Below, piece by piece: positions 1 to 64,000 of a stretch of 64,000 nt of DNA. Every line of letters starts with the position of its first letter. Position 1 is the first letter of the stretch. The position numbers were made by a program, and so were the translations under genes. The notes beneath the pieces were generated by a model, which did not search any database, was not told the DNA's origin, and saw only the letters and a program-made list of their open reading frames with translations. Origin of the DNA: Fidelibacterota bacterium (GTDB lineage Bacteria > Fidelibacterota > Marinisomatia > Marinisomatales > TCS55); the NCBI GenBank assembly GCA_004124385.1, contig SCKN01000002.1, forward strand, positions 62,001 to 126,000. The letters run 5' to 3'.

Positions 1-629
1 ATTTAAGTATAATGATTTCAGGTGATAAAGAATGGGCATCAGCAGTAGCAACAGATTTTACATTAAAACATAATCGAACGAACGTATTAAAAAATATTGA
101 TTGGGATAAAATTGTCGGCTCATTGGCTTTGAAAGAAATCATATCCAAGTATGATGATATCGTTCGAGATAATGATCAATTACAAAAGTTCAAATTAAAT
201 AAAGAGGAATTAGCCATGTATTCTACATTGGAAAAAACAATCCTGTTAAAAACAGTAAACCTTTTTCAAACAATCCCCACCGAAGATTTATCTAAAGTGG
301 CTCAAATTGCTGAAGAGGAACAGTTTAATGCAAATATTCCCTTATTTGCCGAAGGTGATTTTGGTGATTCATTATATATTATCGTAGAGGGTGATATTAA
401 AATCCATAAAGGTGATCGTCATATCGCTTTATTGGGCAAAGGAGCTTGTTTGGGTGAAATGGCGTTATTGGATCATGAACCACGATCTGCAGATGCAACA
501 TCAGAAACAGATGCAACGCTATTAAAAATTACTCAGGAAGATTTTTATGAAATTATGAGTAGTAATATGGAAATTATGCAGGGAATTATAAAATTATTAA
601 CAGGGCGTTTGCGGGATGCCATCAATTAG
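1..629 (+). CDS. C-terminal part of a membrane-carrier-type protein ending in a cyclic-nucleotide-binding domain (5' partial)
   Basis: The reading frame is open back to the window edge, so the first visible Met (base 12) is probably internal. The visible part has a mainly helical stretch (about 75 residues), then a linker beginning YSTLEKTILLKTVNLFQTIP, then a cNMP-binding fold (about residues 85-190 of the visible part). The phosphate-binding cassette is clear: LGEMALLDHEPRSADA retains the Glu, Arg and Ala expected of the family. Known family: proteins with a membrane-carrier module (ADP/ATP-carrier or MFS-like), HEAT repeats and a C-terminal cNMP domain have this kind of linker. That the missing N-terminus is such a carrier is inference; a simple regulator of the Crp type is less likely because no HTH follows. 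Its 3' end overlaps the converging next gene by 8 bases. Confidence 0.7.
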   Translation, partial: LSIMISGDKEWASAVATDFTLKHNRTNVLKNIDWDKIVGSLALKEIISKYDDIVRDNDQLQKFKLNKEELAMYSTLEKTILLKTVNLFQTIPTEDLSKVAQIAEEEQFNANIPLFAEGDFGDSLYIIVEGDIKIHKGDRHIALLGKGACLGEMALLDHEPRSADATSETDATLLKITQEDFYEIMSSNMEIMQGIIKLLTGRLRDAIN

Positions 630-948
630 GAGAAAATAATTCCTTCGTCTTTTCATCAAGTTTTTCTTCAACCACTTCACCCACTTTTTCTTTCATAGAT
701 TCACTGATTTCACCTGCTTTTTCAGAGATGGATTCTCCTGCAGATTGGACGCCTTCCTTAATCCTTTCCATATCTACTTCTTCGCCAGTCCAAACAAGAT
801 AAGCTACATATATAACCAAAATCGCAGCCATAACTAACACAAGTTTTATCAATTTGCGAATAACACCGAATAATATTACAACCGCCAATACGACTGCGAC
901 CGCCAGATAAACTGGATTTTCAATTAGTGCTTGTATAATAGCATCCAT
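622..948 (-). CDS. Small membrane protein with amphipathic Glu/Lys-rich tail
   Basis: A 108-residue protein of unknown function. Two hydrophobic segments (about residues 12-30 and 33-54) are joined by a short basic loop (RKLIK). They are followed by a charged, helix-prone tail of about 50 residues with repeated EKxGE/SEK patterns (GESISEKAGEISESMKEKVG) that could form a surface-lying amphipathic helix or coiled coil. It starts one base inside the stop of the upstream metallophosphatase gene (TAATG overlap), so the two are almost certainly co-transcribed and translationally coupled. No catalytic motif is visible. I do not assign a function. Confidence 0.6.
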   Translation of the reverse strand: MDAIIQALIENPVYLAVAVVLAVVILFGVIRKLIKLVLVMAAILVIYVAYLVWTGEEVDMERIKEGVQSAGESISEKAGEISESMKEKVGEVVEEKLDEKTKELFSPN

Positions 949-1859
949 TATTCAGATTTTTGATGTTTTAGTTTGTTACGGTTTATATGACCAGTCTCAT
1001 TTTCGTATGCATTTATTAGTTCCATAATATACGGATCATCTGGCATGATGAGAGTCATAGTTTCTATTCTAGCAGATTTGGTTTTTATATTTTTGTCATT
1101 ATCAAATTGAACTTCAACAACACCGATATAGTATCCTTCTTTTCCAGCCTGTACGACTAAACTTCCATTAACAACATCACCTGTATCCAACTTTGTTTGT
1201 GTATGACTGCCCACAATAATATCTAAACCGGTAATTGATTCTGCTAATGAAACATCATTATCATAACCTTGATGAGTTAACCCAATAATCAAATCCAGAG
1301 AATCTGAATATTCATTTATAAATGCACTAATTGACTCTTCAGGGTTTTCCAGTTTAATACTTTCTTTAATTTCTTTCGGATAAAATCGAAAAACCTTGGG
1401 ATTGATTATTCCCACTATACCAATTTTATAGTCTCCCCGGTTAATAATGATGTGGCTTTCTAAACCATAATCAAAGTGATTTGAAAAATTAGCAGCCAAA
1501 AATGGATGGTTTAATTTTTTTGCATATAATTTAAAATTTTCCCGTGATAACTCTTGATCACCAGCAAGGACTGCATCATAAGGTAATGAATTATATGCAT
1601 CAATAATCAGGCTATCCAAAAATGGATGATTAGTGACTGAAAAGAAATCTCCTGCATCTACTACAATTGTATTTGGATGCTCACGTATAAAATTATGAAT
1701 AAAAACAGACCTCTTTTCAATTGCCCCAAAAGGATGATCCGGGCAATAACAATTTTCCAGTGCGCCATTGGTATTATTGGTATGTAAAATATATAACGTA
1801 TTGTCTGCAAACATTACATTGGAGATAATCAGGAGCAGAATTAGAATAAATTTCCTCAT
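948..1859 (-). CDS. Secreted 5'-nucleotidase/UshA-like metallophosphatase with altered metal-binding motif
   Basis: A 303-residue protein with an N-terminal signal peptide (residues 1-18). It has the calcineurin-like core of the UshA/SoxB-type periplasmic phosphatases: LHTNNTNG at about residues 25-32, VVDAGDFF at 66-73, GDQE at 100-103, LTHQG at 195-198 and GSHTQ at 217-221. In the family the first motif is HTNDxHG and the third GNHE. Here the first-motif Asp and His are both Asn (N29, N31) and the Asn of the third is Asp, while H196, H219 and Q221 remain. A Cys pair follows (C37, C39, in LENCYCPDHPFG), resembling a Cys-containing subgroup of the superfamily. The usual C-terminal nucleotide-binding domain is absent. 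Substrate unknown. It is coupled to the small membrane protein downstream. Confidence 0.75.
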   Translation of the reverse strand: MRKFILILLLIISNVMFADNTLYILHTNNTNGALENCYCPDHPFGAIEKRSVFIHNFIREHPNTIVVDAGDFFSVTNHPFLDSLIIDAYNSLPYDAVLAGDQELSRENFKLYAKKLNHPFLAANFSNHFDYGLESHIIINRGDYKIGIVGIINPKVFRFYPKEIKESIKLENPEESISAFINEYSDSLDLIIGLTHQGYDNDVSLAESITGLDIIVGSHTQTKLDTGDVVNGSLVVQAGKEGYYIGVVEVQFDNDKNIKTKSARIETMTLIMPDDPYIMELINAYENETGHINRNKLKHQKSE

Positions 1860-1922
1860 GACATTACTTCAAATTGCCGTAAAAGCATGTAGAATTCAAG
1901 AGAATTTTTCCTAAACTCAATC

Positions 1923-3563
1923 ATGTTGAAAACGATTATAATTGCTGTCATCATCGCCGTGTTTCTTTTTTTCACAAGTGCCTTCATTGCATTGAAAATG
2001 GGGGCATTGCCCTGGCCTATTATTTTTTCCATTATTGTATCAGCGGGGCTATTAAAACTATTTAATGCATTAACTCCTCATCGGGTAAATATTGCCCAAG
2101 CAGGTGGGTCAATTGGTGGATTGATGGCAGCGGCTGTTGTGTTTACGTTACCTGGGCTCATTCTTGAAAATCCGAACTTTATTTCTCATGGTTGGTTAGT
2201 CTTGACGTGCGCTTCTGCTGCGATTCTTGGCATTGGTTTATCCATTCCTCTACGTGAAGAATATATAATCAAACAAAATTTGCCTTTTCCTGCTGGCCGC
2301 GCAGGTGGTGAAGTAATCAAAACAGCCTTTAATCAGGATCATCGCTTTGGACTTATGATTATTTTTGTAATTTTGGCCGCACTTTTTACGCTGGGTAGAG
2401 ATGCTCTCGACTGGAATTATATCGACCTTGGTGTTGCTGGATCACAACCCATCTTGATTTTAATAATGCCGATGGTCATCGCCACAGGCATTATTTTGGG
2501 ATCGGCGAACAGCTTTTCTTGGGGTGCTGGAGGGATTTTATCGGTTATTGGTGCAATAATACTCACAGCAATATTCGACGGAATAGACACTACCCCAAGA
2601 ATTCAGAATTTTGGTATGGGACTGGTGATTGGTTCAGGCCTTGGATATATGCTTATACATGCCAGTTCGGCTCTGCCTTCCAAATCAATTATTTTTAAAC
2701 AAAAGCCCTGGGTTTGGGGGATGGCAATCAGCAGCGGATTAATTTTATTTTTTATGGGCATTCCATTATTCGCAGCAGCTCTTTGTTTAATTCTGACATT
2801 TTTTACCGTAAATCTTGCTAGCCGAATGACAGGGTTGACCAATATTGATCCATTAGAACAATTCGGATTACTATCAGCATTATTAATCACATATTTCTTT
2901 GGTATGGCTAATCTGGAACTTGGCTTGGAACACCGCTATATTATTACATTTTTCATTGCCACAGCTACGGCAATCGCAGGAGATATCGGTCATGATTATA
3001 AATCAGCACAAATTGTAGGAACAGATTATAAACAAATAGTGTTAGTCGATCTTGTCGCTGCTGTGGTGGTAGCATTAATGATACCATTATTACTTGGCGT
3101 TATTCAAAGTCCGGTAATTGCAGACACATTATTTACGCTGAAATTCCCTGCGCCTCAAGCACAAATTGTTGCAATGAACCTAAAGGGTCTTCCTCACCCT
3201 CTCATTTTTGTTTGCGGTCTAATCTTGGCGATTATAATTGAAGCCTTTCGATTTAAAGGTAAACTTTCCGCTGTACATTTAATGCCTCTTGGAATTGGTT
3301 TGTTTTTAGGTTTCAACTTGGCTTTCCTCATTGCCATTGGTGGATTCATTGCTTTCAAAGTTGCTAAAAAAGGATCCGAACAAATGCTAACTGCAATCGT
3401 GATATCAGCTGCGATACTTGGAGGTGAAGGGACCATTGGCTTTTTGCAATCCTCTTTGCAGGTTTTCTTTCCGGCTAAAGAAACAGCAATTTTAGGATCT
3501 ATATCTTTGCTGCTCATTGCTTTATTAGCACGCAGTATTCGAGGACATTTTCAGAAATCATGA
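1923..3563 (+). CDS. OPT-family oligopeptide/metal-chelate transporter
   Basis: A 546-residue, very hydrophobic protein with about 14 membrane segments and the hallmarks of the OPT superfamily. An early segment contains FIALKMGALPWPIIFSI. The loop SIPLREEYIIKQNLPFPAGR with the following GGEVIKTA matches the conserved substrate-pathway motif (the family pattern is roughly LPFPxGxA). Bacterial OPT proteins import oligopeptides or metal-chelate compounds across the inner membrane; the exact substrate cannot be read here. Length is typical of the shorter bacterial branch. Its TGA stop overlaps the ATG of the next gene (ATGA), indicating translational coupling to the YidD-fusion protein. Confidence 0.85.
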   Translation: MLKTIIIAVIIAVFLFFTSAFIALKMGALPWPIIFSIIVSAGLLKLFNALTPHRVNIAQAGGSIGGLMAAAVVFTLPGLILENPNFISHGWLVLTCASAAILGIGLSIPLREEYIIKQNLPFPAGRAGGEVIKTAFNQDHRFGLMIIFVILAALFTLGRDALDWNYIDLGVAGSQPILILIMPMVIATGIILGSANSFSWGAGGILSVIGAIILTAIFDGIDTTPRIQNFGMGLVIGSGLGYMLIHASSALPSKSIIFKQKPWVWGMAISSGLILFFMGIPLFAAALCLILTFFTVNLASRMTGLTNIDPLEQFGLLSALLITYFFGMANLELGLEHRYIITFFIATATAIAGDIGHDYKSAQIVGTDYKQIVLVDLVAAVVVALMIPLLLGVIQSPVIADTLFTLKFPAPQAQIVAMNLKGLPHPLIFVCGLILAIIIEAFRFKGKLSAVHLMPLGIGLFLGFNLAFLIAIGGFIAFKVAKKGSEQMLTAIVISAAILGGEGTIGFLQSSLQVFFPAKETAILGSISLLLIALLARSIRGHFQKS

Positions 3564-4273
3564 AAAGAAAATTATTAATTTCTAGTCTATACAATGAGGA
3601 GGGCCTGCCTGCCGGCAGGCAGGGATTTAGGGGTGGTGGATATTTTATTCTGTTTTTCCTAATTGGTTGCGGATTCTTATTCGGTTCTCTCATTTTTGCC
3701 CAATCAAAATACCCTGCGGATTCAGTGCTCGTTTCGTCAAATTCTACACTTATAGAAAAAGCTATAATTTTACCCATAGCGGGTTGGCAGCGATTATCCC
3801 ATAACACTCGTTTACTGGATTGTCAATTTTATCCCAGCTGCAGCCAATACGGCGCTATCGCCATTAAAGAAAATGGTATTATAAAAGGAATTCCCATGAC
3901 AGCCGATCGCATCGTGCGTTGTAATCCATCTGCATTTTTCAATCAATTACATATCCGCGGTGGATTCCATGAACAGGATGGTCGTTTGATAGATCACCCT
4001 ACGACTCATTTAAATGCTTCAACCAAAAAATCACCCGTTGTAGCAGGACTTCTGTCTGCAATTCTTCCAGGTTCAGGGCGCATGTATGCTGGCAGGTGGT
4101 TTGATGGCTTTATGGGTTTCCTTATGGTTTATATAACAGCATCTTCAGCGATGGATGCATCCAAAAGTGATCATAGTTATCAAAAAAGTTTTTACTATTC
4201 CATGGCAGGAATTTTTTATACGGGTGAAATTTACGGTGCATACAGAACAGCTAAATTTTATCAGCGTCAATAG
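3560..4273 (+). CDS. YidD-domain membrane protein fused to a C-terminal small-membrane-protein-like domain
   Basis: A 237-residue protein. Residues 28-46 form a membrane or signal segment. Residues about 67-123 are a YidD (membrane protein insertion efficiency factor) domain, shown by LLDCQFYPSCSQYG, the AIKENGIIKG helix and MTADRIVRCNP with its conserved Cys residues (C88, C94, C121). Normal YidD is only 70-90 residues. Here a C-terminal region (about 158-237) adds LPGSGRMYAGRWFDGFMGF and two hydrophobic segments, resembling the proline-glycine turn of TM2/DUF5683-type proteins. YidD assists YidC-dependent membrane insertion; that this fusion does so is inference. Residues 15-22 (GLPAGRQG) are encoded by a GC-rich palindrome. 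The start is fixed by the ATGA overlap with the OPT gene. Confidence 0.75.
   Translation: MKRKLLISSLYNEEGLPAGRQGFRGGGYFILFFLIGCGFLFGSLIFAQSKYPADSVLVSSNSTLIEKAIILPIAGWQRLSHNTRLLDCQFYPSCSQYGAIAIKENGIIKGIPMTADRIVRCNPSAFFNQLHIRGGFHEQDGRLIDHPTTHLNASTKKSPVVAGLLSAILPGSGRMYAGRWFDGFMGFLMVYITASSAMDASKSDHSYQKSFYYSMAGIFYTGEIYGAYRTAKFYQRQ
3604..3623. repeat. 20-bp perfect GC-rich palindrome inside a coding sequence
   Basis: The bases cctgcctgccggcaggcagg form a perfect palindrome, far more GC-rich than its surroundings, and lie in frame within the YidD-fusion gene, giving LPAGRQ. The right half (ggcaggcag) recurs at 4364-4372 in the repeat upstream of tRNA-Thr, so this looks like a member of a dispersed repeat family. 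Confidence 0.8.
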
Positions 4274-4317
4274 TTGATGGATTAGATATAAAAGTGTATT
4301 TTCGTTCCTGATTTTTT

Positions 4318-4372
4318 GCCACTGTAGCTCCTTCCTTCATCCCGCAGGAGCGGGATTACGGCGGGCAGGCAG
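4318..4372. repeat. Partial copy of the tRNA-Thr 5' end followed by a palindromic repeat
   Basis: Bases 4318-4330 (gccactgtagctc) are identical to the first 13 bases of tRNA-Thr at 4390. They are followed by a hairpin (atcccgc, loop agga, gcgggat at 4339-4356) and then by ggcgggcaggcag, which shares its end with the palindrome at 3604-3623. The copy lacks the rest of a cloverleaf. The arrangement suggests that a repeat element inserted at the tRNA 5' end and duplicated it, or slipped replication. Confidence 0.65.
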
Positions 4373-4389
4373 CTTATTGAATAATTTAC

Positions 4390-4462
<73 letters not shown>

Positions 4463-4647
4463 CTTATTTTTATTTTGTAATTCGTATTACAAGTGAAATA
4501 TCAAAATATAATGGATTTTATTGAGCCAACTATATATAGAAAAAACGTTAAGCTCATGGCCCAATTTTGTAATTTCCATATTTTTGGGGCGTTGATATCT
4601 TATTTTGGAATTTATTTTGTTACTAAAAATTTGGACATAATAGAATT

Positions 4648-5301
4648 GTGAATAAAGCCCTCATCATTGGTTCCAACGGATTGGTTGGTTCTTATCTCGT
4701 TCAAGAATTATTGGATTCGGAAAAGTTTGAATCGGTGATTGTTTTAGTTAGAAAATCATTTTTTAATCCACATCCTAAATTAAAAGAAATCATTTTTGAT
4801 TTTGAAAACGAAACTGCAATAAAATCACTTGAGCCGGTGAATCACATATTCTGCTGTTTGGGAACCACAATTAAAAAAGCCGGGTCAAAAGAGGCCTTCC
4901 GGTTTGTGGATTATGAATTACCACTTCGCTTTGCCCTATGGGCAGAAAAAACAAATGCGAATTCCTTTTCAGTCGTGACAGCCATGGGCGCAAATTCTAA
5001 TTCATCCATTTTTTATAATAAGGTGAAAGGCGAAATTGAAGATGAATTGAAAAAAATGACAATTCCTATAATTCAGATCTTTCAACCCTCGCTTATTATG
5101 GGACCAAGATTGGAATTCCGACTAGGAGAGATACTCGGTAAGTTTTTTATGACATTAATTAATCCATTCATGATTGGACCTCTAAAAAAATATCGAGGGA
5201 TTCATGCCAAAACCATCGCGCAAGGAATGACTTTTCATTTAGATAATAACAGACAAGGTGTATCCGTTTTTGAATCAGATAAAATTTATGGTTTAATCTA
5301 A
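4648..5301 (+). CDS. NAD(P)-binding Rossmann oxidoreductase, HTATIP2/atypical SDR type
   Basis: A 217-residue protein starting with GTG. The N-terminus has the dinucleotide-binding glycine pattern (ALIIGSNGLVGSYLV, residues 4-18). HIFCCLGTTIKKAGSKEAF (about 67-85) and SVVTAMGANSNSSIFYNKVK (about 108-127) follow, the latter with the Tyr-x-x-x-Lys catalytic pair (YNKVK). The FQPSLIMGPR stretch near residue 150 is typical of atypical short-chain dehydrogenases related to HTATIP2/TIP30 and bacterial NmrA-like proteins. Substrate unknown. It stands alone between tRNA-Thr and the converging FKBP gene. Confidence 0.8.
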   Translation: MNKALIIGSNGLVGSYLVQELLDSEKFESVIVLVRKSFFNPHPKLKEIIFDFENETAIKSLEPVNHIFCCLGTTIKKAGSKEAFRFVDYELPLRFALWAEKTNANSFSVVTAMGANSNSSIFYNKVKGEIEDELKKMTIPIIQIFQPSLIMGPRLEFRLGEILGKFFMTLINPFMIGPLKKYRGIHAKTIAQGMTFHLDNNRQGVSVFESDKIYGLI

Positions 5302-5339
5302 TTGAAAAGAAGTACTCTGCTGCACCAATCGGAGTGTAA

Positions 5340-5750
5340 CTACTCCACTTCCAATAAATCTATTTCAAAAATCAATGTAGAATTGGGCGGAATAACACCC
5401 ATGTCCTGGTTTCCATAGCCTAATTCAGGTGGAATTGTAAGTTTGCGTTTTTCTCCCGTTTTCATTCCCAATACACCTTGATCCCAGCCAGCAATAACCT
5501 GACCCACACCAAGCGTAAAACGAAAGGGCTCTCTTCCTGGATTAAGGGAAGAATCAAATACAGTTCCATTTTCCAAAGAACCGGTATAATTCACAGTTAC
5601 AATACTATATTGTTCTGCAGTTGGCTCTTCACCTTCTATAAGTGTTTCTATAATAAGCCCGTTTTCCATTGTAGTCTTTTCGTTTTGACAGCCTAATATA
5701 ATCATAAGGCAGCCCACAAGTATTAAAAGTCGTTTTGTGTATATAAGCAT
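5340..5750 (-). CDS. FKBP-type peptidyl-prolyl cis-trans isomerase, lipoprotein
   Basis: A 136-residue protein. Its N-terminus (residues 1-21) is a lipoprotein signal ending in the lipobox ILGC, so it is probably anchored in the periplasm. The rest is one FKBP domain: VTVNYTGSLENGTVFDSS, PFRFTLGVGQVIAGWDQGV, MKTGEKRKLTIPPELGYG and a final ILIFEIDLLEVE-type strand. The residues lining the FKBP active site (Y, F, D, V-I, W, Y) are all present. It catalyses proline isomerisation during folding of exported proteins. It transcribes divergently from rarA, leaving about 38 bases for both promoters. Confidence 0.92.
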   Translation of the reverse strand: MLIYTKRLLILVGCLMIILGCQNEKTTMENGLIIETLIEGEEPTAEQYSIVTVNYTGSLENGTVFDSSLNPGREPFRFTLGVGQVIAGWDQGVLGMKTGEKRKLTIPPELGYGNQDMGVIPPNSTLIFEIDLLEVE

Positions 5751-5788
5751 TTTTTAAGCGTAATTTCCGCTGGAGTTTACAGCAGACT

Positions 5789-7093
5789 ATGGCAAAAACA
5801 GAAAATATGTTTTCATCTAATCACCTTCCGCCACTGGCTGATCGGATTCGTCCGGCTACAATAAATGAATTCATTGGACAAAACCATTTGGTAGATAAAG
5901 ACCGCATTATTGCTAAAACACTCCAACAGAAAAAACCATTTTCCATGATTTTTTGGGGACCGCCGGGATCAGGAAAAACCACATTGGCCCGAATTATAGC
6001 CAACTCAGCAGAAGCAATTTTTCATGAACTTTCCGCAGTCTCCAGCGGTGTAAAAGATTTGCGAAATATAATTTCAAAAGGGAAAAGCAATCTGGAAGCC
6101 GGTAATTCAACCATCCTTTTTATTGATGAAATTCACCGTTTCAGTAAATCCCAGCAGGATGCATTGCTCCATGCAGTTGAAGAAGGAATACTCACTCTCA
6201 TAGGCGCAACCACAGAAAATCCGTCATTTGAAGTTATCAGCCCTCTCCTTTCCCGCTGTAGAATATTAACGCTTAAACCCTTAACAGATGAGCATTTAGT
6301 ATCTGTCCTAAACAGGGCATTTGAAATGGACATAATTCTGTCAAAAAATACTGTTGCAATGGACAATAATGTTAAAAATAAACTTGTTCATTCTGCCGGA
6401 GGCGATGCCCGGAAATTGCTCAATACATTGGAAGTGGCCATAAGTCTTATTAATGAAAATGGGGAAATAACGAATAATATCCTTCAGGAAGCTCTGCAAA
6501 GCAAAACACAACTTTATGATAAAACGGGTGATTATCATTATGACACCATCAGCGCATTTATTAAATCGGTTCGCGGCAGCGATCCCGATGCGGCAGTATA
6601 TTGGTTAGCCGTCATGCTGGAAGGGGGCGAAAAACCCGAATTTGTTGCCCGGCGTCTTATAATCCTGGCATCGGAAGATATCGGCAATGCCGATCCCAGA
6701 GGCCTAACTATCGCCACATCCGGATTTCAAGCAGTCCATATGATTGGTATGCCTGAAGCGGCTCTTATTTTATCCCAAGTCACGACGTATCTCGCCAGTG
6801 CTCCAAAATCAAATTCTTCTTATTGGGCTATAAATAATGCCATGAAAAATGTGAGAGCACATGGAACACCCGGCGTTCCCTTGCATCTGCGAAACGCCCC
6901 CACCGGACTCATGAAAGAATTGGATTACGGCAAGGATTATAAATATCCCCATAGTCATCCGGACCACTTTATTGATGAAAACTATTTCCCGGAAAATATG
7001 CAGGAAACTTTTTACAAACCGACTCATTTAGGTTATGAAGAATTTATTTCTAAACGTTTACAAAAATGCTGGCCAAAGCGCTATAATAAATAG
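5789..7093 (+). CDS. rarA: Replication-associated recombination ATPase RarA (MgsA)
   Basis: A 434-residue AAA+ ATPase of the RarA/MgsA/WRNIP1 family, at the family's usual length. The Walker A is GPPGSGKT (residues 57-64), Walker B FIDEIH (111-116), and the sensor 1 stretch GATTENPSFEV is present. The C-terminal half has the family-specific DTISAFIKSVRGSDPDAAVY, GGEKPEFVARRL and ASEDIGNADP. The protein acts at stalled replication forks with SSB and RecA. Its TAG stop shares one base with the GTG start of the downstream LptD-like gene. Confidence 0.95.
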   Translation: MAKTENMFSSNHLPPLADRIRPATINEFIGQNHLVDKDRIIAKTLQQKKPFSMIFWGPPGSGKTTLARIIANSAEAIFHELSAVSSGVKDLRNIISKGKSNLEAGNSTILFIDEIHRFSKSQQDALLHAVEEGILTLIGATTENPSFEVISPLLSRCRILTLKPLTDEHLVSVLNRAFEMDIILSKNTVAMDNNVKNKLVHSAGGDARKLLNTLEVAISLINENGEITNNILQEALQSKTQLYDKTGDYHYDTISAFIKSVRGSDPDAAVYWLAVMLEGGEKPEFVARRLIILASEDIGNADPRGLTIATSGFQAVHMIGMPEAALILSQVTTYLASAPKSNSSYWAINNAMKNVRAHGTPGVPLHLRNAPTGLMKELDYGKDYKYPHSHPDHFIDENYFPENMQETFYKPTHLGYEEFISKRLQKCWPKRYNK

Positions 7094-10000
7094 TGAAATT
7101 GTTTTATCCTTTTTCAAGAATATTTTCACCTCTACTTCAGTCCTGGGCTTTCGGGGATGGTGGAATTATTATTTTTTTTATTTTATTAATTATTCAGTTA
7201 CCAGCTCAAGATAATCGCTTGCGATTGCAGCAAGCTGATTTGCTAGAAAACAAAAATATTAACGGAAAATCCACCCAATTTTTAACAGGAAATGTTGTTT
7301 TTAAAAAAGGACAAATGACCATTCGCTGTGATAACGCCCGATACATAGAACGAACAGGACAAGGTCTTTTAATCGGGCATGTGGTCATGGATAAGGAAGG
7401 CCAAAAACTAACAGCTGATTCCGTTCATTTTGACTCACCGAATGATAAATTCACCTGTTATAATAATGTTCACATTTGGGATGAAGATTATGATCTTACA
7501 GCTGATACGGTAATCTATTATTCAGAACTGGACAGCGGAATTGCCAATGGAAATTCTAAAATGATTCAAGAAAGTCAAATTATAACCGCCCATCATTTGC
7601 GCTATGTTAAACACGAAAGAAAAAATGCTGTTTCATATACAGCTGAACAGGATGTAACCATCGTTGAAAGTGGCCGTGTAGCCACGTGCGGTTTAGCTAT
7701 TTATGATGTGGAAAATGACAAAACGTGGTTGCGCATCAATCCAAAATTGGAAGAAGAAGGCCGTGTTCTAGAGGGCAGTGAAATCCAAATGTATTATGCG
7801 GATAATGTTCTCGATTATGTATATATCCCCGCCAAAGCACATATTATAAATAAAACATCCGGTTATCGTGAAATTGAATTGAACGAACTCGATTCAACCA
7901 TCATAAAACGGTTATATGTTTCCTTTGATGACGATATGACCGGCTCTGCTTTAAAAGGATATTTTGTGGATGGTCGTTTGGATTCGGTACGCTTGGAAGG
8001 TATGGCTACAACGCTTTACCATATTTTTAAAGATTCAGTTTATCAAGGTAATAATTTGGCATCGGGAGACACAATAGTCATGTCCTTTACATCTGTAGAC
8101 AGCGCGGAAATCCAATTGGATTATATTCATATTTCAGGAGGATCCCGCGGTGTATTTACGCCGGATACTTCTAATAAAGAAATGGAAGCACCAATCACAT
8201 ATACATCCCATGAAATTTTTTACAATATGCAAACGGAAAAAACAGATTTAACAGGCGATGCAAATATCAAGTATACTGATGTCGAGCTAACATCCGGATA
8301 CATCAATGTGGATTGGAATGATAATTTGCTCAAGGCTTTTCCCACCCCGCCGGCAGATTCGACAGTGGAATTTAAAAAACCGACTATTGTTGAACGGGGC
8401 CGTGATCCCATGGTGGGTGATACACTTGTTTATAATTTGAAATCACGCAAAGGTCGCGTCAAACAGGGACGTTCCAAAGCAGATGATGGTTATTATTCAG
8501 GCGTTGAAATTCGCAATAATGATAACAAGGTATATTATATCGAAAACAGTTCTTATACCACCTGTGACTTGGAAACTCCCCATTTTCATTTTGAAAGTAA
8601 AAACATGAAAATTATCAATAATGATAAAGTTATTGCTCGCCCGATCGTGCTCTATATTAGTCGAATTCCCATTATTGCTTTTCCTTTCGGTATTTTTCCC
8701 CATAAGAGCGGTGGTCGCCATTCCGGTTGGATTATGCCCGGTTATGGTGAAAATAGCGTTCGTGGTCAATACATTAATAATTTTGGATATTTCTGGGCTC
8801 CCAGTAAATACTGGGGTACAAAATTCACCATGAGTTTTGGCGATCGCCAGGGCTTTGTTTTCAATTTGAATAACCGTTATAAATTAAGGTATAAATTTAA
8901 TGGCTCACTTAATCTGCAGAGTCGGCAGTTTTTATCGGCTACGGATAATATTACCGATATCGGCACTGACCGCAGAACAAGCTATCAAGTCCGTTGGCAG
9001 CACACTCAAAAATTACGTTATAATCAAAATTTTAACGTGAATGCCAATTATTCCAGTAGCGGCGAATTCAGTCGAAAATATACGTCGAATCCTCAAACGC
9101 GGATGGGCCAGCAGCAAACAATTTCCAATGCAACATACTCCAAGAGTTGGCCATCTGTTCAGGCATCCATGAGTATGAATTTATCTTCCACAACAAACTT
9201 GATGGCGGACGATCGCATTGACTCCTCATCTGTTTTTTACACAAAACCAACCCATGACGGTCAGCAAACAAATATTACCACATCGACATTGCCCTCCATG
9301 AACTTTAATCTTGGCCAACGCAACTTTTTTCCAAACAAGGGCGGGGATCAACGCTGGTTTAATAATATAACATGGCGATATAATACATCTTTGGTGAACA
9401 AAGAACGTTTGTACTACGAATCCGAAGAAATGATTATTAATGATTCTACGAGTTTATACAACTGGAATGATGAGACACAAAATTTCAGTGATAATGTTAT
9501 GCGTCATTCGCTCTCTATCAATGCTCCAACAAAAATATTTCGCTATATAACGTTTAATCCGAATGCCAGTTTTAAATCAGACTGGGTAAACAGAACTTTT
9601 TCCGGACGATTAGATAGTGCAACCAATACAATTCAATCTAGAGAAGTTCCTGGATTTTCTACGCGAACTACAGGTAGTTTTGGCGCCTCTATTAATACAC
9701 AGATTTATGGTTTATTTCCATTCAATATTGGAAAGTTAATCGCAATTCGCCATGTTGTTTCCCCGTCCATTGGTTATTCATTCAGACCGGATTTTTCGCA
9801 ACCTGTTTTTGGCTCTGACTTGGGTTATTTCGAAACAATATTGGATACATCCGGGAATTCACTTTACCATGATCGTTTCATGGGCACTATGGCCGGAGGT
9901 ACACCACGGAATGAATCCCAATCAATGAATTTTAGTGTGAATAATAATTTTCAAGCTAAAATTAAAGAAGGTGAAAAAGATAAAATTATTAACCTATTTT

Positions 10001-10677
10001 CTTGGCGAATGGGATCAAGTTATAATTTTGTTGGAGAAGAATTCAGATTGAATAATCTATCCTCTTCAATTCGATCCAAAATTGGACCATCGAATGTTGA
10101 ATTGCGTATGACACATGATTTTTATGAATTTGATCAAGATTTAAAAAAGCGCGTAAATAATATTAGACGAAATGAAAATGGTATCCCATTACCCCGATTA
10201 ACACGAATGAGTTTATCAACAGGGTTTCAGCTTTCCGGTCAACGAATGGGCATAAAAAGTGAATCTGCAGATACAACTGATCTTCAAGACAGCCTGGCAA
10301 TTGTTTCACCATTAGGTAAAAACGGTATGGGTTCAAAAGGCAAACTTTGGAGTACACGTTTTAGCATTAACTATTCATTACAGCAAAGTAATCCCACTTT
10401 AACTAAAGAAACATTCTGGCTCAATACAAATTCAACTATTAACATTACGCAAAAATGGCGCATTTCTTATTCTGCCCGTTTTGACCTTTTGGAAAATGAA
10501 CTTATCAGCCACCGCTTTTCAATTAATCGTGACTTACATTGTTGGGAATTGTCATTAGACTGGACGCCGAGTGGATATGCAAATGGATTTTATCTGCGTA
10601 TCAATGTAAAATCCCCCACCTTACGGGATCTTAAATTAGAAAATCGCGGTGGATTCAATCGGACAGTGCCTTTCTAA
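7093..10677 (+). CDS. LptD/OstA-like outer-membrane LPS assembly protein
   Basis: A 1,194-residue protein starting at GTG immediately on the rarA stop. A hydrophobic signal segment (about residues 24-38) is followed by an OstA/LptA-like beta-jellyroll region (about 40-330). That region has recurring phrases such as ENKNINGKSTQFLTGNVVF, ADSVHFDSPNDKFTCYNNV and LTADTVIYYSE. A second jellyroll-like section follows, then from about residue 530 a long beta-barrel (IPIIAFPFGIFPHKSGGRHSGWIMPGYGE is divided here into short phrases: IPIIAFPFG, SGWIMPGYGE). Alternating aromatic strands and a final Phe (RTVPF) are typical of outer-membrane barrels. This is the long FCB-type LptD-like architecture. It presumably inserts lipopolysaccharide into the outer leaflet. 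The assignment to true LptD function is inference from fold and motifs. Confidence 0.85.
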   Translation: MKLFYPFSRIFSPLLQSWAFGDGGIIIFFILLIIQLPAQDNRLRLQQADLLENKNINGKSTQFLTGNVVFKKGQMTIRCDNARYIERTGQGLLIGHVVMDKEGQKLTADSVHFDSPNDKFTCYNNVHIWDEDYDLTADTVIYYSELDSGIANGNSKMIQESQIITAHHLRYVKHERKNAVSYTAEQDVTIVESGRVATCGLAIYDVENDKTWLRINPKLEEEGRVLEGSEIQMYYADNVLDYVYIPAKAHIINKTSGYREIELNELDSTIIKRLYVSFDDDMTGSALKGYFVDGRLDSVRLEGMATTLYHIFKDSVYQGNNLASGDTIVMSFTSVDSAEIQLDYIHISGGSRGVFTPDTSNKEMEAPITYTSHEIFYNMQTEKTDLTGDANIKYTDVELTSGYINVDWNDNLLKAFPTPPADSTVEFKKPTIVERGRDPMVGDTLVYNLKSRKGRVKQGRSKADDGYYSGVEIRNNDNKVYYIENSSYTTCDLETPHFHFESKNMKIINNDKVIARPIVLYISRIPIIAFPFGIFPHKSGGRHSGWIMPGYGENSVRGQYINNFGYFWAPSKYWGTKFTMSFGDRQGFVFNLNNRYKLRYKFNGSLNLQSRQFLSATDNITDIGTDRRTSYQVRWQHTQKLRYNQNFNVNANYSSSGEFSRKYTSNPQTRMGQQQTISNATYSKSWPSVQASMSMNLSSTTNLMADDRIDSSSVFYTKPTHDGQQTNITTSTLPSMNFNLGQRNFFPNKGGDQRWFNNITWRYNTSLVNKERLYYESEEMIINDSTSLYNWNDETQNFSDNVMRHSLSINAPTKIFRYITFNPNASFKSDWVNRTFSGRLDSATNTIQSREVPGFSTRTTGSFGASINTQIYGLFPFNIGKLIAIRHVVSPSIGYSFRPDFSQPVFGSDLGYFETILDTSGNSLYHDRFMGTMAGGTPRNESQSMNFSVNNNFQAKIKEGEKDKIINLFSWRMGSSYNFVGEEFRLNNLSSSIRSKIGPSNVELRMTHDFYEFDQDLKKRVNNIRRNENGIPLPRLTRMSLSTGFQLSGQRMGIKSESADTTDLQDSLAIVSPLGKNGMGSKGKLWSTRFSINYSLQQSNPTLTKETFWLNTNSTINITQKWRISYSARFDLLENELISHRFSINRDLHCWELSLDWTPSGYANGFYLRINVKSPTLRDLKLENRGGFNRTVPF

Positions 10678-10718
10678 TTCTATTTTCATTCTCTAAATAA
10701 ATTATCGCAAATTCCACC

Positions 10719-11066
10719 ATGGAAAAAACCAATTTTAAGTATTGTCCGGAGTGCCAAACAGAATATGAACCCCATATTGAGATTTGTACTGACTGTAACG
10801 TATCTCTTGTGGATACACAACCATTCGATGTTCCTTTACAAAATATAAACTGGATAAAAATTGCTCAATTTTCCGGAAAAGTGTATGGTGAAATGGCGGG
10901 TGAAATTTTAACAAAAAACAATATTCCTTATTTTTTAAAATCAGATTTTTTTGCTTCAGCATTTAGTATAACTCCAACAAATATTCCCGGAGCTGTAGTT
11001 AAATTACTGGTTCCTGAAAATTATAAAGAACAAGCAAAAGACCTCATTATAAATTTAACAGAATAA
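10719..11066 (+). CDS. Zinc-ribbon protein with DUF2007-like signal-transducing domain
   Basis: A 115-residue protein. The N-terminus is a zinc ribbon with two Cys pairs (C9-x2-C12 and C23-x2-C26). The rest (about 45-113) resembles the DUF2007 fold: WIKIAQFSGKVYGEMAGEIL, a loop ending IPYFLKSDFF, then PGAVVKLLVPENYKEQAKDLI. DUF2007 proteins are small ACT-like domains thought to bind ligands or regulate. No specific role is known. It sits 4 bases upstream of hisS and is likely co-transcribed. Confidence 0.75.
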   Translation: MEKTNFKYCPECQTEYEPHIEICTDCNVSLVDTQPFDVPLQNINWIKIAQFSGKVYGEMAGEILTKNNIPYFLKSDFFASAFSITPTNIPGAVVKLLVPENYKEQAKDLIINLTE

Positions 11067-11069
11067 ATT

Positions 11070-12314
11070 ATGGCATTTAGAACCATCAAAGGTACCCATG
11101 ACATTCTTCCGGAAGATAGTGCGCACTGGCAGAAACTGGAACGCATTATTCACCATACTGCAGCACGGTTCGGTTATAGCGAAATCCGTACACCTATTTT
11201 TGAAGATACGAGTTTATTCTCCAGAAGTGTTGGCGAAGATACGGATATTGTTTCCAAAGAAATGTACACATGGGAAGATCGTTCCGGCGGATCCTTAACC
11301 TTACGCCCAGAGCTAACTGCCCCCGTTGTTCGAGCGTATATTCAGCACAACTTGGGCAGTAAATCGCCTTTACAGAGATTGTATTATATGGGTCCATTAT
11401 TCCGCAGAGAGCGCCCGCAAAAAGGCCGACAACGGCAATTTCATCAATTCGGTATCGAAGCCTTTGGGTCAGAATTCCCGGAACAAGATGCAGAAATTAT
11501 TGCGATTGGTCATACTATTTTTTCAGAATTGGGATTAAAAGATATTTCTTTAAAATTAAACAGCTTGGGTTCAGGAGAATGCCGAAGTCAGTACACACAT
11601 GCGTTGAAAAATTATTTAAGTCCACTCAAGGATCAACTGTCATCCACCAGCCAGCAACGATTAGAAACCAATCCTTTAAGAATTCTGGACACTAAAAACC
11701 CTGACGAACAAAATCTCATTGCAGATGCACCCACAATTGCTGATTATTGGACTGCAGATGATAAAATCCATTTTAGTACTGTTCAACAATTATTGAACGA
11801 ATTAAATATTCCATTTGAAATTGATTATCAAATGGTTCGCGGTTTGGATTATTATACCCGTACAACATTTGAATTTATTTCCGGCAACCTGGGAGCACAG
11901 GATGCCATTTGCGGCGGCGGACGCTACGATGGTCTTGTTGAAACATTGGGCGGAAAGCCCACTCCTGCCATTGGCTTTGCTGCGGGAATGGAACGCATTC
12001 TAATGTCCATGGACTTTGATAATAATAGCACGGAACACAATACAGTCTATTTGATTAACCTTGTTGAATCTGCGAGAGGACAGGCGTTGAGTATGGCAAA
12101 TGAATTACGTGAATTAGGTTATAATGTTATTACGGATACATTGCGGCGCAGTTTAAAGGCTCAATTGCGAGATGCAAATAGGATTGGTGCACTTAAAGCT
12201 GTCATAATTGGCGAGGAAGAATTAAAAAATGAAACTGTTCAAATAAAGGATCTTTCCTCCGGTGAACAAAATGAAATAGCCATAAATGAGCTTGTTAAAC
12301 ATTTCACTATTTGA
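11070..12314 (+). CDS. hisS: Histidyl-tRNA synthetase
   Basis: A 414-residue class II aminoacyl-tRNA synthetase. The N-terminal GTHDILPEDS, motif 2 region YYMGPLFRRERPQKGR followed by FHQFGIEAFG, the histidine-specific RGLDYYTRTTFEF and GGGRYDGL, and motif 3 (IGFAAGMERI) are all clear. A C-terminal anticodon-binding domain occupies about residues 325-414. The enzyme charges tRNA-His. Length matches the bacterial family. Confidence 0.97.
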   Translation: MAFRTIKGTHDILPEDSAHWQKLERIIHHTAARFGYSEIRTPIFEDTSLFSRSVGEDTDIVSKEMYTWEDRSGGSLTLRPELTAPVVRAYIQHNLGSKSPLQRLYYMGPLFRRERPQKGRQRQFHQFGIEAFGSEFPEQDAEIIAIGHTIFSELGLKDISLKLNSLGSGECRSQYTHALKNYLSPLKDQLSSTSQQRLETNPLRILDTKNPDEQNLIADAPTIADYWTADDKIHFSTVQQLLNELNIPFEIDYQMVRGLDYYTRTTFEFISGNLGAQDAICGGGRYDGLVETLGGKPTPAIGFAAGMERILMSMDFDNNSTEHNTVYLINLVESARGQALSMANELRELGYNVITDTLRRSLKAQLRDANRIGALKAVIIGEEELKNETVQIKDLSSGEQNEIAINELVKHFTI

Positions 12315-12376
12315 CTTTTCTAAAATTTTATCTACATTATAATACGCGCATGAACGAAAGGTAAAACACAAAAAAT

Positions 12377-14887
12377 ATGAGTAAACCACTAATTATAGTT
12401 GAATCGCCGGCCAAAGCCCGAACGATTGAAAAATACCTAAGCAATGAATATGAAGTTTTTGCATGTGTAGGTCATATAAAAGATCTGCCCCGCAAAGAAT
12501 TAGCTGTGGATGTTGATAACGAATTCGCAGCCACATTTGTTGTTATGGAAGGGAAGAAAGATATTGTCAAGGCAATCAAAAAGAAGTCGGCGAAAGCACC
12601 CGAAGTCATTCTGGCGACTGACCCTGATCGCGAAGGAGAGGCCATCGCTGCTCACATTGTTGAAGAAGTGACGAACAAAAATATCTCTAGAGTACAATTT
12701 ACAGAAATTACCAAAGAAGGTATCATCGAAGGTATGCAACAACGCCATGAAGTGGATATGGATCTTGTAAATGCCCAATATACTCGCAGGGTGATTGACC
12801 GCCTTGTAGGTTACAAACTTTCTGGTTTATTATGGAGAACATTGAAAAAAACCATGAGTTTTGTAAAAGGATCTCTTTCAGCCGGCCGAGTACAATCTGC
12901 CGCATTGAAAATGATAGTCGATCGGGAACGGCTTCGGGCTATTTTCAAATCAGCTACTTATTTTGACTTAAAAGCTGAATTAGAAAATGATGCACTTGAA
13001 GGATTTAATGCTGATCTGATTTCGATAGATGGGAAACGATTAGCCACTGGGAAAGATTTCGACAGCAATACAGGAGAATTGAAAAAAGAAGGTGTCTTGC
13101 TGATATCATCTGCCCAAGCCAATGCGCTGGTTCAAGAATTACAAAATGGTCCTTGGGTAGTAAGCAGTATTGAAGATAAACCGCAAACATCAAATCCGTA
13201 TGCCCCTTTCACAACCAGTACTCTGCAGCAGGAGGCATCACGGAAAATACGTTTTTCTGCCAAAAAAACCATGCGTATGGCCCAACGTTTATATGAAGCT
13301 GGTTTTATAACCTATATGCGTACTGATTCCATTCAGTTATCTCAAGAAGCGTTAACAGGCGCCAGAAATGTCATTAAAAAACTCTATGGTGATAAATATT
13401 TACCTGTAAAGCCGGTCAAGTACAAAAGCAAGGTGAAAAATGCTCAGGAGGCACATGAAGCGATCCGTCCGGCTGGAGTTGAATTCGCTGATGTGCATAC
13501 CGTAAGTGCAAAGGTGGGCGGCGATGAAGGAAGATTATATGAATTAATTTGGAAAAGAACGGTAGCCAGCCAAATGAAGCCGGCAAAATTGAAACGAACC
13601 ATTGTCAATATTGAAAACAAAAATACGATATTTCGTGCTCGCGGCCGCGTTATTCTCTTTCCAGGCTATATGCGTGTTTATGTTGAAGGCAGCGATGACC
13701 CCGATGGTAAATTAGCCGATCGGGAACGATTCCTGCCCAAATTGGAGAAAGGACAGCGTTTGGGTTGTAAAAACCTATCATCGGAAAAACATATGACTAA
13801 TCCACCGGCACGATTCACAGAAGCATCTGTCATAAAAGAAATGGAAAAACAAGGGATAGGACGGCCTTCAACCTGGGCCAGTATCATTGGGCGTATCCAG
13901 GAAAAAGATTACGTTCGAAATCAAAAGGGATCTCTAGTACCTACTTTCCTTGCTGTGGCTGTTACCCAATTATTGGAAAATCATTTTTCTTCACTTGTTG
14001 ATTCACAATTCACATCTAATATGGAAGATGAATTGGATTCCATTTCCAGAGGAGATTCTAAACCTTTGCCTTTTATGAAACGTTTTTATTTTGGCAGCGA
14101 TGACAATCCCGGACTTGCAAAAATGCTTGATGATGAAATTGATATCCGAAAAGCATGCACTGTATTAATCGCCAACGGTGGTATGGAAAAAATTGTAATC
14201 AGAGTTGGAAATTATGGTCCGTATTTAGAACAAGGTGAAAAACGTCGAAATATTCCTGCAGATTTTTACCTAGGTGATCTTTCTGTTGAAAAAGCGATGG
14301 AAATTTTGGCAAAAGATGTTTCTCAAACAGAACTTATTGGAGTCGATAATGATTCCGGACAATCCATTTATTTAAAAGAAGGCCCCTATGGCCCGTATGT
14401 TCAATTGGGCGATTCTAAAACACGAAAATCTCTACCCAGAGGGACAGAAAAAGAAAATGTAGATCTAGAATTAGCAACAAAATTACTGTCCATGCCGAGA
14501 CTTTTGGGAACACACCCCGAAACAGGCGATGAAATTCGAGCTGATTTTGGCAGGTATGGCCCCTATCTTAAAGTCGGAGACAAAAATGTTAAGTTAACTC
14601 ATCCCCATGACCCACTTGAGGTTACATTGGAAACTGCAATTGATGTTATAAAAAACCGTAATAAACCCAACGGTGAATTAAAAAGCCTTGGGAAACATCC
14701 GGAAACAGGCGAAACAATCGCTTTGAAAGATGGTCGTTATGGTCCATATGTTTCAGATGGAAAATTCAATGCTGCCTTACCCAAGGATATTTCTCCAGAC
14801 GATATTGATCTTGCAACAGCTGTGAGCTTAATTAACGATCGACGGGCAAAAGGTCCTGTAAAACGCAGACGGCGGAAAAAGAAATGA
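12377..14887 (+). CDS. topA: DNA topoisomerase I with C-terminal GPY repeats and no zinc fingers
   Basis: An 836-residue type IA topoisomerase. The Toprim domain starts the protein (IVESPAKARTIEKYL, then the acidic DPDREGEA motif). The catalytic tyrosine is Y313 in GFITYMRTDS. The C-terminal third carries four YGPY units (YGPYLEQG, YGPYVQLG, YGPYLKVG, YGPYVSDG), the toprim-associated C-terminal repeat, and ends in a basic tail (KRRRRKKK). The tetracysteine zinc fingers of enterobacterial TopA are absent. It relaxes negative supercoils. The stop overlaps the ATG of ccmH by 4 bases. Confidence 0.96.
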   Translation: MSKPLIIVESPAKARTIEKYLSNEYEVFACVGHIKDLPRKELAVDVDNEFAATFVVMEGKKDIVKAIKKKSAKAPEVILATDPDREGEAIAAHIVEEVTNKNISRVQFTEITKEGIIEGMQQRHEVDMDLVNAQYTRRVIDRLVGYKLSGLLWRTLKKTMSFVKGSLSAGRVQSAALKMIVDRERLRAIFKSATYFDLKAELENDALEGFNADLISIDGKRLATGKDFDSNTGELKKEGVLLISSAQANALVQELQNGPWVVSSIEDKPQTSNPYAPFTTSTLQQEASRKIRFSAKKTMRMAQRLYEAGFITYMRTDSIQLSQEALTGARNVIKKLYGDKYLPVKPVKYKSKVKNAQEAHEAIRPAGVEFADVHTVSAKVGGDEGRLYELIWKRTVASQMKPAKLKRTIVNIENKNTIFRARGRVILFPGYMRVYVEGSDDPDGKLADRERFLPKLEKGQRLGCKNLSSEKHMTNPPARFTEASVIKEMEKQGIGRPSTWASIIGRIQEKDYVRNQKGSLVPTFLAVAVTQLLENHFSSLVDSQFTSNMEDELDSISRGDSKPLPFMKRFYFGSDDNPGLAKMLDDEIDIRKACTVLIANGGMEKIVIRVGNYGPYLEQGEKRRNIPADFYLGDLSVEKAMEILAKDVSQTELIGVDNDSGQSIYLKEGPYGPYVQLGDSKTRKSLPRGTEKENVDLELATKLLSMPRLLGTHPETGDEIRADFGRYGPYLKVGDKNVKLTHPHDPLEVTLETAIDVIKNRNKPNGELKSLGKHPETGETIALKDGRYGPYVSDGKFNAALPKDISPDDIDLATAVSLINDRRAKGPVKRRRRKKK

Positions 14888-15318
14888 AGAACATTTTAAT
14901 CATTTTTTCAATATCTGTTCTTTTTGCTACTCAAACACATGAAGAGTTAATCACGGATATTGAGCAAACCCTCATGGCGCCCTGCTGCTGGAGCGGGACA
15001 GTTGATGATCATGGTCATTCACAACTAGAAAGTGAGATTAAATCAATGGTTGAAGCAGGGCAATCTCGACAACAGGTTTTGGACCACTTTGTAAAAACAT
15101 ACGGCGAAAGAATTCTCGCAATTCCTGTCGCCCAGGGATTTAATATTATGGTATGGATTGCTCCAGCATTAATCGCCATTGCAGCATTTACAGTTTTGGG
15201 TTTATATATTCGATCACCTAAAATTAATAATGATAAATCTGCAGATAAGTCTACTACGGACTCTTCAATTCCGTTTAATGAACAAATTGAAAAAGAATTG
15301 AAGGAAATGGACGCATGA
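14884..15318 (+). CDS. CcmH/CycL-like cytochrome c maturation protein with an altered Cys motif
   Basis: A 144-residue protein: signal peptide (1-17), a small soluble domain, one membrane helix (about residues 88-109, FNIMVWIAPALIAIAAFTVLG in part), and a charged tail. The soluble domain follows the CcmH pattern (three-helix fold, then GQSRQQVLDHFVKTYGERILAIP ahead of the helix). CcmH normally carries LRCxxCQ, which reduces apocytochrome thiols. Here the position reads APCCWSGT, with adjacent C34 and C35 and no CxxC. Neighbours on both sides overlap by 4 bases (topA and glyS); no other ccm gene is in view. Function as a haem-lyase thioredox subunit is inferred from the family. Confidence 0.75.
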   Translation: MKNILIIFSISVLFATQTHEELITDIEQTLMAPCCWSGTVDDHGHSQLESEIKSMVEAGQSRQQVLDHFVKTYGERILAIPVAQGFNIMVWIAPALIAIAAFTVLGLYIRSPKINNDKSADKSTTDSSIPFNEQIEKELKEMDA

Positions 15319-16661
15319 CAGATAAAAACAACTCAATCGAAAAAATCGTTTCATTGTGCAAGCGAAGGGGGTTCGTTTTCCAAAGTTCCGAAATCTATGG
15401 TGGCTTTGGTGCTGTATATGATTACGGCCCACTTGGTATTGAATTAAAAAATAATATTTCTCAACTTTGGTGGAAAGCAATGACGCAACACCATGAAAAC
15501 ATTGTCGGATTAGATAGTGGGATTCTCATGCATCCGAAAATTTGGGAAGCGTCCGGACATATTGCGGAATTCCATGATCCACTGGTGGACTGCAAACAAT
15601 GCAAAGCTCGCTTTCGTGCAGATGAATTCACCGAGGATGATCCAGATAGTATAGATTGGTCTACCATTCAATGCCCGAAATGCGGAACCACTGGAAAAAT
15701 GACAGACCCCCGGCAATTTAATCTAATGTTTAAAACACAGATTGGCCCTGTGGAAGATGAAGGATCCATCGCATATTTGCGTCCGGAAACTGCTCAAGGT
15801 ATTTATGTGAATTATTTATTGGTTCAGGGATCCCAACGTTTAAAAGTACCCTTCGGTATTGCCCAAATTGGTAAAGCATTTCGAAATGAGATTGTGGCAC
15901 GGAATTTTATTTTCCGGACACGTGAATTTGAACAAATGGAAATGCAGTATTTTGTAAAACCCGGAACAGATGATAATGAAATGAAATCCTGGAAAGAAGA
16001 ACGTTTTCTTTTTTACACAGACGGTTTGGGAATCAATAAAGATAAAATTCGCTTTCACCAACATGGTGATAGTGAATTAGCCCATTATGCCAAGGAAGCT
16101 TGGGATATTGAATATGAATTCCCGTTTGGCTGGTCAGAAATCGAGGGAATTCATAATAGAACTGATTTTGATCTTAAGCGTCATCAGGAATTCTCGGGGA
16201 AAAATATGCAGTATTCTGATCAAGTGGCCAATGAAAAATATTTCCCTTATATTATCGAAACGTCTGCTGGGCTCAACCGTATGTTGCTTACCGTGTTGGC
16301 AGATGCCTACTGGGATGATACAGATAATAATCGCACTGTTTTGAAACTCCACCCCAGTTTGGCTCCCATAAAAGCTGTGATTTGTCCGTTAACAAAAAAA
16401 GATGGTTTGCCAGAATTAGCACGAAAAATAACGGATAATCTAAAAAAGCATTTTAAAGTGATATACGACCAGCAGGGCTCCATCGGTAAACGCTACTATC
16501 GCCAGGATGAAGCAGGTACACCCTTTGGTATTACCGTTGACCACCAGTCTCTCGAAGATAACACTGTTACACTTCGCCATAGGGATACGCAAAAACAAGA
16601 TCGTGTAAATATGGATGCACTCCTCGAGAAGATAAACGATAATATCTTAAATTATTCTTAA
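15315..16661 (+). CDS. glyS: Glycyl-tRNA synthetase, dimeric (eukaryote/archaeal) type
   Basis: A 448-residue class II synthetase of the alpha-2 kind, not the alpha2beta2 GlyQ/GlyS type. Features seen: the N-terminal CKRRGFVFQSSEIYGG region, a four-Cys zinc site (DCKQCKARFRADEF and IQCPKCGTTG) around residues 95-130, RPETAQGIYVNY, RNEIVARNFIFRTREFEQME, and the motif 3 region followed by a C-terminal anticodon-binding domain (from about residue 350, KAVICPLTKKDGLPEL). It charges tRNA-Gly. It starts in a 4-base overlap with ccmH, so topA, ccmH and glyS form one transcript. Confidence 0.95.
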   Translation: MTDKNNSIEKIVSLCKRRGFVFQSSEIYGGFGAVYDYGPLGIELKNNISQLWWKAMTQHHENIVGLDSGILMHPKIWEASGHIAEFHDPLVDCKQCKARFRADEFTEDDPDSIDWSTIQCPKCGTTGKMTDPRQFNLMFKTQIGPVEDEGSIAYLRPETAQGIYVNYLLVQGSQRLKVPFGIAQIGKAFRNEIVARNFIFRTREFEQMEMQYFVKPGTDDNEMKSWKEERFLFYTDGLGINKDKIRFHQHGDSELAHYAKEAWDIEYEFPFGWSEIEGIHNRTDFDLKRHQEFSGKNMQYSDQVANEKYFPYIIETSAGLNRMLLTVLADAYWDDTDNNRTVLKLHPSLAPIKAVICPLTKKDGLPELARKITDNLKKHFKVIYDQQGSIGKRYYRQDEAGTPFGITVDHQSLEDNTVTLRHRDTQKQDRVNMDALLEKINDNILNYS

Positions 16662-16720
16662 ATAACCCATTTTACATCAACACAAAAAATAAATAGTATA
16701 TTTAACTAAAAAGCTATAGT

Positions 16721-16795
16721 TTCCCGGGAATTTACCTGCAAGGGTAGACTAATTACATATATGATTTTTCATATACTAAACAATAAATCAAGGAG
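16721..16795 (+). promoter_or_regulatory. Leader of the TonB-dependent receptor with palindromes and Shine-Dalgarno
   Basis: Upstream of the receptor lie a perfect palindrome ttcccgggaa (16721-16730) and a perfect 7-bp inverted repeat tatatga-tttt-tcatata (16758-16775). The Shine-Dalgarno aggag is at 16791-16795. Either repeat could be an operator or an mRNA hairpin; no regulator is identifiable. The aggag is only 3 bases from the first ATG (16799) but 6 from the second (16802), favouring the second as the start. Confidence 0.45.
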
Positions 16796-16801
16796 AAAAT
16801 G

Positions 16802-19800
16802 ATGAAAAAACTCATTATTATGCTAACTCTTGGGATGTTTTCCGGCCTCATGGCCCAGGGATCCATCGTCGGTTCGGTAACGGACGCTGATGGAAATGCT
16901 TTACCTGGTGCTAATGTAGCTGTTGAAGGAACATCCTTGGGAGCAGCAACCGATGGAAATGGTTCGTATTCGATTTCTGGCGTTCCTGCCGGGTCCTATA
17001 CATTAACTGCTTCATTCATTGGTTATGAATCATCAAGTCAAAGTGTTACTGTAGGTGCTGGAGCAGCCAAAGCTGACTTTTCACTCGCAGTAAGCACACT
17101 GGCTGGAAGAGCTGTATCTGTGATTGGTTCACGTTTCGCTCATTCGGCAGAAGACCAGGCTGTACCAGTAGATGTCTTTACATCTCAGGATATCCGCCGC
17201 GCTGGTTTTACAGAAACGGGGCAAATACTTCAAGCACTTGCTCCATCGTTCAATATGCCAAAAACGACTATTTCAGATGGTTCTGACTCTGTCCGACCTA
17301 TGACCTTGCGTGGTTTAAGTTCTGGACATGTGTTAGTTCTTGTTAACGGCAAACGTCGTCATACGACCGCATTAGTCCATGTGAATAGTAGCCCTGGTCG
17401 TGGTGACACAGGTGTTGACCTTAATGCCATCCCTGCTGCTGCTATTCAACGAATAGAAGTTCTGCGTGATGGTGCTGCTGCTCAATATGGATCTGATGCG
17501 ATTGCCGGTGTTATCAATATTGTATTGAAAACGGCTGCTGATGGTGGAACTTTCTCGGTATATAGGGGAGAAAACAATCATGTTGCTGAAGCAATCCCTG
17601 AAGATGCAAACCTCTATGACTGGGTTGGAAATGGCCAACGATACGAATGGAACCCAACCGGATTTGTTGATATTAATAAAAACTTTACAGCTGGCTCTGA
17701 AGCACATATTACCGGCAGTGAAGATTTTTTAGTCAAAGATGGTAAACAGGTTCAAATCCAATACAGCAATAGTGTTAATATTGGCAACGATGGCTATTTG
17801 ATGATTGCACTAGAAGCTAGAACGAAAGAAGCGTCAAACCGTGTTGGTTTTCAAGCTGCACGTTTGTATGAAGTCAATTCAGATTATTGGTCTGATGATG
17901 AAGCTGAAACACAACGGTTACAGCCAGGGAGTAATTGGTACATTAACCCTCAAAGAATGATCTGGGGTGATCAAGCCAAAAACAATATTGGAGCGATGTA
18001 TAATGCAGAATTGCCTGTGGGCGATAAACGGTTCTATTCATTTGGCGGATATACAGTACGCAATGCTGATACCGGTTGTTATACACGTAAACCAAACCAG
18101 GGAAACAAAACGTGGTTAAGTTCAAGTCCCACAGGATTTGTTCCTCATATTCAACCTACAATAACTGACTTTTCTATGTCTACCGGCATGGAAGGTGTAT
18201 TTGGAAACTGGAGTTATGATGTGAGCACCACTTATGGTTCTAATGATTTTCATTTTAACATGTTAAGTACAAATGCATCATTTGGCCCCGAACAATTACG
18301 TAGATATGATATTGGTGGATTTGCGTTCACTCAGTTGACCAACAATCTAGATTTGACAACTCAAATGGGTAATATTGATCTGGCTGTCGGTGCAGAAATT
18401 CGTAAAGAATCATATCGTATTTATGCTGGTGAAACAGCTTCTTATGCCAATGGACAGGCAGGAACCAACATCACTGGTTGGGATGCGTATACGACATCAT
18501 CTGATACAACTGGTATTGCCTATGCAGATACATTTATTGTAGGTGTTAACACCAATACTGCTGGCGGTGGTTGCCAATGCTTTAGTGGTTTTAGACCATC
18601 TAATGCTTCAGCAACACAAGATGCAAATCGAACCAGTTATGCCGGTTATGCTGATGCTGAAATGGAACTTGGCGCAATGCGTTTAGGCGGTGCCTTACGG
18701 TTTGAAAATTACAGTGATTTTGGATCAACTGTAAATTTCAAAGGAACTATCCGATATGAAGTTTCAGATGGTATTATTGCTAGAGCGGCAGTTAGCTCCG
18801 GTTTTAGAGCTCCTGCTTTAGCACAGGCGTTCCAATCTAAAGTTGCAACTAACTTTAGGCTGGATGATGATCCTGAATCTTCAACTTATGGACAGACTCT
18901 CGCATATGAAGTGGGAAACTTCCCTGTTGATAATCCATTTTCTCAAGCATTGGGAGCGAAAGAACTCACTCCTGAAAACTCATTTAATTTGAGTGCTGGT
19001 TTAAATGCAAATCTGGGTGGAATCAGAATAGGTGTTGATGCTTATCAAGTAACCATAACAGACAGAATTGTTATGACCGGTAACTTTAAAGCAAGTGATA
19101 GCCCATTGGGTATAAAAATCGCAGAGCTGCTTGCATCAAGCGGTGTACCAGAAGCAACCAGTGGTCGGTTTTTCTTTAATGGTGTAGATACAAAAACAAG
19201 TGGATTAGATCTAACAGCAGCTTATTCAATGAGTTTAGCTGGTATGGCAGATCTTGATCTAACATTTGCTTACAACGCTACAACTACGGAAATTACCGAA
19301 GTTAGAACACCTTCCGGATTAGCTGACGTTCTAAATGCAGATGCAACTCTTTTTAACAATCAAGAACGCCGGACAATGGAGAGTTCACAACCAAAAGATA
19401 ATCTTCATTTAACAGCAAACTTCTCTAAAGGTAACTGGTATGTTAAATATCATATTTGGCGAGTTGGGGAAACCTTAAGCCGTGGTGCTTATATGAAAGA
19501 CCATGATGGCGATGGAGTAAATGACAGTCCCCTCACTTTGGATGAAAATGCCGGAGGTACATGGGAAGAATGGACACGTACATACGTCAACGCTGATGGT
19601 GAATCTGTAACTGATCATGAATGGGTTCAAGTTCTCGGGAATAAAGTTATTACGGACCTTGAAGTAGGTTATGACCTAGGAATGGCAACAATTTCTGTTG
19701 GTGCAAATAATCTCTTTGACGTTATGCAGGAAAAAGGTGCTCAACCAGGATCGGGTAATAATGGAGCCTTCGTCTATAATGCTTTATCTCCATTTGGTAT

Positions 19801-19843
19801 GAACGGTAAATTTGTTTATACAAAACTAACACTCAATTTCTAA
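16802..19843 (+). CDS. TonB-dependent outer-membrane receptor with carboxypeptidase-regulatory-like N-terminal domain
   Basis: A receptor of about 1,013 residues. It has a signal peptide ending near AMAQG, then a carboxypeptidase-D regulatory-like beta-sandwich (about 20-95: GSVTDADGNALPGANVAVEG, GSYSISGVPAGSYTLTASFIGYES). The TonB plug (about 115-240) includes PMTLRGLSSGHVLVLVNGKR and IQRIEVLRDGAAAQYGSDAI. A 22-strand-type barrel follows with SSGFRAPALAQAF, and the protein ends in TKLTLNF with the terminal Phe expected of outer-membrane proteins. It imports a large substrate using TonB energy; the ligand is not readable. No SusD-like partner follows, so it is not a classical Sus system. A strong terminator closes the gene. 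Confidence 0.92.
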   Translation: MKKLIIMLTLGMFSGLMAQGSIVGSVTDADGNALPGANVAVEGTSLGAATDGNGSYSISGVPAGSYTLTASFIGYESSSQSVTVGAGAAKADFSLAVSTLAGRAVSVIGSRFAHSAEDQAVPVDVFTSQDIRRAGFTETGQILQALAPSFNMPKTTISDGSDSVRPMTLRGLSSGHVLVLVNGKRRHTTALVHVNSSPGRGDTGVDLNAIPAAAIQRIEVLRDGAAAQYGSDAIAGVINIVLKTAADGGTFSVYRGENNHVAEAIPEDANLYDWVGNGQRYEWNPTGFVDINKNFTAGSEAHITGSEDFLVKDGKQVQIQYSNSVNIGNDGYLMIALEARTKEASNRVGFQAARLYEVNSDYWSDDEAETQRLQPGSNWYINPQRMIWGDQAKNNIGAMYNAELPVGDKRFYSFGGYTVRNADTGCYTRKPNQGNKTWLSSSPTGFVPHIQPTITDFSMSTGMEGVFGNWSYDVSTTYGSNDFHFNMLSTNASFGPEQLRRYDIGGFAFTQLTNNLDLTTQMGNIDLAVGAEIRKESYRIYAGETASYANGQAGTNITGWDAYTTSSDTTGIAYADTFIVGVNTNTAGGGCQCFSGFRPSNASATQDANRTSYAGYADAEMELGAMRLGGALRFENYSDFGSTVNFKGTIRYEVSDGIIARAAVSSGFRAPALAQAFQSKVATNFRLDDDPESSTYGQTLAYEVGNFPVDNPFSQALGAKELTPENSFNLSAGLNANLGGIRIGVDAYQVTITDRIVMTGNFKASDSPLGIKIAELLASSGVPEATSGRFFFNGVDTKTSGLDLTAAYSMSLAGMADLDLTFAYNATTTEITEVRTPSGLADVLNADATLFNNQERRTMESSQPKDNLHLTANFSKGNWYVKYHIWRVGETLSRGAYMKDHDGDGVNDSPLTLDENAGGTWEEWTRTYVNADGESVTDHEWVQVLGNKVITDLEVGYDLGMATISVGANNLFDVMQEKGAQPGSGNNGAFVYNALSPFGMNGKFVYTKLTLNF

Positions 19844-19861
19844 TCGAAATTGTTTCATTAT

Positions 19862-19900
19862 AAAAAAAGGGCGACTGAACAGTCGCCCTTTTTTTATTTT
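19862..19900 (+). terminator. Strong intrinsic terminator after the TonB-dependent receptor
   Basis: The stem gggcgact / agtcgccc with loop gaac is flanked by an A-tract before and a T-tract after, so the paired region extends to about 15 bp. It lies 18 bases after the receptor stop. The A-tract means it could also terminate transcripts on the other strand. Confidence 0.92.
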
Positions 19901-20056
19901 TAGAATTGCTGATTTTCTGAAGTTATTAATCCGGCAATGATTAAAGTCTGACGTATTATTATCTAAATTTCGCCTCCCTTTGTAACAGAGGATAAGTTCT
20001 TTACATATGTGATGTGTACAGCAAATGAACTTTATGTGTAAGTTTTCAAGGAATAA

Positions 20057-20206
20057 TTAAACCGCAATAAAATATGCTCCGCATTTCACATGATAAACAA
20101 ATTGTTTTACTGAATCGCTTAATTTAGGTAATAGCATTAACAAATAATGGTAATTGAGTCCACTCCTAAAAGAGCTTAAAGTCCCATATTTCTTCGGCTT
20201 TGGCAT
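20057..20206 (-). CDS. Possible small protein or gene remnant (49 codons)
   Basis: An ATG-initiated minus-strand frame preceded by a G-rich stretch (gggggta) 0-1 base upstream, too close for an ideal ribosome-binding site. The product begins MPKPKKYGTLSSFRSGLNYH and continues LLMLLPKLSDSVKQF to a Cys-containing end. It has the basic N-terminus and mixed composition of a real protein, yet is very short and not like any family I recognise. Immediately upstream is another stop-bounded frame of about 28 codons without a start. Together they may be the remains of a decayed gene or a mobile fragment. Confidence 0.3.
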   Translation of the reverse strand: MPKPKKYGTLSSFRSGLNYHYLLMLLPKLSDSVKQFVYHVKCGAYFIAV

Positions 20207-20253
20207 TACCCCCAAGAGAAGAGAACGGGGATAATTATTTCACTGCTTCATCC

Positions 20254-20303
20254 AAAACAAGGGGAAAATCCGCCGGAAGTCGGACACGGTATTCCCTTGT
20301 TTT
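20254..20303. repeat. Imperfect inverted repeat around a GC-rich centre
   Basis: aaaacaaggg (20254-20263) is exactly complementary to cccttgtttt (20294-20303), with a G-T and an A-T pair extending it inward. The 30-base loop contains further complementary ccg/cgg blocks. On the minus strand it also lies in a stop-bounded open frame (with YRKTREYRVRLPADFPLVLD in the translation). It could be a structured RNA, a repeat unit or part of a decayed gene. Confidence 0.45.
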
Positions 20304-20392
20304 CCGATAGTAACGTATTTTTTACATTTTCATTTTATAGCTCATCCCACCGGTGAATCCTTACAAGTGTACTAATAATTGCATTGGATAAT

Positions 20393-21781
20393 TTATTTTT
20401 CATTCTGTGCTCTATGTTTCACATTTTTAAAATAGTAAAGAGTTCCACTTGCGGTTAATGCCATACCAATTAAAGAAGGGATAAAGGCTGTAATCAATGT
20501 TATGATTAAAAAAATCGAGTAGAGGATGAGCACAATAATCATACTCCAGGGATAAAAAAGTGCTTTATATGGGCGGTTTTTATCCGGCCACTTTTTGCGC
20601 AAAATGTAAATGGAGCCAAAGGTCAATAGATTGAATACAGTGCTGGTAGCAGAAAAATAATCAATCATAATTTCATAGGCATTAGAGCTTCCTGCACCAG
20701 GCTGTAAATTAGATGAAAGATAAGAAAAAACAAGGAGAACAGTTACCCAAATGCCTTGTCCAATCATGGCATTATTGGGTGTTTTGAAAACGGGGTGTAG
20801 TACCTTGAATTTTTCAAAAAACAAACCATCTCTTGCCATGGCGTGCCAGGTTCTACCTTTGCATAAAATTTGGCTACTAATATTGCTAAATGCGTTAATA
20901 GCCACAGCAGCAGAAATAAGAATACCGCCGGTGGCTCCCAAGGCTACTTTCGCGGCGGCAGATGCAACTGATTTATTTTCAATGATTGCATCAACATCTA
21001 ATTGAAATAAATAACCCAAATTTGCACCTAGATAAAGCACCATTACGCCGCCGATTCCCAGGAAAATCGACAACGGCAAAGTTTTATGCGGTTCTTTAAC
21101 TTCTTCAGCCATATAGGTTGCACCTTCCCAACCGCTGAAGGCAAAGAACGAATATCTTAACGCCGCTCCAACCGCTAATACGGTGTGCCAGCCAAATGTT
21201 TCAGGCCAAAGAGGATTGACGAAGTTTTCTACATTCCCGGTGGAAAAAGATGTGAGCGTAATACCAATAATTGCTCCCATGGCAACTACTTTTAAAATGG
21301 TGGAGTATACCTGAAATTTTCCGCTCATGTTTACACCGAATAAATTTATTGCCGTTAATCCCCAAATAATTAAAAGGGAAATGGTAAAAGATACTGAAAG
21401 ACCAAAGGGTGTGCCGGCGGTTATCTCCCAAATTGCATTTATATAATCAGTAAAAACCAGAGCCACTGCCACAATTGGAGCGGATTCGGAAACAAAAAAC
21501 ATTGCCCACCCGCGGATGAAGGCAATATAGGGTCCGTAGGCTTCTTTCAGAAAAACGTAGGGACCTCCAGACTTAGGAAGCATGGCTGTGAGTTCTGAGT
21601 AAATAACAGCGCCGAAAATTGTTATGACACCACCAATGACCCAAACTAAACCATACAATGAGGTACAGCCCACTAACGCCATAATGGGTGCTGGAGTACG
21701 AAAAATCCCAGAACCTATAACGCGATTGATGACGATGGAAACGGACTCTTTTAGCCCTAAATCTTTTTTATATTCAGTCAT
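20393..21781 (-). CDS. APC-family amino acid permease
   Basis: A 462-residue inner-membrane protein with about 12 hydrophobic segments. The N-terminal SIVINRVIGSGIFRTPAPIM holds the conserved GSGIF of APC amino acid/polyamine/organocation permeases. PKSGGPYVFLKEAYGPYIAF and FSGWEGATYMAEEVKEPHKTLP are family blocks around helices 3 and 6. It probably works as an amino-acid/H+ symporter or exchanger; substrate unknown. It lies just downstream (same strand) of the transsulfuration enzyme gene, with an 84-base gap, so joint transcription is possible and would suit a sulfur amino acid substrate (inference). A second APC protein is encoded at 45276. Confidence 0.9.
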   Translation of the reverse strand: MTEYKKDLGLKESVSIVINRVIGSGIFRTPAPIMALVGCTSLYGLVWVIGGVITIFGAVIYSELTAMLPKSGGPYVFLKEAYGPYIAFIRGWAMFFVSESAPIVAVALVFTDYINAIWEITAGTPFGLSVSFTISLLIIWGLTAINLFGVNMSGKFQVYSTILKVVAMGAIIGITLTSFSTGNVENFVNPLWPETFGWHTVLAVGAALRYSFFAFSGWEGATYMAEEVKEPHKTLPLSIFLGIGGVMVLYLGANLGYLFQLDVDAIIENKSVASAAAKVALGATGGILISAAVAINAFSNISSQILCKGRTWHAMARDGLFFEKFKVLHPVFKTPNNAMIGQGIWVTVLLVFSYLSSNLQPGAGSSNAYEIMIDYFSATSTVFNLLTFGSIYILRKKWPDKNRPYKALFYPWSMIIVLILYSIFLIITLITAFIPSLIGMALTASGTLYYFKNVKHRAQNEK

Positions 21782-21865
21782 TATTTATCAATAATTTAAA
21801 TTAGACGATCTTTTATAAAAATAGAGAACAGGTTCAAAACCTATTTGGTGGTTTAATTAAAGAGG

Positions 21866-23035
21866 TTATACTTTTGCAAATGCTTGTTTCAAATCAGCTA
21901 TTATATCATCAACATTTTCGATTCCCACGGAAATGCGAACTAATCCATCAGTCAATCCTCTAGCGATACGTTCATCTTTTGGAAGGTCCCCATGTGTCAT
22001 GGTTATCGGGTGGGTAATCATAGTTTCCACCGCACCAAGACTTTCAGCTAATTGAGCAAGACGGACTGAATGCATGAGAGTTTTTCCCGCCTGGATTCCA
22101 CCGCTTAATTCAAACGAAATCATCCCACCGAAACCGGACATTTGCTCTTTGGCCACTGAATGATTTGGGTGGGTAGACAACCCCGGATATGCAACTGTCG
22201 CCACTTTTGAATTTTCTTCCAAATATTCGGCTATCGCCATGGCATTTTCATTATGTTTTTTCATACGCAAAGCAAGAGTTTTTACACCCAGTAAGGTGAG
22301 CCAGCAATTAAAGGGACTGGGAACTGCCCCGATAGTTTTTTGGATAAATTGCAAATATTCAGCTAAATCTTCTCTGTTTGTAATGACTATTCCTCCGATG
22401 AGTTGATTATGACCGCTGATGTATTTAGAAATGCTGTGCATAACCAAATCTGCACCAAATTCCAATGGGCGCAATAGAGCTGGTGTCGCAAATGTTGAAT
22501 CAACGCTAAAGAGAATATTATGCTTCTTGGCAATGGCTCCAACCGCTTCCAAATCAGTTATTTTGAGCAAGGGGTTCGAAGGAGTTTCAATCCAGATTAA
22601 TTTGGTATCAGGACGAATAGCATTTTCTACATTTTCAAAATTTGACGAATCTACGTAGGTAAATTCCAATCCGTAATTTACCAGTACCTGATTAAAGTGT
22701 CGGAATACACCACCATAGACGTTATCGGAACACACTACATGGTCACCTGATTTTAAAAATTTTAGGCAACTGTCAACAGCAGACATTCCACTGGCGAATG
22801 CAATACCGTATTTCCCTCCATCCAGAGCAGCAAGATGTTCTTCCATCATCTGTCGTGTGGGGTTTGCTGAACGGGTATAGTCAAACCCTTTATCTTTCCC
22901 CACTTCTTCCAAAACGTAGGTTGCCGTTTGGTGAAGCGGTGGAAGAATGGCACCAGTTTCTTTATCCGGTTTTATTCCGGCGTGGACTGTCTTTGTATCG
23001 AATTTAATGATTATTTCCTTTTTTGACATGACCAA
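21866..23035 (-). CDS. Cys/Met-metabolism PLP enzyme (cystathionine gamma-synthase/lyase type)
   Basis: A 389-residue fold-type I PLP enzyme. FDTKTVHAGIKPDKETGAI starts the domain. YTRSANPTRQMMEEHLAALDGG and FASGMSAVDSCL follow, and the cofactor lysine is K204 in SISKYISGH. ETPSNPLLKITDL binds substrate carboxylate in the family. Members interconvert cysteine, cystathionine, homocysteine and methionine (gamma-synthase, gamma- or beta-lyase, O-acetylhomoserine sulfhydrylase, methionine gamma-lyase); sequence alone does not separate these safely. The start may be the third codon (second Met) instead. Confidence 0.9.
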   Translation of the reverse strand: MVMSKKEIIIKFDTKTVHAGIKPDKETGAILPPLHQTATYVLEEVGKDKGFDYTRSANPTRQMMEEHLAALDGGKYGIAFASGMSAVDSCLKFLKSGDHVVCSDNVYGGVFRHFNQVLVNYGLEFTYVDSSNFENVENAIRPDTKLIWIETPSNPLLKITDLEAVGAIAKKHNILFSVDSTFATPALLRPLEFGADLVMHSISKYISGHNQLIGGIVITNREDLAEYLQFIQKTIGAVPSPFNCWLTLLGVKTLALRMKKHNENAMAIAEYLEENSKVATVAYPGLSTHPNHSVAKEQMSGFGGMISFELSGGIQAGKTLMHSVRLAQLAESLGAVETMITHPITMTHGDLPKDERIARGLTDGLVRISVGIENVDDIIADLKQAFAKV

Positions 23036-23140
23036 TGTTGTTAGTACTTGAATACATATTCTAATGTGCTAATAAAAAATCTTTTAACTTAAAATAATTA
23101 TTTCCAATGGGTATTGCATTTTTACTCTTTTTCAAAACAT

Positions 23141-23371
23141 TCATTGCGTTTTTTGGTACGGAAATTTGGTTTGGATGAGGAGAGAAACCAAGTCCATAAA
23201 TTTTCCTGGATGTGCGATTGCTCCTATAATTTCAGCATTATTGCATGCCCAACGAGCTCTTTCTTCATCTACATCACCTACAATCCATTCTATATTTGAT
23301 TCATCTCGGGCGGCGAATTCTAGTAAATGTTTACCAACATCCCCCGTCCCAACCATTAATATTTTTTTCAT
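23141..23371 (-). pseudogene. Truncated N-terminus of a saccharopine-dehydrogenase-like gene
   Basis: A 76-codon frame whose product begins MKKILMVGTGDVGKHLLEFA, a clear Rossmann nucleotide-binding start. It continues with WIVGDVDEERARWACNNAEI, like the N-terminal part of saccharopine dehydrogenase/lysine dehydrogenase family proteins, which normally run to about 380 residues. The frame ends after FMDLVSLLIQTKF and no continuation is seen in any frame before the next gene. It looks like a decayed copy; an intact family member is at 59673-60833. Confidence 0.6.
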
Positions 23372-23490
23372 ATATTTACTTTATAGTTTTTTAATTTTAA
23401 TAATATAGAGTCTTATGAATTTAAAAAGTTTTTAACAGTCTTTATTTATTTAATATAAATTATAAAACCTCTTAATTTCGCTGACCTTTT

Positions 23491-24762
23491 ATGAAACAAA
23501 AACTCCATACACATCTTGAACAACTGGAACGCTCTGCAACATTGGCGATTAATGAACGCAGCGCTGAAATGGCAGCGACCGGCCAAACCATTTACCGCTT
23601 TGGATTTGGCCAATCACCCTTCCCTGTTCCAGATTCTATTGTTGCTGCTCTCCAAGACAATGCATATCGAAAAAATTATTTACCCGTAGAGGGTTTGTTT
23701 GAACTTCGCAAATCAATAGCAGAATATCACCGGGAAACAGATCAAATTGATATTAGCGCAGATGGTGTTTTGATTGCACCGGGATCAAAAGAACTCATGT
23801 TTACTCTACAATTTGCACTAGAAGGTTCAACATTAATTCCTGCTCCATGTTGGGTGTCCTATGCTCCCCAAGGACATATTGTAAAGCGTCAGACTCACCA
23901 CATTAAAACCAGCTTTAAGGATAATTGGCGCTTACTTCCAGATCAATTGGAATCTGCTGTAAAAAATATTGATGGTCCTCATTTACTAATTTTGAATTAC
24001 CCGGGGAATCCTGATGGAGGCACCTATACAATTAACGAATTAATCGCGCTGGCAAAAGCAGCCAGAGACAATAATATTCTAATCTTATCTGATGAAATCT
24101 ATGGTAGGCTTCATCATAAAGGTGAACATGTATCCATTGCACGCTTTTACCCTGAAGGGACAATTGTTAGTTCAGGTTTATCAAAATGGTGCGGAGCCGG
24201 TGGTTGGCGGTTGGGTCATTTTGCATTTCCGAAAGAATTGTATTGGCTGAAAGGTGCCATGGCGTCTATAGCCAGTGAAACATATTCTTGTGTCACAACT
24301 CCTGTTCAATATGCTGCAGTAACAGCATATACAGATCATGATGCTGTTGATGATTTTCTGTTTCATTCCAGAAGGATTTTAGAAACAATTGGACACTATT
24401 GTTCTGATGCATTATCAAATGCAAATGTGAATGTAAATCCACCAACGGGTGCTTTTTATTTATATCCGGATTTTGAAAACTACCGCCCAGATTTAGCCGG
24501 ACGAGGTATGACTAACTCTAAAATATTTTGTGAACAATTATTACAAGAAACCGGTGTCGCTTTATTGCCGGGGTCAGTGTTTGGGAGATCTGCAGACGAA
24601 TTGAATGCGCGTATTGCATATGTTAATTTTGATGGGTCTGAAGCATTGAAAATAAGTAAATCATTCCCAATAAATTCAGCGTTAACTATGGAGCATCTTG
24701 GAGAAAATGTTGATAATATAAAAGCGGGGCTTGAAAAATTAATTGATTGGTTAAAGGAATAA
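23491..24762 (+). CDS. Class I/II aminotransferase (aspartate-aminotransferase fold)
   Basis: A 423-residue PLP enzyme. FGFGQSPFPVPDSIVAAL (about 37-54) is the N-terminal strand, LILNYPGNPDGGTYT (166-180) contains the Asn-Pro-x-Gly substrate and PLP site, DEIYG (201-205) the cofactor Asp and Tyr, and K232 in SGLSKWCGAGGWRLG is the Schiff-base lysine. It transfers amino groups between an amino acid and a 2-oxoacid; the substrate is not readable. It stops 2 bases before gamma-glutamyltransferase, so the two are co-transcribed. Together they suggest glutamate or peptide-derived amino acid use. Confidence 0.88.
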   Translation: MKQKLHTHLEQLERSATLAINERSAEMAATGQTIYRFGFGQSPFPVPDSIVAALQDNAYRKNYLPVEGLFELRKSIAEYHRETDQIDISADGVLIAPGSKELMFTLQFALEGSTLIPAPCWVSYAPQGHIVKRQTHHIKTSFKDNWRLLPDQLESAVKNIDGPHLLILNYPGNPDGGTYTINELIALAKAARDNNILILSDEIYGRLHHKGEHVSIARFYPEGTIVSSGLSKWCGAGGWRLGHFAFPKELYWLKGAMASIASETYSCVTTPVQYAAVTAYTDHDAVDDFLFHSRRILETIGHYCSDALSNANVNVNPPTGAFYLYPDFENYRPDLAGRGMTNSKIFCEQLLQETGVALLPGSVFGRSADELNARIAYVNFDGSEALKISKSFPINSALTMEHLGENVDNIKAGLEKLIDWLKE

Positions 24763-24763
24763 T

Positions 24764-26452
24764 ATGAAGAAAATTTTTATTGTAATTGCACTTGTATTCA
24801 CCCTGCTCAATGGCGCAAGCCGTAATCCCGTTTTTGGAGAAAACGGTATGGTTGTTTCCACCAGCCAACAGGCATCGGAGGCGGGGATTGAAATCATGAA
24901 AAAGGGCGGAAACGCAGTGGATGCTGCATGTACAGTTGGCTTTGTTCTTGCTGTCACATCTTCTTCTAATGGGAATATTGGCGGTGGTGGTTTTATGGTT
25001 GCACATATGGCTGATGGTACAACGTTCACCCTGGATTATCGAGAAATAGCGCCTGCTGTTGCCCATCGAGATATGTATCTTGATGCCAATGGGGATGTCA
25101 TTGAAAACAAGTCTTTACGCACAAGAGCTGCTTCCGGCGTCCCAGGCACCGTGGACGGACTTTTAATTGCATGGGCAGATCACGGATCAGGAAATATTTC
25201 CCGGAGGGAATTACTGGCGCCTGCCATCGCCTTGGCAGAAAAGGGGTTCGAATTAAGTCATTACGAAGCCAGTCGGTTCAATAGTTACAAAGAGCTTTTT
25301 TCAAGTAATGAAGCGGCTGCGGCTGTGTTCGTTCGCAAAGATGGCCGTCTGTGGAAAGCAGGTGATCGCTTGATCCAAAAAGATTTGGCTAAAACATTAA
25401 AGCGAATCGTCCGGGAAGGCCGGGATGGATTTTATACTGGTAAAACGGCTGACCTTATTGTAACAGAAATGAGTAGGGGAATTGGCCTGATCACCTATGA
25501 GGATCTATTGAATTATAAATCTAAATATCGTGAACCTGTAATGGGTTCATTCAATGATTACAATTTACTATCCATGGGTTTGCCCAGCTCCGGCGGAACT
25601 ATATTAGTGGAAATGTTCAATATGCTCGAAAACTTTCCATTGGCAGAGCTGGGTTGGAATTCATCTGATTATATCCATCTTTTAACTGAAGTGGAACGCC
25701 GTGCTTATGCAGACCGCGCGGAACATCTTGGTGATTCGGATTATTGGGAACCTCCATTATTCATGTTAATAAATAAAGAATATGCTAAAGATCGTATCAG
25801 TGACTTTTCACCAGATAAAGCAACACTAAGCAAAGACATTTTTGCCGGTGACCCAAAAGTTTATGAAAGCCGGGAAACAACCCATTTTTCCGTTGTAGAT
25901 AAAGATGGCAATGCAGTATCAGGTACTACAACTATCAATTTGAGTTATGGTGGCGGCTTTTTGGTAAAAGGTGGCGGCTTTTTCCTGAATAATGAAATGG
26001 ATGATTTTTCTGCAAAACCCGGCGTACCCAATGCCTTCGGATTGGTTGGCAATGATGCCAATGCCATCGAACCCGGGAAACGTCCCTTAAGTTCTATGAC
26101 CCCTACTATAGTACTGAAGGATAATAAACCATTTATCATTCTTGGATCTCCTGGTGGTTCAACAATTATAACAACTGTATTACAAACGATATTGAACGTC
26201 ACAGTTCACAATATGGGTATACAGGAAGCTGTATCGGCACCTAGAATACATTCCCAATGGTTGCCTGATGTAATTATGGCTGAACCATACAGTATAATTA
26301 AAGATGTGGAAGAATCACTAAAGAGTAAAGGCCATATAATTGAGCCTTATAAATGGAGTAAAATTGGTGAAATGAACGCAATTCTAATAAATGAAAATGG
26401 ATATTTTGGTGCCGCAGATACCAGAGGAGAAAACGCGGCTGTAGGGTATTAA
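24764..26452 (+). CDS. ggt: Gamma-glutamyltransferase (glutathione hydrolase)
   Basis: A 562-residue secreted Ntn-hydrolase with a signal peptide (1-16). ASEAGIEIMKKGGNAVDAAC is the N-terminal family block and IGGGGFMV follows. The autocleavage and nucleophile threonine is T372 in ETTHFSVVDKDGN, splitting a large and a small subunit. The small subunit has NNEMDDFSAKPG, RPLSSMTPTI and GSPGGSTIITTV, all standard. It hydrolyses or transfers the gamma-glutamyl group of glutathione and related peptides in the periplasm. With the aminotransferase upstream it fits extracellular peptide/glutathione scavenging. Confidence 0.95.
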   Translation: MKKIFIVIALVFTLLNGASRNPVFGENGMVVSTSQQASEAGIEIMKKGGNAVDAACTVGFVLAVTSSSNGNIGGGGFMVAHMADGTTFTLDYREIAPAVAHRDMYLDANGDVIENKSLRTRAASGVPGTVDGLLIAWADHGSGNISRRELLAPAIALAEKGFELSHYEASRFNSYKELFSSNEAAAAVFVRKDGRLWKAGDRLIQKDLAKTLKRIVREGRDGFYTGKTADLIVTEMSRGIGLITYEDLLNYKSKYREPVMGSFNDYNLLSMGLPSSGGTILVEMFNMLENFPLAELGWNSSDYIHLLTEVERRAYADRAEHLGDSDYWEPPLFMLINKEYAKDRISDFSPDKATLSKDIFAGDPKVYESRETTHFSVVDKDGNAVSGTTTINLSYGGGFLVKGGGFFLNNEMDDFSAKPGVPNAFGLVGNDANAIEPGKRPLSSMTPTIVLKDNKPFIILGSPGGSTIITTVLQTILNVTVHNMGIQEAVSAPRIHSQWLPDVIMAEPYSIIKDVEESLKSKGHIIEPYKWSKIGEMNAILINENGYFGAADTRGENAAVGY

Positions 26453-26457
26453 TAATT

Positions 26458-26949
26458 TTGCAAATTGAAGCCGTTGCTCCAGATGATATTCCCCAGATTC
26501 TGGAATTAAATCAAATATCCCAACCTCATCTTTCTTTCCTTTCACTGAATCGATTGGAAGAATTAGCAGACATGACATTTCATTTCCGAATAATTAGAGA
26601 TAATGATACAATAGCTGCATTTCTCATGGGGATGGAAGAAGGACAGCCATATGACAGCATGAACTACGCCTGGATTTCTGATCAATACGATTCATTCTAT
26701 TATATTGATAGAATTGCTGTTGCTGAAAAATACTGGCGTAAAGGGTTGGGTAAAAAATTATATAATGATGGAGAATCCTTTGCTTTGCACATGAATAAAC
26801 CAATGATGGCGTGTGAGGTAAATATAAAACCCATGAATCTGGGTTCAGTTTTATTTCATGAAAATTATGGGTTTAAACCTGTTGGAAAACAGGATACTGA
26901 AGGCGGTAAAAAATGGGTTCAGTATATGATTAAGGATTTGACTTTATAA
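26458..26949 (+). CDS. GNAT-family N-acetyltransferase
   Basis: A 163-residue acetyltransferase starting at TTG, 5 bases after the ggt stop. Acetyl-CoA binding motif A is YYIDRIAVAEKYWRKGLGKKL (split as YYIDRIAVAEKYW and RKGLGKKL), with the Arg/Gln-x-x-Gly-x-Gly-type pyrophosphate loop RKGLGKK. ACEVNIKPMNLGSVLFHENYGF is motif B and the substrate-proximal helix. The acceptor cannot be predicted. The end overlaps the converging MORN gene by 20 bases. Confidence 0.8.
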   Translation: MQIEAVAPDDIPQILELNQISQPHLSFLSLNRLEELADMTFHFRIIRDNDTIAAFLMGMEEGQPYDSMNYAWISDQYDSFYYIDRIAVAEKYWRKGLGKKLYNDGESFALHMNKPMMACEVNIKPMNLGSVLFHENYGFKPVGKQDTEGGKKWVQYMIKDLTL

Positions 26950-27832
26950 AATTATTCCATTCTTTAATTCGGTTTTCTACCCATTTAATTGAAGGAAATT
27001 CTATTTCCTGAACATCACCGTCTTGTGTAATCCATATCCAATTATCTCTTGGATTACCCAAGGCAAATTTACCCTCCAGTGCAACGGATCCATCCGGATA
27101 CCACCATGTCCAGTGATCTATATATAAACCATTATGAAATTCACCCTCCAGCGTTTTATTTCCATCTTTGTACCATTCCTGTTGAATACCATGAGGGGCT
27201 CCTTCTACGTAATTATGAATGTATAATGATTGACCATCCGGATACCATCTTGAATGAACACTATCTTTGTTATCGCCTTTCCAATAAAACTCCCATTGTT
27301 TGGCGCCATTGTCATACCAGCCTCTGTCATATCCATTTTTTCGGCCATAGATAAAAAGTGCTTCACCTTCCTTTTGTCCATTATCATGCCAAAGAATCAT
27401 TTTACCATGTAACTTATTTTGGCGGTAAGGCTCTGCTGAAGAAACGACACCATTTTCATACCATAGAGTCCATGTACCTTGTTTTTTATCATTTACATAT
27501 TCACCTTCTTGTTCTATTTGCCCGCTCTTATACCATGTTGTCCATAATCCTTCATGCTGGATATTTTTGAATTCTCCTTCTTGTTTTATTACACCATTAT
27601 TGTAATACCAAACCCAATGTCCATCTTGAAGGCCATCTTTTAAATATCCTTCAAACTCTGGTTTTCCATTCGAATAGTTAAAATAAACAACTCCATTATA
27701 TGGGTTTTCATCTTTTAAAAGATATTTACGATTTGTGCCATCCATATCGATTCTATCAACAAGATCATTTATGTTTACTTGTGGAAATAAATACGTATTT
27801 AGTAGGATAGAGAATAATATTATTTTATTCAT
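26930..27832 (-). CDS. Secreted MORN/YwqK-type repeat protein
   Basis: A 300-residue protein: signal peptide (about 1-16), then about nine to ten repeats of roughly 23 residues. The repeated core is G-x-W-x-x-W-Y-x-N/D-G-x-x-x-x-E-G-E/x-Y/F, seen as GHWVWYYNNGVIKQEGEF, GLWTTWYKSGQIEQEGEY and HWTWWYPDGSVALEGKF. These are MORN-like beta-hairpin repeats of the YwqK antitoxin-like family. Despite the family name no toxin gene is adjacent. Such proteins often act in surface attachment or contact; the role here is unknown. Confidence 0.8.
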   Translation of the reverse strand: MNKIILFSILLNTYLFPQVNINDLVDRIDMDGTNRKYLLKDENPYNGVVYFNYSNGKPEFEGYLKDGLQDGHWVWYYNNGVIKQEGEFKNIQHEGLWTTWYKSGQIEQEGEYVNDKKQGTWTLWYENGVVSSAEPYRQNKLHGKMILWHDNGQKEGEALFIYGRKNGYDRGWYDNGAKQWEFYWKGDNKDSVHSRWYPDGQSLYIHNYVEGAPHGIQQEWYKDGNKTLEGEFHNGLYIDHWTWWYPDGSVALEGKFALGNPRDNWIWITQDGDVQEIEFPSIKWVENRIKEWNNFIKSNP

Positions 27833-28004
27833 GCGCTTAATTTTCTTCGATTAATTTTGGGAAATAATGATTATATTATGTATTAGTAACTGTTTATCAA
27901 TATCAAAATGTAAGCAAGTAAGGTTAACACTGCAAAAGAACAGAATAAAAACACATCTTTAAATTTTATTTCCACAAACAACTTTCGTAAGTTTTAAAGA
28001 AGAT

Positions 28005-29387
28005 ATGTACAAAAATATTATAAAATTAATTGTCTTTTACTCTTGTGTAACTCTGCTTCATCCTTGTACAACTATACTTGTTGGTAAAGCTCTTACAGCA
28101 GATGGGTCCATCATCCATGCACATAATGAAGATATGGGCAACCTAACGGTGGGACGTTTATGGCGGGTCAATAATTTCTCATCCGAAAGTGACTCAATAT
28201 GGATCCCTTATGTTTCAATTCCAAATACTGGTGAGAAATTAGCTTATTGGGCTTCGGGGAATACGAAGCAAATAAGCAAGGATGAACTAAATCAAACCAT
28301 GTTACCCTATGATAATATTCTCTTTGGAATGAACGAAGCAGGTTTAACAATGAGTTGCAACTGGATGTATTCCAAAGAAGAAAATTTAGAAAAAGTAGGG
28401 ATTCGGCGCTACGCCATTCGTCAATTGATTTTAGAACAATCTGCAACTGCTCTAGAAGCTGTCAATCTTTTAAGTTCGTTAATAGATACATATGGTCAAG
28501 CTGACTGGAGCGGGTTAACCTATGTTTTAGCAGACCCAAATGAAGCGTGGATTGTCGAAACAACAACACATAATTGGGCTGCTAAAAAACTTAAAGACAA
28601 TGAAATAATTACTGTTGCTAATCAATTTACTATTGGTGAAAAGTATGACATGTCCAGCAAAAATCTAATTCAAAATGCGATTGATAAAGGTTGGTACAAT
28701 TCCAAAGATGGTCCATTCAATTTTAAAATGGTCTTCGGAAATCCAGATTTTATGAATGAAAGTTATGATTCTGAACGGGAAGTAAGAGTTGAGCAATTAT
28801 TAGGAAATAAATTCGGTGAAATAAAGCCTGAAGACTTAATGACTGTTTTAAGAGATCGTTATCATAATTCAAATGGATATACTCCTCCAACATCGTTTGA
28901 ACCGGATAGAATTACATGCCGAGCAAAAGGAGCAAAACGACCTATTTGCACAAACTTATGTCAATCATCCTTTGTGGCTCATTTGCGACCAAATTTGCCA
29001 AAAGAATTTGGTTCTGTATTATGGTATACTATGGCGACACCAGCCTATGGTCCATATTTCCCATTATATCCGTTTGGTTCAAAAATTGTTAAGTCATTTA
29101 CAGTAGATGATCCGGATGAAAATAAACCTTCAGCTTGGTGGATATATCGTCATTTACAACAAAAGGCTGATATATCAAATGCAGAAACTATTAAATCGAT
29201 TAGAAATCAAACTGAATTAGAAACAAAGGCTTTTATTTCTGAACAGGAATTATGGGAAAAGAAAGCACAAAAATATGTGAAAAATGGGAATAGTCTCCAA
29301 GCAAAAAAATTGCTGAATACATTTTCTAATAGATTAGCACGAAAATCACTTCATCAGTGTAAGATTATTTTAAAACGAATAAAATAA
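28005..29387 (+). CDS. C69-family dipeptidase (PepD/secernin type)
   Basis: A 460-residue Ntn-hydrolase. Residues 1-20 form a signal/propeptide and C21 (HPC-TTILVGKALTADGS) is the expected N-terminal nucleophile after processing. IIHAHNEDMG follows as the family signature. The middle has NEAGLTMSCNW and WSGLTYVLADPNEAWIVE. The protein should cleave dipeptides with broad specificity outside the cytoplasm. It lies tail to tail with the M20 amidohydrolase. Its N-terminal Cys position argues for the annotated start. Confidence 0.88.
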   Translation: MYKNIIKLIVFYSCVTLLHPCTTILVGKALTADGSIIHAHNEDMGNLTVGRLWRVNNFSSESDSIWIPYVSIPNTGEKLAYWASGNTKQISKDELNQTMLPYDNILFGMNEAGLTMSCNWMYSKEENLEKVGIRRYAIRQLILEQSATALEAVNLLSSLIDTYGQADWSGLTYVLADPNEAWIVETTTHNWAAKKLKDNEIITVANQFTIGEKYDMSSKNLIQNAIDKGWYNSKDGPFNFKMVFGNPDFMNESYDSEREVRVEQLLGNKFGEIKPEDLMTVLRDRYHNSNGYTPPTSFEPDRITCRAKGAKRPICTNLCQSSFVAHLRPNLPKEFGSVLWYTMATPAYGPYFPLYPFGSKIVKSFTVDDPDENKPSAWWIYRHLQQKADISNAETIKSIRNQTELETKAFISEQELWEKKAQKYVKNGNSLQAKKLLNTFSNRLARKSLHQCKIILKRIK

Positions 29388-29392
29388 ATTTA

Positions 29393-30574
29393 TCAAATCA
29401 CCAACTGATCTTCAATCAGTTGTACAAAAACGGATGCTCCCACAAGTAATGCCCTTTCATCAATATCAAAATGAGAACAATGATGGGGTACGCTGCGAAA
29501 TGGTTGATCTTCGGGAGCAGACCCAACAAAAAAGAAACATCCGGAGACTTTTTGTGCATAATAACTAAAGTCCTCGCCGCCCATGGATAAATAGGGAAAA
29601 CCAGCACCATCGCCCACAATCTTTTTCGCTGAAGCCAACAGTTTTTCATAGGCACTTTGATCATTGATTGTTGGTGGATAGCCATCACGATAATCAAAAT
29701 CAAGTGTTGCTCCAAATGTTTGACCAACGCCATTTATGATTTCTTCCATGCGTTGTTTGATTAACTGACGATTTTCTTCAGTATATGCCCTTGCAGTCCC
29801 TTTTAGGACAACTTCGTCAGCTATAATGTTAAAGTTGTAACCGCCGTTTATCATACCTACTGTTACAACCGTGCTTTCCAAAGGATTGGTATTGCGACTA
29901 ACTATTGTCTGTAAAGCAGTAATCAAATGGGCAGAAACAACCACTGCATCTACAGAACCTTGAGGGGCTGCACCATGACCACCGATTCCTTTTATGGTAA
30001 TTTCAAATTCATCTGCCGCTGCTAATATGGGGCCTTTTTTCACGCCCACTTCACCGTATTTCTGATAATTCCACAAATGGATTCCATAAACTTCATCTAC
30101 ATTTTCTAAACAACCGTCTTCGATCATATATCGTGCGCCGCCTGCCCCTTCTTCTGCAGGCTGAAATAAAAATCGTACAGTTCCATTAATCTGATCTTTT
30201 TTATCAGCTAACACTTTTGCTGCACCTAAAAGCATTGCCGTATGGCCATCATGACCGCATGCATGCATAATACCATCGTTTTGCGATATATAATCGATGT
30301 CTCCTGTTTCCTGCATGGGTAGAGCATCCATGTCCGCCCGGAGAGCAATGGTGGGGCCCTCACCGCATTTTAAATCCCCAACCACGCCTGTTTTACCAAT
30401 TCCGGTTTGCACATCCATTCCTAGTTCTTCTAATCGTTCAGCTACGATTCCAGCTGTCCGATGAACCTCAAAACCAAGTTCGGGATATCTGTGGAAATCC
30501 CTACGGGTAGCGATGATTTCGTCTGATATGTTTTCGATCTCTTTGGGAATGTTTATACTCATAATTTGACTCAT
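29393..30574 (-). CDS. M20-family amidohydrolase (hippurate/IAA-amino-acid hydrolase type)
   Basis: A protein of about 393 residues with the M20D zinc-dependent amidohydrolase features: RRDFHRYPELGFEVHRTAG, GPTIALRADMDALPM, HACGHDGHTAMLLGAAKVL, FLFQPAEEGAGGARYMIEDG and SMGGEDFSYYAQKVSG. These include the His, Asp, Glu metal ligands. It cleaves N-acyl or amino-acid amides such as hippurate or indole-acetyl amino acids. I start it at ATG 30574. An upstream TTG (30595), within a 4-base overlap of rlmN, is also in frame. A second, different M20 enzyme is encoded at 46594. Confidence 0.88.
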   Translation of the reverse strand: MSQIMSINIPKEIENISDEIIATRRDFHRYPELGFEVHRTAGIVAERLEELGMDVQTGIGKTGVVGDLKCGEGPTIALRADMDALPMQETGDIDYISQNDGIMHACGHDGHTAMLLGAAKVLADKKDQINGTVRFLFQPAEEGAGGARYMIEDGCLENVDEVYGIHLWNYQKYGEVGVKKGPILAAADEFEITIKGIGGHGAAPQGSVDAVVVSAHLITALQTIVSRNTNPLESTVVTVGMINGGYNFNIIADEVVLKGTARAYTEENRQLIKQRMEEIINGVGQTFGATLDFDYRDGYPPTINDQSAYEKLLASAKKIVGDGAGFPYLSMGGEDFSYYAQKVSGCFFFVGSAPEDQPFRSVPHHCSHFDIDERALLVGASVFVQLIEDQLVI

Positions 30575-30591
30575 ATACTCATTCAATTTAT

Positions 30592-31686
30592 TCAATTAAT
30601 TACAGATGATTCCATAACTGCCAACTGCCCACATCCGGCAGCAATATCCGTTCCTTTACTCCAGCGCACTGTTACGGGAAAAGGTGCTTTTTTTAATGCA
30701 ATAATAAACGCTTCGATAACGTCATCTGCAGGCCGTTTATATTTTCCACCAATATCATTATAGGGAATCACATTCAGTTTACAGCGGTGTCCCGTCAGCA
30801 TGTCAATCAGCTTAAGGGCATCATCAATATTATCGGTAATTCCGGCCATTAATACATACTCAAGTGTTACAGGGTGTCTGGAAGTCAATGAATAATTATC
30901 AATAACAGTCAATAATCCCTCCAGTGGATATTTTTTTGCTATGGGCATGGTTTGTAAGCGGCTTTCCTGGGAGGATCCATTTAAGCTGATCGCCAGTTTA
31001 TAACGATGTTTCTCATCCGTGTATCGTTTTATTTTGGATGTAATGCCAACAGTTGAAATCGTAATTCGTTTTGCTCCAAGCTTAATTCCTTTTTCAGCAT
31101 TCATCAAATCAGCTGCCGCGATTACTCGATTATAATTCAAAAACGGTTCACCCATACCCATAAAAACAACATTTGTAATGTTTGTTTTTGCTGCTCTACG
31201 GACATGTAAAAATTGATCAACAATTTCCCCAACAGACAGATTTTTCTGAAAGCCCATGGACGCCGTTGCACAAAAATCACAATTCACGGCACAGCCCACC
31301 TGCGATGAAATACATAGTGTCGTTCGCTTACCTTCTTTCATGAGAACAGATTCAACCTTTTCACCTGATTGCAATTCAAAAAGGAACTTTTGTGTAGGTT
31401 CTGACGATGAACCTGTAACATGAACTTCTTTTAAGGGATGAATGATAAATTTTTCTGAAAGTGCATTTCTAAAATCAGACGGAAGATTACCCATTTGATC
31501 GAACAAATCAACGCGACTACGGTAAAGCCATTCAAATATTTGTTGTCCCCTAAATGATGGTTCAGAAAATTCAGTAAGAATTGATTCTAGTTCTTCAAGC
31601 TTTAAGCCGACTAAGGCAATTTTTGATTTTTTAGTAGTCTGCACAGGGGCAGAATTTCGATTATCTAAAAAAGATGCGCAAGACAA
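30592..31686 (-). CDS. rlmN: Dual-specificity rRNA/tRNA methyltransferase RlmN
   Basis: A 364-residue radical-SAM enzyme. The cluster cysteines are C132, C136 and C139 (VGCAVNCDFCATA), and GMGEPFLNY and ISTVGI follow as family blocks. The C-terminal Cys that forms the protein-methyl intermediate lies in AAGCGQLAV. It methylates C2 of A2503 in 23S rRNA and A37 in some tRNAs. The initiator is a TTG; a shorter N-terminus is possible because the conserved part starts near residue 22 (KIALVGLKLEELES). It overlaps the possible early start of the M20 gene. Confidence 0.95.
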   Translation of the reverse strand: MSCASFLDNRNSAPVQTTKKSKIALVGLKLEELESILTEFSEPSFRGQQIFEWLYRSRVDLFDQMGNLPSDFRNALSEKFIIHPLKEVHVTGSSSEPTQKFLFELQSGEKVESVLMKEGKRTTLCISSQVGCAVNCDFCATASMGFQKNLSVGEIVDQFLHVRRAAKTNITNVVFMGMGEPFLNYNRVIAAADLMNAEKGIKLGAKRITISTVGITSKIKRYTDEKHRYKLAISLNGSSQESRLQTMPIAKKYPLEGLLTVIDNYSLTSRHPVTLEYVLMAGITDNIDDALKLIDMLTGHRCKLNVIPYNDIGGKYKRPADDVIEAFIIALKKAPFPVTVRWSKGTDIAAGCGQLAVMESSVIN

Positions 31687-31758
31687 TAAGATTGCTTCAA
31701 TTTAAAGTGACCATTAAGTTCGAGCCCATTAATTAAAGAATAATTTCAGGGAAAAAAC

Positions 31759-32739
31759 ATGTCAACACAAAATGATGCACAACTCGTAAAACAATTAGGC
31801 CAATTTCGTCAGGATTTTTTAGATGAGATTGGTAAAGTCATTATTGGCCAACAGAATATCCTTGACCATTTTCTCATAGCTCTTATATGCAAAGGACATA
31901 CTCTTTTAGTGGGTGTACCTGGATTAGCAAAAACACTTTTGATAAAATCCATGGCTGAATTACTTGATCTAAAGTTCAGCAGAATTCAATTTACGCCAGA
32001 CTTAATGCCCAGTGATATTACTGGTACAGAAGTTATCGAAGAAGATCATGCAACAGGGAAAAGGGGGTTCAGATTTTTTCGAGGACCCGTATTTGGGAAT
32101 ATAATTCTTGCTGATGAGATTAATCGAACACCGCCAAAAACACAATCTGCCCTCTTGCAGGCCATGCAGGAACACAATGTAACAGCAGGGGGGGAAACAT
32201 ATACACTGGATGAACCATTTTTTGTATTGGCAACACAAAACCCAATCGAACAAGAAGGGACCTATCCCCTACCCGAAGCACAATTGGATCGGTTTATGTT
32301 TAATATAAAAATTGATTACCCCAGCCGAGATGAAGAAGTTGAAATTGTACAAACAACTACAAGCGGTAGTGAAGCTGCGTTAAAATCGATCATTTCCAAA
32401 GACCAACTTTTAACATTTCAAGAATTGGTCCGCCGTGTACCCGTCGCGGAAAATGTAGTTGAATATGCGGTTGACTTGGTTCGAAAAACTCGTTCAAAGG
32501 CAAAGGATTCTCCTGACTTTATTCAAAATTGGATTGATTGGGGCGCAGGTCCAAGAGCATCTCAATACCTGATACTTGGTGCCAAAGGAAGGGCAATTTT
32601 GGATGGCCGACCTACACCGGATATTTCAGATGTAAATGCACTCGCTCTTCCTGTGTTACGTCATCGATTAATAACTAATTTTAACGCAGAAGCTGAAGGC
32701 GTGAGCGTGGATGACATTATTTTAAAACTTCTAGGCTAG
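31759..32739 (+). CDS. MoxR-type AAA+ ATPase
   Basis: A 326-residue MoxR-family ATPase. Walker A is GVPGLAKTLL (residues 52-61), the family phrase FSRIQFTPDLMPSDITGTEV follows, and Walker B with NRTPPKTQSALLQAM is next. The sensor 1 phrase VLATQNPIEQEGTYPLPEAQ and a C-terminal lid helix complete it. MoxR ATPases act as chaperones with vWA-domain proteins. Its natural partner, a DUF58 protein, is encoded 431 bases downstream, separated by the four-helix-bundle gene. A Shine-Dalgarno (aggga) precedes the ATG. Confidence 0.92.
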   Translation: MSTQNDAQLVKQLGQFRQDFLDEIGKVIIGQQNILDHFLIALICKGHTLLVGVPGLAKTLLIKSMAELLDLKFSRIQFTPDLMPSDITGTEVIEEDHATGKRGFRFFRGPVFGNIILADEINRTPPKTQSALLQAMQEHNVTAGGETYTLDEPFFVLATQNPIEQEGTYPLPEAQLDRFMFNIKIDYPSRDEEVEIVQTTTSGSEAALKSIISKDQLLTFQELVRRVPVAENVVEYAVDLVRKTRSKAKDSPDFIQNWIDWGAGPRASQYLILGAKGRAILDGRPTPDISDVNALALPVLRHRLITNFNAEAEGVSVDDIILKLLG

Positions 32740-32752
32740 ATGTTGGATGATA

Positions 32753-33159
32753 AATGTTAGACGTTAAATTTGAAAGGTGAATAATTATGGCTTCATTTAA
32801 AGAATTAGAGGTTTTCAAATTATCTGTCAAATATGTGAAATCTATTTATCAAATAACGCAATCATATCCAAAAGAAGGAAAATTTGGTTTGGTTAGCCAG
32901 ATGCGAGATGCTGCAATTGGAATCCCATCATGTATTGCCGAAAGTACAGGAAGAAGAACTGCCAATGACAGAAAACATTTTATAGATATCGCTTTAGCTT
33001 CATTGTATGAAACTCATTCTCAATTGATTGCTTCAGAAGCTCTAGAATATATTGTGATTGAACGCTTGAATAATGCTGAACCATTCATCAAAAAATTAAA
33101 AGCTAAATTAATTGCGTACCAAAATTTAATAAAAGACAGGCCGTCTAACGTCTAGCATT
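32753..33159. repeat. Short inverted repeats flanking the four-helix-bundle gene
   Basis: The sequence aatgttagacgtta (32753-32766) before the gene and taacgtctagcatt (33146-33159) at its end are complementary in 13 of 14 positions. Each flank also contains related repeating units (gatgttggatgataaatgtt on the left, gtctaacgtctag and attaaacgtct on the right). The right repeat overlaps the stop codon. The whole looks like an inserted cassette between moxR and its DUF58 partner. The span listed includes both arms and the gene between them. Confidence 0.6.
32787..33155 (+). CDS. Four-helix-bundle protein (23S rRNA-intervening-sequence type, S23-like)
   Basis: A 122-residue helical protein. It begins MASFKELEVFKLSVKYVKSI and includes GLVSQMRDAAIGIPSCIAES, the diagnostic phrase of the S23 four-helix-bundle family (normally QLRRAAvSiPsNIAEG). 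It ends with a helix and a basic tail. Such proteins are also encoded by insertions inside 23S rRNA genes; their function is unknown, but they often sit in mobile contexts. A ribosome-binding site (aaaggtg) precedes the ATG. The gene is wedged between moxR and DUF58, with inverted repeats on each side. Confidence 0.88.
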   Translation: MASFKELEVFKLSVKYVKSIYQITQSYPKEGKFGLVSQMRDAAIGIPSCIAESTGRRTANDRKHFIDIALASLYETHSQLIASEALEYIVIERLNNAEPFIKKLKAKLIAYQNLIKDRPSNV

Positions 33160-33170
33160 AAACGTCTTTC

Positions 33171-34064
33171 ATGATCGATAAAAAAAAATATCTGCAGCCG
33201 GAAATTGTAGCCAAACTAGACAATATGGCTCTTCGCGCTCGATTGGTCGTAGAAGGATATATTATTGGCCAACATAAAAGCCCATATCATGGTTTCAGCG
33301 TAGAGTTTGCCGAACACCGCGCTTATGGGCCTGGGGATGAAATACGTCACATAGACTGGAAATTATACGGTAAAACAGACCGTTATTATGTTAAACAATA
33401 CGAAGAAGAAACAAACTTAAAAGCATATATTTTGCTCGATACCAGCCGCTCAATGAAATATACCAGTGGACCGGTGACAAAATTGGATTATGCATCATTT
33501 TTATCAGCAGCACTTACATACCTTATGCTGAATCAGCGAGATGGAACAGGTCTCATATTATTTGATGAAAAGATACGAACATTCATTCCTCCACGGTCTA
33601 CTCCAAGCCACTTGAATACCATCCTTAAAACACTCGAAAAACCCAAACTGGGATCTGATACTAAAATTGGTCTTGTTCTCCATGAAATGGCAGAACGCAT
33701 CAAAAAACGTGGATTAGTTATACTTGTTTCTGATTTAATGGATAATCAGGAAGCTGTATTAAGCGGACTAAAGCATTTCAGACATAATAAACAGGAAGTC
33801 ATCCTCTTTCATATTTTGGATCGTAAAGAATTAGATTTTGAATTCAATACACGCACACGATTTAAAGATATGGAAAGCGGATCATTTCTCACCACAGAAC
33901 CCTGGCAAATAAAACACAGTTATACTAAACGTATGCAACGCTTACAAGATGAGTATAAAAAACAATGCCGGGAACAATTAATCGACTATGTTCCACTCTT
34001 TACCGATCAGAGTTTGGAAATTGCATTACACAGTTATCTAAATAAAAGACAAAAGCTGGGATAA
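33171..34064 (+). CDS. DUF58 (vWA-like) protein, MoxR partner
   Basis: A 297-residue soluble DUF58 protein. AEHRAYGPGDEIRHIDWKLYGKTDRYYVKQYEEETN holds the DUF58 signature (FxExRxYxxGDxxRxIDWxxxAR type), seen here as RAYGPGDEIRHIDWKLYGKT. Next is a vWA-like MIDAS segment, LLDTSRSMKY. Together with MoxR such proteins form metal-dependent chaperone-like systems for activation of partner proteins. No membrane segment is present and no Bat-type vWA membrane protein follows, so the module is the short form. A terminator follows. Confidence 0.88.
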   Translation: MIDKKKYLQPEIVAKLDNMALRARLVVEGYIIGQHKSPYHGFSVEFAEHRAYGPGDEIRHIDWKLYGKTDRYYVKQYEEETNLKAYILLDTSRSMKYTSGPVTKLDYASFLSAALTYLMLNQRDGTGLILFDEKIRTFIPPRSTPSHLNTILKTLEKPKLGSDTKIGLVLHEMAERIKKRGLVILVSDLMDNQEAVLSGLKHFRHNKQEVILFHILDRKELDFEFNTRTRFKDMESGSFLTTEPWQIKHSYTKRMQRLQDEYKKQCREQLIDYVPLFTDQSLEIALHSYLNKRQKLG

Positions 34065-34067
34065 AAA

Positions 34068-34091
34068 AATCCCCCGTTTTCACGAGGGATT
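34068..34091. terminator. Bidirectional intrinsic terminator between DUF58 and the TPR lipoprotein gene
   Basis: The stem aatcccccg / cgagggatt, loop ttttca, has one C-A mismatch. The A-tract before it is a T-tract for the minus strand. It lies between two genes that end toward each other. On the plus strand no long U-run follows, so it may serve mainly the minus-strand gene. Confidence 0.65.
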
Positions 34092-34116
34092 CTGTAAACT
34101 GTTTTTAGATGTAAAA

Positions 34117-35193
34117 TCAATCGTACTTTTTTGATTTTTCAAAATACCGTTTAGCTTCTTGTTGTTTTCCTTGTTGCAACAACACTCGAGAAATTCCCTT
34201 GTAATGATTGGCATTCTCCGGGTCTAAATAAATAAGTTCCTTATAAAATTTTTCTGCTTTCCGCCATTTTTCAATACTTTCAAACGTCTGGGCCATTCCC
34301 ATAATCGCTTCTATATCCTCGGGATTAAGATCGAGTGATGAAAGAAAATGATCCTCTGCTTGATCAAAATCACCAACCTGATTATATAAAACACCTAAAT
34401 TGAAATGCAAATCTGCTTTTGCTTTTAAATCAAACGTTGTTTGAATTGCTTTTTTATATGTTGAAATAGATTCCTCTGTATTACTTAAATCGTAATAAGT
34501 TTGTGCAAGGTTCCGAATCACAGCACTATTTTTAGGATTTAACTCTACAGCTTTTTGAAGGTACGGCAATGCTTTGTCCGGTTGCTTTTTCCGTATAAAT
34601 ATTTGCCCTGCAGCCATATTAGCATTGAAGTCTTCCGGTGCAATTTCTACTGCTTTAGTGATTAATTCGCTTGATTTGTCTGCATCACCCAATTCAAAGT
34701 AACATGTTGCCAACATGGTATAATTTAAACTTTCGTCTCCTTTAATTTTTATTGCGTTTTGAAATTCACTTATCGCATCGCGAACCGCATCATTTCGACT
34801 TTGTTCATCTAATTCTTTTGACGCATTAAATACTTTTACACCTTTGTTATACACATCGCTCCAATACCCATATCTGGAAATCTCAATCATTTTCTCAACT
34901 GTGCTCCCATCAAGAATTTTTCGATTAGGATCAATTGCCAATGCTTTATCAAATACGTCATTCATTTCAGCCCAGCGCCCATCTTTTCCATAAATATGGT
35001 GACCCAATTGAAAGGGGATTTCTGGATTGTCGATTTCAATAGCCATAGCTTTTACTAAAAATTCTTCAGCTTTTTTTAAATCGTTTTGCTGCAAATATAG
35101 TTTTGCTGATGTGTATTCCTCGCTTGGGCAACCCCAAAAAACCATGGTAGACAGTATAATCAGCAGTGTCGTTTTACGTTTTGTATGAAACAT
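34117..35193 (-). CDS. TPR-repeat lipoprotein
   Basis: A 358-residue protein. The signal peptide ends in the lipobox-like VFWGC (C22), so it is probably a lipoprotein. The rest is a chain of about eight tetratricopeptide repeats, with phrases such as AEEFLVKAMAIEIDNPEIPF, NYTMLATCYFELGDADKSSE and VIRNLAQTYYDLSNTEESIS. TPRs bind other proteins in complexes. No enzymatic domain is seen. It stands between the DUF58 terminator and the broken PfkB fragment; its function cannot be deduced. Confidence 0.85.
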   Translation of the reverse strand: MFHTKRKTTLLIILSTMVFWGCPSEEYTSAKLYLQQNDLKKAEEFLVKAMAIEIDNPEIPFQLGHHIYGKDGRWAEMNDVFDKALAIDPNRKILDGSTVEKMIEISRYGYWSDVYNKGVKVFNASKELDEQSRNDAVRDAISEFQNAIKIKGDESLNYTMLATCYFELGDADKSSELITKAVEIAPEDFNANMAAGQIFIRKKQPDKALPYLQKAVELNPKNSAVIRNLAQTYYDLSNTEESISTYKKAIQTTFDLKAKADLHFNLGVLYNQVGDFDQAEDHFLSSLDLNPEDIEAIMGMAQTFESIEKWRKAEKFYKELIYLDPENANHYKGISRVLLQQGKQQEAKRYFEKSKKYD

Positions 35194-35257
35194 GTGTCCT
35201 CTTATGTAATTATTAATAGAAAATAAGGTTGAGAAAATAACAAGTACACTTCGTTTT

Positions 35258-35479
35258 TCAAAGGTCTAGAGTCCCATTAAGAAATGATACTCTTTTTGTA
35301 ATTTCAGCTTTTGTGCATTCCAACATTTTTTCTACTCCAAATCCTTCCACGCAACTAGATGCCATTGCAGATGCCTGGACCAATACTTTCTGGTACGTAC
35401 CATCCGAATTCAGTACACTTGTATATACGCCAGTAAAAACATCTCTGGCTCCAGTAGGATTGATGTTATCTTTTTTCAA
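35258..35479 (-). pseudogene. C-terminal fragment of a PfkB-type sugar kinase
   Basis: A 73-codon frame. Its product contains NPTGARDVFTGVY, matching the PfkB motif around the catalytic base (D-T/P-T-G-A-G-D-x-F), but with Arg in place of the second Gly. It ends ASAMASSCVEGFGVEKML, as in the last helices of sugar kinases (for example ASFCVEGFG). The N-terminal 200 or more residues are missing. It begins 3 bases after the adenosine kinase stop and may be expressed with it, but cannot be an active kinase alone. Confidence 0.65.
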
Positions 35480-35482
35480 AAC

Positions 35483-36502
35483 TTAACCATCTAAATTCGA
35501 ACTTTCTAACGGCCAGGAAATTTCTTTATTTAGTTGTTTTATAACAGATTTTTCAAATTGAGCTCCTGTAATCTGAATAATTTCTTCAGCTAAATAACCA
35601 CCAATTTCTCCTGCGACTGTTGCCCTGTATCCTTTATATAGAGCAGCCATGAATCCGGCAGCAAATATATCACCTGCACCAGTTGAATCTGTCGCAAGAA
35701 TTGGTCGAGAAGAAATTTTGGATATATTTCCATCTTCAACCACATAACATCCATCCTTCCCTAGTTTGACAGCAGCTATATTTATAATTTTTCCTAATGA
35801 TTTTGTTGCTTCTTCAATATTCTCTGTATCAAATAATATTGATAATTCTGCCTGATTAGCAAAAACAACATCTGCTTCATCTTGGATTAAAGTTAAAAAT
35901 GCATCCTTAAATCTCTGGACTGCAAATGGATCGGCTACATCAAAAATTACTTTTATTTTATTTTCTTTTGCAATGGCAAGCGCATGTTTGATCGCCGATT
36001 TTTGTGAATCTGTATCCCACATGTATCCTGTAAAATATAAAAATTTGGACTTTGCCAATAATGATTCATCAATGTCTGTAATTGAAAATTCCTGACACAT
36101 GCCCAAATGCGTATTCATGGTTCTTTCTCCATCTGGCGTCACAAGTATTATACTAGATCCTGTAGGTCCATCACCTAAAACTAAACGAGAGATAATCCCA
36201 TATTTATTTATTTGAGATTTATAAATTGCTCCGAACTCATCATCTCCTATTTTACCTGAAATTACTCCCGGGATTTCTAATCCGGCACACGTAATTAGTG
36301 TATTTGGTGCAGAACCTCCAGGATGGTAAATGGGCGATTTATTCTTGAAATAATTGACAATTTCTTTTTGCCGATTTTCATCAACAAGATGCATAACTCC
36401 CTTTTCCACCTCCAGGTTTATTAAATCCTTGTCCTCAATTTTAATTACAACATCTATTAATGGGTTTCCAATCCCAAAAATGGCTGCCTCGTTTAATTTC
36501 AT
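35483..36502 (-). CDS. PfkB-family adenosine kinase-like protein
   Basis: A 339-residue ribokinase-fold kinase. GIGNPLIDVVIKIED at the start, GGSAPNTLITCAGL around residues 55-70, a lid with TGSSIILVTPDGERTMNTHLG, and the second PfkB signature DSTGAGDIFAAGFMAALYKG with the catalytic Asp are all present. Of the PfkB family the adenosine-kinase/inosine-guanosine kinase branch shows this order and length. It would phosphorylate a nucleoside to its monophosphate in salvage. The substrate within this branch is inferred. The broken PfkB fragment follows it directly. Confidence 0.88.
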   Translation of the reverse strand: MKLNEAAIFGIGNPLIDVVIKIEDKDLINLEVEKGVMHLVDENRQKEIVNYFKNKSPIYHPGGSAPNTLITCAGLEIPGVISGKIGDDEFGAIYKSQINKYGIISRLVLGDGPTGSSIILVTPDGERTMNTHLGMCQEFSITDIDESLLAKSKFLYFTGYMWDTDSQKSAIKHALAIAKENKIKVIFDVADPFAVQRFKDAFLTLIQDEADVVFANQAELSILFDTENIEEATKSLGKIINIAAVKLGKDGCYVVEDGNISKISSRPILATDSTGAGDIFAAGFMAALYKGYRATVAGEIGGYLAEEIIQITGAQFEKSVIKQLNKEISWPLESSNLDG

Positions 36503-36680
36503 TTGGCTTGCTTCCGTTATTTTGGATAGAATAATTATAATTTAGAAAAAGGAAACTGTACTAACCCCAGAAACCTATTTCCCAATCGTGTTAGTTTACG
36601 CGGCTTGAAGAATTGACATCAAGTAAATCCTTCATTACTTAACTTGTATTTTTTAAGTACAATACGGTATATTTCTACTT

Positions 36681-37457
36681 ATGGAAGGCAAAACATTTGC
36701 AATAATAACCGATATTCACTCGAATGTTGCTTCATTAAAAAGAGCCTTGGAGATTATTGAAGACCGAGATGATATTGATCAAAAAATATGTCTCGGTGAC
36801 TGTTTTGCTCTAGGGCCCTCCCCAAAAGAAACACTGGAAATCCTCATGTCCCTTGAGAACTGCATTTTTCTTCGCGGTAATCATGATCGCTATCTCATTG
36901 AACGCCTTTGGGAACAAGAGCGCCCCTCTTTGGAGGGGATGAATCCGGATGATCCCATTTGTCAGGCAATTATTGCAAATGAAGAGTGGACTGCTGATCA
37001 AGTAGGCGATGCTGGTGTTGAATTTGCTAAAGCAATGCATATAGCTTATCGGGAAGTTGTTGATAATACCCTTGTAGAAATGACCCATGCCTGGTATCAA
37101 CGCGATGATATGCCACCAACGATTACTGAAGCACTGAATTGGCGTAACCATGTTAAAAATGCGCACCCCGAAGTCAACCAGTATCTCTTTATTCATGGCC
37201 ATGTTCACATTCCGAGAAATGAAACAGGTGAAAACTTAACTATCCTCTGTCAGGGCGCCACTGGGTTACCGTTTGATGAAGATCCTCGTGGGTCTGTCGC
37301 ATTTTTAACGGTTGAAGGAGAATCCTTTAATTGGGATGTTGTACGCTATGAGTATGATCAAAAAATAACCATTGATTTGCTGGAAGATCGCCAACCTCCC
37401 TTCTATCAAAACCTCCAGAATACAGTGAAATACGCTGCCATACGCAACGACGTATAA
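36681..37457 (+). CDS. Metallophosphoesterase (calcineurin-like, YfcE/PrpE-type)
   Basis: A 258-residue protein with all four metallophosphoesterase motifs: ITDIHSNVASLKRAL (D, H), CLGDCFALGPSPKETLEIL (GDxxxxGP, with the D and the Pro), RGNHDRYL (GNHD) and FIHGHVHIPR (GHxH). The ligand set is complete, so it should be an active phosphoesterase or phosphatase. The specific substrate (phosphodiester, diadenosine tetraphosphate or phosphoprotein) is unknown. It stands alone with a 44-base gap to the cysteine desulfurase gene. Confidence 0.85.
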   Translation: MEGKTFAIITDIHSNVASLKRALEIIEDRDDIDQKICLGDCFALGPSPKETLEILMSLENCIFLRGNHDRYLIERLWEQERPSLEGMNPDDPICQAIIANEEWTADQVGDAGVEFAKAMHIAYREVVDNTLVEMTHAWYQRDDMPPTITEALNWRNHVKNAHPEVNQYLFIHGHVHIPRNETGENLTILCQGATGLPFDEDPRGSVAFLTVEGESFNWDVVRYEYDQKITIDLLEDRQPPFYQNLQNTVKYAAIRNDV

Positions 37458-37501
37458 GTATTCAATTTTTCGTAATTTCCCCAGTTAATTTCCAATAAAT
37501 A

Positions 37502-38632
37502 ATGCACTACTTCGATCATAGCGCCACCACACCCTTACACCCAAAAGTAAAAAAACTCATGGGTGAAGTGGGCGATTTCCATTTTGGTAATCCTTCAAGC
37601 GTACATGCCTTTGGACAAAAAGCCAAAATAGTGATCGAAACTGCACGAGGTCAAATGGCCAAAGCCGTTGGCTGCAATTCCAATGAAATCTTTTTTACCA
37701 GCGGCGGAACTGAAGCCAATAATCTAGTACTGTGGAATTTGATTCATCAAAATAAAAAACATGTTGTAACATCTGTAATTGAACATCCTGCAGTGTTAAA
37801 GGTATTAGATAATCTGGAAGAATTTGGTGTTTCATATACAGCAGTTGGAGTAGATAAAAATGGTGGTGTTAATCCAAATGAGGTACAAAATGCCATAACA
37901 GCAGATACGGGACTTATATCTATCATGCTGGCTAATAATGAAATGGGCACTATCCAACCTATTGGGGAAATATCAAGCATTGCCAAAGAACAGGGTATAT
38001 TTCTCCATTCTGATGCAGTTCAAGCATTGGGTAAAATTCCTATTAATGCAAAAGATTTAGGTGTGGATTATATGAGTTTTTCCGCTCATAAATTTTACGG
38101 TCCTAAAGGTGTCGGAGCTTTATATATTAGAAAAGGTTTAAAACTTCAACCGTTGATTATTGGTGGAAGCCAAGAGCGTAGAGTGCGAGCCGGCACTGAA
38201 AACACTCCTGGGATTGCAGGGTGTGGGCTTGCCGCTGAACTGGCAGTAAATAGTATACAAGATACACATACACATTTAGAATCTTTGGCTAAAGCTTTTA
38301 AGGAGGAAATTAAACGTATTTCTCCTGATGTAATTTTTAATGGTCATCCCAAAAAAAACCTCCCTGGACTGGTAAATGTTTCTTTCCCGGGTTATAGAAG
38401 CGATCTGCTAATGATTTACTTGGATCGGGAAGGAATTGCAGTCTCCAGCGGCTCTGCCTGTTCATCGGGTGATATTAAACCATCGAGAATTTTATCGGAA
38501 ATGGAAATAAATGATGAAATCAACATTTGCTCGCTTCGTATAAGTTTTGGCACTGGCAATACGCTGGAAGATGTCGACTATTTAACTACATGCTTTAAAT
38601 CCACATTGGAACGAATCCGTTCCTCCGCATAA
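37502..38632 (+). CDS. iscS: Cysteine desulfurase (IscS/NifS type)
   Basis: A 376-residue PLP enzyme: YFDHSATTPLHPKV at the start, HFGNPSSVHAFG, the lysine K197 in SAHKFYGPKGVG, and the catalytic Cys C320 in SSGSACSSGDIKPS. It mobilises sulfur from cysteine as a persulfide. Because the next gene (1 base after its stop) is mnmA, it probably supplies sulfur for tRNA 2-thiouridine, perhaps directly. It does not precede iscU or other Fe-S assembly genes here. The split between IscS and a NifS paralogue is not decided by sequence alone. Confidence 0.93.
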   Translation: MHYFDHSATTPLHPKVKKLMGEVGDFHFGNPSSVHAFGQKAKIVIETARGQMAKAVGCNSNEIFFTSGGTEANNLVLWNLIHQNKKHVVTSVIEHPAVLKVLDNLEEFGVSYTAVGVDKNGGVNPNEVQNAITADTGLISIMLANNEMGTIQPIGEISSIAKEQGIFLHSDAVQALGKIPINAKDLGVDYMSFSAHKFYGPKGVGALYIRKGLKLQPLIIGGSQERRVRAGTENTPGIAGCGLAAELAVNSIQDTHTHLESLAKAFKEEIKRISPDVIFNGHPKKNLPGLVNVSFPGYRSDLLMIYLDREGIAVSSGSACSSGDIKPSRILSEMEINDEINICSLRISFGTGNTLEDVDYLTTCFKSTLERIRSSA

Positions 38633-38633
38633 A

Positions 38634-39704
38634 ATGCCTGAACATATAATCGTAGGAATGAGCGGAGGTGTGGATAGTGCTGTTTCTGCTTTACTTTTAA
38701 AAGAGCAGGGGTTTGATGTTGAATGTATTTTTATGAAAAATTGGGAAGAAGACAGTGATTACTGTACGTCCGAACAAGATTATAAAGATGCATTATTAGT
38801 CTGCCACGAATTGGGTTTGCAGTTAAAAACGGTTAATTTTTCCATAGAATATAAAAAACGGGTGTTTGATCTATTTTTAAAAGAATATGCTGCCGGGAGG
38901 ACACCCAATCCTGATACCCTTTGCAATAAAGAAATAAAATTTAAAGCATTTTTGAATTATGCCATACAGCTTGGCGCCAGCCGAATTGCAACAGGACATT
39001 ATGCCAAACTTTATCATCATAATGGCTCCGTTATACTACTTAAAGGGAATGATGGAAATAAAGATCAGAGTTATTTCTTATTCATGTTAAATCAGCACCA
39101 GCTGAAAAAAGCTATTTTTCCCATTGGAGAAATGACCAAAAAAGATGTGCGTAATCTAGCTCGGGAAAAAGGGTTACCCAATTACGATCGCAAAGATAGT
39201 ACAGGTATTTGTTTTATCGGGGAACGCAATTTTAATGATTTTCTTCACCAGTATTTTAAATCTGACCCTGGAAACATAATTGCAGTTAATCAAAAAATAG
39301 TCGGTAAACATGACGGTTTAACATTTTATACATTGGGCCAAAGACAAGGTTTGGGAATTGGCGGTGGTCATGGAGAAAAAGAAGAACCATGGTACGTTGT
39401 GGATAAAGATATAAAAAATAATATTCTCATTGTTGCCCAAGGCCATGACCATCCAGATTTATTTCACACCTATCTTACTGTAGAAGATCTTCATTGGATT
39501 ACAAATCAAGAGCCTACTACAAAAAATTTAAACGTAAAAATACGATATCGTCAATCGGACCAACCCTGTTCGGTCAATATAACAAATGGCACGGCTATCG
39601 TAAAGTTTGATACTCCCCAATTTGCCGTAACGCCTGGTCAGGCGGCTGTGTTCTATGATGGCGATATATGCCTTGGAGGAGGGACTATAAAAAGTCGGAA
39701 CTAA
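38634..39704 (+). CDS. mnmA: tRNA-specific 2-thiouridylase MnmA
   Basis: A 356-residue enzyme with the ATP-pyrophosphatase motif GMSGGVDSAVSALLL at residues 8-22. C97 (NPDTLCNKEIKF) and C193 (STGICFIGER) are the catalytic cysteines. TGHYAKL, the FLxxLNQxQLKKAIFPIG region (here FMLNQHQLKKAIFPIGEM) and a C-terminal beta-barrel starting TLGQRQGLGIGG are standard. It uses ATP and persulfide sulfur to make s2U34 of tRNA-Lys, -Glu and -Gln. Two tRNA-Lys genes are in this window. No Shine-Dalgarno is visible, so coupling to the desulfurase gene is likely. Confidence 0.96.
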   Translation: MPEHIIVGMSGGVDSAVSALLLKEQGFDVECIFMKNWEEDSDYCTSEQDYKDALLVCHELGLQLKTVNFSIEYKKRVFDLFLKEYAAGRTPNPDTLCNKEIKFKAFLNYAIQLGASRIATGHYAKLYHHNGSVILLKGNDGNKDQSYFLFMLNQHQLKKAIFPIGEMTKKDVRNLAREKGLPNYDRKDSTGICFIGERNFNDFLHQYFKSDPGNIIAVNQKIVGKHDGLTFYTLGQRQGLGIGGGHGEKEEPWYVVDKDIKNNILIVAQGHDHPDLFHTYLTVEDLHWITNQEPTTKNLNVKIRYRQSDQPCSVNITNGTAIVKFDTPQFAVTPGQAAVFYDGDICLGGGTIKSRN

Positions 39705-39755
39705 AATTAAATTGGGGGATTGCAACATAGACCCAAACAAAGCGAAATTCATACC

Positions 39756-40211
39756 ATGAAAAAATACATACTTATTAACACTGTTACACTTGTAGCAATA
39801 TTATTGACTGCACCCGTTCTAACCTATGGCCAGTTAAGAACCGATATCCCCTATCAAAACATCAGGGAAACAATTGCTGGAAACCCCTCTGTCTCTGGTT
39901 TGCTGAATGCGCAGAACTTCCAGATGAACCATAGTTTTTCCATGAGTATGACGAATATAGGCGGTATGTCTATTGGTGTAGGTGCATATACAAATTCTTT
40001 CTCCCTTTCTTTAACCCCAGCCTTAAGCTTGAACACACAAGTTAGCCTTATTCAGCCCACCATGGGTTCGATGCAAAACCAAGGCAATGTTTTTTATGGA
40101 GTAGGGCTGAATTATAAAGCATCCGAAAATAGTTTTTTCAGTTTTCAAATAAATAATTACCCCACATATTACCGAAGACCAAATCAACACCTTCAATTAA
40201 GAGGCTATTAG
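39756..40211 (+). CDS. Secreted/outer-membrane-like hypothetical protein
   Basis: A protein of about 151 residues. An upstream in-frame TTG (39720) exists, but the ATG at 39756 is the better start because it begins a good signal peptide (KKYILINTVTLVAILL). The mature part is Ser/Asn/Gln-rich with alternating hydrophobic residues (MSIGVGAYTNSFSLSLTPAL, FYGVGLNYKASENSFFSFQI), suggesting a small beta-rich protein. No family recognised. It lies between mnmA and the LytR_C gene, with short gaps, in the same operon. Confidence 0.65.
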   Translation: MKKYILINTVTLVAILLTAPVLTYGQLRTDIPYQNIRETIAGNPSVSGLLNAQNFQMNHSFSMSMTNIGGMSIGVGAYTNSFSLSLTPALSLNTQVSLIQPTMGSMQNQGNVFYGVGLNYKASENSFFSFQINNYPTYYRRPNQHLQLRGY

Positions 40212-40214
40212 CAC

Positions 40215-40790
40215 TTGGCCAGAATAAAACGTCGTAAAAACAACAAATTCTTTTTCAGCTCTAAATCCTCCCGTCCTGCTAAGCGCAGAGATATAAAAGG
40301 ATCGTTAATTAATTCAGCAATCGTCATTTTATCATTGCTGTTAGTTGCTTTTATTTTTTCATTTTCCAATCGTCAGATTCAAACAGGTATTCCAATCGAA
40401 ATTACATTCCCTTCTCTGCCTGAAACCCCTAAGCTAGCTGTTGCTATATATGAACAGAAACCGATTCTAGATATCGAAGTAGAAATTCTCAATGGATGTG
40501 GAGTCCCTGGTCTTGCTGGAAAAATTTCTGATTATTTGCGATCTCAACAAATGGATGTTGTTCGATCAGAAAATGCAGATCATTATAATTATGATCAAAC
40601 AATTCTCATCCTAAGAAATGAAAATTCTGATGGGCTGAAAATAATCGCCAAATCATTTGGGATTGATATTAAGGATGAGAACCGAATCAAACATATTCCG
40701 GATGATCAATTAAACGTTGATATAACTGTCATTATAGGCAGTGATTTTGCCACGATCAAACCACTGGTAGATTATTTAAAATACCGTTGA
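40215..40790 (+). CDS. LytR_C-domain membrane protein
   Basis: A 191-residue protein starting with TTG. Its basic N-terminus (ARIKRRKNNKF) is followed by a membrane helix (about 32-52). The periplasmic part (about 85-190) is a LytR/CpsA/Psr C-terminal-type domain: VEILNGCGVPGLAGKISDYL, DVVRSENADHYNYDQTILIL and a final VDITVIIGSDF. In Gram-positive LCP proteins this domain follows a catalytic domain; alone it is of unknown function. Its stop overlaps the start of rsfS, indicating coupling. Confidence 0.8.
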   Translation: MARIKRRKNNKFFFSSKSSRPAKRRDIKGSLINSAIVILSLLLVAFIFSFSNRQIQTGIPIEITFPSLPETPKLAVAIYEQKPILDIEVEILNGCGVPGLAGKISDYLRSQQMDVVRSENADHYNYDQTILILRNENSDGLKIIAKSFGIDIKDENRIKHIPDDQLNVDITVIIGSDFATIKPLVDYLKYR

Positions 40791-41182
40791 CACCCGGACT
40801 TTTTACGCCTAAAAATGAGATCAGTGCGCTGGTCCAGGGCATTGCTGATCTTGCTCTTGAAAAACAAGCTGATAATGTGATTTCACTTAATGTAAGTGGC
40901 ATTACAAGTATGACAGATCATTTTATTTTTTGTTCTGCAGATACGGATGTTCAGGTGAAAGCTATTGCTGACAGTATACGTAAAGGAACGGGGCATAAAC
41001 CTTGGCGGATGGAAGGGTATGAACAACTCAATTGGGTTTTACTCGATTATATAGATGTTGTAGTCCATATTTTTAAAACGAATGAAAGAGAATATTATAA
41101 TCTGGAAAGTCTCTGGACAGACGCACCATTAACTAAATATATAGATGAACCTGAAGGAAAATCTCCAGAAAAAACTGATTGA
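40787..41182 (+). CDS. rsfS: Ribosome silencing factor RsfS
   Basis: A 131-residue protein of the RsfS/Iojap family. The core includes LALEKQADNVISLNVSGITS, then MTDHFIFCSADTDVQVKAIADSI, WRMEGYEQLNWVLLDYIDVVVHIF and REYYNLESLWTDAP. Each phrase matches the family. It binds ribosomal protein uL14 and blocks subunit joining in starvation. The initiator is a TTG in the stop of the upstream gene (4-base overlap). Its end overlaps argS by 38 bases. Confidence 0.9.
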   Translation: MTPGLFTPKNEISALVQGIADLALEKQADNVISLNVSGITSMTDHFIFCSADTDVQVKAIADSIRKGTGHKPWRMEGYEQLNWVLLDYIDVVVHIFKTNEREYYNLESLWTDAPLTKYIDEPEGKSPEKTD

Positions 41183-42773
41183 AGCAACGGAAAAAGCCGG
41201 CTTAATACCCCATTCCGTTATTATTACTTCTTCAAAAGATGAAAAACATGGAGATTTATCTTCAAGTTTGCCTTTGTCCATGGCTAAAGCTGCTCAAAAA
41301 CCACCCATGGAAATTGCAGCATTAATTATTGATCAGTTTGAAAAAGATAAAAATCTCATCCTTGATATTTTTCCTTCTCCTCCAGGATTCATTAATTTTA
41401 AAATTAACCCTTCCTTTTATCAGTCACTGATTCCAATAATTATTGATGCAGGGGATTCGTATGGGCGGTCCGAAACAGGTAAAGGCAAAACTGCAAATGT
41501 TGAATTTGTAAGCGCAAACCCAACAGGCCCTTTGACAATTGGTCACGGCAGAAATGCTGTCCTTGGAGATACTATATCCAACATTTTAGAAAATCATGGG
41601 TATGAAGTAACGCGCGAATACTATTTTAATGATGCCGGGAGACAGATGCGTATTTTGGGTCAATCGGTTGAAGCTCGTTATTATGAAATTTTAAAACAAG
41701 ATGTTGAATTCCCTGAAGATGGTTATCAAGGAAACTATATCAAAGATATCGCTCATTCAATTATGCATGAAAATGGAGAAAATTTAAAATCAGGTGACCC
41801 TATTTTTAAAGAAAAAGCAGAAAAAGTAATTTTTGCTGATATAGAAAAAAGTCTTCGCAATCTTGGCATTCATTTTGATCAATTTACAAATGAAAAAACA
41901 TTTTACAAAAATGGGGAGATCGATCGATTTTTGGAAGAACTTAAAGCAAAGAATCTTATTTATGAAAAAGATGGAGCTACGTGGTTTCGTGCAACAGATT
42001 TAGGGAAAGAACAGGACCGTGTTTATATAAAAAGTACAGGAGAGCCAACCTATCGTGTTCCTGACACTGCATACCATAGGGATAAAATTAATAGGGGATT
42101 TGATCTCATTATTGATATTTTTGGTGCCGATCATGCAGATACATATCCGGATGTATTATTAGCCCTTAACGCACTTGGGTTAAAAACAGATCATATTCGT
42201 GTTCTGTTATATCAGTTTGTAACATTACTTCGAAATGGTGAAAAAGTGAAAATGTCTACTCGGAAAGCAAACTATGTAACGATTGATGAATTGGTGGATG
42301 AGGTTGGTGTTGATGTTGTACGCTACTTTTTTATTATGAGAGGGATGAATTCACATCTCAATTTTGATATAGATGCAGCGGCAGACTCATCAGATAATAA
42401 TCCTGTTTTTTATCTACAATATGCTCATGCACGTATTTGTAATATTATCAAGCGTGGAGAAGGATTAGGAATGAAATCTTCAACTGGCTATGATATTACT
42501 TTGCTTACCCATTCTTCCGAGATTGAATTATTAAAATCCATCGGTGAATTCCCTGAAATAATGGCTTTGGCATTAAAAATTCTTGAACCTCAAGATATTG
42601 TTAATTATTTACAGGATCTTGCAGCCCGCTTCCATCGTTTTTATGTTGATTGCAGGGTAATTACAGATGATGAAAATCTTTCTGAAGCGCGCCTTGCCTT
42701 AATTAAAGCCACTAAAATTGTATTGAGTAATGGTTTAAAAACATTGGGTATTACTGCACCTGAACGCATGTAA
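41145..42773 (+). CDS. argS: Arginyl-tRNA synthetase
   Basis: A 542-residue class I synthetase. The N-terminal additional domain (residues 1-110) is followed by the HIGH motif (SANPTGPLTIGHGRNAVLGD), the YYFNDAGRQM region, a GADH (IFGADHADTYP) block and the KMSKS-like KMSTRKAN. A C-terminal anticodon-binding helical bundle (YADCRVI-type FYVDCRVI at about 500) completes it. It charges tRNA-Arg. The start overlaps rsfS by 38 bases, unusual but supported by a good conserved N-terminus. Confidence 0.96.
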   Translation: MNLKENLQKKLIEATEKAGLIPHSVIITSSKDEKHGDLSSSLPLSMAKAAQKPPMEIAALIIDQFEKDKNLILDIFPSPPGFINFKINPSFYQSLIPIIIDAGDSYGRSETGKGKTANVEFVSANPTGPLTIGHGRNAVLGDTISNILENHGYEVTREYYFNDAGRQMRILGQSVEARYYEILKQDVEFPEDGYQGNYIKDIAHSIMHENGENLKSGDPIFKEKAEKVIFADIEKSLRNLGIHFDQFTNEKTFYKNGEIDRFLEELKAKNLIYEKDGATWFRATDLGKEQDRVYIKSTGEPTYRVPDTAYHRDKINRGFDLIIDIFGADHADTYPDVLLALNALGLKTDHIRVLLYQFVTLLRNGEKVKMSTRKANYVTIDELVDEVGVDVVRYFFIMRGMNSHLNFDIDAAADSSDNNPVFYLQYAHARICNIIKRGEGLGMKSSTGYDITLLTHSSEIELLKSIGEFPEIMALALKILEPQDIVNYLQDLAARFHRFYVDCRVITDDENLSEARLALIKATKIVLSNGLKTLGITAPERM

Positions 42774-43418
42774 ATGTTAAATTTAATCAATACTGAATTA
42801 GAATTTTTTATACTCTGCATTTCAACCTTATTACCACTCGTGAATCCTTTGGGAATTACTCCCATATTTTTATCGATGACAGAAGGTTATAAAAGCAATG
42901 ATCGTATTTTAATTGCTAAAAAAGGTGCTTTTATCGGTACAGTTACTCTGATAATTTTTGCATTATTTGGTTCAATTGTTTTTTCATTTTTTGGTATTAC
43001 ACTTGAGGCATTTCAAATTATGGGCGGTATTATTTTTTTCCGTAGCGGATTGAATATGCTGGATGCAAAAGTAGGTAGAACACGGACAACAGCTCAAGAA
43101 CAGGAAGAATTTATTTCCGCTAATGAGATTGCTTATACACCTGTAGGAATTCCGCTAATTACCGGACCTGGTGCAATTACAGGAGCTTTGCTACTTTCGG
43201 GTCAAACGCAATCAACATTTAATTTTGTAACATTAATTTTTTCAATTATACTGGTAATGTTGACAGTTCGATTCATATTTTTGGGCGGTGATAAGATCAC
43301 CCAGCGCTTTGGCGTAACAGGCATGAGAATTGTTCAGCGTATTATGGGTTTGATCTTGATGGTTATCGCAGTTCAATTCGTAATCAATGGAGTAACTGCT
43401 GTAATACGATATATGTAA
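42774..43418 (+). CDS. MarC-family membrane protein
   Basis: A 214-residue inner-membrane protein with six hydrophobic segments, starting directly after the argS stop. NPLGITPIFLSMTEGY and IPLITGPGAITGALLL are the MarC/UPF0056 signatures; the second holds the family's G-P-G pattern. MarC proteins may transport small molecules (amino acids in the NAAT archaeal branch), but function in bacteria is unsettled. The last gene of the run that begins at the cysteine desulfurase. Confidence 0.88.
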   Translation: MLNLINTELEFFILCISTLLPLVNPLGITPIFLSMTEGYKSNDRILIAKKGAFIGTVTLIIFALFGSIVFSFFGITLEAFQIMGGIIFFRSGLNMLDAKVGRTRTTAQEQEEFISANEIAYTPVGIPLITGPGAITGALLLSGQTQSTFNFVTLIFSIILVMLTVRFIFLGGDKITQRFGVTGMRIVQRIMGLILMVIAVQFVINGVTAVIRYM

Positions 43419-43464
43419 AGTGATTTTTCCACTTCCGTTTTTTTAATAAAGAACTTCAGCGCGG

Positions 43465-43493
43465 TCGACTTCACTCAAAAAGAGCGAAGTCGA
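43465..43493. terminator. Hairpin at the 3' end of the tmRNA gene
   Basis: tcgacttc-a-ctc / gag-c-gaagtcga with loop aaaaa: 11 base pairs with one mismatch, immediately next to the discriminator base of tmRNA. It could end tmRNA transcription or act on MarC mRNA, but neither side is followed by a T-tract. It could also be a dispersed repeat (gagcgaagtcga). Confidence 0.45.
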
Positions 43494-43494
43494 G

Positions 43495-43842
43495 TGGAGG
43501 CGGGGAGATTCGAACTCCCGTCCGAAATAAATCTTCATAAAACATCTACACGCTTAGTCTCCTGGCAGGAACTTATTCCGCAAATGGCCAGCGACAAACA
43601 AATAGCGGAACCAGCCCAAAAGATCTTATCTCAATACTATGGGCGCATATTAAGAGCAACTTGCGTAGTCGACGCCCTTTTACCTAACCACAAGTAAATT
43701 AAGTAAAGGACGGGCAGTAGTCTTAAGCTGCTGCCATGTAGCCGTAATCGGCATGTATGAATGTCCGGATGATTTAGGAGAATTCCGGAATCTCCGCATG
43801 CAGTTTAACAACGATCATATCCCGTCGAAACCGGTCGCCCCC
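43495..43842 (-). ncRNA. ssrA: Transfer-messenger RNA (tmRNA)
   Basis: The minus strand begins ggggg-cgaccggtttcgacggg, the conserved tmRNA 5' end, and finishes with a T-arm (ggga g-ttcgaat-ctccc) and cgcctcc-A. The ends pair as a 7-bp acceptor (ggggggcg-type, here ggggg-c-g with cgcctcc, one G-U), giving 348 nt. The resume codon gcc and tag frame lie at 43752-43723: ADYGYMAAA then taa, about 90 nt from the 5' end as in other bacteria. CCA is not encoded. The RNA rescues stalled ribosomes and adds the degradation tag. Two plus-strand open frames over this gene are shadows. Confidence 0.93.
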
Positions 43843-43884
43843 ATTTTCAAAGAACAGATAGAATTTACAACTAATAAATACGAC

Positions 43885-43914
43885 AATGGCTCCGAACGCC
43901 AACCCGGAGCCATT
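43885..43914. other. Perfect 10-bp hairpin in the region between tmRNA and tRNA-Lys
   Basis: aatggctccg and cggagccatt are complementary in all ten positions with a 10-base loop. It lies 42 bases upstream of the tmRNA 5' end (minus strand) and is followed on the plus strand by tcacttttta, which could make it a weak plus-strand terminator. The rest of the stretch 43843-44169 (a span of 327 bases) shows no gene; a weaker ctttgcc/ggcaaag pair near 44110-44150 may also fold. Confidence 0.5.
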
Positions 43915-44169
43915 TCACTTTTTATTTGCCAACCTCTTCAAACGCAAACTCAAAACTATAAATTCACGGCTCAAAGGCAGACCAAAAATACATGGTAGGA
44001 GAATTCAGAGCAATAGAGAAAATGTAAAAATAATAATTTAAGGTGCTCTCTTTGTACTCTTTAGAATATAAGCGTCAATATTGTTGGACTTACGTTTACT
44101 GATATCTAACTTTGCCAGCTCATTTTTCGGGATAATGCTACGGCAAAGATAACATAGTAAATACAAAAT

Positions 44170-44242
44170 GGCCCCGTAGCTCAATTGGTAGAGCAGTGGC
44201 CTCTTAAGCCATTGGTTGAAGGTTCGAGTCCTTCCGGGGTCA
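44170..44242 (+). tRNA. tRNA-Lys (anticodon CTT)
   Basis: A 73-base cloverleaf. The acceptor ggccccg pairs with cggggtc (one G-U), and the D arm is gctc/gagc. The anticodon stem gtggc/gccat has loop ctcttaa (anticodon CTT), and the T arm is gaagg-ttcgagt-ccttc. Discriminator A; CCA not encoded. It lies 27 bases upstream of queF. Confidence 0.95.
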
Positions 44243-44269
44243 CATAACTATATATAAAGGAAATATATC

Positions 44270-44659
44270 ATGGCAAAAGCAGAAGGATTAAAACTTGAGT
44301 TTGGGGGAGAAGAACTCATAAAGCCAGATTATCTTGAAACATTTCAATTTGACAGCCCAAATCAATATATTAAGACTGAAACAGATGAATTTAGTGCTGT
44401 ATGTCCTTTCAGTGGATTACCAGATCTTGCATATATAAAAATCGAATATTACCCCTTGGGAAAGAAATGTATCGAACTTAAGTCACTTAAATATTATTTT
44501 ATTAGTTTCCGCAATGTAGGGATTTTTCAGGAGGAAGTGACTAAACGCATCTATAATGATTTATATAAAACGCTTGAAACGAATCGATTGTTAATTACAA
44601 CCATTTATAACAAACGGGGAGGATTCGATACAACATGCATCGAAGGAACATTAGATTGA
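44270..44659 (+). CDS. queF: NADPH-dependent preQ0 reductase QueF
   Basis: A 129-residue QueF of the short, unimodular type. C45 in [12 protein letters not shown] is the thioimide-forming nucleophile and D52 the general acid. [15 protein letters not shown] is the NADPH-binding ELKSLKxY motif, and [15 protein letters not shown] completes the T-fold. It reduces 7-cyano-7-deazaguanine (preQ0) to preQ1 in queuosine synthesis. No other que gene is in the window. A Shine-Dalgarno (aaagga) precedes the ATG. Confidence 0.96.
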
Positions 44660-44691
44660 TTTTCAGTTATTAACTTATTTCAATTTTCAAA

Positions 44692-44892
44692 CTAATATTG
44701 TGACTCATTCACTCGTTTTTGCAAATCATTTTTGCTTATATCCATTGTACTACTTGTGCCATCTACTCGTTCTCTCTGAAGCTTTATCAACCCTGTTTGG
44801 ATTTCAGCAATAATCCATTCCCTATTTTCAATAAACACTGATTTGCCAATTTCATATTCAAGTGAAAGGTCAGAAAGTTTTTCTGACACCAT
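44692..44892 (-). CDS. Small hypothetical protein (66 codons)
   Basis: A short minus-strand frame with a plausible ribosome-binding site (aaaggtg, 8 bases upstream of the ATG). The product is soluble and charged (MVSEKLSDLSLEYEIGKSVF and WIIAEIQTGLIKLQRE in its middle), with an even residue mixture and no membrane segment. It could form a small beta-barrel of the SH3/Tudor-like sort, but no family is recognised. It sits between queF and tRNA-Lys. Coding status rests on the ribosome-binding site and composition. Confidence 0.5.
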   Translation of the reverse strand: MVSEKLSDLSLEYEIGKSVFIENREWIIAEIQTGLIKLQRERVDGTSSTMDISKNDLQKRVNESQY

Positions 44893-45048
44893 TTTTGCTA
44901 CACCTTTTTACTTTTCATCTTATCAATGAACATGAAATAACACCCACTTTTACTATTTTACAAGAAAATTAACAGAAAATATTAATGTATTTTCTATGCA
45001 TCTGGGGATGATTTCATGTAATTTTCGCCCCGAAATTTTCACTTTGTT

Positions 45049-45121
45049 GATCCCGTAGCTCAGTTGGTAGAGCAGTGGCCTTTTAAGCCATTGGCCGTGC
45101 GTTCGAGTCGCACCGGGATCA
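45049..45121 (+). tRNA. tRNA-Lys (anticodon TTT)
   Basis: A 73-base cloverleaf. The acceptor gatcccg pairs with cgggatc, and the D arm is gctc/gagc. The anticodon stem gtggc/gccat has loop cttttaa (anticodon TTT), and the T arm is gtgcg-ttcgagt-cgcac. Discriminator A. Its U34 would be a substrate for MnmA, encoded in this window. Confidence 0.95.
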
Positions 45122-45275
45122 CAATTGATTTGTGCGTTTCCTTATTTAACGGGACACCATGATCATGAACGTCTTTTCTTTATTATCAATACATTATAAG
45201 TAATATTTTAAGCAGTGATAATTACTTTTTCTTTATTGTTATAACCTAGTTGGTTTTCATAAACTCTCCATTATT

Positions 45276-46601
45276 ATGAGACCTACTTCCCCTCCTAAAA
45301 AACTAAAACGCGTTCTCACTCTGTTGGATGCCACTATGATCAATACGGGTGGAATCATTGGTTCGGGTATTTTCATGGTTCCTGCTACTGTAGCCCTTTA
45401 TGCTCATTCTTCTTCACTTTTTTTCCTGGTATGGATATTAGGCGGAATTGTGAGTCTATTTGGTGCCCTTTCTGTAGCAGAACTAGGTGCTGCCATGCCT
45501 AGGACGGGAGGACAATATGTCTACTTAAGTGAAGCATACGGGCCTATCTGGGGTTATCTCTATGGCTGGTCTGCTGTGGCTGTAATCAATACTGCATCTA
45601 TAGCAGCGGTTGGTGTGGCATTTTCAGAATATCTGGGGTTTTTCTTTCCTATGACAGATGTATCAATTAAAGGAATTGCGGTTGTAATTATAACTATATT
45701 AACAATCATCAACATTATAAATGTGAAATCTGGGGCACGGTTTCAAAATCTTTTCACTTTTACAAAACTCGGTGCAATTTTTGGAATTATCCTCTTGGGT
45801 CTTTTTATGGGTGGTGGAAATGCAGGAAATTTTAAACCCATTTTTTCCGATCTATCATTCACCAGTCTTGTAGGTCCTCTTGGTCTCGCTATGGTGGCTG
45901 TACTTTGGACTTTTGATGGCTGGATCTTTGTTACATATGTTGCCGGGGAGATCAAAAATCCCGGTCGAAATATCCCCTTATCATTAATATTGTGTATGAT
46001 TATTGTTGTATCAGTTTATTTGGCACTCAATTTTGTTCTTGTTTATATATTAGGATTTAATGGTATGATTAACTCTAATCTTGTCATGTCAGATGCAGCT
46101 TCTGTCTTTTTAGGTAAGAGTGGCGCAATTGTTGTCACGGTGATTATTCTAATATCCCTATTAGGAGCTAATAATGGATTTGTACTTACCAGTGCCCGAA
46201 TAAATTATGCTATGGCAAGAGATAATAGATTTTTTAAACAGGCAGCATTTATCCACCCCAAATTTCAATCCCCTGCTAATGCTTTGATAATCCAATGTGT
46301 TTGGGCATGTGTTCTTACATTTACAGGTACATTTAATCAACTAATAACGTACATTATTTTTGCATCCTGGATTTTCTACGGTATGTCTGCCGGGGCGGTG
46401 ATTATTCTCCGGAAGAAAAAACCAGATATGGAACGGCCTTACCAAACACCATTCTATCCGTGGATACCAATCATATTTATTTTATTCGCTATTTTTCTAA
46501 CGGTCAATACCATTTTACAAGCGCCTAGAGATGCGGCCATAGGCACTGGATTAATATTAGCCGGATTGCCCCTCTATTATTATTGGAAAAAAAATGATTG
46601 A
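45276..46601 (+). CDS. APC-family amino acid/polyamine permease
   Basis: A 441-residue protein with about 12 membrane segments. The N-terminal DATMINTGGIIGSGIFMVPA contains the APC GSGIF motif; AMPRTGGQYVYLSEAYGPIWG and WTFDGWIFVTYVAGEIKNPGRNIP are standard blocks. It opens a tight operon with an 8-base overlap to the M20 gene, so the imported substrate is probably processed by the enzymes downstream (M20, ADI-fold hydrolase, GcvT-like, FAD and Rieske oxygenases). The substrate may be an arginine-like, guanidino or methylated amino compound; this is inference. Confidence 0.9.
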   Translation: MRPTSPPKKLKRVLTLLDATMINTGGIIGSGIFMVPATVALYAHSSSLFFLVWILGGIVSLFGALSVAELGAAMPRTGGQYVYLSEAYGPIWGYLYGWSAVAVINTASIAAVGVAFSEYLGFFFPMTDVSIKGIAVVIITILTIINIINVKSGARFQNLFTFTKLGAIFGIILLGLFMGGGNAGNFKPIFSDLSFTSLVGPLGLAMVAVLWTFDGWIFVTYVAGEIKNPGRNIPLSLILCMIIVVSVYLALNFVLVYILGFNGMINSNLVMSDAASVFLGKSGAIVVTVIILISLLGANNGFVLTSARINYAMARDNRFFKQAAFIHPKFQSPANALIIQCVWACVLTFTGTFNQLITYIIFASWIFYGMSAGAVIILRKKKPDMERPYQTPFYPWIPIIFILFAIFLTVNTILQAPRDAAIGTGLILAGLPLYYYWKKND

Positions 46602-47865
46602 CATAAAACATCAAATCGATTCCGCAGTTAATGCTGCTCGTGGGGAAATTGTTTCATACATTCAATCTTTGGTTCAATCTCCCAGTTTAGCCAATGATGA
46701 AGGTTCCGTTCAGAAATTAATTAGCGAAAAACTTGAAACTCTCGGACTTGCACCAGAAAAAGTCCCTGTCTACTTTGACGACTTAAAAAACCACCCTGCT
46801 TTTTGTGATGATGGCTATTCTCCAGACTCCCGATATAATGTTGTTGGGCATTGGAAAAATGATGGCGGTGACAAATCCATCATTCTCAATGGTCATGTAG
46901 ATGTCGTGCCCACCGGTCCTTTGGAACTATGGGATGAATCACCTTGGTCAGGTTCCGTAAATAATAATCGTATTTATGGACGTGGGTCCTGCGATATGAA
47001 AGCGGGATTGGCTTCGGGGATTTTTGCAGTCCAGATTCTTCAGTGTATTGGATTTGAACCCACGGGAAATGTGATGATTCAAAGTGTTGTTGGAGAAGAA
47101 TCCGGTGGTTGCGGGACACTTACAAATATTGTTAAAGGATATACCGCTGATGCAACTATCATCCTGGAGCCTACATCGTTAAAAGTATGTCCCACCCAAT
47201 CGGGAGCCCTTACCTTTCGGTTAAAAGTTCAGGGGAAAGCTACCCATGCGGCTATGCGTTGGGACGGTGTCAGCGCCATTGAAAAATTCCATTTGATTCA
47301 TCAATCAATTTTGAAATTTGAAAAAGAACGGCATCAATCGTTCGATATAAAATATTATGAATTCAAAGATCGTGTGGCACCCATAAATATTGGAACCATT
47401 AAAGGCGGAGAATGGCATTCCACCGTACCGGAATCTGTTGTTGTAGAAGGACGTTTGGGCGTTTTCCCAGGTGAGTCAGCGCAGGACGCACGAGATGCAT
47501 TCGAGACCCACCTTCAAACTATTTCAGAAACGGACGATTGGCTGAAAGAGAATCTTCCCATAGTGGAATGGTTTGAAGGGCAATTTGAATCGGGGAAAAC
47601 TGATATAAATCATCCGCTCATACAATCACTTTCAGATTGTTATCATCAAACAACCGGTGATGCACCTATAATTGAGGGTGTGACTTACGGATCTGACTTG
47701 CGACTCTTCACAAATCATGCCCATATTCCCGCCGTTCTATTTGGTCCGGGAGATGTCCGTTTGGCTCATGCGGCCAACGAATATGTAGAAATTGATGAGG
47801 TAATCACAACTGTGAAAATTATTGCAAATATGATTGTGGCTTGGTGTGGAAGCTCCCATGAATAA
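46594..47865 (+). CDS. M20-family deacylase/peptidase (ArgE/DapE type)
   Basis: A 423-residue zinc peptidase. LNGHVDVVPTGP, ELWDESPWSGSVNNNRIYGRGSCDMKAGLASG in short parts (GRGSCDMKAG), VVGEESGGCGTL and VTYGSDLRLF hold the metal-binding His, Asp, Glu and the EE dyad. It is closest to acetylornithine deacetylase/succinyl-DAP desuccinylase-like proteins, so it should hydrolyse an N-acyl (or carbamoyl) amide bond. Overlaps of 8 bases with both neighbours place it in the operon. It may deacylate or de-carbamoylate the imported compound. Confidence 0.87.
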   Translation: MIDIKHQIDSAVNAARGEIVSYIQSLVQSPSLANDEGSVQKLISEKLETLGLAPEKVPVYFDDLKNHPAFCDDGYSPDSRYNVVGHWKNDGGDKSIILNGHVDVVPTGPLELWDESPWSGSVNNNRIYGRGSCDMKAGLASGIFAVQILQCIGFEPTGNVMIQSVVGEESGGCGTLTNIVKGYTADATIILEPTSLKVCPTQSGALTFRLKVQGKATHAAMRWDGVSAIEKFHLIHQSILKFEKERHQSFDIKYYEFKDRVAPINIGTIKGGEWHSTVPESVVVEGRLGVFPGESAQDARDAFETHLQTISETDDWLKENLPIVEWFEGQFESGKTDINHPLIQSLSDCYHQTTGDAPIIEGVTYGSDLRLFTNHAHIPAVLFGPGDVRLAHAANEYVEIDEVITTVKIIANMIVAWCGSSHE

Positions 47866-48745
47866 AAATTTCGGCTGCCAGAGTATGGTGGACCCTATCA
47901 AACGGATTTTAATCAAACACCCCAAAGACGCATATCAAAATCAATCCAAGGTTGATCAAGAATCACCACAACTAAATTATTTCGGTGTACCTGATTTTGA
48001 AAAAGCAATTTCCGATTATGATAAATTCGTGGAATTCTTGGAATCATGTGTTATAGAAATTCATTTTTTACCTGCAAAGGATACCACTTCTTTAGATTCA
48101 GTTTACACCCATGATCCTTGTGTTGTTTCCAATGGTGGTGTCATTCTTTGCACTATGGGCAAGGATGCCCGGGTGCCCGAATCAAAAGCCGTGGAAGCCT
48201 ACTTTGATTCCATTGGCGTTCCAATTCTCGGGCGCATTGAATTACCCGGGGCTTTAGAAGGTGGCGATGTCGTTTGGATCGATGAACGTACCGTGGCTGT
48301 TGGGGAAGGTTATCGTACCAATGCTGAAGGTATTCGCCAATTCAAAGCATTATTAGGTCAACACGTGGATAAAGTGATTACCGTCCCGCTGCCCCATTGG
48401 ACCGGGCCTGCAGATTGTCTCCATCTCATGAGCAATATTTCTCCAATTGACCATGATGTGTATTTGGTGTATTCCAGATTGCTCCCCGTTTCATTTCGGC
48501 AATATCTTCTCGACAGACAAATTAAACTTATAGAAGTCCCGGATGAAGAATATGAGTCAATGGGATGTAACGTATTGGCTGTAGCACCACGAAAAGTGAT
48601 CATGATAGCTAGCAACCCCATTACGCAACAACGATTGGAAACGGAAGGTGTGGATGTCCATACCTACGATGGATCAGAAATATCAATCAAAGGTGCTGGC
48701 GGCCCCACTTGTTTAACACGACCATTTTTGAGATTAGTAGAATGA
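47858..48745 (+). CDS. Arginine-deiminase-fold hydrolase (DDAH-like amidinohydrolase)
   Basis: A 295-residue guanidino-modifying enzyme fold protein; I use the ATG at 47858 (an upstream frame start is less likely). Catalytic residues of the superfamily are in place: D86 (YTHDPCVV), E134-GGD137 (LEGGDVVW), H189 (CLHLMSN) and C285 (GGPTCLTRPF). Members are dimethylarginine dimethylaminohydrolase, arginine deiminase and amidinotransferases; it is closest in length to DDAH. It would hydrolyse a guanidine C-N bond, releasing an amine and a ureido product. It overlaps the M20 gene by 8 bases and the next gene by 4. Substrate is not proven. Confidence 0.85.
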   Translation: MNKNFGCQSMVDPIKRILIKHPKDAYQNQSKVDQESPQLNYFGVPDFEKAISDYDKFVEFLESCVIEIHFLPAKDTTSLDSVYTHDPCVVSNGGVILCTMGKDARVPESKAVEAYFDSIGVPILGRIELPGALEGGDVVWIDERTVAVGEGYRTNAEGIRQFKALLGQHVDKVITVPLPHWTGPADCLHLMSNISPIDHDVYLVYSRLLPVSFRQYLLDRQIKLIEVPDEEYESMGCNVLAVAPRKVIMIASNPITQQRLETEGVDVHTYDGSEISIKGAGGPTCLTRPFLRLVE

Positions 48746-49971
48746 GTTACAACAATCCGTTCACAGCAGAAACACAACTCAAATTATCTCCATTTTTTGA
48801 GCGCACATCTAAACTGAATGAATCCCAGGAATGGCGACGTTGGTCTGGCTATCTTGCGGCCACCCAATACGAACTTACCCATGATAATGAATATTTTGCT
48901 ATTCGCACCAAGGCTGCACTTTTGGATATTACACCTTTATACAAATACATTATTGAAGGTCCTGATGCGCAACGTTTTCTGGATCGATTGGTGACACGGA
49001 ATATTAAAATCTGCAAAGTGGGACAAGTCATGTACACGCCCTGGTGCGATGAAGACGGTAAACAAATTGATGATGGCACAGTCCAAAGATTATCGGAAAA
49101 TAAATTCCGCATCACCAGTGCCGAGCCCAATTTAGAATGGCTTGACACCAACGCTGCAGGAATGGAATTATCCGTTTCAGACGATTCCAAAACGACTGCC
49201 AGTCTTGCATTGCAAGGACCTAATTCCCGAACCATTTTGAATATTATCGCAAGCGAATCTTTGGATAGTCTAAAATTCTTTTGGATGACGGACACACATT
49301 TTGGTGATATTCCCGTTTCAATTTCCCGTACGGGATACACGGGTGATTTAGGATACGAAATTTGGATGGATCCGAAAGATGCATTGGATGTTTGGGATCT
49401 GCTTTTAGAAAAAGGAAAACCTTACGGCATTACGCCTACAGGTCTTCAAGCGTTAGACATTGCCCGAATTGAAGCGGGGCTCATCCTGCTTGATATTGAT
49501 TATATATCCACGCGCCACGCCATAATTGAATCGAGAAAATCTTCTCCCTACGAACTTGGGTTGGGCTGGGCTGTGAAATTGAAGAAAAAAGATTTTATTG
49601 GGAAAAAAGCATTGGCAGCAGAACAAGCCCGGGGACCGGAATGGGAATTTGTAGGCATCGAAATTGAGTGGAATGAACTGGAAAACCATTATAGAAAAGT
49701 TGGTCTTCCGCCCAGACTCCCAGGCACAGCATGGCGAACCAGTACGCCTTTGTACAAAGGGAATGAGCAAGTGGGGTATGCTACAAGCGGTACCTGGTCA
49801 CCCATCTTAAAAAGATATATTGCATTGGCTCATGTAAAAGCTGAATATGCTAAAGAAAACACACAATTGGATTTCGAATTGAAAGTAGAACATTTTAGAA
49901 AACTCACCCCGGCACGAATCGTAAAAACGCCCTTTTTTGATCCGGAAAGGAAACGCTCATGTCCACAGTAA
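48742..49971 (+). CDS. GcvT-like folate-dependent aminomethyltransferase
   Basis: A protein of about 409 residues, starting at the ATG at 48742 in an ATGA overlap. It shows the three-domain GcvT/dimethylglycine-dehydrogenase C-terminal fold: ALLDITPLYKYIIEGPDAQRFL, then SISRTGYTGDLGYEIWM (the RTGYTGExGYE signature), then GLQALDIARIEAG with KKDFIGKKAL. These bind tetrahydrofolate and move a one-carbon unit from an N-methyl or aminomethyl group. It is not in a glycine cleavage operon: no gcvH or gcvP nearby. Together with the FAD oxidoreductases and Rieske protein it fits demethylation of a methylated amine. Confidence 0.87.
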   Translation: MSYNNPFTAETQLKLSPFFERTSKLNESQEWRRWSGYLAATQYELTHDNEYFAIRTKAALLDITPLYKYIIEGPDAQRFLDRLVTRNIKICKVGQVMYTPWCDEDGKQIDDGTVQRLSENKFRITSAEPNLEWLDTNAAGMELSVSDDSKTTASLALQGPNSRTILNIIASESLDSLKFFWMTDTHFGDIPVSISRTGYTGDLGYEIWMDPKDALDVWDLLLEKGKPYGITPTGLQALDIARIEAGLILLDIDYISTRHAIIESRKSSPYELGLGWAVKLKKKDFIGKKALAAEQARGPEWEFVGIEIEWNELENHYRKVGLPPRLPGTAWRTSTPLYKGNEQVGYATSGTWSPILKRYIALAHVKAEYAKENTQLDFELKVEHFRKLTPARIVKTPFFDPERKRSCPQ

Positions 49972-51542
49972 ATAAATACGATGCCATTGTCATTGGTGGT
50001 GGACATAATGGCCTGACGGCTGCGGCATATTTGAGTCGCGCTGGGAAAAAAGTTCTGGTGTTAGAACGACGATATATTCTGGGCGGTGCTGCTGTTACGG
50101 AAGAAATTTATCCCGGATTCAAATTTTCGGTCTGCTCTTATGTAGTGAGTCTTATGAAGCCCAATGTGATGCGGGAGTTGATGTTGCCCAAATTCGGATT
50201 AGAGCTGCTTCCGTTGGAAAGCACATTCACACCTTTGGATAATGATTATTTGCTGCGAACCGCAGACGCCGATCAAACCTATCGTGAAATTGCACGTCAT
50301 TCTCGAAAAGATGCTGAAACATATATGCGCTTTGGCCCAGCCATGGGGCAGATCGGCATGGCAGTGCGTCCCATATTAGAAACAGTGGCTCCCAACGCCA
50401 TTCGTCCCAGCTTGTCTGATATGGGCGCCATGAAAAAATTATTAGATCATTTTAAATCCTTGAGCAGTGAACAATTTGAATATTTGACCAAACTAATGAC
50501 CATGAGTTCTGCGGACTTTTTGGATGAATGGTTCGAGTTCGAGCCCCTGAAAGCATCCATGTCCGCCAGTGGAATTATTGGCACATTCATGGGTCCACGC
50601 TCTCCCGGTTCGGCTTATGTGATGCTGCACCATTATATGGGCGATATTGATGGAGCTTTCCGCGCATGGGGATTTCAGCGGGGCGGCACCGGCGCTGTGA
50701 GCATGGCTATCGCCCGTTCCGCAGAACATTTCGGCGCTGATATAATGACGGAAGCATCGGTGGAAAAAGTGATCGTCAAAAATGGTCGCGCTGTGGGTGT
50801 GGCCCTGGAAAATGGCGATGAATACTGTTCGGATATTGTTATTTCCGGCTTGGATCCAAAACTAACCTTTTTAAAAATGGTGGACGAGAGTGATCTACCT
50901 TCAGATTTTGTGACCGATATAAAAAACTTCCGTATTCGTGGATCATCTGGGAAAGTGAACTTGGCATTGGATGCTCTCCCGAACTTTACCTGTCTGCCCG
51001 GCGATGGTCACCATCTGCGGGGTGCCATTTCAATCAGCCCCAGTTATGATCATTTAGAGCGGGCTTATGACGACGCCAAGTATGGCAATTTTTCTCAAGA
51101 ACCCTATATGGATATTATTCTGCCATCGGTTATAGATCCGGATATGGCGCCACCGGGGAAACACGTCATGTCATGTTTTGTTCAGTATGCGCCTTACGAT
51201 ATAAAAGGTGGCTGGAACGATCAGAAACGTGAAGCATTCGGGGATGTTGTAATAAATACTATCGCCCGTTATGCTCCCAATATCAAAGATATTATTCTAC
51301 ACCGGCAAGTATTGACACCGGCAGATCTGGAATCCATATTTGGTTTGACGGAAGGTAATATATTTCATGGTGAACTTTCACTACAGCAACTGTTTACCAT
51401 GCGACCGGCCGTAAAATGGGCCGATTATACAACACCAATTAAGAATTATTATCAATGTGGTTCGGGAACGCACCCCGGCGGCGGAATTACCGGATCACCT
51501 GGCGAAATGGCTGCTAAAAAGATATTAGGAATTTGGTCATGA
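49959..51542 (+). CDS. FAD-dependent oxidoreductase, PYROXD2/CrtI-like (paralogue 1)
   Basis: A 527-residue flavoprotein. The N-terminal DAIVIGGGHNGLTAAAYLSR is the FAD dinucleotide-binding fold and LERRYILGGAAVTEEIYPGF is the second FAD contact. The C-terminus has the CGSGTHPGGGITGSPGEMAA block. These mark PYROXD2-like relatives of phytoene desaturase/retinol reductase. A ribosome-binding site (aaagga) precedes the ATG. It is the first of two tandem paralogues. Substrate unknown; within this operon oxidation of a C-N or C-C bond of the imported compound is plausible. Confidence 0.88.
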   Translation: MSTVNKYDAIVIGGGHNGLTAAAYLSRAGKKVLVLERRYILGGAAVTEEIYPGFKFSVCSYVVSLMKPNVMRELMLPKFGLELLPLESTFTPLDNDYLLRTADADQTYREIARHSRKDAETYMRFGPAMGQIGMAVRPILETVAPNAIRPSLSDMGAMKKLLDHFKSLSSEQFEYLTKLMTMSSADFLDEWFEFEPLKASMSASGIIGTFMGPRSPGSAYVMLHHYMGDIDGAFRAWGFQRGGTGAVSMAIARSAEHFGADIMTEASVEKVIVKNGRAVGVALENGDEYCSDIVISGLDPKLTFLKMVDESDLPSDFVTDIKNFRIRGSSGKVNLALDALPNFTCLPGDGHHLRGAISISPSYDHLERAYDDAKYGNFSQEPYMDIILPSVIDPDMAPPGKHVMSCFVQYAPYDIKGGWNDQKREAFGDVVINTIARYAPNIKDIILHRQVLTPADLESIFGLTEGNIFHGELSLQQLFTMRPAVKWADYTTPIKNYYQCGSGTHPGGGITGSPGEMAAKKILGIWS

Positions 51543-53104
51543 GCCAGTTTGATATTATCGTCATTGGCGGTGGATTAAACAGTTTGATTACCGCATCCAT
51601 TTTAGGCCAATCGGGGGGGGAAGTTTTACTCTTTGAAACAAGAGATCAAGTTGGCGGTTTGGCATCCACTTCCGAGTTTGCACCGGGATTCAAATGCAAT
51701 GTGATCAACGATGTTGTAAAATGGATCGATCCCCGAGTCATGAAACAATTGAATCTTGAGTCTCACGGATTGGAGCTTCACTCTCCTGATATAGTCCGAA
51801 TTGCGTTGGACACTCAAGGCCAGCATATTGTATTTCATCGTGACCCGAATGAAACGGCAGGTTCCATTGCCAACCATTCAGAAAAAGATGCAAAGGTGTG
51901 GAAACAGTTCACGGAATACATTGATAAACTGACTCACTTTTTAGAAAAACTCTATGAATTGACACCCCCCAAATTGCCCAACATCGGATTAAAAGAAGCA
52001 TTCTCCATGCGCTCAATGTTATCCCCTATCCGGAAACACGGCACCCGTGGTTTGGTAGATTTTATGCGGGTAGCACCTATGATGATGCCGGAGTTGGTTG
52101 ACGAGTGGTTCGAAAATGAATTACTCCGGGCCGCCATTTCTACAGCAGGAATTCACCATCTTTCATTTGGTCCATTCGCTGCAGCTACAGGACTAAATCT
52201 TTTGCATCAGCACGTCCATAGTAAAGGCGTATTTCACAATGTACAATTTGTAAAAGGCGGGACGAGTGAATTGGCAAATGCTGTAAAACTATCCGCTGAA
52301 TCTGTAAATGTAGAAATTCGAACAAATTCAAAAGTCTGTGCCATCAATGTGGAAAACGGTGTTTGCAACGGTGTGACCTTGGAAAGTAGCGAAACAATTC
52401 AAGCAGACCAAGTCGTATCCGGATTAGACCCCCGGAATACCTTTATTAATTTGGTGGGACCATCAAAACTGAATCCAACTTTTGCAACCCAACTACGAAA
52501 TATTAAATACCGAGGCAGCACAGCCCGGATTCATTTTGCTTTAAATGGATTGCCAAAAATAAACGGTATTCAAGAAGATCAAATGGGCATGATTTTTTCC
52601 GCCAGCCCTTCTATTGAATATTTAGAACGAACGTCTGATTCAGTAAAGTATGGTCGCATGGCAGAAAACCCTTATGTGGAATTCACCATACCAACGGTAA
52701 TAAACCCTGAGTTTTCGCCGGTAGGAAAGCATGTTCTTTCCGCCTCAGTTCAATATGCGCCCTATCATCTACGGGGAATGAATTGGTCCAAAGAATTAAA
52801 AGACCAATTGAAAAATAATGTGATTCAGGTTTTAGAGAATTATGCTCCCGGGATTTCATCACTGATTGAATCGTCATCCGTACTTTCCCCTATGGATTTA
52901 GAAAGCCAATTTGGACTCACAGAAGGAAATTTGAATCATGGAGAAATGACTTTGGATCAATTCATGTTTATGCGACCCACCATAAGTACAGCCCAATATA
53001 AATCACCCATTGAGAATTTATATCTCTGTGGACCGGGAACACATCCCGGGGGCGGACTCCATGGAACCAATGGGTTTAATGCAGCAAGGGAAATATTAAA
53101 GTGA
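51539..53104 (+). CDS. FAD-dependent oxidoreductase, PYROXD2/CrtI-like (paralogue 2)
   Basis: A protein of about 521 residues, starting at ATG 51539 in an ATGA overlap with paralogue 1. It has the same plan: DIIVIGGGLNSLITASILGQ, VGGLASTSEFAPGFKCNVIN, and the C-terminal CGPGTHPGGGLHGTNGFNAA. It resembles its neighbour throughout (e.g. GLTEGN...HGE, MRP, C-terminal motif), indicating an old tandem duplication. A run of eight G (51613-51620) in its N-terminal part is a slippage-prone site but keeps the frame in this sequence. The pair may form a heteromer or act at successive steps. Confidence 0.87.
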   Translation: MSQFDIIVIGGGLNSLITASILGQSGGEVLLFETRDQVGGLASTSEFAPGFKCNVINDVVKWIDPRVMKQLNLESHGLELHSPDIVRIALDTQGQHIVFHRDPNETAGSIANHSEKDAKVWKQFTEYIDKLTHFLEKLYELTPPKLPNIGLKEAFSMRSMLSPIRKHGTRGLVDFMRVAPMMMPELVDEWFENELLRAAISTAGIHHLSFGPFAAATGLNLLHQHVHSKGVFHNVQFVKGGTSELANAVKLSAESVNVEIRTNSKVCAINVENGVCNGVTLESSETIQADQVVSGLDPRNTFINLVGPSKLNPTFATQLRNIKYRGSTARIHFALNGLPKINGIQEDQMGMIFSASPSIEYLERTSDSVKYGRMAENPYVEFTIPTVINPEFSPVGKHVLSASVQYAPYHLRGMNWSKELKDQLKNNVIQVLENYAPGISSLIESSSVLSPMDLESQFGLTEGNLNHGEMTLDQFMFMRPTISTAQYKSPIENLYLCGPGTHPGGGLHGTNGFNAAREILK

Positions 53105-53475
53105 ATGTTGAAATAAACTTACACGACCAAATAAATGAAGATGAAGTTCTGGCGTTATATGGCGCAAATGAATGGTCGTCTGCCAAAAAACTCAAGCAAT
53201 TAATGGCTGCGCTACGGAATTTCCATTTGTTGGTGACGGCTCGAATCTCCGATGGCCATTTGGTGGTGTATTATCCCCATATGTCAGATCATCCGGATTT
53301 TCAGGGACAGGGCATTGGCCGGAAAATGATGGTTGCATTTCAAGAAAAATATTCTGATTTTCGCCAGCAAGCATTGATTGCCGATGGAGATGCAGTGAAA
53401 TTTTATAAATCAATGGGTTTTGAAAGAGCTGGCAAAACAGAACCCATGTGGATTTACGATGAGGATGATCATTAA
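53101..53475 (+). CDS. GNAT-family N-acetyltransferase (short)
   Basis: A 124-residue acetyltransferase beginning at GTG in a 4-base overlap with the FAD gene. YYPHMSDHPDFQGQGIGRKMM contains the motif A pyrophosphate loop (QGQGIGRKM), and ALIADGDAVKFYKSMGFERAG is motif B. It would acetylate an amine using acetyl-CoA; the acceptor may be an intermediate of the operon's pathway. Its first 40 residues are poorly matched to GNAT proteins I know. Confidence 0.82.
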   Translation: MNVEINLHDQINEDEVLALYGANEWSSAKKLKQLMAALRNFHLLVTARISDGHLVVYYPHMSDHPDFQGQGIGRKMMVAFQEKYSDFRQQALIADGDAVKFYKSMGFERAGKTEPMWIYDEDDH

Positions 53476-54591
53476 ATGAAATTTAAAATAACAGCAGAAA
53501 CTCTGGAACCGGGTGCTCATACATTAGAGCGGAAATATTATACCTGTCAAAATATTCTCCATAAGGAATATGAAAACCTTTTCCTGAATAATTGGATCTG
53601 CGCCGGGCGCTCATTGGACTTTGCAGAAAATGGACAATATAAAGTGATCAATATTGGCAAAGAGAGCATTATTATCCTACGGGATGAAAACGGAGAATTG
53701 AAAGCACATTTTAATGTATGCCGCCACCGTGGAACGCGGATTTGTAAAAATGAATCGGGACAATTTTCAAAATCCATTCAATGCGGTTACCATGGCTGGA
53801 CTTATAACTTAAAAGGTAAACTAATTGGCGCTCCACATATGGATTCAGTGGATGGATTCGATAAAAAAGATTACCCGCTTCATTCGGTACCGCTGGCAGA
53901 ATGGGAAGGATTTATTTTTATCAATTTGTCTGATGAACCGGAAGACTTCGATTCTGTTTTTGCGCCTTTAAAAGATCGTTTTAGCCCCTGGAATATTTCT
54001 AATTTGGTTATTCAGAAAACTATCAAGTACAACGTAAAAGGTAACTGGAAATTAGTTGTCCAAAATTATTGCGAATGTTACCACTGCCCTATTCTTCATC
54101 CCGAACTGGCTGCCATTCACAATTATATGGGCGGCAGAAATGATCTTCACGAAGGTCCTTTTTTAGGTGGTTATATGGATTTCAATGATGACAAAGACAG
54201 TATCACCGCTAGCGGTGAATTATGTTGCCCGCCATTAAGTGGTATAACAGATAAAAACTTAAACCGAGTGTATTATTATGCCATTTTCCCCAATATGCTT
54301 TTGAGTCTCCACCCGGAATATGTTATGTATCACACGGTTTGGCCAAATGGCGTAGATAAATGTAAAGTTACCTGTTTCTGGCTCTTTTCAAAAGACGTTG
54401 TGGAATCCGGGAAGTATAAACCACAAGATGCCATCGATTTCTGGGATATGACTAATAAACAGGATTGGTACATATCAGAATTATCTCAATTGGGAATCCA
54501 GTCTAAAAAATATTCCCCTGCTCCATATTCAGGACAGGAAAGTTTGCTCGCTGCTTTTGATAAATATTATTTGAGCGAACTTAATAAATAA
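53476..54591 (+). CDS. Rieske-type ring-hydroxylating/demethylating oxygenase, alpha subunit
   Basis: A 371-residue protein. The Rieske cluster is CRHRGTRIC (C82, H84) and CGYHGW (C103, H106). The mononuclear-iron site is in NYCECYHCPILHPEL (E200, H203, H208). The size and the final short domain match GbcA/CntA-like oxygenases that act on quaternary amines, rather than aromatic dioxygenases. Reductase and ferredoxin partners are not in the operon. It abuts the GNAT gene with no gap and ends the operon opposite the ALDH gene. Substrate unknown; demethylation or N-dealkylation is a reasonable guess. Confidence 0.88.
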   Translation: MKFKITAETLEPGAHTLERKYYTCQNILHKEYENLFLNNWICAGRSLDFAENGQYKVINIGKESIIILRDENGELKAHFNVCRHRGTRICKNESGQFSKSIQCGYHGWTYNLKGKLIGAPHMDSVDGFDKKDYPLHSVPLAEWEGFIFINLSDEPEDFDSVFAPLKDRFSPWNISNLVIQKTIKYNVKGNWKLVVQNYCECYHCPILHPELAAIHNYMGGRNDLHEGPFLGGYMDFNDDKDSITASGELCCPPLSGITDKNLNRVYYYAIFPNMLLSLHPEYVMYHTVWPNGVDKCKVTCFWLFSKDVVESGKYKPQDAIDFWDMTNKQDWYISELSQLGIQSKKYSPAPYSGQESLLAAFDKYYLSELNK

Positions 54592-54608
54592 TCGATCCAG
54601 TTTAAAAT

Positions 54609-55976
54609 CTACCGAATATAAACAGTCTTCATATTGGTAAACTCCCGAATCCCAACTTCAGAAAGTTCCCGACCATAACCCGATTCTTTAATTCCACCAA
54701 AAGGTAGTCGGGGGTCTGAACGAACAAAATCATTTACAAAACAGCATCCTGCTTCAATTTCATTTGCAGCAATTCTTTCTCCTTTTTCTAAATCTCTGGT
54801 GAAAACTGCGCCACCTAATCCAAAGGGTGTCTGGTTCGCCAAACGAATAGCTTCAGCTTCATCTTTCACTGGAATAATGGAAGCAACTGGTCCAAATATT
54901 TCATCATCAAAAGCTGGCATTCCTGGTTTTACATTATCAAGTAATGTTGCTGGATAAAAGGCACCTTCTACATCCGGCACTTCTCCACCCACCAATAATT
55001 CAGCCCCATTTTCTAAACTGGCTGTGACTTTTTCATGCACTTCATCTCGTGACCTGATATTTACCATAGGACCGATATTCACGTCCTCATCAAATGGGTC
55101 GCCCCACTTTTGGGCTTTCATGGCTTCAATTAATTTACTTCTAAATTCATCCAAAATAGGTTCAACCACAATAAACCGCTTTGCCGCAATGCAGCTTTGT
55201 CCTGTGTTTAAGAATCGCCCAATCATACAAGCAGTGATGGCTTGGTCAAGGTCTGCGTCTTCCAAAATAATATAAGGGTCACTACCGCCTAATTCTAAAA
55301 CAGTCTTTTTCAATACAGATCCTGCTTGGGCTGCTACCGCTTTTCCAGCTGGCGTGCTTCCAGTTAATGTCACTGCTTTCACAAGTGGATTATTAATAAC
55401 ATCTTTTACATATTTTGAACCAATAACCAGAGTCCGAAAAATATTCTTTGGGAATCCCGCGTCGTGGAATATCTTTTCAATCTCCAAAGCACAGCCCTGC
55501 ACATTCGATGCATGTTTTAAAATTCCCACATTCCCGGCCATGAGGGCAGGAGCTGCAAACCGCAACACTTGCCAGAATGGGAAATTCCAGGGCATTATTG
55601 CAAAGACAATTCCAATGGGACGGAAGGCCACATAGCTTTTTGATGCATCCGTTTCGATAAACTGGTTTGCTAAAATTCTTTCAGCATTGTCCGCATAATA
55701 ATCACATACAGATGCACATTTATTTGCTTCCGCTACTGCTTGGGAATATGGTTTCCCCATTTCCAACGTCATGAGTCGCCCCAAGCCTTCCTTCCTAGCT
55801 TGAAAGATTTTTCCCACTCTTTTTAATAAAGTGGCACGGTGAGCAAAAGATGTTTGTTTCCAGTCCTGATAGGCAAAATTAACATCCGCAATAATGGTAC
55901 CTACTTCCCCTAAAGTCATTTCTTCGTAGGAAGCAATTTCTTGTCCATTTGCAGGATTTATGGAATTCAGTGTCAT
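54609..55976 (-). CDS. NAD(P)-dependent semialdehyde dehydrogenase (succinate-semialdehyde type)
   Basis: A 455-residue aldehyde dehydrogenase. MPWNFPFWQVLRFAAPALMAGN binds the cofactor (as PWNFPFWQ), E228 in LELGGSDPY is the general base, and the nucleophile is C262 in NTGQSCIAAKRF. It belongs to the short SSADH (YneI/Sad/GabD1) type. Given PuuA, PuuD and SpuC nearby it probably oxidises succinate semialdehyde from GABA or an aminoaldehyde. It lies 35 bases downstream of puuA (same strand), so they are likely co-transcribed, and is convergent with the Rieske operon. Confidence 0.9.
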   Translation of the reverse strand: MTLNSINPANGQEIASYEEMTLGEVGTIIADVNFAYQDWKQTSFAHRATLLKRVGKIFQARKEGLGRLMTLEMGKPYSQAVAEANKCASVCDYYADNAERILANQFIETDASKSYVAFRPIGIVFAIMPWNFPFWQVLRFAAPALMAGNVGILKHASNVQGCALEIEKIFHDAGFPKNIFRTLVIGSKYVKDVINNPLVKAVTLTGSTPAGKAVAAQAGSVLKKTVLELGGSDPYIILEDADLDQAITACMIGRFLNTGQSCIAAKRFIVVEPILDEFRSKLIEAMKAQKWGDPFDEDVNIGPMVNIRSRDEVHEKVTASLENGAELLVGGEVPDVEGAFYPATLLDNVKPGMPAFDDEIFGPVASIIPVKDEAEAIRLANQTPFGLGGAVFTRDLEKGERIAANEIEAGCCFVNDFVRSDPRLPFGGIKESGYGRELSEVGIREFTNMKTVYIR

Positions 55977-56011
55977 CTTAATTTTTCCCTTAAATTATAT
56001 TGTTTCAAATT

Positions 56012-57406
56012 TTATACAGTTCTTAAAAACCAATCTAATTCAATAGGCGTAACATGTTTATTAAATCGATCCATTTCAATAGTTTTGAAAATGCGATAAT
56101 GCTCACAAAAATTCTGCCCGAAATACTCTTTAGTAAAAGAACTATTCGTAAATGAATTTAAACTTTCAATCATGCTTAAAGTCAATGAAGGCGGATGGTC
56201 TAGACTGGCATCACCTGTGGATATTTTAGGTGGTTTTATTTTTTTAGTTATACCATAATGAATTCCTGCCAGCAAAGCAGCAACTACTAAATAGGGATTG
56301 GCATCCGCACCGGAAATACGGTGTTCAATTCGTTTTTCGCTTTCAGGGCTCGTGGGTATTCTAACAGCAACTGTACGATTATCAACACCCCACGTAGGGG
56401 CCAGTGCAACAAATATATTGGGTTGGAACCGTCTATAAGAATTAGCATTGGGACAAAATACGGCCATGAAATCATTCATAGTAGCCGTTAGTCCTCCTAT
56501 GGCATATTGAAGTGCTTTAGAGCCTATAATTTCTTTAGGGTTACTAAATACATTATTTCCTTTTTCATCTAGAACACTCATATGAATATGCATACCATTC
56601 CCTGCTAAATCACTATAAGGTTTTGCCATGAATGTGGCTTGCATACCATATTTTTTCGCAACTCCCTTGATTAACCTTTTTAACAAAATAGCATTATCAC
56701 ATGCAGATAAGGAATCTGCTTCATGTTTTAAATTTATTTCAAATTGACCAGGTGCATTTTCAGCAACAGCTGTATAAACCGGAATTCCTTGTTCTATTGC
56801 AGCAGAAGAAACATCGCTTAAAAAATCTCCATAATCATCCAAATTATCAATTGCATATACTTGGGTATTACTTTCCCGTTTTCCGGTTTCAATTGAAATG
56901 GGAGGTTGAGGTCGTCTCTTCCCATCTCTTCTGTTATCTAATAAATAAAATTCCAACTCAACAGCTACTACCGGAGTCAACTTCAATACGTTAAATCGCT
57001 CTAAAATTTGATTCAGGACCTGTCGTGGATTTGCAAAAACAGGTTTATCATTACCATCAACCATAGTCAATAATAATTGTCCCATCGATTTTTTTTGCCA
57101 TGGCGCAGTGGTCAGAGTTTTTGGAATTGGAAAACATGTGCTGTCACCATCTCCTTGAACAATCCCAAGGCCTGTTTCTTCAATTGTATCTCCATTTATA
57201 TCTAGCGCAAATAATGAGGTTGTAAAATAAACACCATTTTTATACACATTTTCCAGAGCATTTGAGGCAATGCGTTTTCCTCTGATAACCCCATTTAGAT
57301 CAGCAATTAACAAATCAACTCCGCTGATATCAGGGTTTTCCATAAGAAAAGTATTACATTCTTTTTGTTTTGATTTGACCATATTTAATCTTAGAGCATA
57401 ATACAT
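56012..57406 (-). CDS. puuA: Glutamine synthetase-like gamma-glutamylpolyamine synthetase
   Basis: A 464-residue type I-like glutamine synthetase family protein. VDLLIADLNGVIRGKRI begins the beta-grasp domain. VAVELEFYLLD and ENAPGQFEINLKH hold metal-binding Glu residues, and GNGMHIHMSV and RIEHRISGADANPYLV are catalytic blocks. The sequence DLAGNGMHIHMS and its place beside PuuD and SpuC support a PuuA-like gamma-glutamylputrescine synthetase rather than a nitrogen-assimilation GS. It attaches glutamate to putrescine using ATP. The start may be the Met at codon 9 instead. It is divergent from puuD across 137 bases. Confidence 0.85.
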   Translation of the reverse strand: MYYALRLNMVKSKQKECNTFLMENPDISGVDLLIADLNGVIRGKRIASNALENVYKNGVYFTTSLFALDINGDTIEETGLGIVQGDGDSTCFPIPKTLTTAPWQKKSMGQLLLTMVDGNDKPVFANPRQVLNQILERFNVLKLTPVVAVELEFYLLDNRRDGKRRPQPPISIETGKRESNTQVYAIDNLDDYGDFLSDVSSAAIEQGIPVYTAVAENAPGQFEINLKHEADSLSACDNAILLKRLIKGVAKKYGMQATFMAKPYSDLAGNGMHIHMSVLDEKGNNVFSNPKEIIGSKALQYAIGGLTATMNDFMAVFCPNANSYRRFQPNIFVALAPTWGVDNRTVAVRIPTSPESEKRIEHRISGADANPYLVVAALLAGIHYGITKKIKPPKISTGDASLDHPPSLTLSMIESLNSFTNSSFTKEYFGQNFCEHYRIFKTIEMDRFNKHVTPIELDWFLRTV

Positions 57407-57543
57407 CTGAATATTATCAGCAAGTATTCAGTTATAACGTTTTTAATATTAAGATTGACTTATAAGAAAGATTTTTTTGTTTAAATCTCTATAATTACCT
57501 TCGGAGCTGATATTTTACTTTTTTGAAACTATTTAAAAAATAA

Positions 57544-58296
57544 TTGATGATAAAACCCATTGTCGGCATATCAACTTGTTTTGAAAAACAAGGACAGTTT
57601 ACGTATCACCAAACGGGAGATAAATATATTACTGCTGTTGTAAATGCCATTAATGGTTTTCCAATACTTATTCCTTCTCTTGCTGATAAACTAGATCTTA
57701 CACAATTGTTATCAACAGTTGATGGCATCATGCTGACGGGCAGTTATTCAAATATAGAACCTCATCATTATAATGGTCCAACTAGCAAACCAAATACAAA
57801 ACACGATGCCAGACGAGATGAAACTATATTGCCTCTCATAACTGAAGCGGTGGAGTTTGGAGTTCCTCTTCTAGCAATTTGCCGAGGATTTCAAGAAATG
57901 AATGTTGCATACGGTGGTTCAATACACCAAGAAGTTCATCATGCTAAAGGCATGAACGATCATCGCCCAGATACTAAACAAAATATTAATGTTCAATATG
58001 ATTTTTCACACCGTGTTGCACTTACAGAAAATGGCGTTTTAGCTAAATTAACAGACGAAGAAAATCCATTGGTAAATTCAGTCCACTGGCAGGGAATTAA
58101 TAAATTGGGAAAGAATCTAGACATTGAAGCTGTCGCACCCGATGGTTTAATCGAAGCCTTTTCTGTAAAGAATGCTAAAAACTTCGCTCTGGGTGTACAG
58201 TGGCACCCGGAATGGAAAGTGATGGAAATACCTTTTTATAAAGCAATTTTAGAAGCATTTGGGAAAACATGTTTTAATCGAGCTAATACAAAATAG
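57544..58296 (+). CDS. puuD: Gamma-glutamyl-gamma-aminobutyrate hydrolase PuuD
   Basis: A 250-residue class I glutamine-amidotransferase-like hydrolase. The nucleophile is C113 (LAICRGFQEMNVAYGG), and the His and Glu of the triad lie in ALGVQWHPEW near residue 218. GIMLTGSYSNIEPHHYNG is typical of the family. It cleaves gamma-glutamyl-GABA to GABA and glutamate. It is 12 bases upstream of spuC and divergent from puuA, making one polyamine locus with a shared 137-base control region in which I see no convincing operator. Confidence 0.92.
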   Translation: MMIKPIVGISTCFEKQGQFTYHQTGDKYITAVVNAINGFPILIPSLADKLDLTQLLSTVDGIMLTGSYSNIEPHHYNGPTSKPNTKHDARRDETILPLITEAVEFGVPLLAICRGFQEMNVAYGGSIHQEVHHAKGMNDHRPDTKQNINVQYDFSHRVALTENGVLAKLTDEENPLVNSVHWQGINKLGKNLDIEAVAPDGLIEAFSVKNAKNFALGVQWHPEWKVMEIPFYKAILEAFGKTCFNRANTK

Positions 58297-58308
58297 ACAG
58301 GATTCTCT

Positions 58309-59676
58309 ATGACAAAAACTTATGATACAAAACAACTACAAGCGCTTGATGGACAACATCATATCCACCCATTTACAGACCACAAAGCGTTAATGGAAAA
58401 AGGAGCCCGTGTAATCACACGAGCTGATGGTGTTTATCTTTGGGATTCGGATGGAAACAAGATATTGGATGGAATGGCGGGCCTATGGTGTGTAAATATC
58501 GGTTACGGACGTAAGGAGCTAGTGGATGCTGCAGCCAATCAAATGGAGGAGCTTCCTTATTATAACAATTTTTTCCAAACTACCCATCCACCAGCTGTTG
58601 AATTATCAAAAATGTTGGTTGATATTTCCCCATCACAATTTAACCATGTATTTTTTACCAATTCCGGTTCCGAAGCAAATGATACAATGGTTCGCATGGT
58701 TCGTCATTATTGGTCATTGGAAGGTAAGCCTGAAAAAACAGTCATCATCAGCCGTGAAAATGCTTACCATGGAAGCACAGTTGCAGGGTCTAGCTTAGGT
58801 GGTATGAAAGGGATGCACGCCCAAGGTGGCATTTTGCATGATATTGAACATATCGCCCAGCCGTATTGGTATTTAAATGGAGGCGATATGGATCCTGAAG
58901 AATTTGGATTGAAAACCGCCCAAGCATTAGAAACTCGTATAAAGGAGATTGGGATAGATCGTGTGGCTGCCTTTATTGGAGAACCGGTACAGGGAGTCGG
59001 AGGAGTTATAATTCCACCTACAACTTATTGGCCTGAAATTCAGAGAATTTGTCATAAATATGGTATTCTACTTGTTGCAGATGAAGTAATTTGTGGATTT
59101 GGAAGAATGGGTGAGTGGTTTGGATCCACTTATTTTGGCATTGAAGCTGACCTCATGCCCATAGCCAAAGGATTATCATCTGGTTATTTACCCATTGGCG
59201 GACTCATGGTAGGAGACCGTGTCGCAGAAACTGTTATCAATAAGGGAAGTGATTTTAATCATGGCTTCACTTATTCAGGGCATCCTGCAGCCTGTGCGGT
59301 AGCAATTGAAAATATCCGTATAATGAAAGATGAAAAAATGATTGAAAAAGTCGCAAATATCACAGGACCCTATTTACAAAAACGTTGGAATGAGTTAGAG
59401 AATCACCCTCTTGTTGGCGAAGCTCGTGGTATTGGTATGTTTGGAGCAGTAGAGCTTGTTAAAAATAAAGATACCCGGGAAGCATTTCCTGAAGAGTTGG
59501 GTGTGGGTACAATTTGCCGGGATTTCTGCTTCAACAATGGACTCATCATGAGAGCCGTAGGTGATAAAATGATTATTTCACCTCCTTTAGTTATGTCACA
59601 AAATGAAATTGATGAATTGATTGAAAAAGCACGGCTATGTTTAGATCTGACAGCAGAAAAATTAGTAATCAATTAA
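58309..59676 (+). CDS. spuC: Class III aminotransferase, putrescine-pyruvate transaminase type
   Basis: A 455-residue enzyme. HHIHPFTDHKALMEKGARVI and AGLWCVNIGYGRKELVDAA at the N-terminus follow the SpuC pattern. TNSGSEANDTMVRMVRHYW, AFIGEPVQGVGG, DEVICGFGRMGEWFG and K287 (PIAKGLSSGY) make the PLP site. SpuC moves the amino group of putrescine (or gamma-glutamylputrescine-like amines) to pyruvate. Next to puuD, puuA and the semialdehyde dehydrogenase, it completes most steps from putrescine to succinate. Its end overlaps the converging saccharopine-dehydrogenase-like gene by 4 bases. Confidence 0.9.
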   Translation: MTKTYDTKQLQALDGQHHIHPFTDHKALMEKGARVITRADGVYLWDSDGNKILDGMAGLWCVNIGYGRKELVDAAANQMEELPYYNNFFQTTHPPAVELSKMLVDISPSQFNHVFFTNSGSEANDTMVRMVRHYWSLEGKPEKTVIISRENAYHGSTVAGSSLGGMKGMHAQGGILHDIEHIAQPYWYLNGGDMDPEEFGLKTAQALETRIKEIGIDRVAAFIGEPVQGVGGVIIPPTTYWPEIQRICHKYGILLVADEVICGFGRMGEWFGSTYFGIEADLMPIAKGLSSGYLPIGGLMVGDRVAETVINKGSDFNHGFTYSGHPAACAVAIENIRIMKDEKMIEKVANITGPYLQKRWNELENHPLVGEARGIGMFGAVELVKNKDTREAFPEELGVGTICRDFCFNNGLIMRAVGDKMIISPPLVMSQNEIDELIEKARLCLDLTAEKLVIN

Positions 59677-60833
59677 TTGTTGGTTTTTGTGACCTTTATC
59701 CCCCGCTTCCCAAGTTCTTCCACAAAGGAATCAAACGGCATGTGGTGGATGGGCGACAAAAGTCCTTTTTCTGAAATTTCACCTTTCATAATCATTTGAG
59801 CAGCAATGCTAGCCGGGAAACCCACAGTACGATTCATGGCTGTAAATCCTGTTTCCAGGTCCCGGTAATCAATAACGTGATAAAGGTGTCGTTCCGGCTG
59901 TCCATTCCGTATACCTTTCACATCCACCCGAAGAATACACACGTCCCGTTCCTGTTCGCCCAATTGTAATTGGGGTTCCAGCAATTTACATAAATAATCC
60001 TGCGGTGACATATTCTCGGGCAGCCAATCCAACGGCTCTTTGGACAGCATACCAAATTTCATCCATGTATGAATAATGGGTGCAAATCCGGGCCAGCGCA
60101 GTGTATATCGTCCAGTAGATTTTACCGTTTTTTCAATTCCAAATTTTTCGGCAAACAAAAGAGCATCCCGATTGTAAATGGCATCCAAGTCTCCCACTCC
60201 GGGAATATCAACTAAATGAATATTCTCTACCTTATAAATATCCTGTGCAGAAATATGGATTTCCTCACCATTTTTCATCATCCGGGCAGGTTGATTTGTT
60301 GAATCCAAAACGCCGGCAAAGGTCCAGGTAATTTTATATTTCAGTGGATTATCAATAGCCGCTGCTTCCGGCAGTCCACCGCCATAACTGTGTAATTCAT
60401 GAATTTCATCAAACTGCCGTACTGCTTCACCGGCGATGACCAAATCAATCCCCGGGTCAAATCCCATTTCAGGCATAATGGAAATTCCTTTTGCCACGGC
60501 TTTATCGTGAAGATCGTCCAACCCTTTCCCATAATTGGCATTCACCAAATGGGTCCCAATTTCTACGGCTAATTCTGTCACGATTCGTGTCAATTCCCGG
60601 GGAAGCATATCTAAAATAATATCTGCGCCACAATTCATTTTTTTCCGTAAATCTATCCGGTCGTTGGCATCAATGGTAACAAACGAAAATTTATCCAAAT
60701 GTGAAAAAATGTCCGGATTTAATTTGGGCTCTACCATGTCTGCACCAACAATTTCTGTAACGATATCACTTTTGAGTAAATCATAGATCACGGCCCGGCC
60801 CTGCATTCCGCATCCTAAAACAAGTACTTTCAT
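59673..60833 (-). CDS. Saccharopine dehydrogenase-family oxidoreductase
   Basis: A 386-residue protein. MKVLVLGCGMQGRAVIYDLL is the NAD(P)-binding start. DIILDMLPRELTRIVTELAV and MPEMGFDPGIDLVIAGEAV are the saccharopine dehydrogenase blocks, and the C-terminal domain begins HSYGGGLPEAAAIDNPLKYK. Relatives act in lysine degradation (saccharopine or lysine 6-dehydrogenase) or carboxynorspermidine formation; substrate unknown. It overlaps the NhaC gene by 4 bases. The fragment at 23141-23371 looks like a decayed relative. Next to polyamine genes, a role in polyamine or lysine metabolism is possible. Confidence 0.85.
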   Translation of the reverse strand: MKVLVLGCGMQGRAVIYDLLKSDIVTEIVGADMVEPKLNPDIFSHLDKFSFVTIDANDRIDLRKKMNCGADIILDMLPRELTRIVTELAVEIGTHLVNANYGKGLDDLHDKAVAKGISIMPEMGFDPGIDLVIAGEAVRQFDEIHELHSYGGGLPEAAAIDNPLKYKITWTFAGVLDSTNQPARMMKNGEEIHISAQDIYKVENIHLVDIPGVGDLDAIYNRDALLFAEKFGIEKTVKSTGRYTLRWPGFAPIIHTWMKFGMLSKEPLDWLPENMSPQDYLCKLLEPQLQLGEQERDVCILRVDVKGIRNGQPERHLYHVIDYRDLETGFTAMNRTVGFPASIAAQMIMKGEISEKGLLSPIHHMPFDSFVEELGKRGIKVTKTNN

Positions 60834-62227
60834 CCCATAAATCCTAAACCAAAATAAAATGCCATGGCAATTCCCCCGGCAATCAAGGTATATGGCAGTT
60901 GTGTTTTAACATGGTCAATATGGTCACATGCGCTTCCCAAGGATGAAAGGACAGTTGTGTCCGATAGGGGTGAACAATGATCCCCAAATACACCGCCGCC
61001 GGCCACCGCTGCAAAGGTGCTGTAAATAAGTGTATTGACTTCACCGCCGGAAAATTGAAACGCCAGGGGCATGGCAATGGGAATCATGATGGCATATGTC
61101 CCCCAGGAAGTTCCCGTGGCAAAACTGATGAAGCCCGCCAGAAAAAAGGTGATCATGGGCAGTAAATTGGGCAGCAGCCATGCTTCCGTCAGGGAAACGA
61201 CATATTCAGCAGTTTTTAATTCCCGGCTGATGGTATTGATGCAAAATGCCAGCGCTAAAATAGTCACTGCTGGCATGACGCCTTTCATCCCGGCCATGAC
61301 TGTTTGCATAACTCCCTGTAGATTATCTATTTTTTGTAATATCATGGTAATAGCAAAAAGAGTACATACCGTAAGATAACTCTGAAGTATGGCAATTTTC
61401 CCATAAACGATAAAACTTATCAGATTGATGCCCACAACAAGCAAAATTGGAATAATGAAGTTCAAATAAATATTGGGTTTCCCCGTGGTTGACACTTCCA
61501 GGTTTGTGAGTTCTTTGCCCATCATCGGGACGGCGCCATCTCTTAAAACTTTCCCTTCATTCTTGGCACGGTCTTCAGCTTTTTTCATGGGACCAAAATC
61601 CGGAATAATATTCATAGCTAATAGACCCACCATACCAATAGCCAGAAATGAATAAAAATTAAAGGGGATACTATGAATATAAAGATCCATGGCGGCCGCC
61701 TGATCCGTAACAGGACCGATTCCAATGGTGAGTCCGCCCATATACACCGCCCAGCCCGTAAAAGGAATCAGGGCAATCATGGGGGCGGAGGTGGAATCAC
61801 AAATGTAAGCCAACTTTTCACGAGAAATTTTATATTTGTCAGTTAGTGTGCGCATGACCGGCCCCACGAATAAGGGACTGAAATAATCGCTAAAAAATAT
61901 GGTAATACCCAAACCCCAACCCAAGCCCCCAACCTGTCTTCGAGTGCGAACCCAGCTACCCACTTTTTCTGTGAAAAGTTTTACAGCACCGGAACGCTGG
62001 AAAAAAGCGACCAGAATACCGATATTAAATTCCAGTAATGTGACCCAAATAAAATCTTTCGATGCCAGAGCACGAATGAGAAAATCCGGGAAGCCGGCAA
62101 TACCTTCCCCCAAGAGTAACACACCCACAAAGCACGCCACCAACAAGCTCACAACTGCATCCCGGGTGATAAATGCTAAAGCAACTGCCAGCAACGGCGG
62201 AATGACTGATATCCAGGTTAATTCCAC
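60830..62227 (-). CDS. NhaC-type Na+/H+ antiporter
   Basis: A 465-residue inner-membrane protein with about 11 helices. The C-terminal phrase GGGVFGDHCSPLSDTTVLSS is the strongest signature of the NhaC family, and GTSWGTYAIMIPIAMPLAFQ precedes it. It exchanges sodium (or an organic substrate in some relatives) for protons; whether it transports an amino compound here is open. It overlaps the saccharopine-dehydrogenase-like gene by 4 bases, so both are co-transcribed. The upstream cytochrome gene ends 13 bases before it. Confidence 0.9.
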   Translation of the reverse strand: MELTWISVIPPLLAVALAFITRDAVVSLLVACFVGVLLLGEGIAGFPDFLIRALASKDFIWVTLLEFNIGILVAFFQRSGAVKLFTEKVGSWVRTRRQVGGLGWGLGITIFFSDYFSPLFVGPVMRTLTDKYKISREKLAYICDSTSAPMIALIPFTGWAVYMGGLTIGIGPVTDQAAAMDLYIHSIPFNFYSFLAIGMVGLLAMNIIPDFGPMKKAEDRAKNEGKVLRDGAVPMMGKELTNLEVSTTGKPNIYLNFIIPILLVVGINLISFIVYGKIAILQSYLTVCTLFAITMILQKIDNLQGVMQTVMAGMKGVMPAVTILALAFCINTISRELKTAEYVVSLTEAWLLPNLLPMITFFLAGFISFATGTSWGTYAIMIPIAMPLAFQFSGGEVNTLIYSTFAAVAGGGVFGDHCSPLSDTTVLSSLGSACDHIDHVKTQLPYTLIAGGIAMAFYFGLGFMG

Positions 62228-62240
62228 TTGCTTTCCCTTT

Positions 62241-64000
62241 TCAATCTAATCCGATTGTATTCAATTTATGGGAATGAACCGGTTGCGCTTCATTATTTGC
62301 ATGAGGATATTTCAATCGGGCAATCTGGCTGATACTGCGTGCCTGTTCGTCCGGTTTATATTTTAAATATTTTTCACTATGATACTTGGCTTGCCCCAGG
62401 TCACCCAATTTACGGTTAATCAGCATTAGGTTATAATGTGCATCCGCATCTTCAGGATCAATGCGCAATACATCATTATATATTGAATGGGCATGGGTCC
62501 AGTTCTCCGCAAAATAGTGTGTTTGGCCAAAATGTTTCAACATAACCCTATCATTCGGATTGGTTTTCCGCACAGATTCAAACATGGACACAGCTTCATC
62601 ATAATGACCTTCCGTTTTGGCTATAAGTGCTTTAAAAAATTTAGCTTTTGACCAGTCAGGCTTTAGTTCCAATGCTGTTTCTAATTGATCTTTGGCTTTT
62701 TCAAATTCCCCTTCTTTAATCAGGACCCGGGCCACATTCACAAAACCATCTGCATAACCGGGAATGAGTTTTGTCACTTTTTCAAACGCGGTTCGGGACG
62801 CTGCCAGATTTTTCTGCCGCAGCATGGCGATACCATAATCATTATAACGCATACCGGCATTTTCAGCTAATTCTGTATTTTTTGAACTGGATAATGAAAT
62901 TTGATCTTCTGCCATGGTGATGATGGGCAGATCGATTGGATCATCTAATGAATGAACCGTAATGGAACGATTGAATTTTCGGTAATTCAACTTGGCTGTC
63001 AGGTTTATTGTACCAGTAAAATTATCAGGGACTGTCCAAGTAAAATGAATAACGTCAGCAGAGCCTGGTGGAATGGAATTATTATACAAGGTGGTGCGCC
63101 ACTCGTGTGGATTGCGTTTAAGGATGAATTCACCTTGACCATCTAAAAGGACACCACGAAAGAAATGCGCTTTGGGATCCACTTCTTTACTTTGCTCAAG
63201 AGTACCACTGCTGAAAACGATTTTCCCAGCTTCATTTTGTCCGATTATTTCCAGCCAAGGTTCGTTGGAATCAGCCGTTCCGCCAGGAAAAACGTGACCA
63301 ATTTTTTTTGTCGCCACGACCACTTCAAAGCGAATATCCTGTCCCGGTTTTACCTGCAGGTGGTCTCCCAATGGTGCCATAAGTTTTCCATAGATTATTA
63401 CACCAAAAATATCCACAACTGCCCGCCCATCCTGCAAAAAAGCGGATGTTCTTTTTAACCATTCTTCATTGGCTGATTTTGGTAAGACAGGTAATGCTGT
63501 ATTGGCTGCGGGGAAAAAATGGCTTTTTACCTGTCCCCGATTATTGCCCTTATCCGATGAAGCAACTTTTTTCATATGACAATTCCGACAATCCAATGGT
63601 TTAGGCGGATTATAAAATGACGCCACTGCATTATAACTGACACCGCTGGCCTGCCAAGCGTCATATTCATCCTGCCCGCGGAGCCATTTGTATTGATTAA
63701 TCTCTACATCCAGACTCACCTTGTGGCAGGTTGCACAGAATTTTTCACCCGTATGAATAGGATTCAGCATTCCCTTGCTATGGGCTTCGGGTTTCAGTTT
63801 AATCATCATTTTATTCATAGCAGCTAACATACCGGTGGAATGTGAAAAGGGATATTCAACAGGTGTATCCAAAATATAATTGGCATTCCCGGTTATATCC
63901 GGGATATCCACCATGCCATGACATACTTCACAGGTAATTCCTGCGGCTGCTTCAGGCAATTCGGTATCAGGATTCTCCAGCATCAGACCGGTATATAGCA
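62241..64000 (-). CDS. Multihaem c-type cytochrome with C-terminal TPRs (N-terminus outside window)
   Basis: The frame is open to the window edge (about 586 codons visible). Three haem sites are seen: CEVCHG, CATCHK and CRNCHM, with spacing as in the cytochrome c554-type family. A beta-rich middle (about residues 195-365: GKLMAPLGDHLQVKPGQDIR, GHVFPGGTADSNEPWLEI) follows. Four TPR-like units (from about residue 385, DGFVNVARVLIKEGEFEKAK) end it. It probably sits in the periplasm or at the outer face and carries electrons. More haem sites may lie upstream. A CcmH-like protein is encoded at 14884. Confidence 0.85.
   Translation of the reverse strand, partial: LYTGLMLENPDTELPEAAAGITCEVCHGMVDIPDITGNANYILDTPVEYPFSHSTGMLAAMNKMMIKLKPEAHSKGMLNPIHTGEKFCATCHKVSLDVEINQYKWLRGQDEYDAWQASGVSYNAVASFYNPPKPLDCRNCHMKKVASSDKGNNRGQVKSHFFPAANTALPVLPKSANEEWLKRTSAFLQDGRAVVDIFGVIIYGKLMAPLGDHLQVKPGQDIRFEVVVATKKIGHVFPGGTADSNEPWLEIIGQNEAGKIVFSSGTLEQSKEVDPKAHFFRGVLLDGQGEFILKRNPHEWRTTLYNNSIPPGSADVIHFTWTVPDNFTGTINLTAKLNYRKFNRSITVHSLDDPIDLPIITMAEDQISLSSSKNTELAENAGMRYNDYGIAMLRQKNLAASRTAFEKVTKLIPGYADGFVNVARVLIKEGEFEKAKDQLETALELKPDWSKAKFFKALIAKTEGHYDEAVSMFESVRKTNPNDRVMLKHFGQTHYFAENWTHAHSIYNDVLRIDPEDADAHYNLMLINRKLGDLGQAKYHSEKYLKYKPDEQARSISQIARLKYPHANNEAQPVHSHKLNTIGLD

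Follow-up and report, generated by a model that had tools for sequence, protein, structure and literature searches.

S23 Cassettes with Inverted Heptamer Arms Appear to Jump into Bacterial Operons: A Probable Resident Copy between moxR and DUF58 Genes

Introduction

Why should a gene for a four-helix-bundle protein of the S23 family stand between a moxR and a DUF58 gene, framed by inverted repeats? The question is raised by a single locus in the window (the whole stretch of DNA analysed here, 64,000 nucleotides from a Fidelibacterota bacterium), which the initial annotation had read as a mobile or recombination-linked cassette. S23 and other four-helix-bundle genes are found in many phyla, where they are annotated by name only. 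Within 23S rRNA genes, S23-bearing insertions have been called selfish or mobile, and the question of their mechanism has been open for more than 25 years, according to the accessible text of PMC4990558. It appears that S23 cassettes form a class that jumps into bacterial operons, and the window feature is probably a resident copy of such very small mobile DNA elements, each comprising one four-helix-bundle gene between inverted arms of tandem units of approx. 7 nt.

The Locus and Its Protein

Coordinates and profile matches (PF05635, PF07726, and PF01882) confirm that an S23-like gene splits moxR from DUF58, with all three genes on the + strand (Table 1). It is the sole open reading frame of at least 80 aa between the arms, and the insert has no transposase of its own. 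The protein scores 92 bits against PF05635 (cut-off 33.8) and 83 bits against TIGR02436 (cut-off 24), and its predicted structure (pLDDT 92.7) has four helices. The best fold match of this model is 2GSC (Xcc0516), with a TM score of 0.81-0.92, an rmsd of 0.8-1.1 (about 1 Å), and a sequence E-value of 2.6e-14; Xcc0516 is described as a homopentamer in the part of PMC4990558 available to us. The model also superposes, more loosely, on Avd (8UB7 and 4DWL, i.e., Avd inside the ribonucleoprotein of a diversity-generating retroelement (DGR)), for which the equivalog score of the window protein is 24.8 bits against a cut-off of 80.

Table 1. Features of the moxR-S23-DUF58 locus (positions in the window).
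Feature	Position	Strand	Basis
moxR (AAA_3 ATPase), upstream host gene	31759..32739	+	PF07726 E 9.5e-63; sequence
Left arm: degenerate ~7-nt tandem (TGTTGGA TGATAAA TGTTAGA CGTTAAA)	32733..32781	+	lag-7 score, inverted repeat, shuffles
Likely ribosome-binding site AAAGGTG, 7 nt 5' of the S23 start codon	32773..32779	+	read from sequence
S23 / 23S_rRNA_IVP four-helix-bundle protein, 122 aa	32787..33155	+	PF05635 E 3.3e-26, TIGR02436 E 1.6e-23; model; fold match
Right arm, reverse complement of the left-arm core; overlaps the S23 stop codon	33146..33166	-	inverted repeat
DUF58 / vWA gene, downstream host gene	33171..34064	+	PF01882 E 1.3e-43

The moxR TAG stop lies inside the first heptamers of the left arm, and at the other end the final codons of S23 extend into the right arm. 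The 14-base inverted repeat with 13 matches that had been noted earlier (32753-32766, AATGTTAGACGTTA, against the reverse complement of 33146-33159, AATGCTAGACGTTA) is present and extends to 21 nt at 81%, with a left-arm core at 32746-32766; only one of 2000 dinucleotide shuffles reached the complementarity of the two intergenic stretches. The claim that related short units accompany the repeat holds for the left side, where 32733-32781 scores 27 matches out of 42 at lag 7, the top value in the window (the next is 23; shuffle p = 0.005, the floor of the test), whereas the right flank taken alone has no significant period (p = 0.60). Likewise, tandem 7-nt units under a criterion like that for cyanobacterial STRR repeats are found in the left arm only. 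On their own, the window's arms are modest, as 5.1% of mismatched pairs score equally high. Folded as RNA, the entire insert gains no stability over its shuffles (z -0.33), and a search of Rfam over 32600-33400 gave no match.

Heptamer Arms of Other S23 Genes

The arms were examined in two samples. Among 61 related genomes searched, 26 carry S23 (up to 26 matches in one), and 71 loci were taken by score rank without consulting their flanks, 69 of which had enough flank. The complementarity of an element's own arms was 16.3 in these 69 loci vs. 9.3 for re-paired arms (the best of 10,000 re-pairings reached 10.4), and matches at lags 7 and 14 were prominent in the arms. The second sample comprised 80 loci on named genome contigs (many of them MAG contigs, with titles naming more than ten phyla), found from the protein only; here, 87 of 90 S23 genes had flanks, and the corresponding values were 19.6 and 9.5. 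By comparison, 118 other genes of the same loci showed neither arm matching (9.4 vs. 8.9) nor an excess of the period.

Taken together, 156 S23 elements with flanks were available from many phyla, in a sample biased to top-scoring family members and drawn, for chromosomes, mostly from draft genomes, many of them assembled from metagenomes. A significant heptamer period was detected in at least one flank of 110 of the 156 elements vs. 38 of 191 other genes, and in both flanks of 57 vs. 7, respectively; 46 of the 156 elements showed no significant period in either flank. The control genes exceed the nominal level of the period test, for which array remnants are one possible cause. On finished cyanobacterial plasmids, all 12 S23 loci read by eye (37 plasmid records matched) have such arms. 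Within an element, the left arm matches the right, whereas the unit differs from element to element: 139 different consensus units occur among 167 significant arms, and these units share a loose A-G-T-R-A-x-x design. Thus, what S23 elements have in common is a 7-nt design and not an arm sequence.

The same holds within the window's own genome. It contains a second S23 gene, located between two genes which we take to be guaA and glmS from recognition of their proteins, and its arms consist of other heptamers (TTAATGG type). The proposal to look elsewhere for the same flanking repeats was borne out for the design, which recurs, and not for the sequence, since the 2.1-Mb genome contains exactly two occurrences of GTTAGACGTTA (its reversed control occurs once), and a fixed repeat family can be dismissed.

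Several further patterns were set aside. Stop codons in all three frames occur in 33 of 75 left arms vs. 8.9 expected by shuffling; this excess is not used because the shuffle destroys the period as well. Arms at one site score 15.7 within an element vs. 11.2 across genomes, but the idea that arms change together at each site is not relied on, as no excess is seen at sites S3, S10, S13, S15, S18, and S19, and the data include independent insertions. Finally, the 33-bp hits of an array in genome G038 turned out, in the loci read, to be mostly a nested palindromic repeat rather than heptamers.

Some arrays were seen apart from an S23 gene. In the window genome, a heptamer-like array (GTTAGATGGAAAAGGTTAGACGTTAGAC) with C-rich units and no S23 gene (L004 1440-1620, i.e., G000:C11 at about 22,830-23,010) precedes a SufS-like gene and is possibly a remnant arm pair. 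In another genome (L193/L202, G051:C136 at about 13,750), inverted heptamer arms lie approx. 80 nt apart with no S23 open reading frame inside, resembling a miniature derivative.

Moved Copies, Target Sites, and Junctions

S23 cassettes are found as single units at unrelated sites, with homology that ends in the arms. In genome G037, two S23 copies are 94% identical over 410 bp in unrelated surroundings, and their homology both starts and stops in the heptamer arms. The congeneric genomes G051 and G038 have in common a 584-bp cassette (96% identical) at different genomic places, again with homology ending in the arms; at the site that corresponds to that of G038, G051 has the same outer heptamers enclosing another, degraded S23 gene with its own inner heptamers. 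Similarly, the cassette of an Aulosira plasmid matches that of Trichormus plasmid C over 416 bp, with no match beyond.

Finished cyanobacterial plasmids that are 96-98% identical include both filled and empty versions of a site. In plasmid C of Trichormus variabilis ATCC 29413 and in a Scytonema plasmid, the cassette adjoins a TrbI/VirB10 gene, and the filled site reads GTTAAAAAGTAAT, cassette, GTAATTAACAAAT, i.e., a 5-bp target duplication, vs. the uninterrupted GTTAAAAAGTAATTAACAAAT of the empty site in plasmids of Aulosira, Nostoc linckia, Nostoc carneum, and Tolypothrix (about 97% identity). A cut-down copy of the cassette occupies this site in Nostoc C052. Six other filled/empty comparisons were made: in a Stanieria pair (96-98%), the difference resembles a deletion between GCCT repeats within the arms, a Nostoc pair shows a 3-nt overlap that is the start codon, and in four the junction cannot be aligned. 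Direct repeats other than heptamers were also sought in the outer flanks of 164 elements, which gave two candidate duplications. One, of 30 bp (L149), places the first ten downstream-gene codons at either side of the element, and the other, of 21 bp (L041), may instead be due to a related gene stub; the 600 mismatched pairs all stayed below a score of 18, which is lower than that of either candidate. The junction evidence is thus thin, amounting to one clean short duplication and two candidates; at the window copy, no target duplication can be read.

The usual position is a stop/start junction within an operon, and both host genes stay readable. In 52 of 65 cases, the left arm starts between -25 and +15 nt relative to the upstream stop codon, and 133 of the 148 elements with both neighbours are on the strand of both; among 118 control genes, 94 have the strand in common with the upstream gene and 89 with the downstream gene. 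Antisense orientation is seen in three plasmid copies, and these rule out strictly sense, RNA-level insertion. Sites may also be filled more than once: in four lineages of different phyla, the gmd-fcl type of site has S23 proteins that do not form one clade, and other operon sites have likewise been filled repeatedly by S23 proteins that do not form one clade.

It was also observed that two S23 genes can lie within a few kilobases on one contig (L105, L108, L116, L118, L121, L127, L132, L133, L169, and L171), two of which (L132 and L171) flank both sides of one fadA-like gene.

Age of the Window Copy

The window copy itself bears no sign of recent movement, judging from the clade tree and dN/dS. 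S23 copies at moxR-DUF58 form one clade (100/100) of seven rows (including an f12 copy with moxR off the contig) across families f1, f3, f4, f11, and f12, in a tree with few columns and a bootstrap that is not fully settled; copies at guaA-glmS likewise form one clade with lower support (89/94). The dN/dS of the window S23 gene is 0.04-0.05 against its two nearest relatives, and values of 0.04-0.14 were obtained for S23 in most pairs. One old clade in several families of the order, together with strong purifying selection, indicates inheritance with repeated loss and not a fresh insertion.

The moxR and DUF58 genes are, as had been supposed, normally adjacent, and the empty site sought in relatives is common: among 30 such loci of the family, 26 lack S23 (gap of at most 165 nt), three carry it (including the window), and one runs off its contig and cannot be read. 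S23 is missing at this site from each of the four congeners that could be read. Two of them nevertheless keep heptamers by eye (GGTTAG/ATGTTAGAC in G002 and four units in G003), and several genomes of genus g6 retain right-arm units or short arms, also by eye, with no S23. Hence, S23 can go missing while the heptamers remain. The reading of a mobile cassette is accordingly sustained for the class, by unrelated sites, moved copies, and empty sites, but not for recent movement of the window copy, which is an old resident of a mobile class: ancient, inherited, with a protein under selection and partly decayed arms.

Possible Mechanism and Alternative Explanations

On our reading, S23 cassettes are DNA elements whose paired arms would be the recognised ends, and the cutter may be either S23 itself or a borrowed enzyme. 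The arms might fold into a stem, in DNA or in the transcript, that would be bound by a ring of S23; such a ring on hairpin arms is suggested by the fold and by analogy with Avd. Integration could proceed by a staggered cut that leaves target duplications of varying length, and the cutting is tentatively assigned to an enzyme acting in trans because S23 has no known nuclease fold; no enzyme for cassette movement was found. Slippage and hairpin-templated repair would then keep the arms periodic and matched. A bolder version, which we regard as doubtful, is that S23 cassettes represent a new class of autonomous mobile element, in which the four-helix-bundle ring would be the integration core, reading the arms by their 7-nt design rather than by sequence and producing variable-length target duplications; orphan heptamer arrays of cyanobacteria, Xanthomonas, Beggiatoaceae, and Geobacter would be its footprints, and the S23-bearing 23S rRNA insertions its rRNA branch.

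Among the alternatives to a mobile cassette, a host regulatory module deserves the most attention, although we consider it unlikely. An RNA-binding S23 protein would recognise the heptamer stem formed by the transcript of its own operon and set RNase III processing or the expression of the neighbouring gene, and its spread would be incidental horizontal transfer. The strong purifying selection, the common strand of 133/148 elements and both their neighbours, and the persistence of one clade at moxR-DUF58, and likewise at guaA-glmS, fit such a role, as does the cutting of the rRNA relative by RNase III described in the accessible portion of PMC4990558. However, S23 has been lost repeatedly at its site with no repair in the neighbourhood, plasmid copies lie antisense, the host operons are unrelated, and there are moved copies and empty sites. 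That S23 is an ordinary gene of its operon, surrounded by repeats that arose by chance, is hardly credible; the modest arms in the window would allow it, but it is already contradicted by the arm re-pairing in both samples and by the neighbour-gene controls, with which the single shuffle in 2000 at the window, the moved copies, and the empty sites agree.

Other proposals concern the vehicle. S23 cassettes could be non-autonomous and travel with HUH (Y1) transposases of the RAYT/IS200 type, enzymes that move DNA with hairpin ends. Y1_Tnp is indeed present in 22 of 26 genomes with S23 vs. 3 of 35 without, and its rank correlation with S23 (0.84; partial 0.59 given genome size and other families) is better than that of other transposases. 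Nonetheless, other mobile families rise too (rve in 12/26 vs. 2/35 and DDE_Tnp_1 in 10/26 vs. 1/35), four S23-bearing genomes lack a Y1 match, and none of 20 Y1 genes read by eye in the relatives has heptamer arms, other short palindromes flanking them instead. To our knowledge, a 5-bp duplication is also not expected from this type of transposase. The HUH transposase was thus rejected as the carrier, being correlated but having different ends in a setting where other transposases correlate as well, and we hold the passenger model to be quite improbable. Still less probable is a retroelement route, in which an Avd-like S23 protein would escort a reverse transcriptase supplied in trans: the fold match to Avd in the DGR ribonucleoprotein (8UB7, 4DWL) and variable-length target duplications would suit it, but RVT_1 occurs in 7 of 26 S23-bearing genomes (1 of 35 others) and has no match in the window genome, in G037 with its two moved copies, or in G038 with its 26 S23 matches. 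A phage vehicle was discarded after no match was obtained in 50,697 phage records. As a separate observation, the short palindromes flanking the Y1 genes in relatives of the window genome (L204-L223) are of several different sequences and resemble RAYT/REP.

Relation to Known Systems

The mobile cassette reading can be set against known systems. Like the intervening sequences (IVS) of 23S rRNA, e.g., that of Coxiella burnetii, S23 cassettes place an S23 open reading frame between inverted arms within approx. 0.4 kb, and the accessible text of PMC4990558 describes three heptamers before the Coxiella S23 gene, in a number that varies among strains. However, S23 cassettes sit between protein genes of operons and not in helix 45 of 23S rRNA, are usually armed on both sides, exist in many copies per genome, and target gene junctions. 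The window copy has stem-capable terminal inverted repeats (21 nt, 81%) but lies between moxR and DUF58 and not inside a 23S rRNA gene. Avd has the same fold and a weak sequence match, yet no reverse transcriptase, template, or variable repeat stands beside S23. MITEs and small insertion sequences are also small, with inverted ends and many sites (and, in MITEs, no enzyme of their own), whereas S23 cassettes carry a conserved protein gene and end in variable tandem heptamers rather than in a fixed terminal repeat. Nor are these ends common to the Y1 genes of RAYT/REP systems (20 of 20 in the relatives have no heptamer arms, by eye).

Heptamer repeats are known from cyanobacteria (STRR and TAACTGA arrays; PMC4679880), Xanthomonas (GGGAATC; PMC4692102), and Geobacter (heptanucleotide elements; PMC2700814). 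As far as the accessible text of these papers goes, they too are intergenic tandem 7-nt units with some convergent pairs (70 in Xcc), but each genome has one fixed unit, unlike S23 arms, which vary by element; no mention of S23 or a helix bundle was found in the same text. Indeed, in the accessible parts of open PMC papers (including PMC4853749, PMC10910872, and PMC10053308), heptamer repeats and S23 genes are treated separately, except for the Coxiella 23S rRNA report (PMC4990558); subscription papers and preprints were mostly outside reach, and priority is not settled.

The link to heptamer arms gives the S23 family a concrete hypothesis, i.e., that of a mobile cassette, and orphan heptamer repeats gain a candidate source. 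Moreover, the named finished plasmids with filled and empty sites provide material for testing the movement of S23 elements, including the long-standing question of the 23S rRNA insertions as put in the available text of PMC4990558.

Two additional plasmid sets were noted. Plasmids 1 and 2 of Calothrix brevissima NIES-22 (L224 and L225) have one and the same S23 cassette, which follows an integrase gene, and related plasmids of Tolypothrix, Aulosira, and Nostoc carneum are without that cassette. In Nostoc sp. ATCC 53789, pNsp_a and pNsp_c (L243 and L244) bear paralogous operons that contain the same small gene, with S23 to one side of it in one operon and to the other side in the other.
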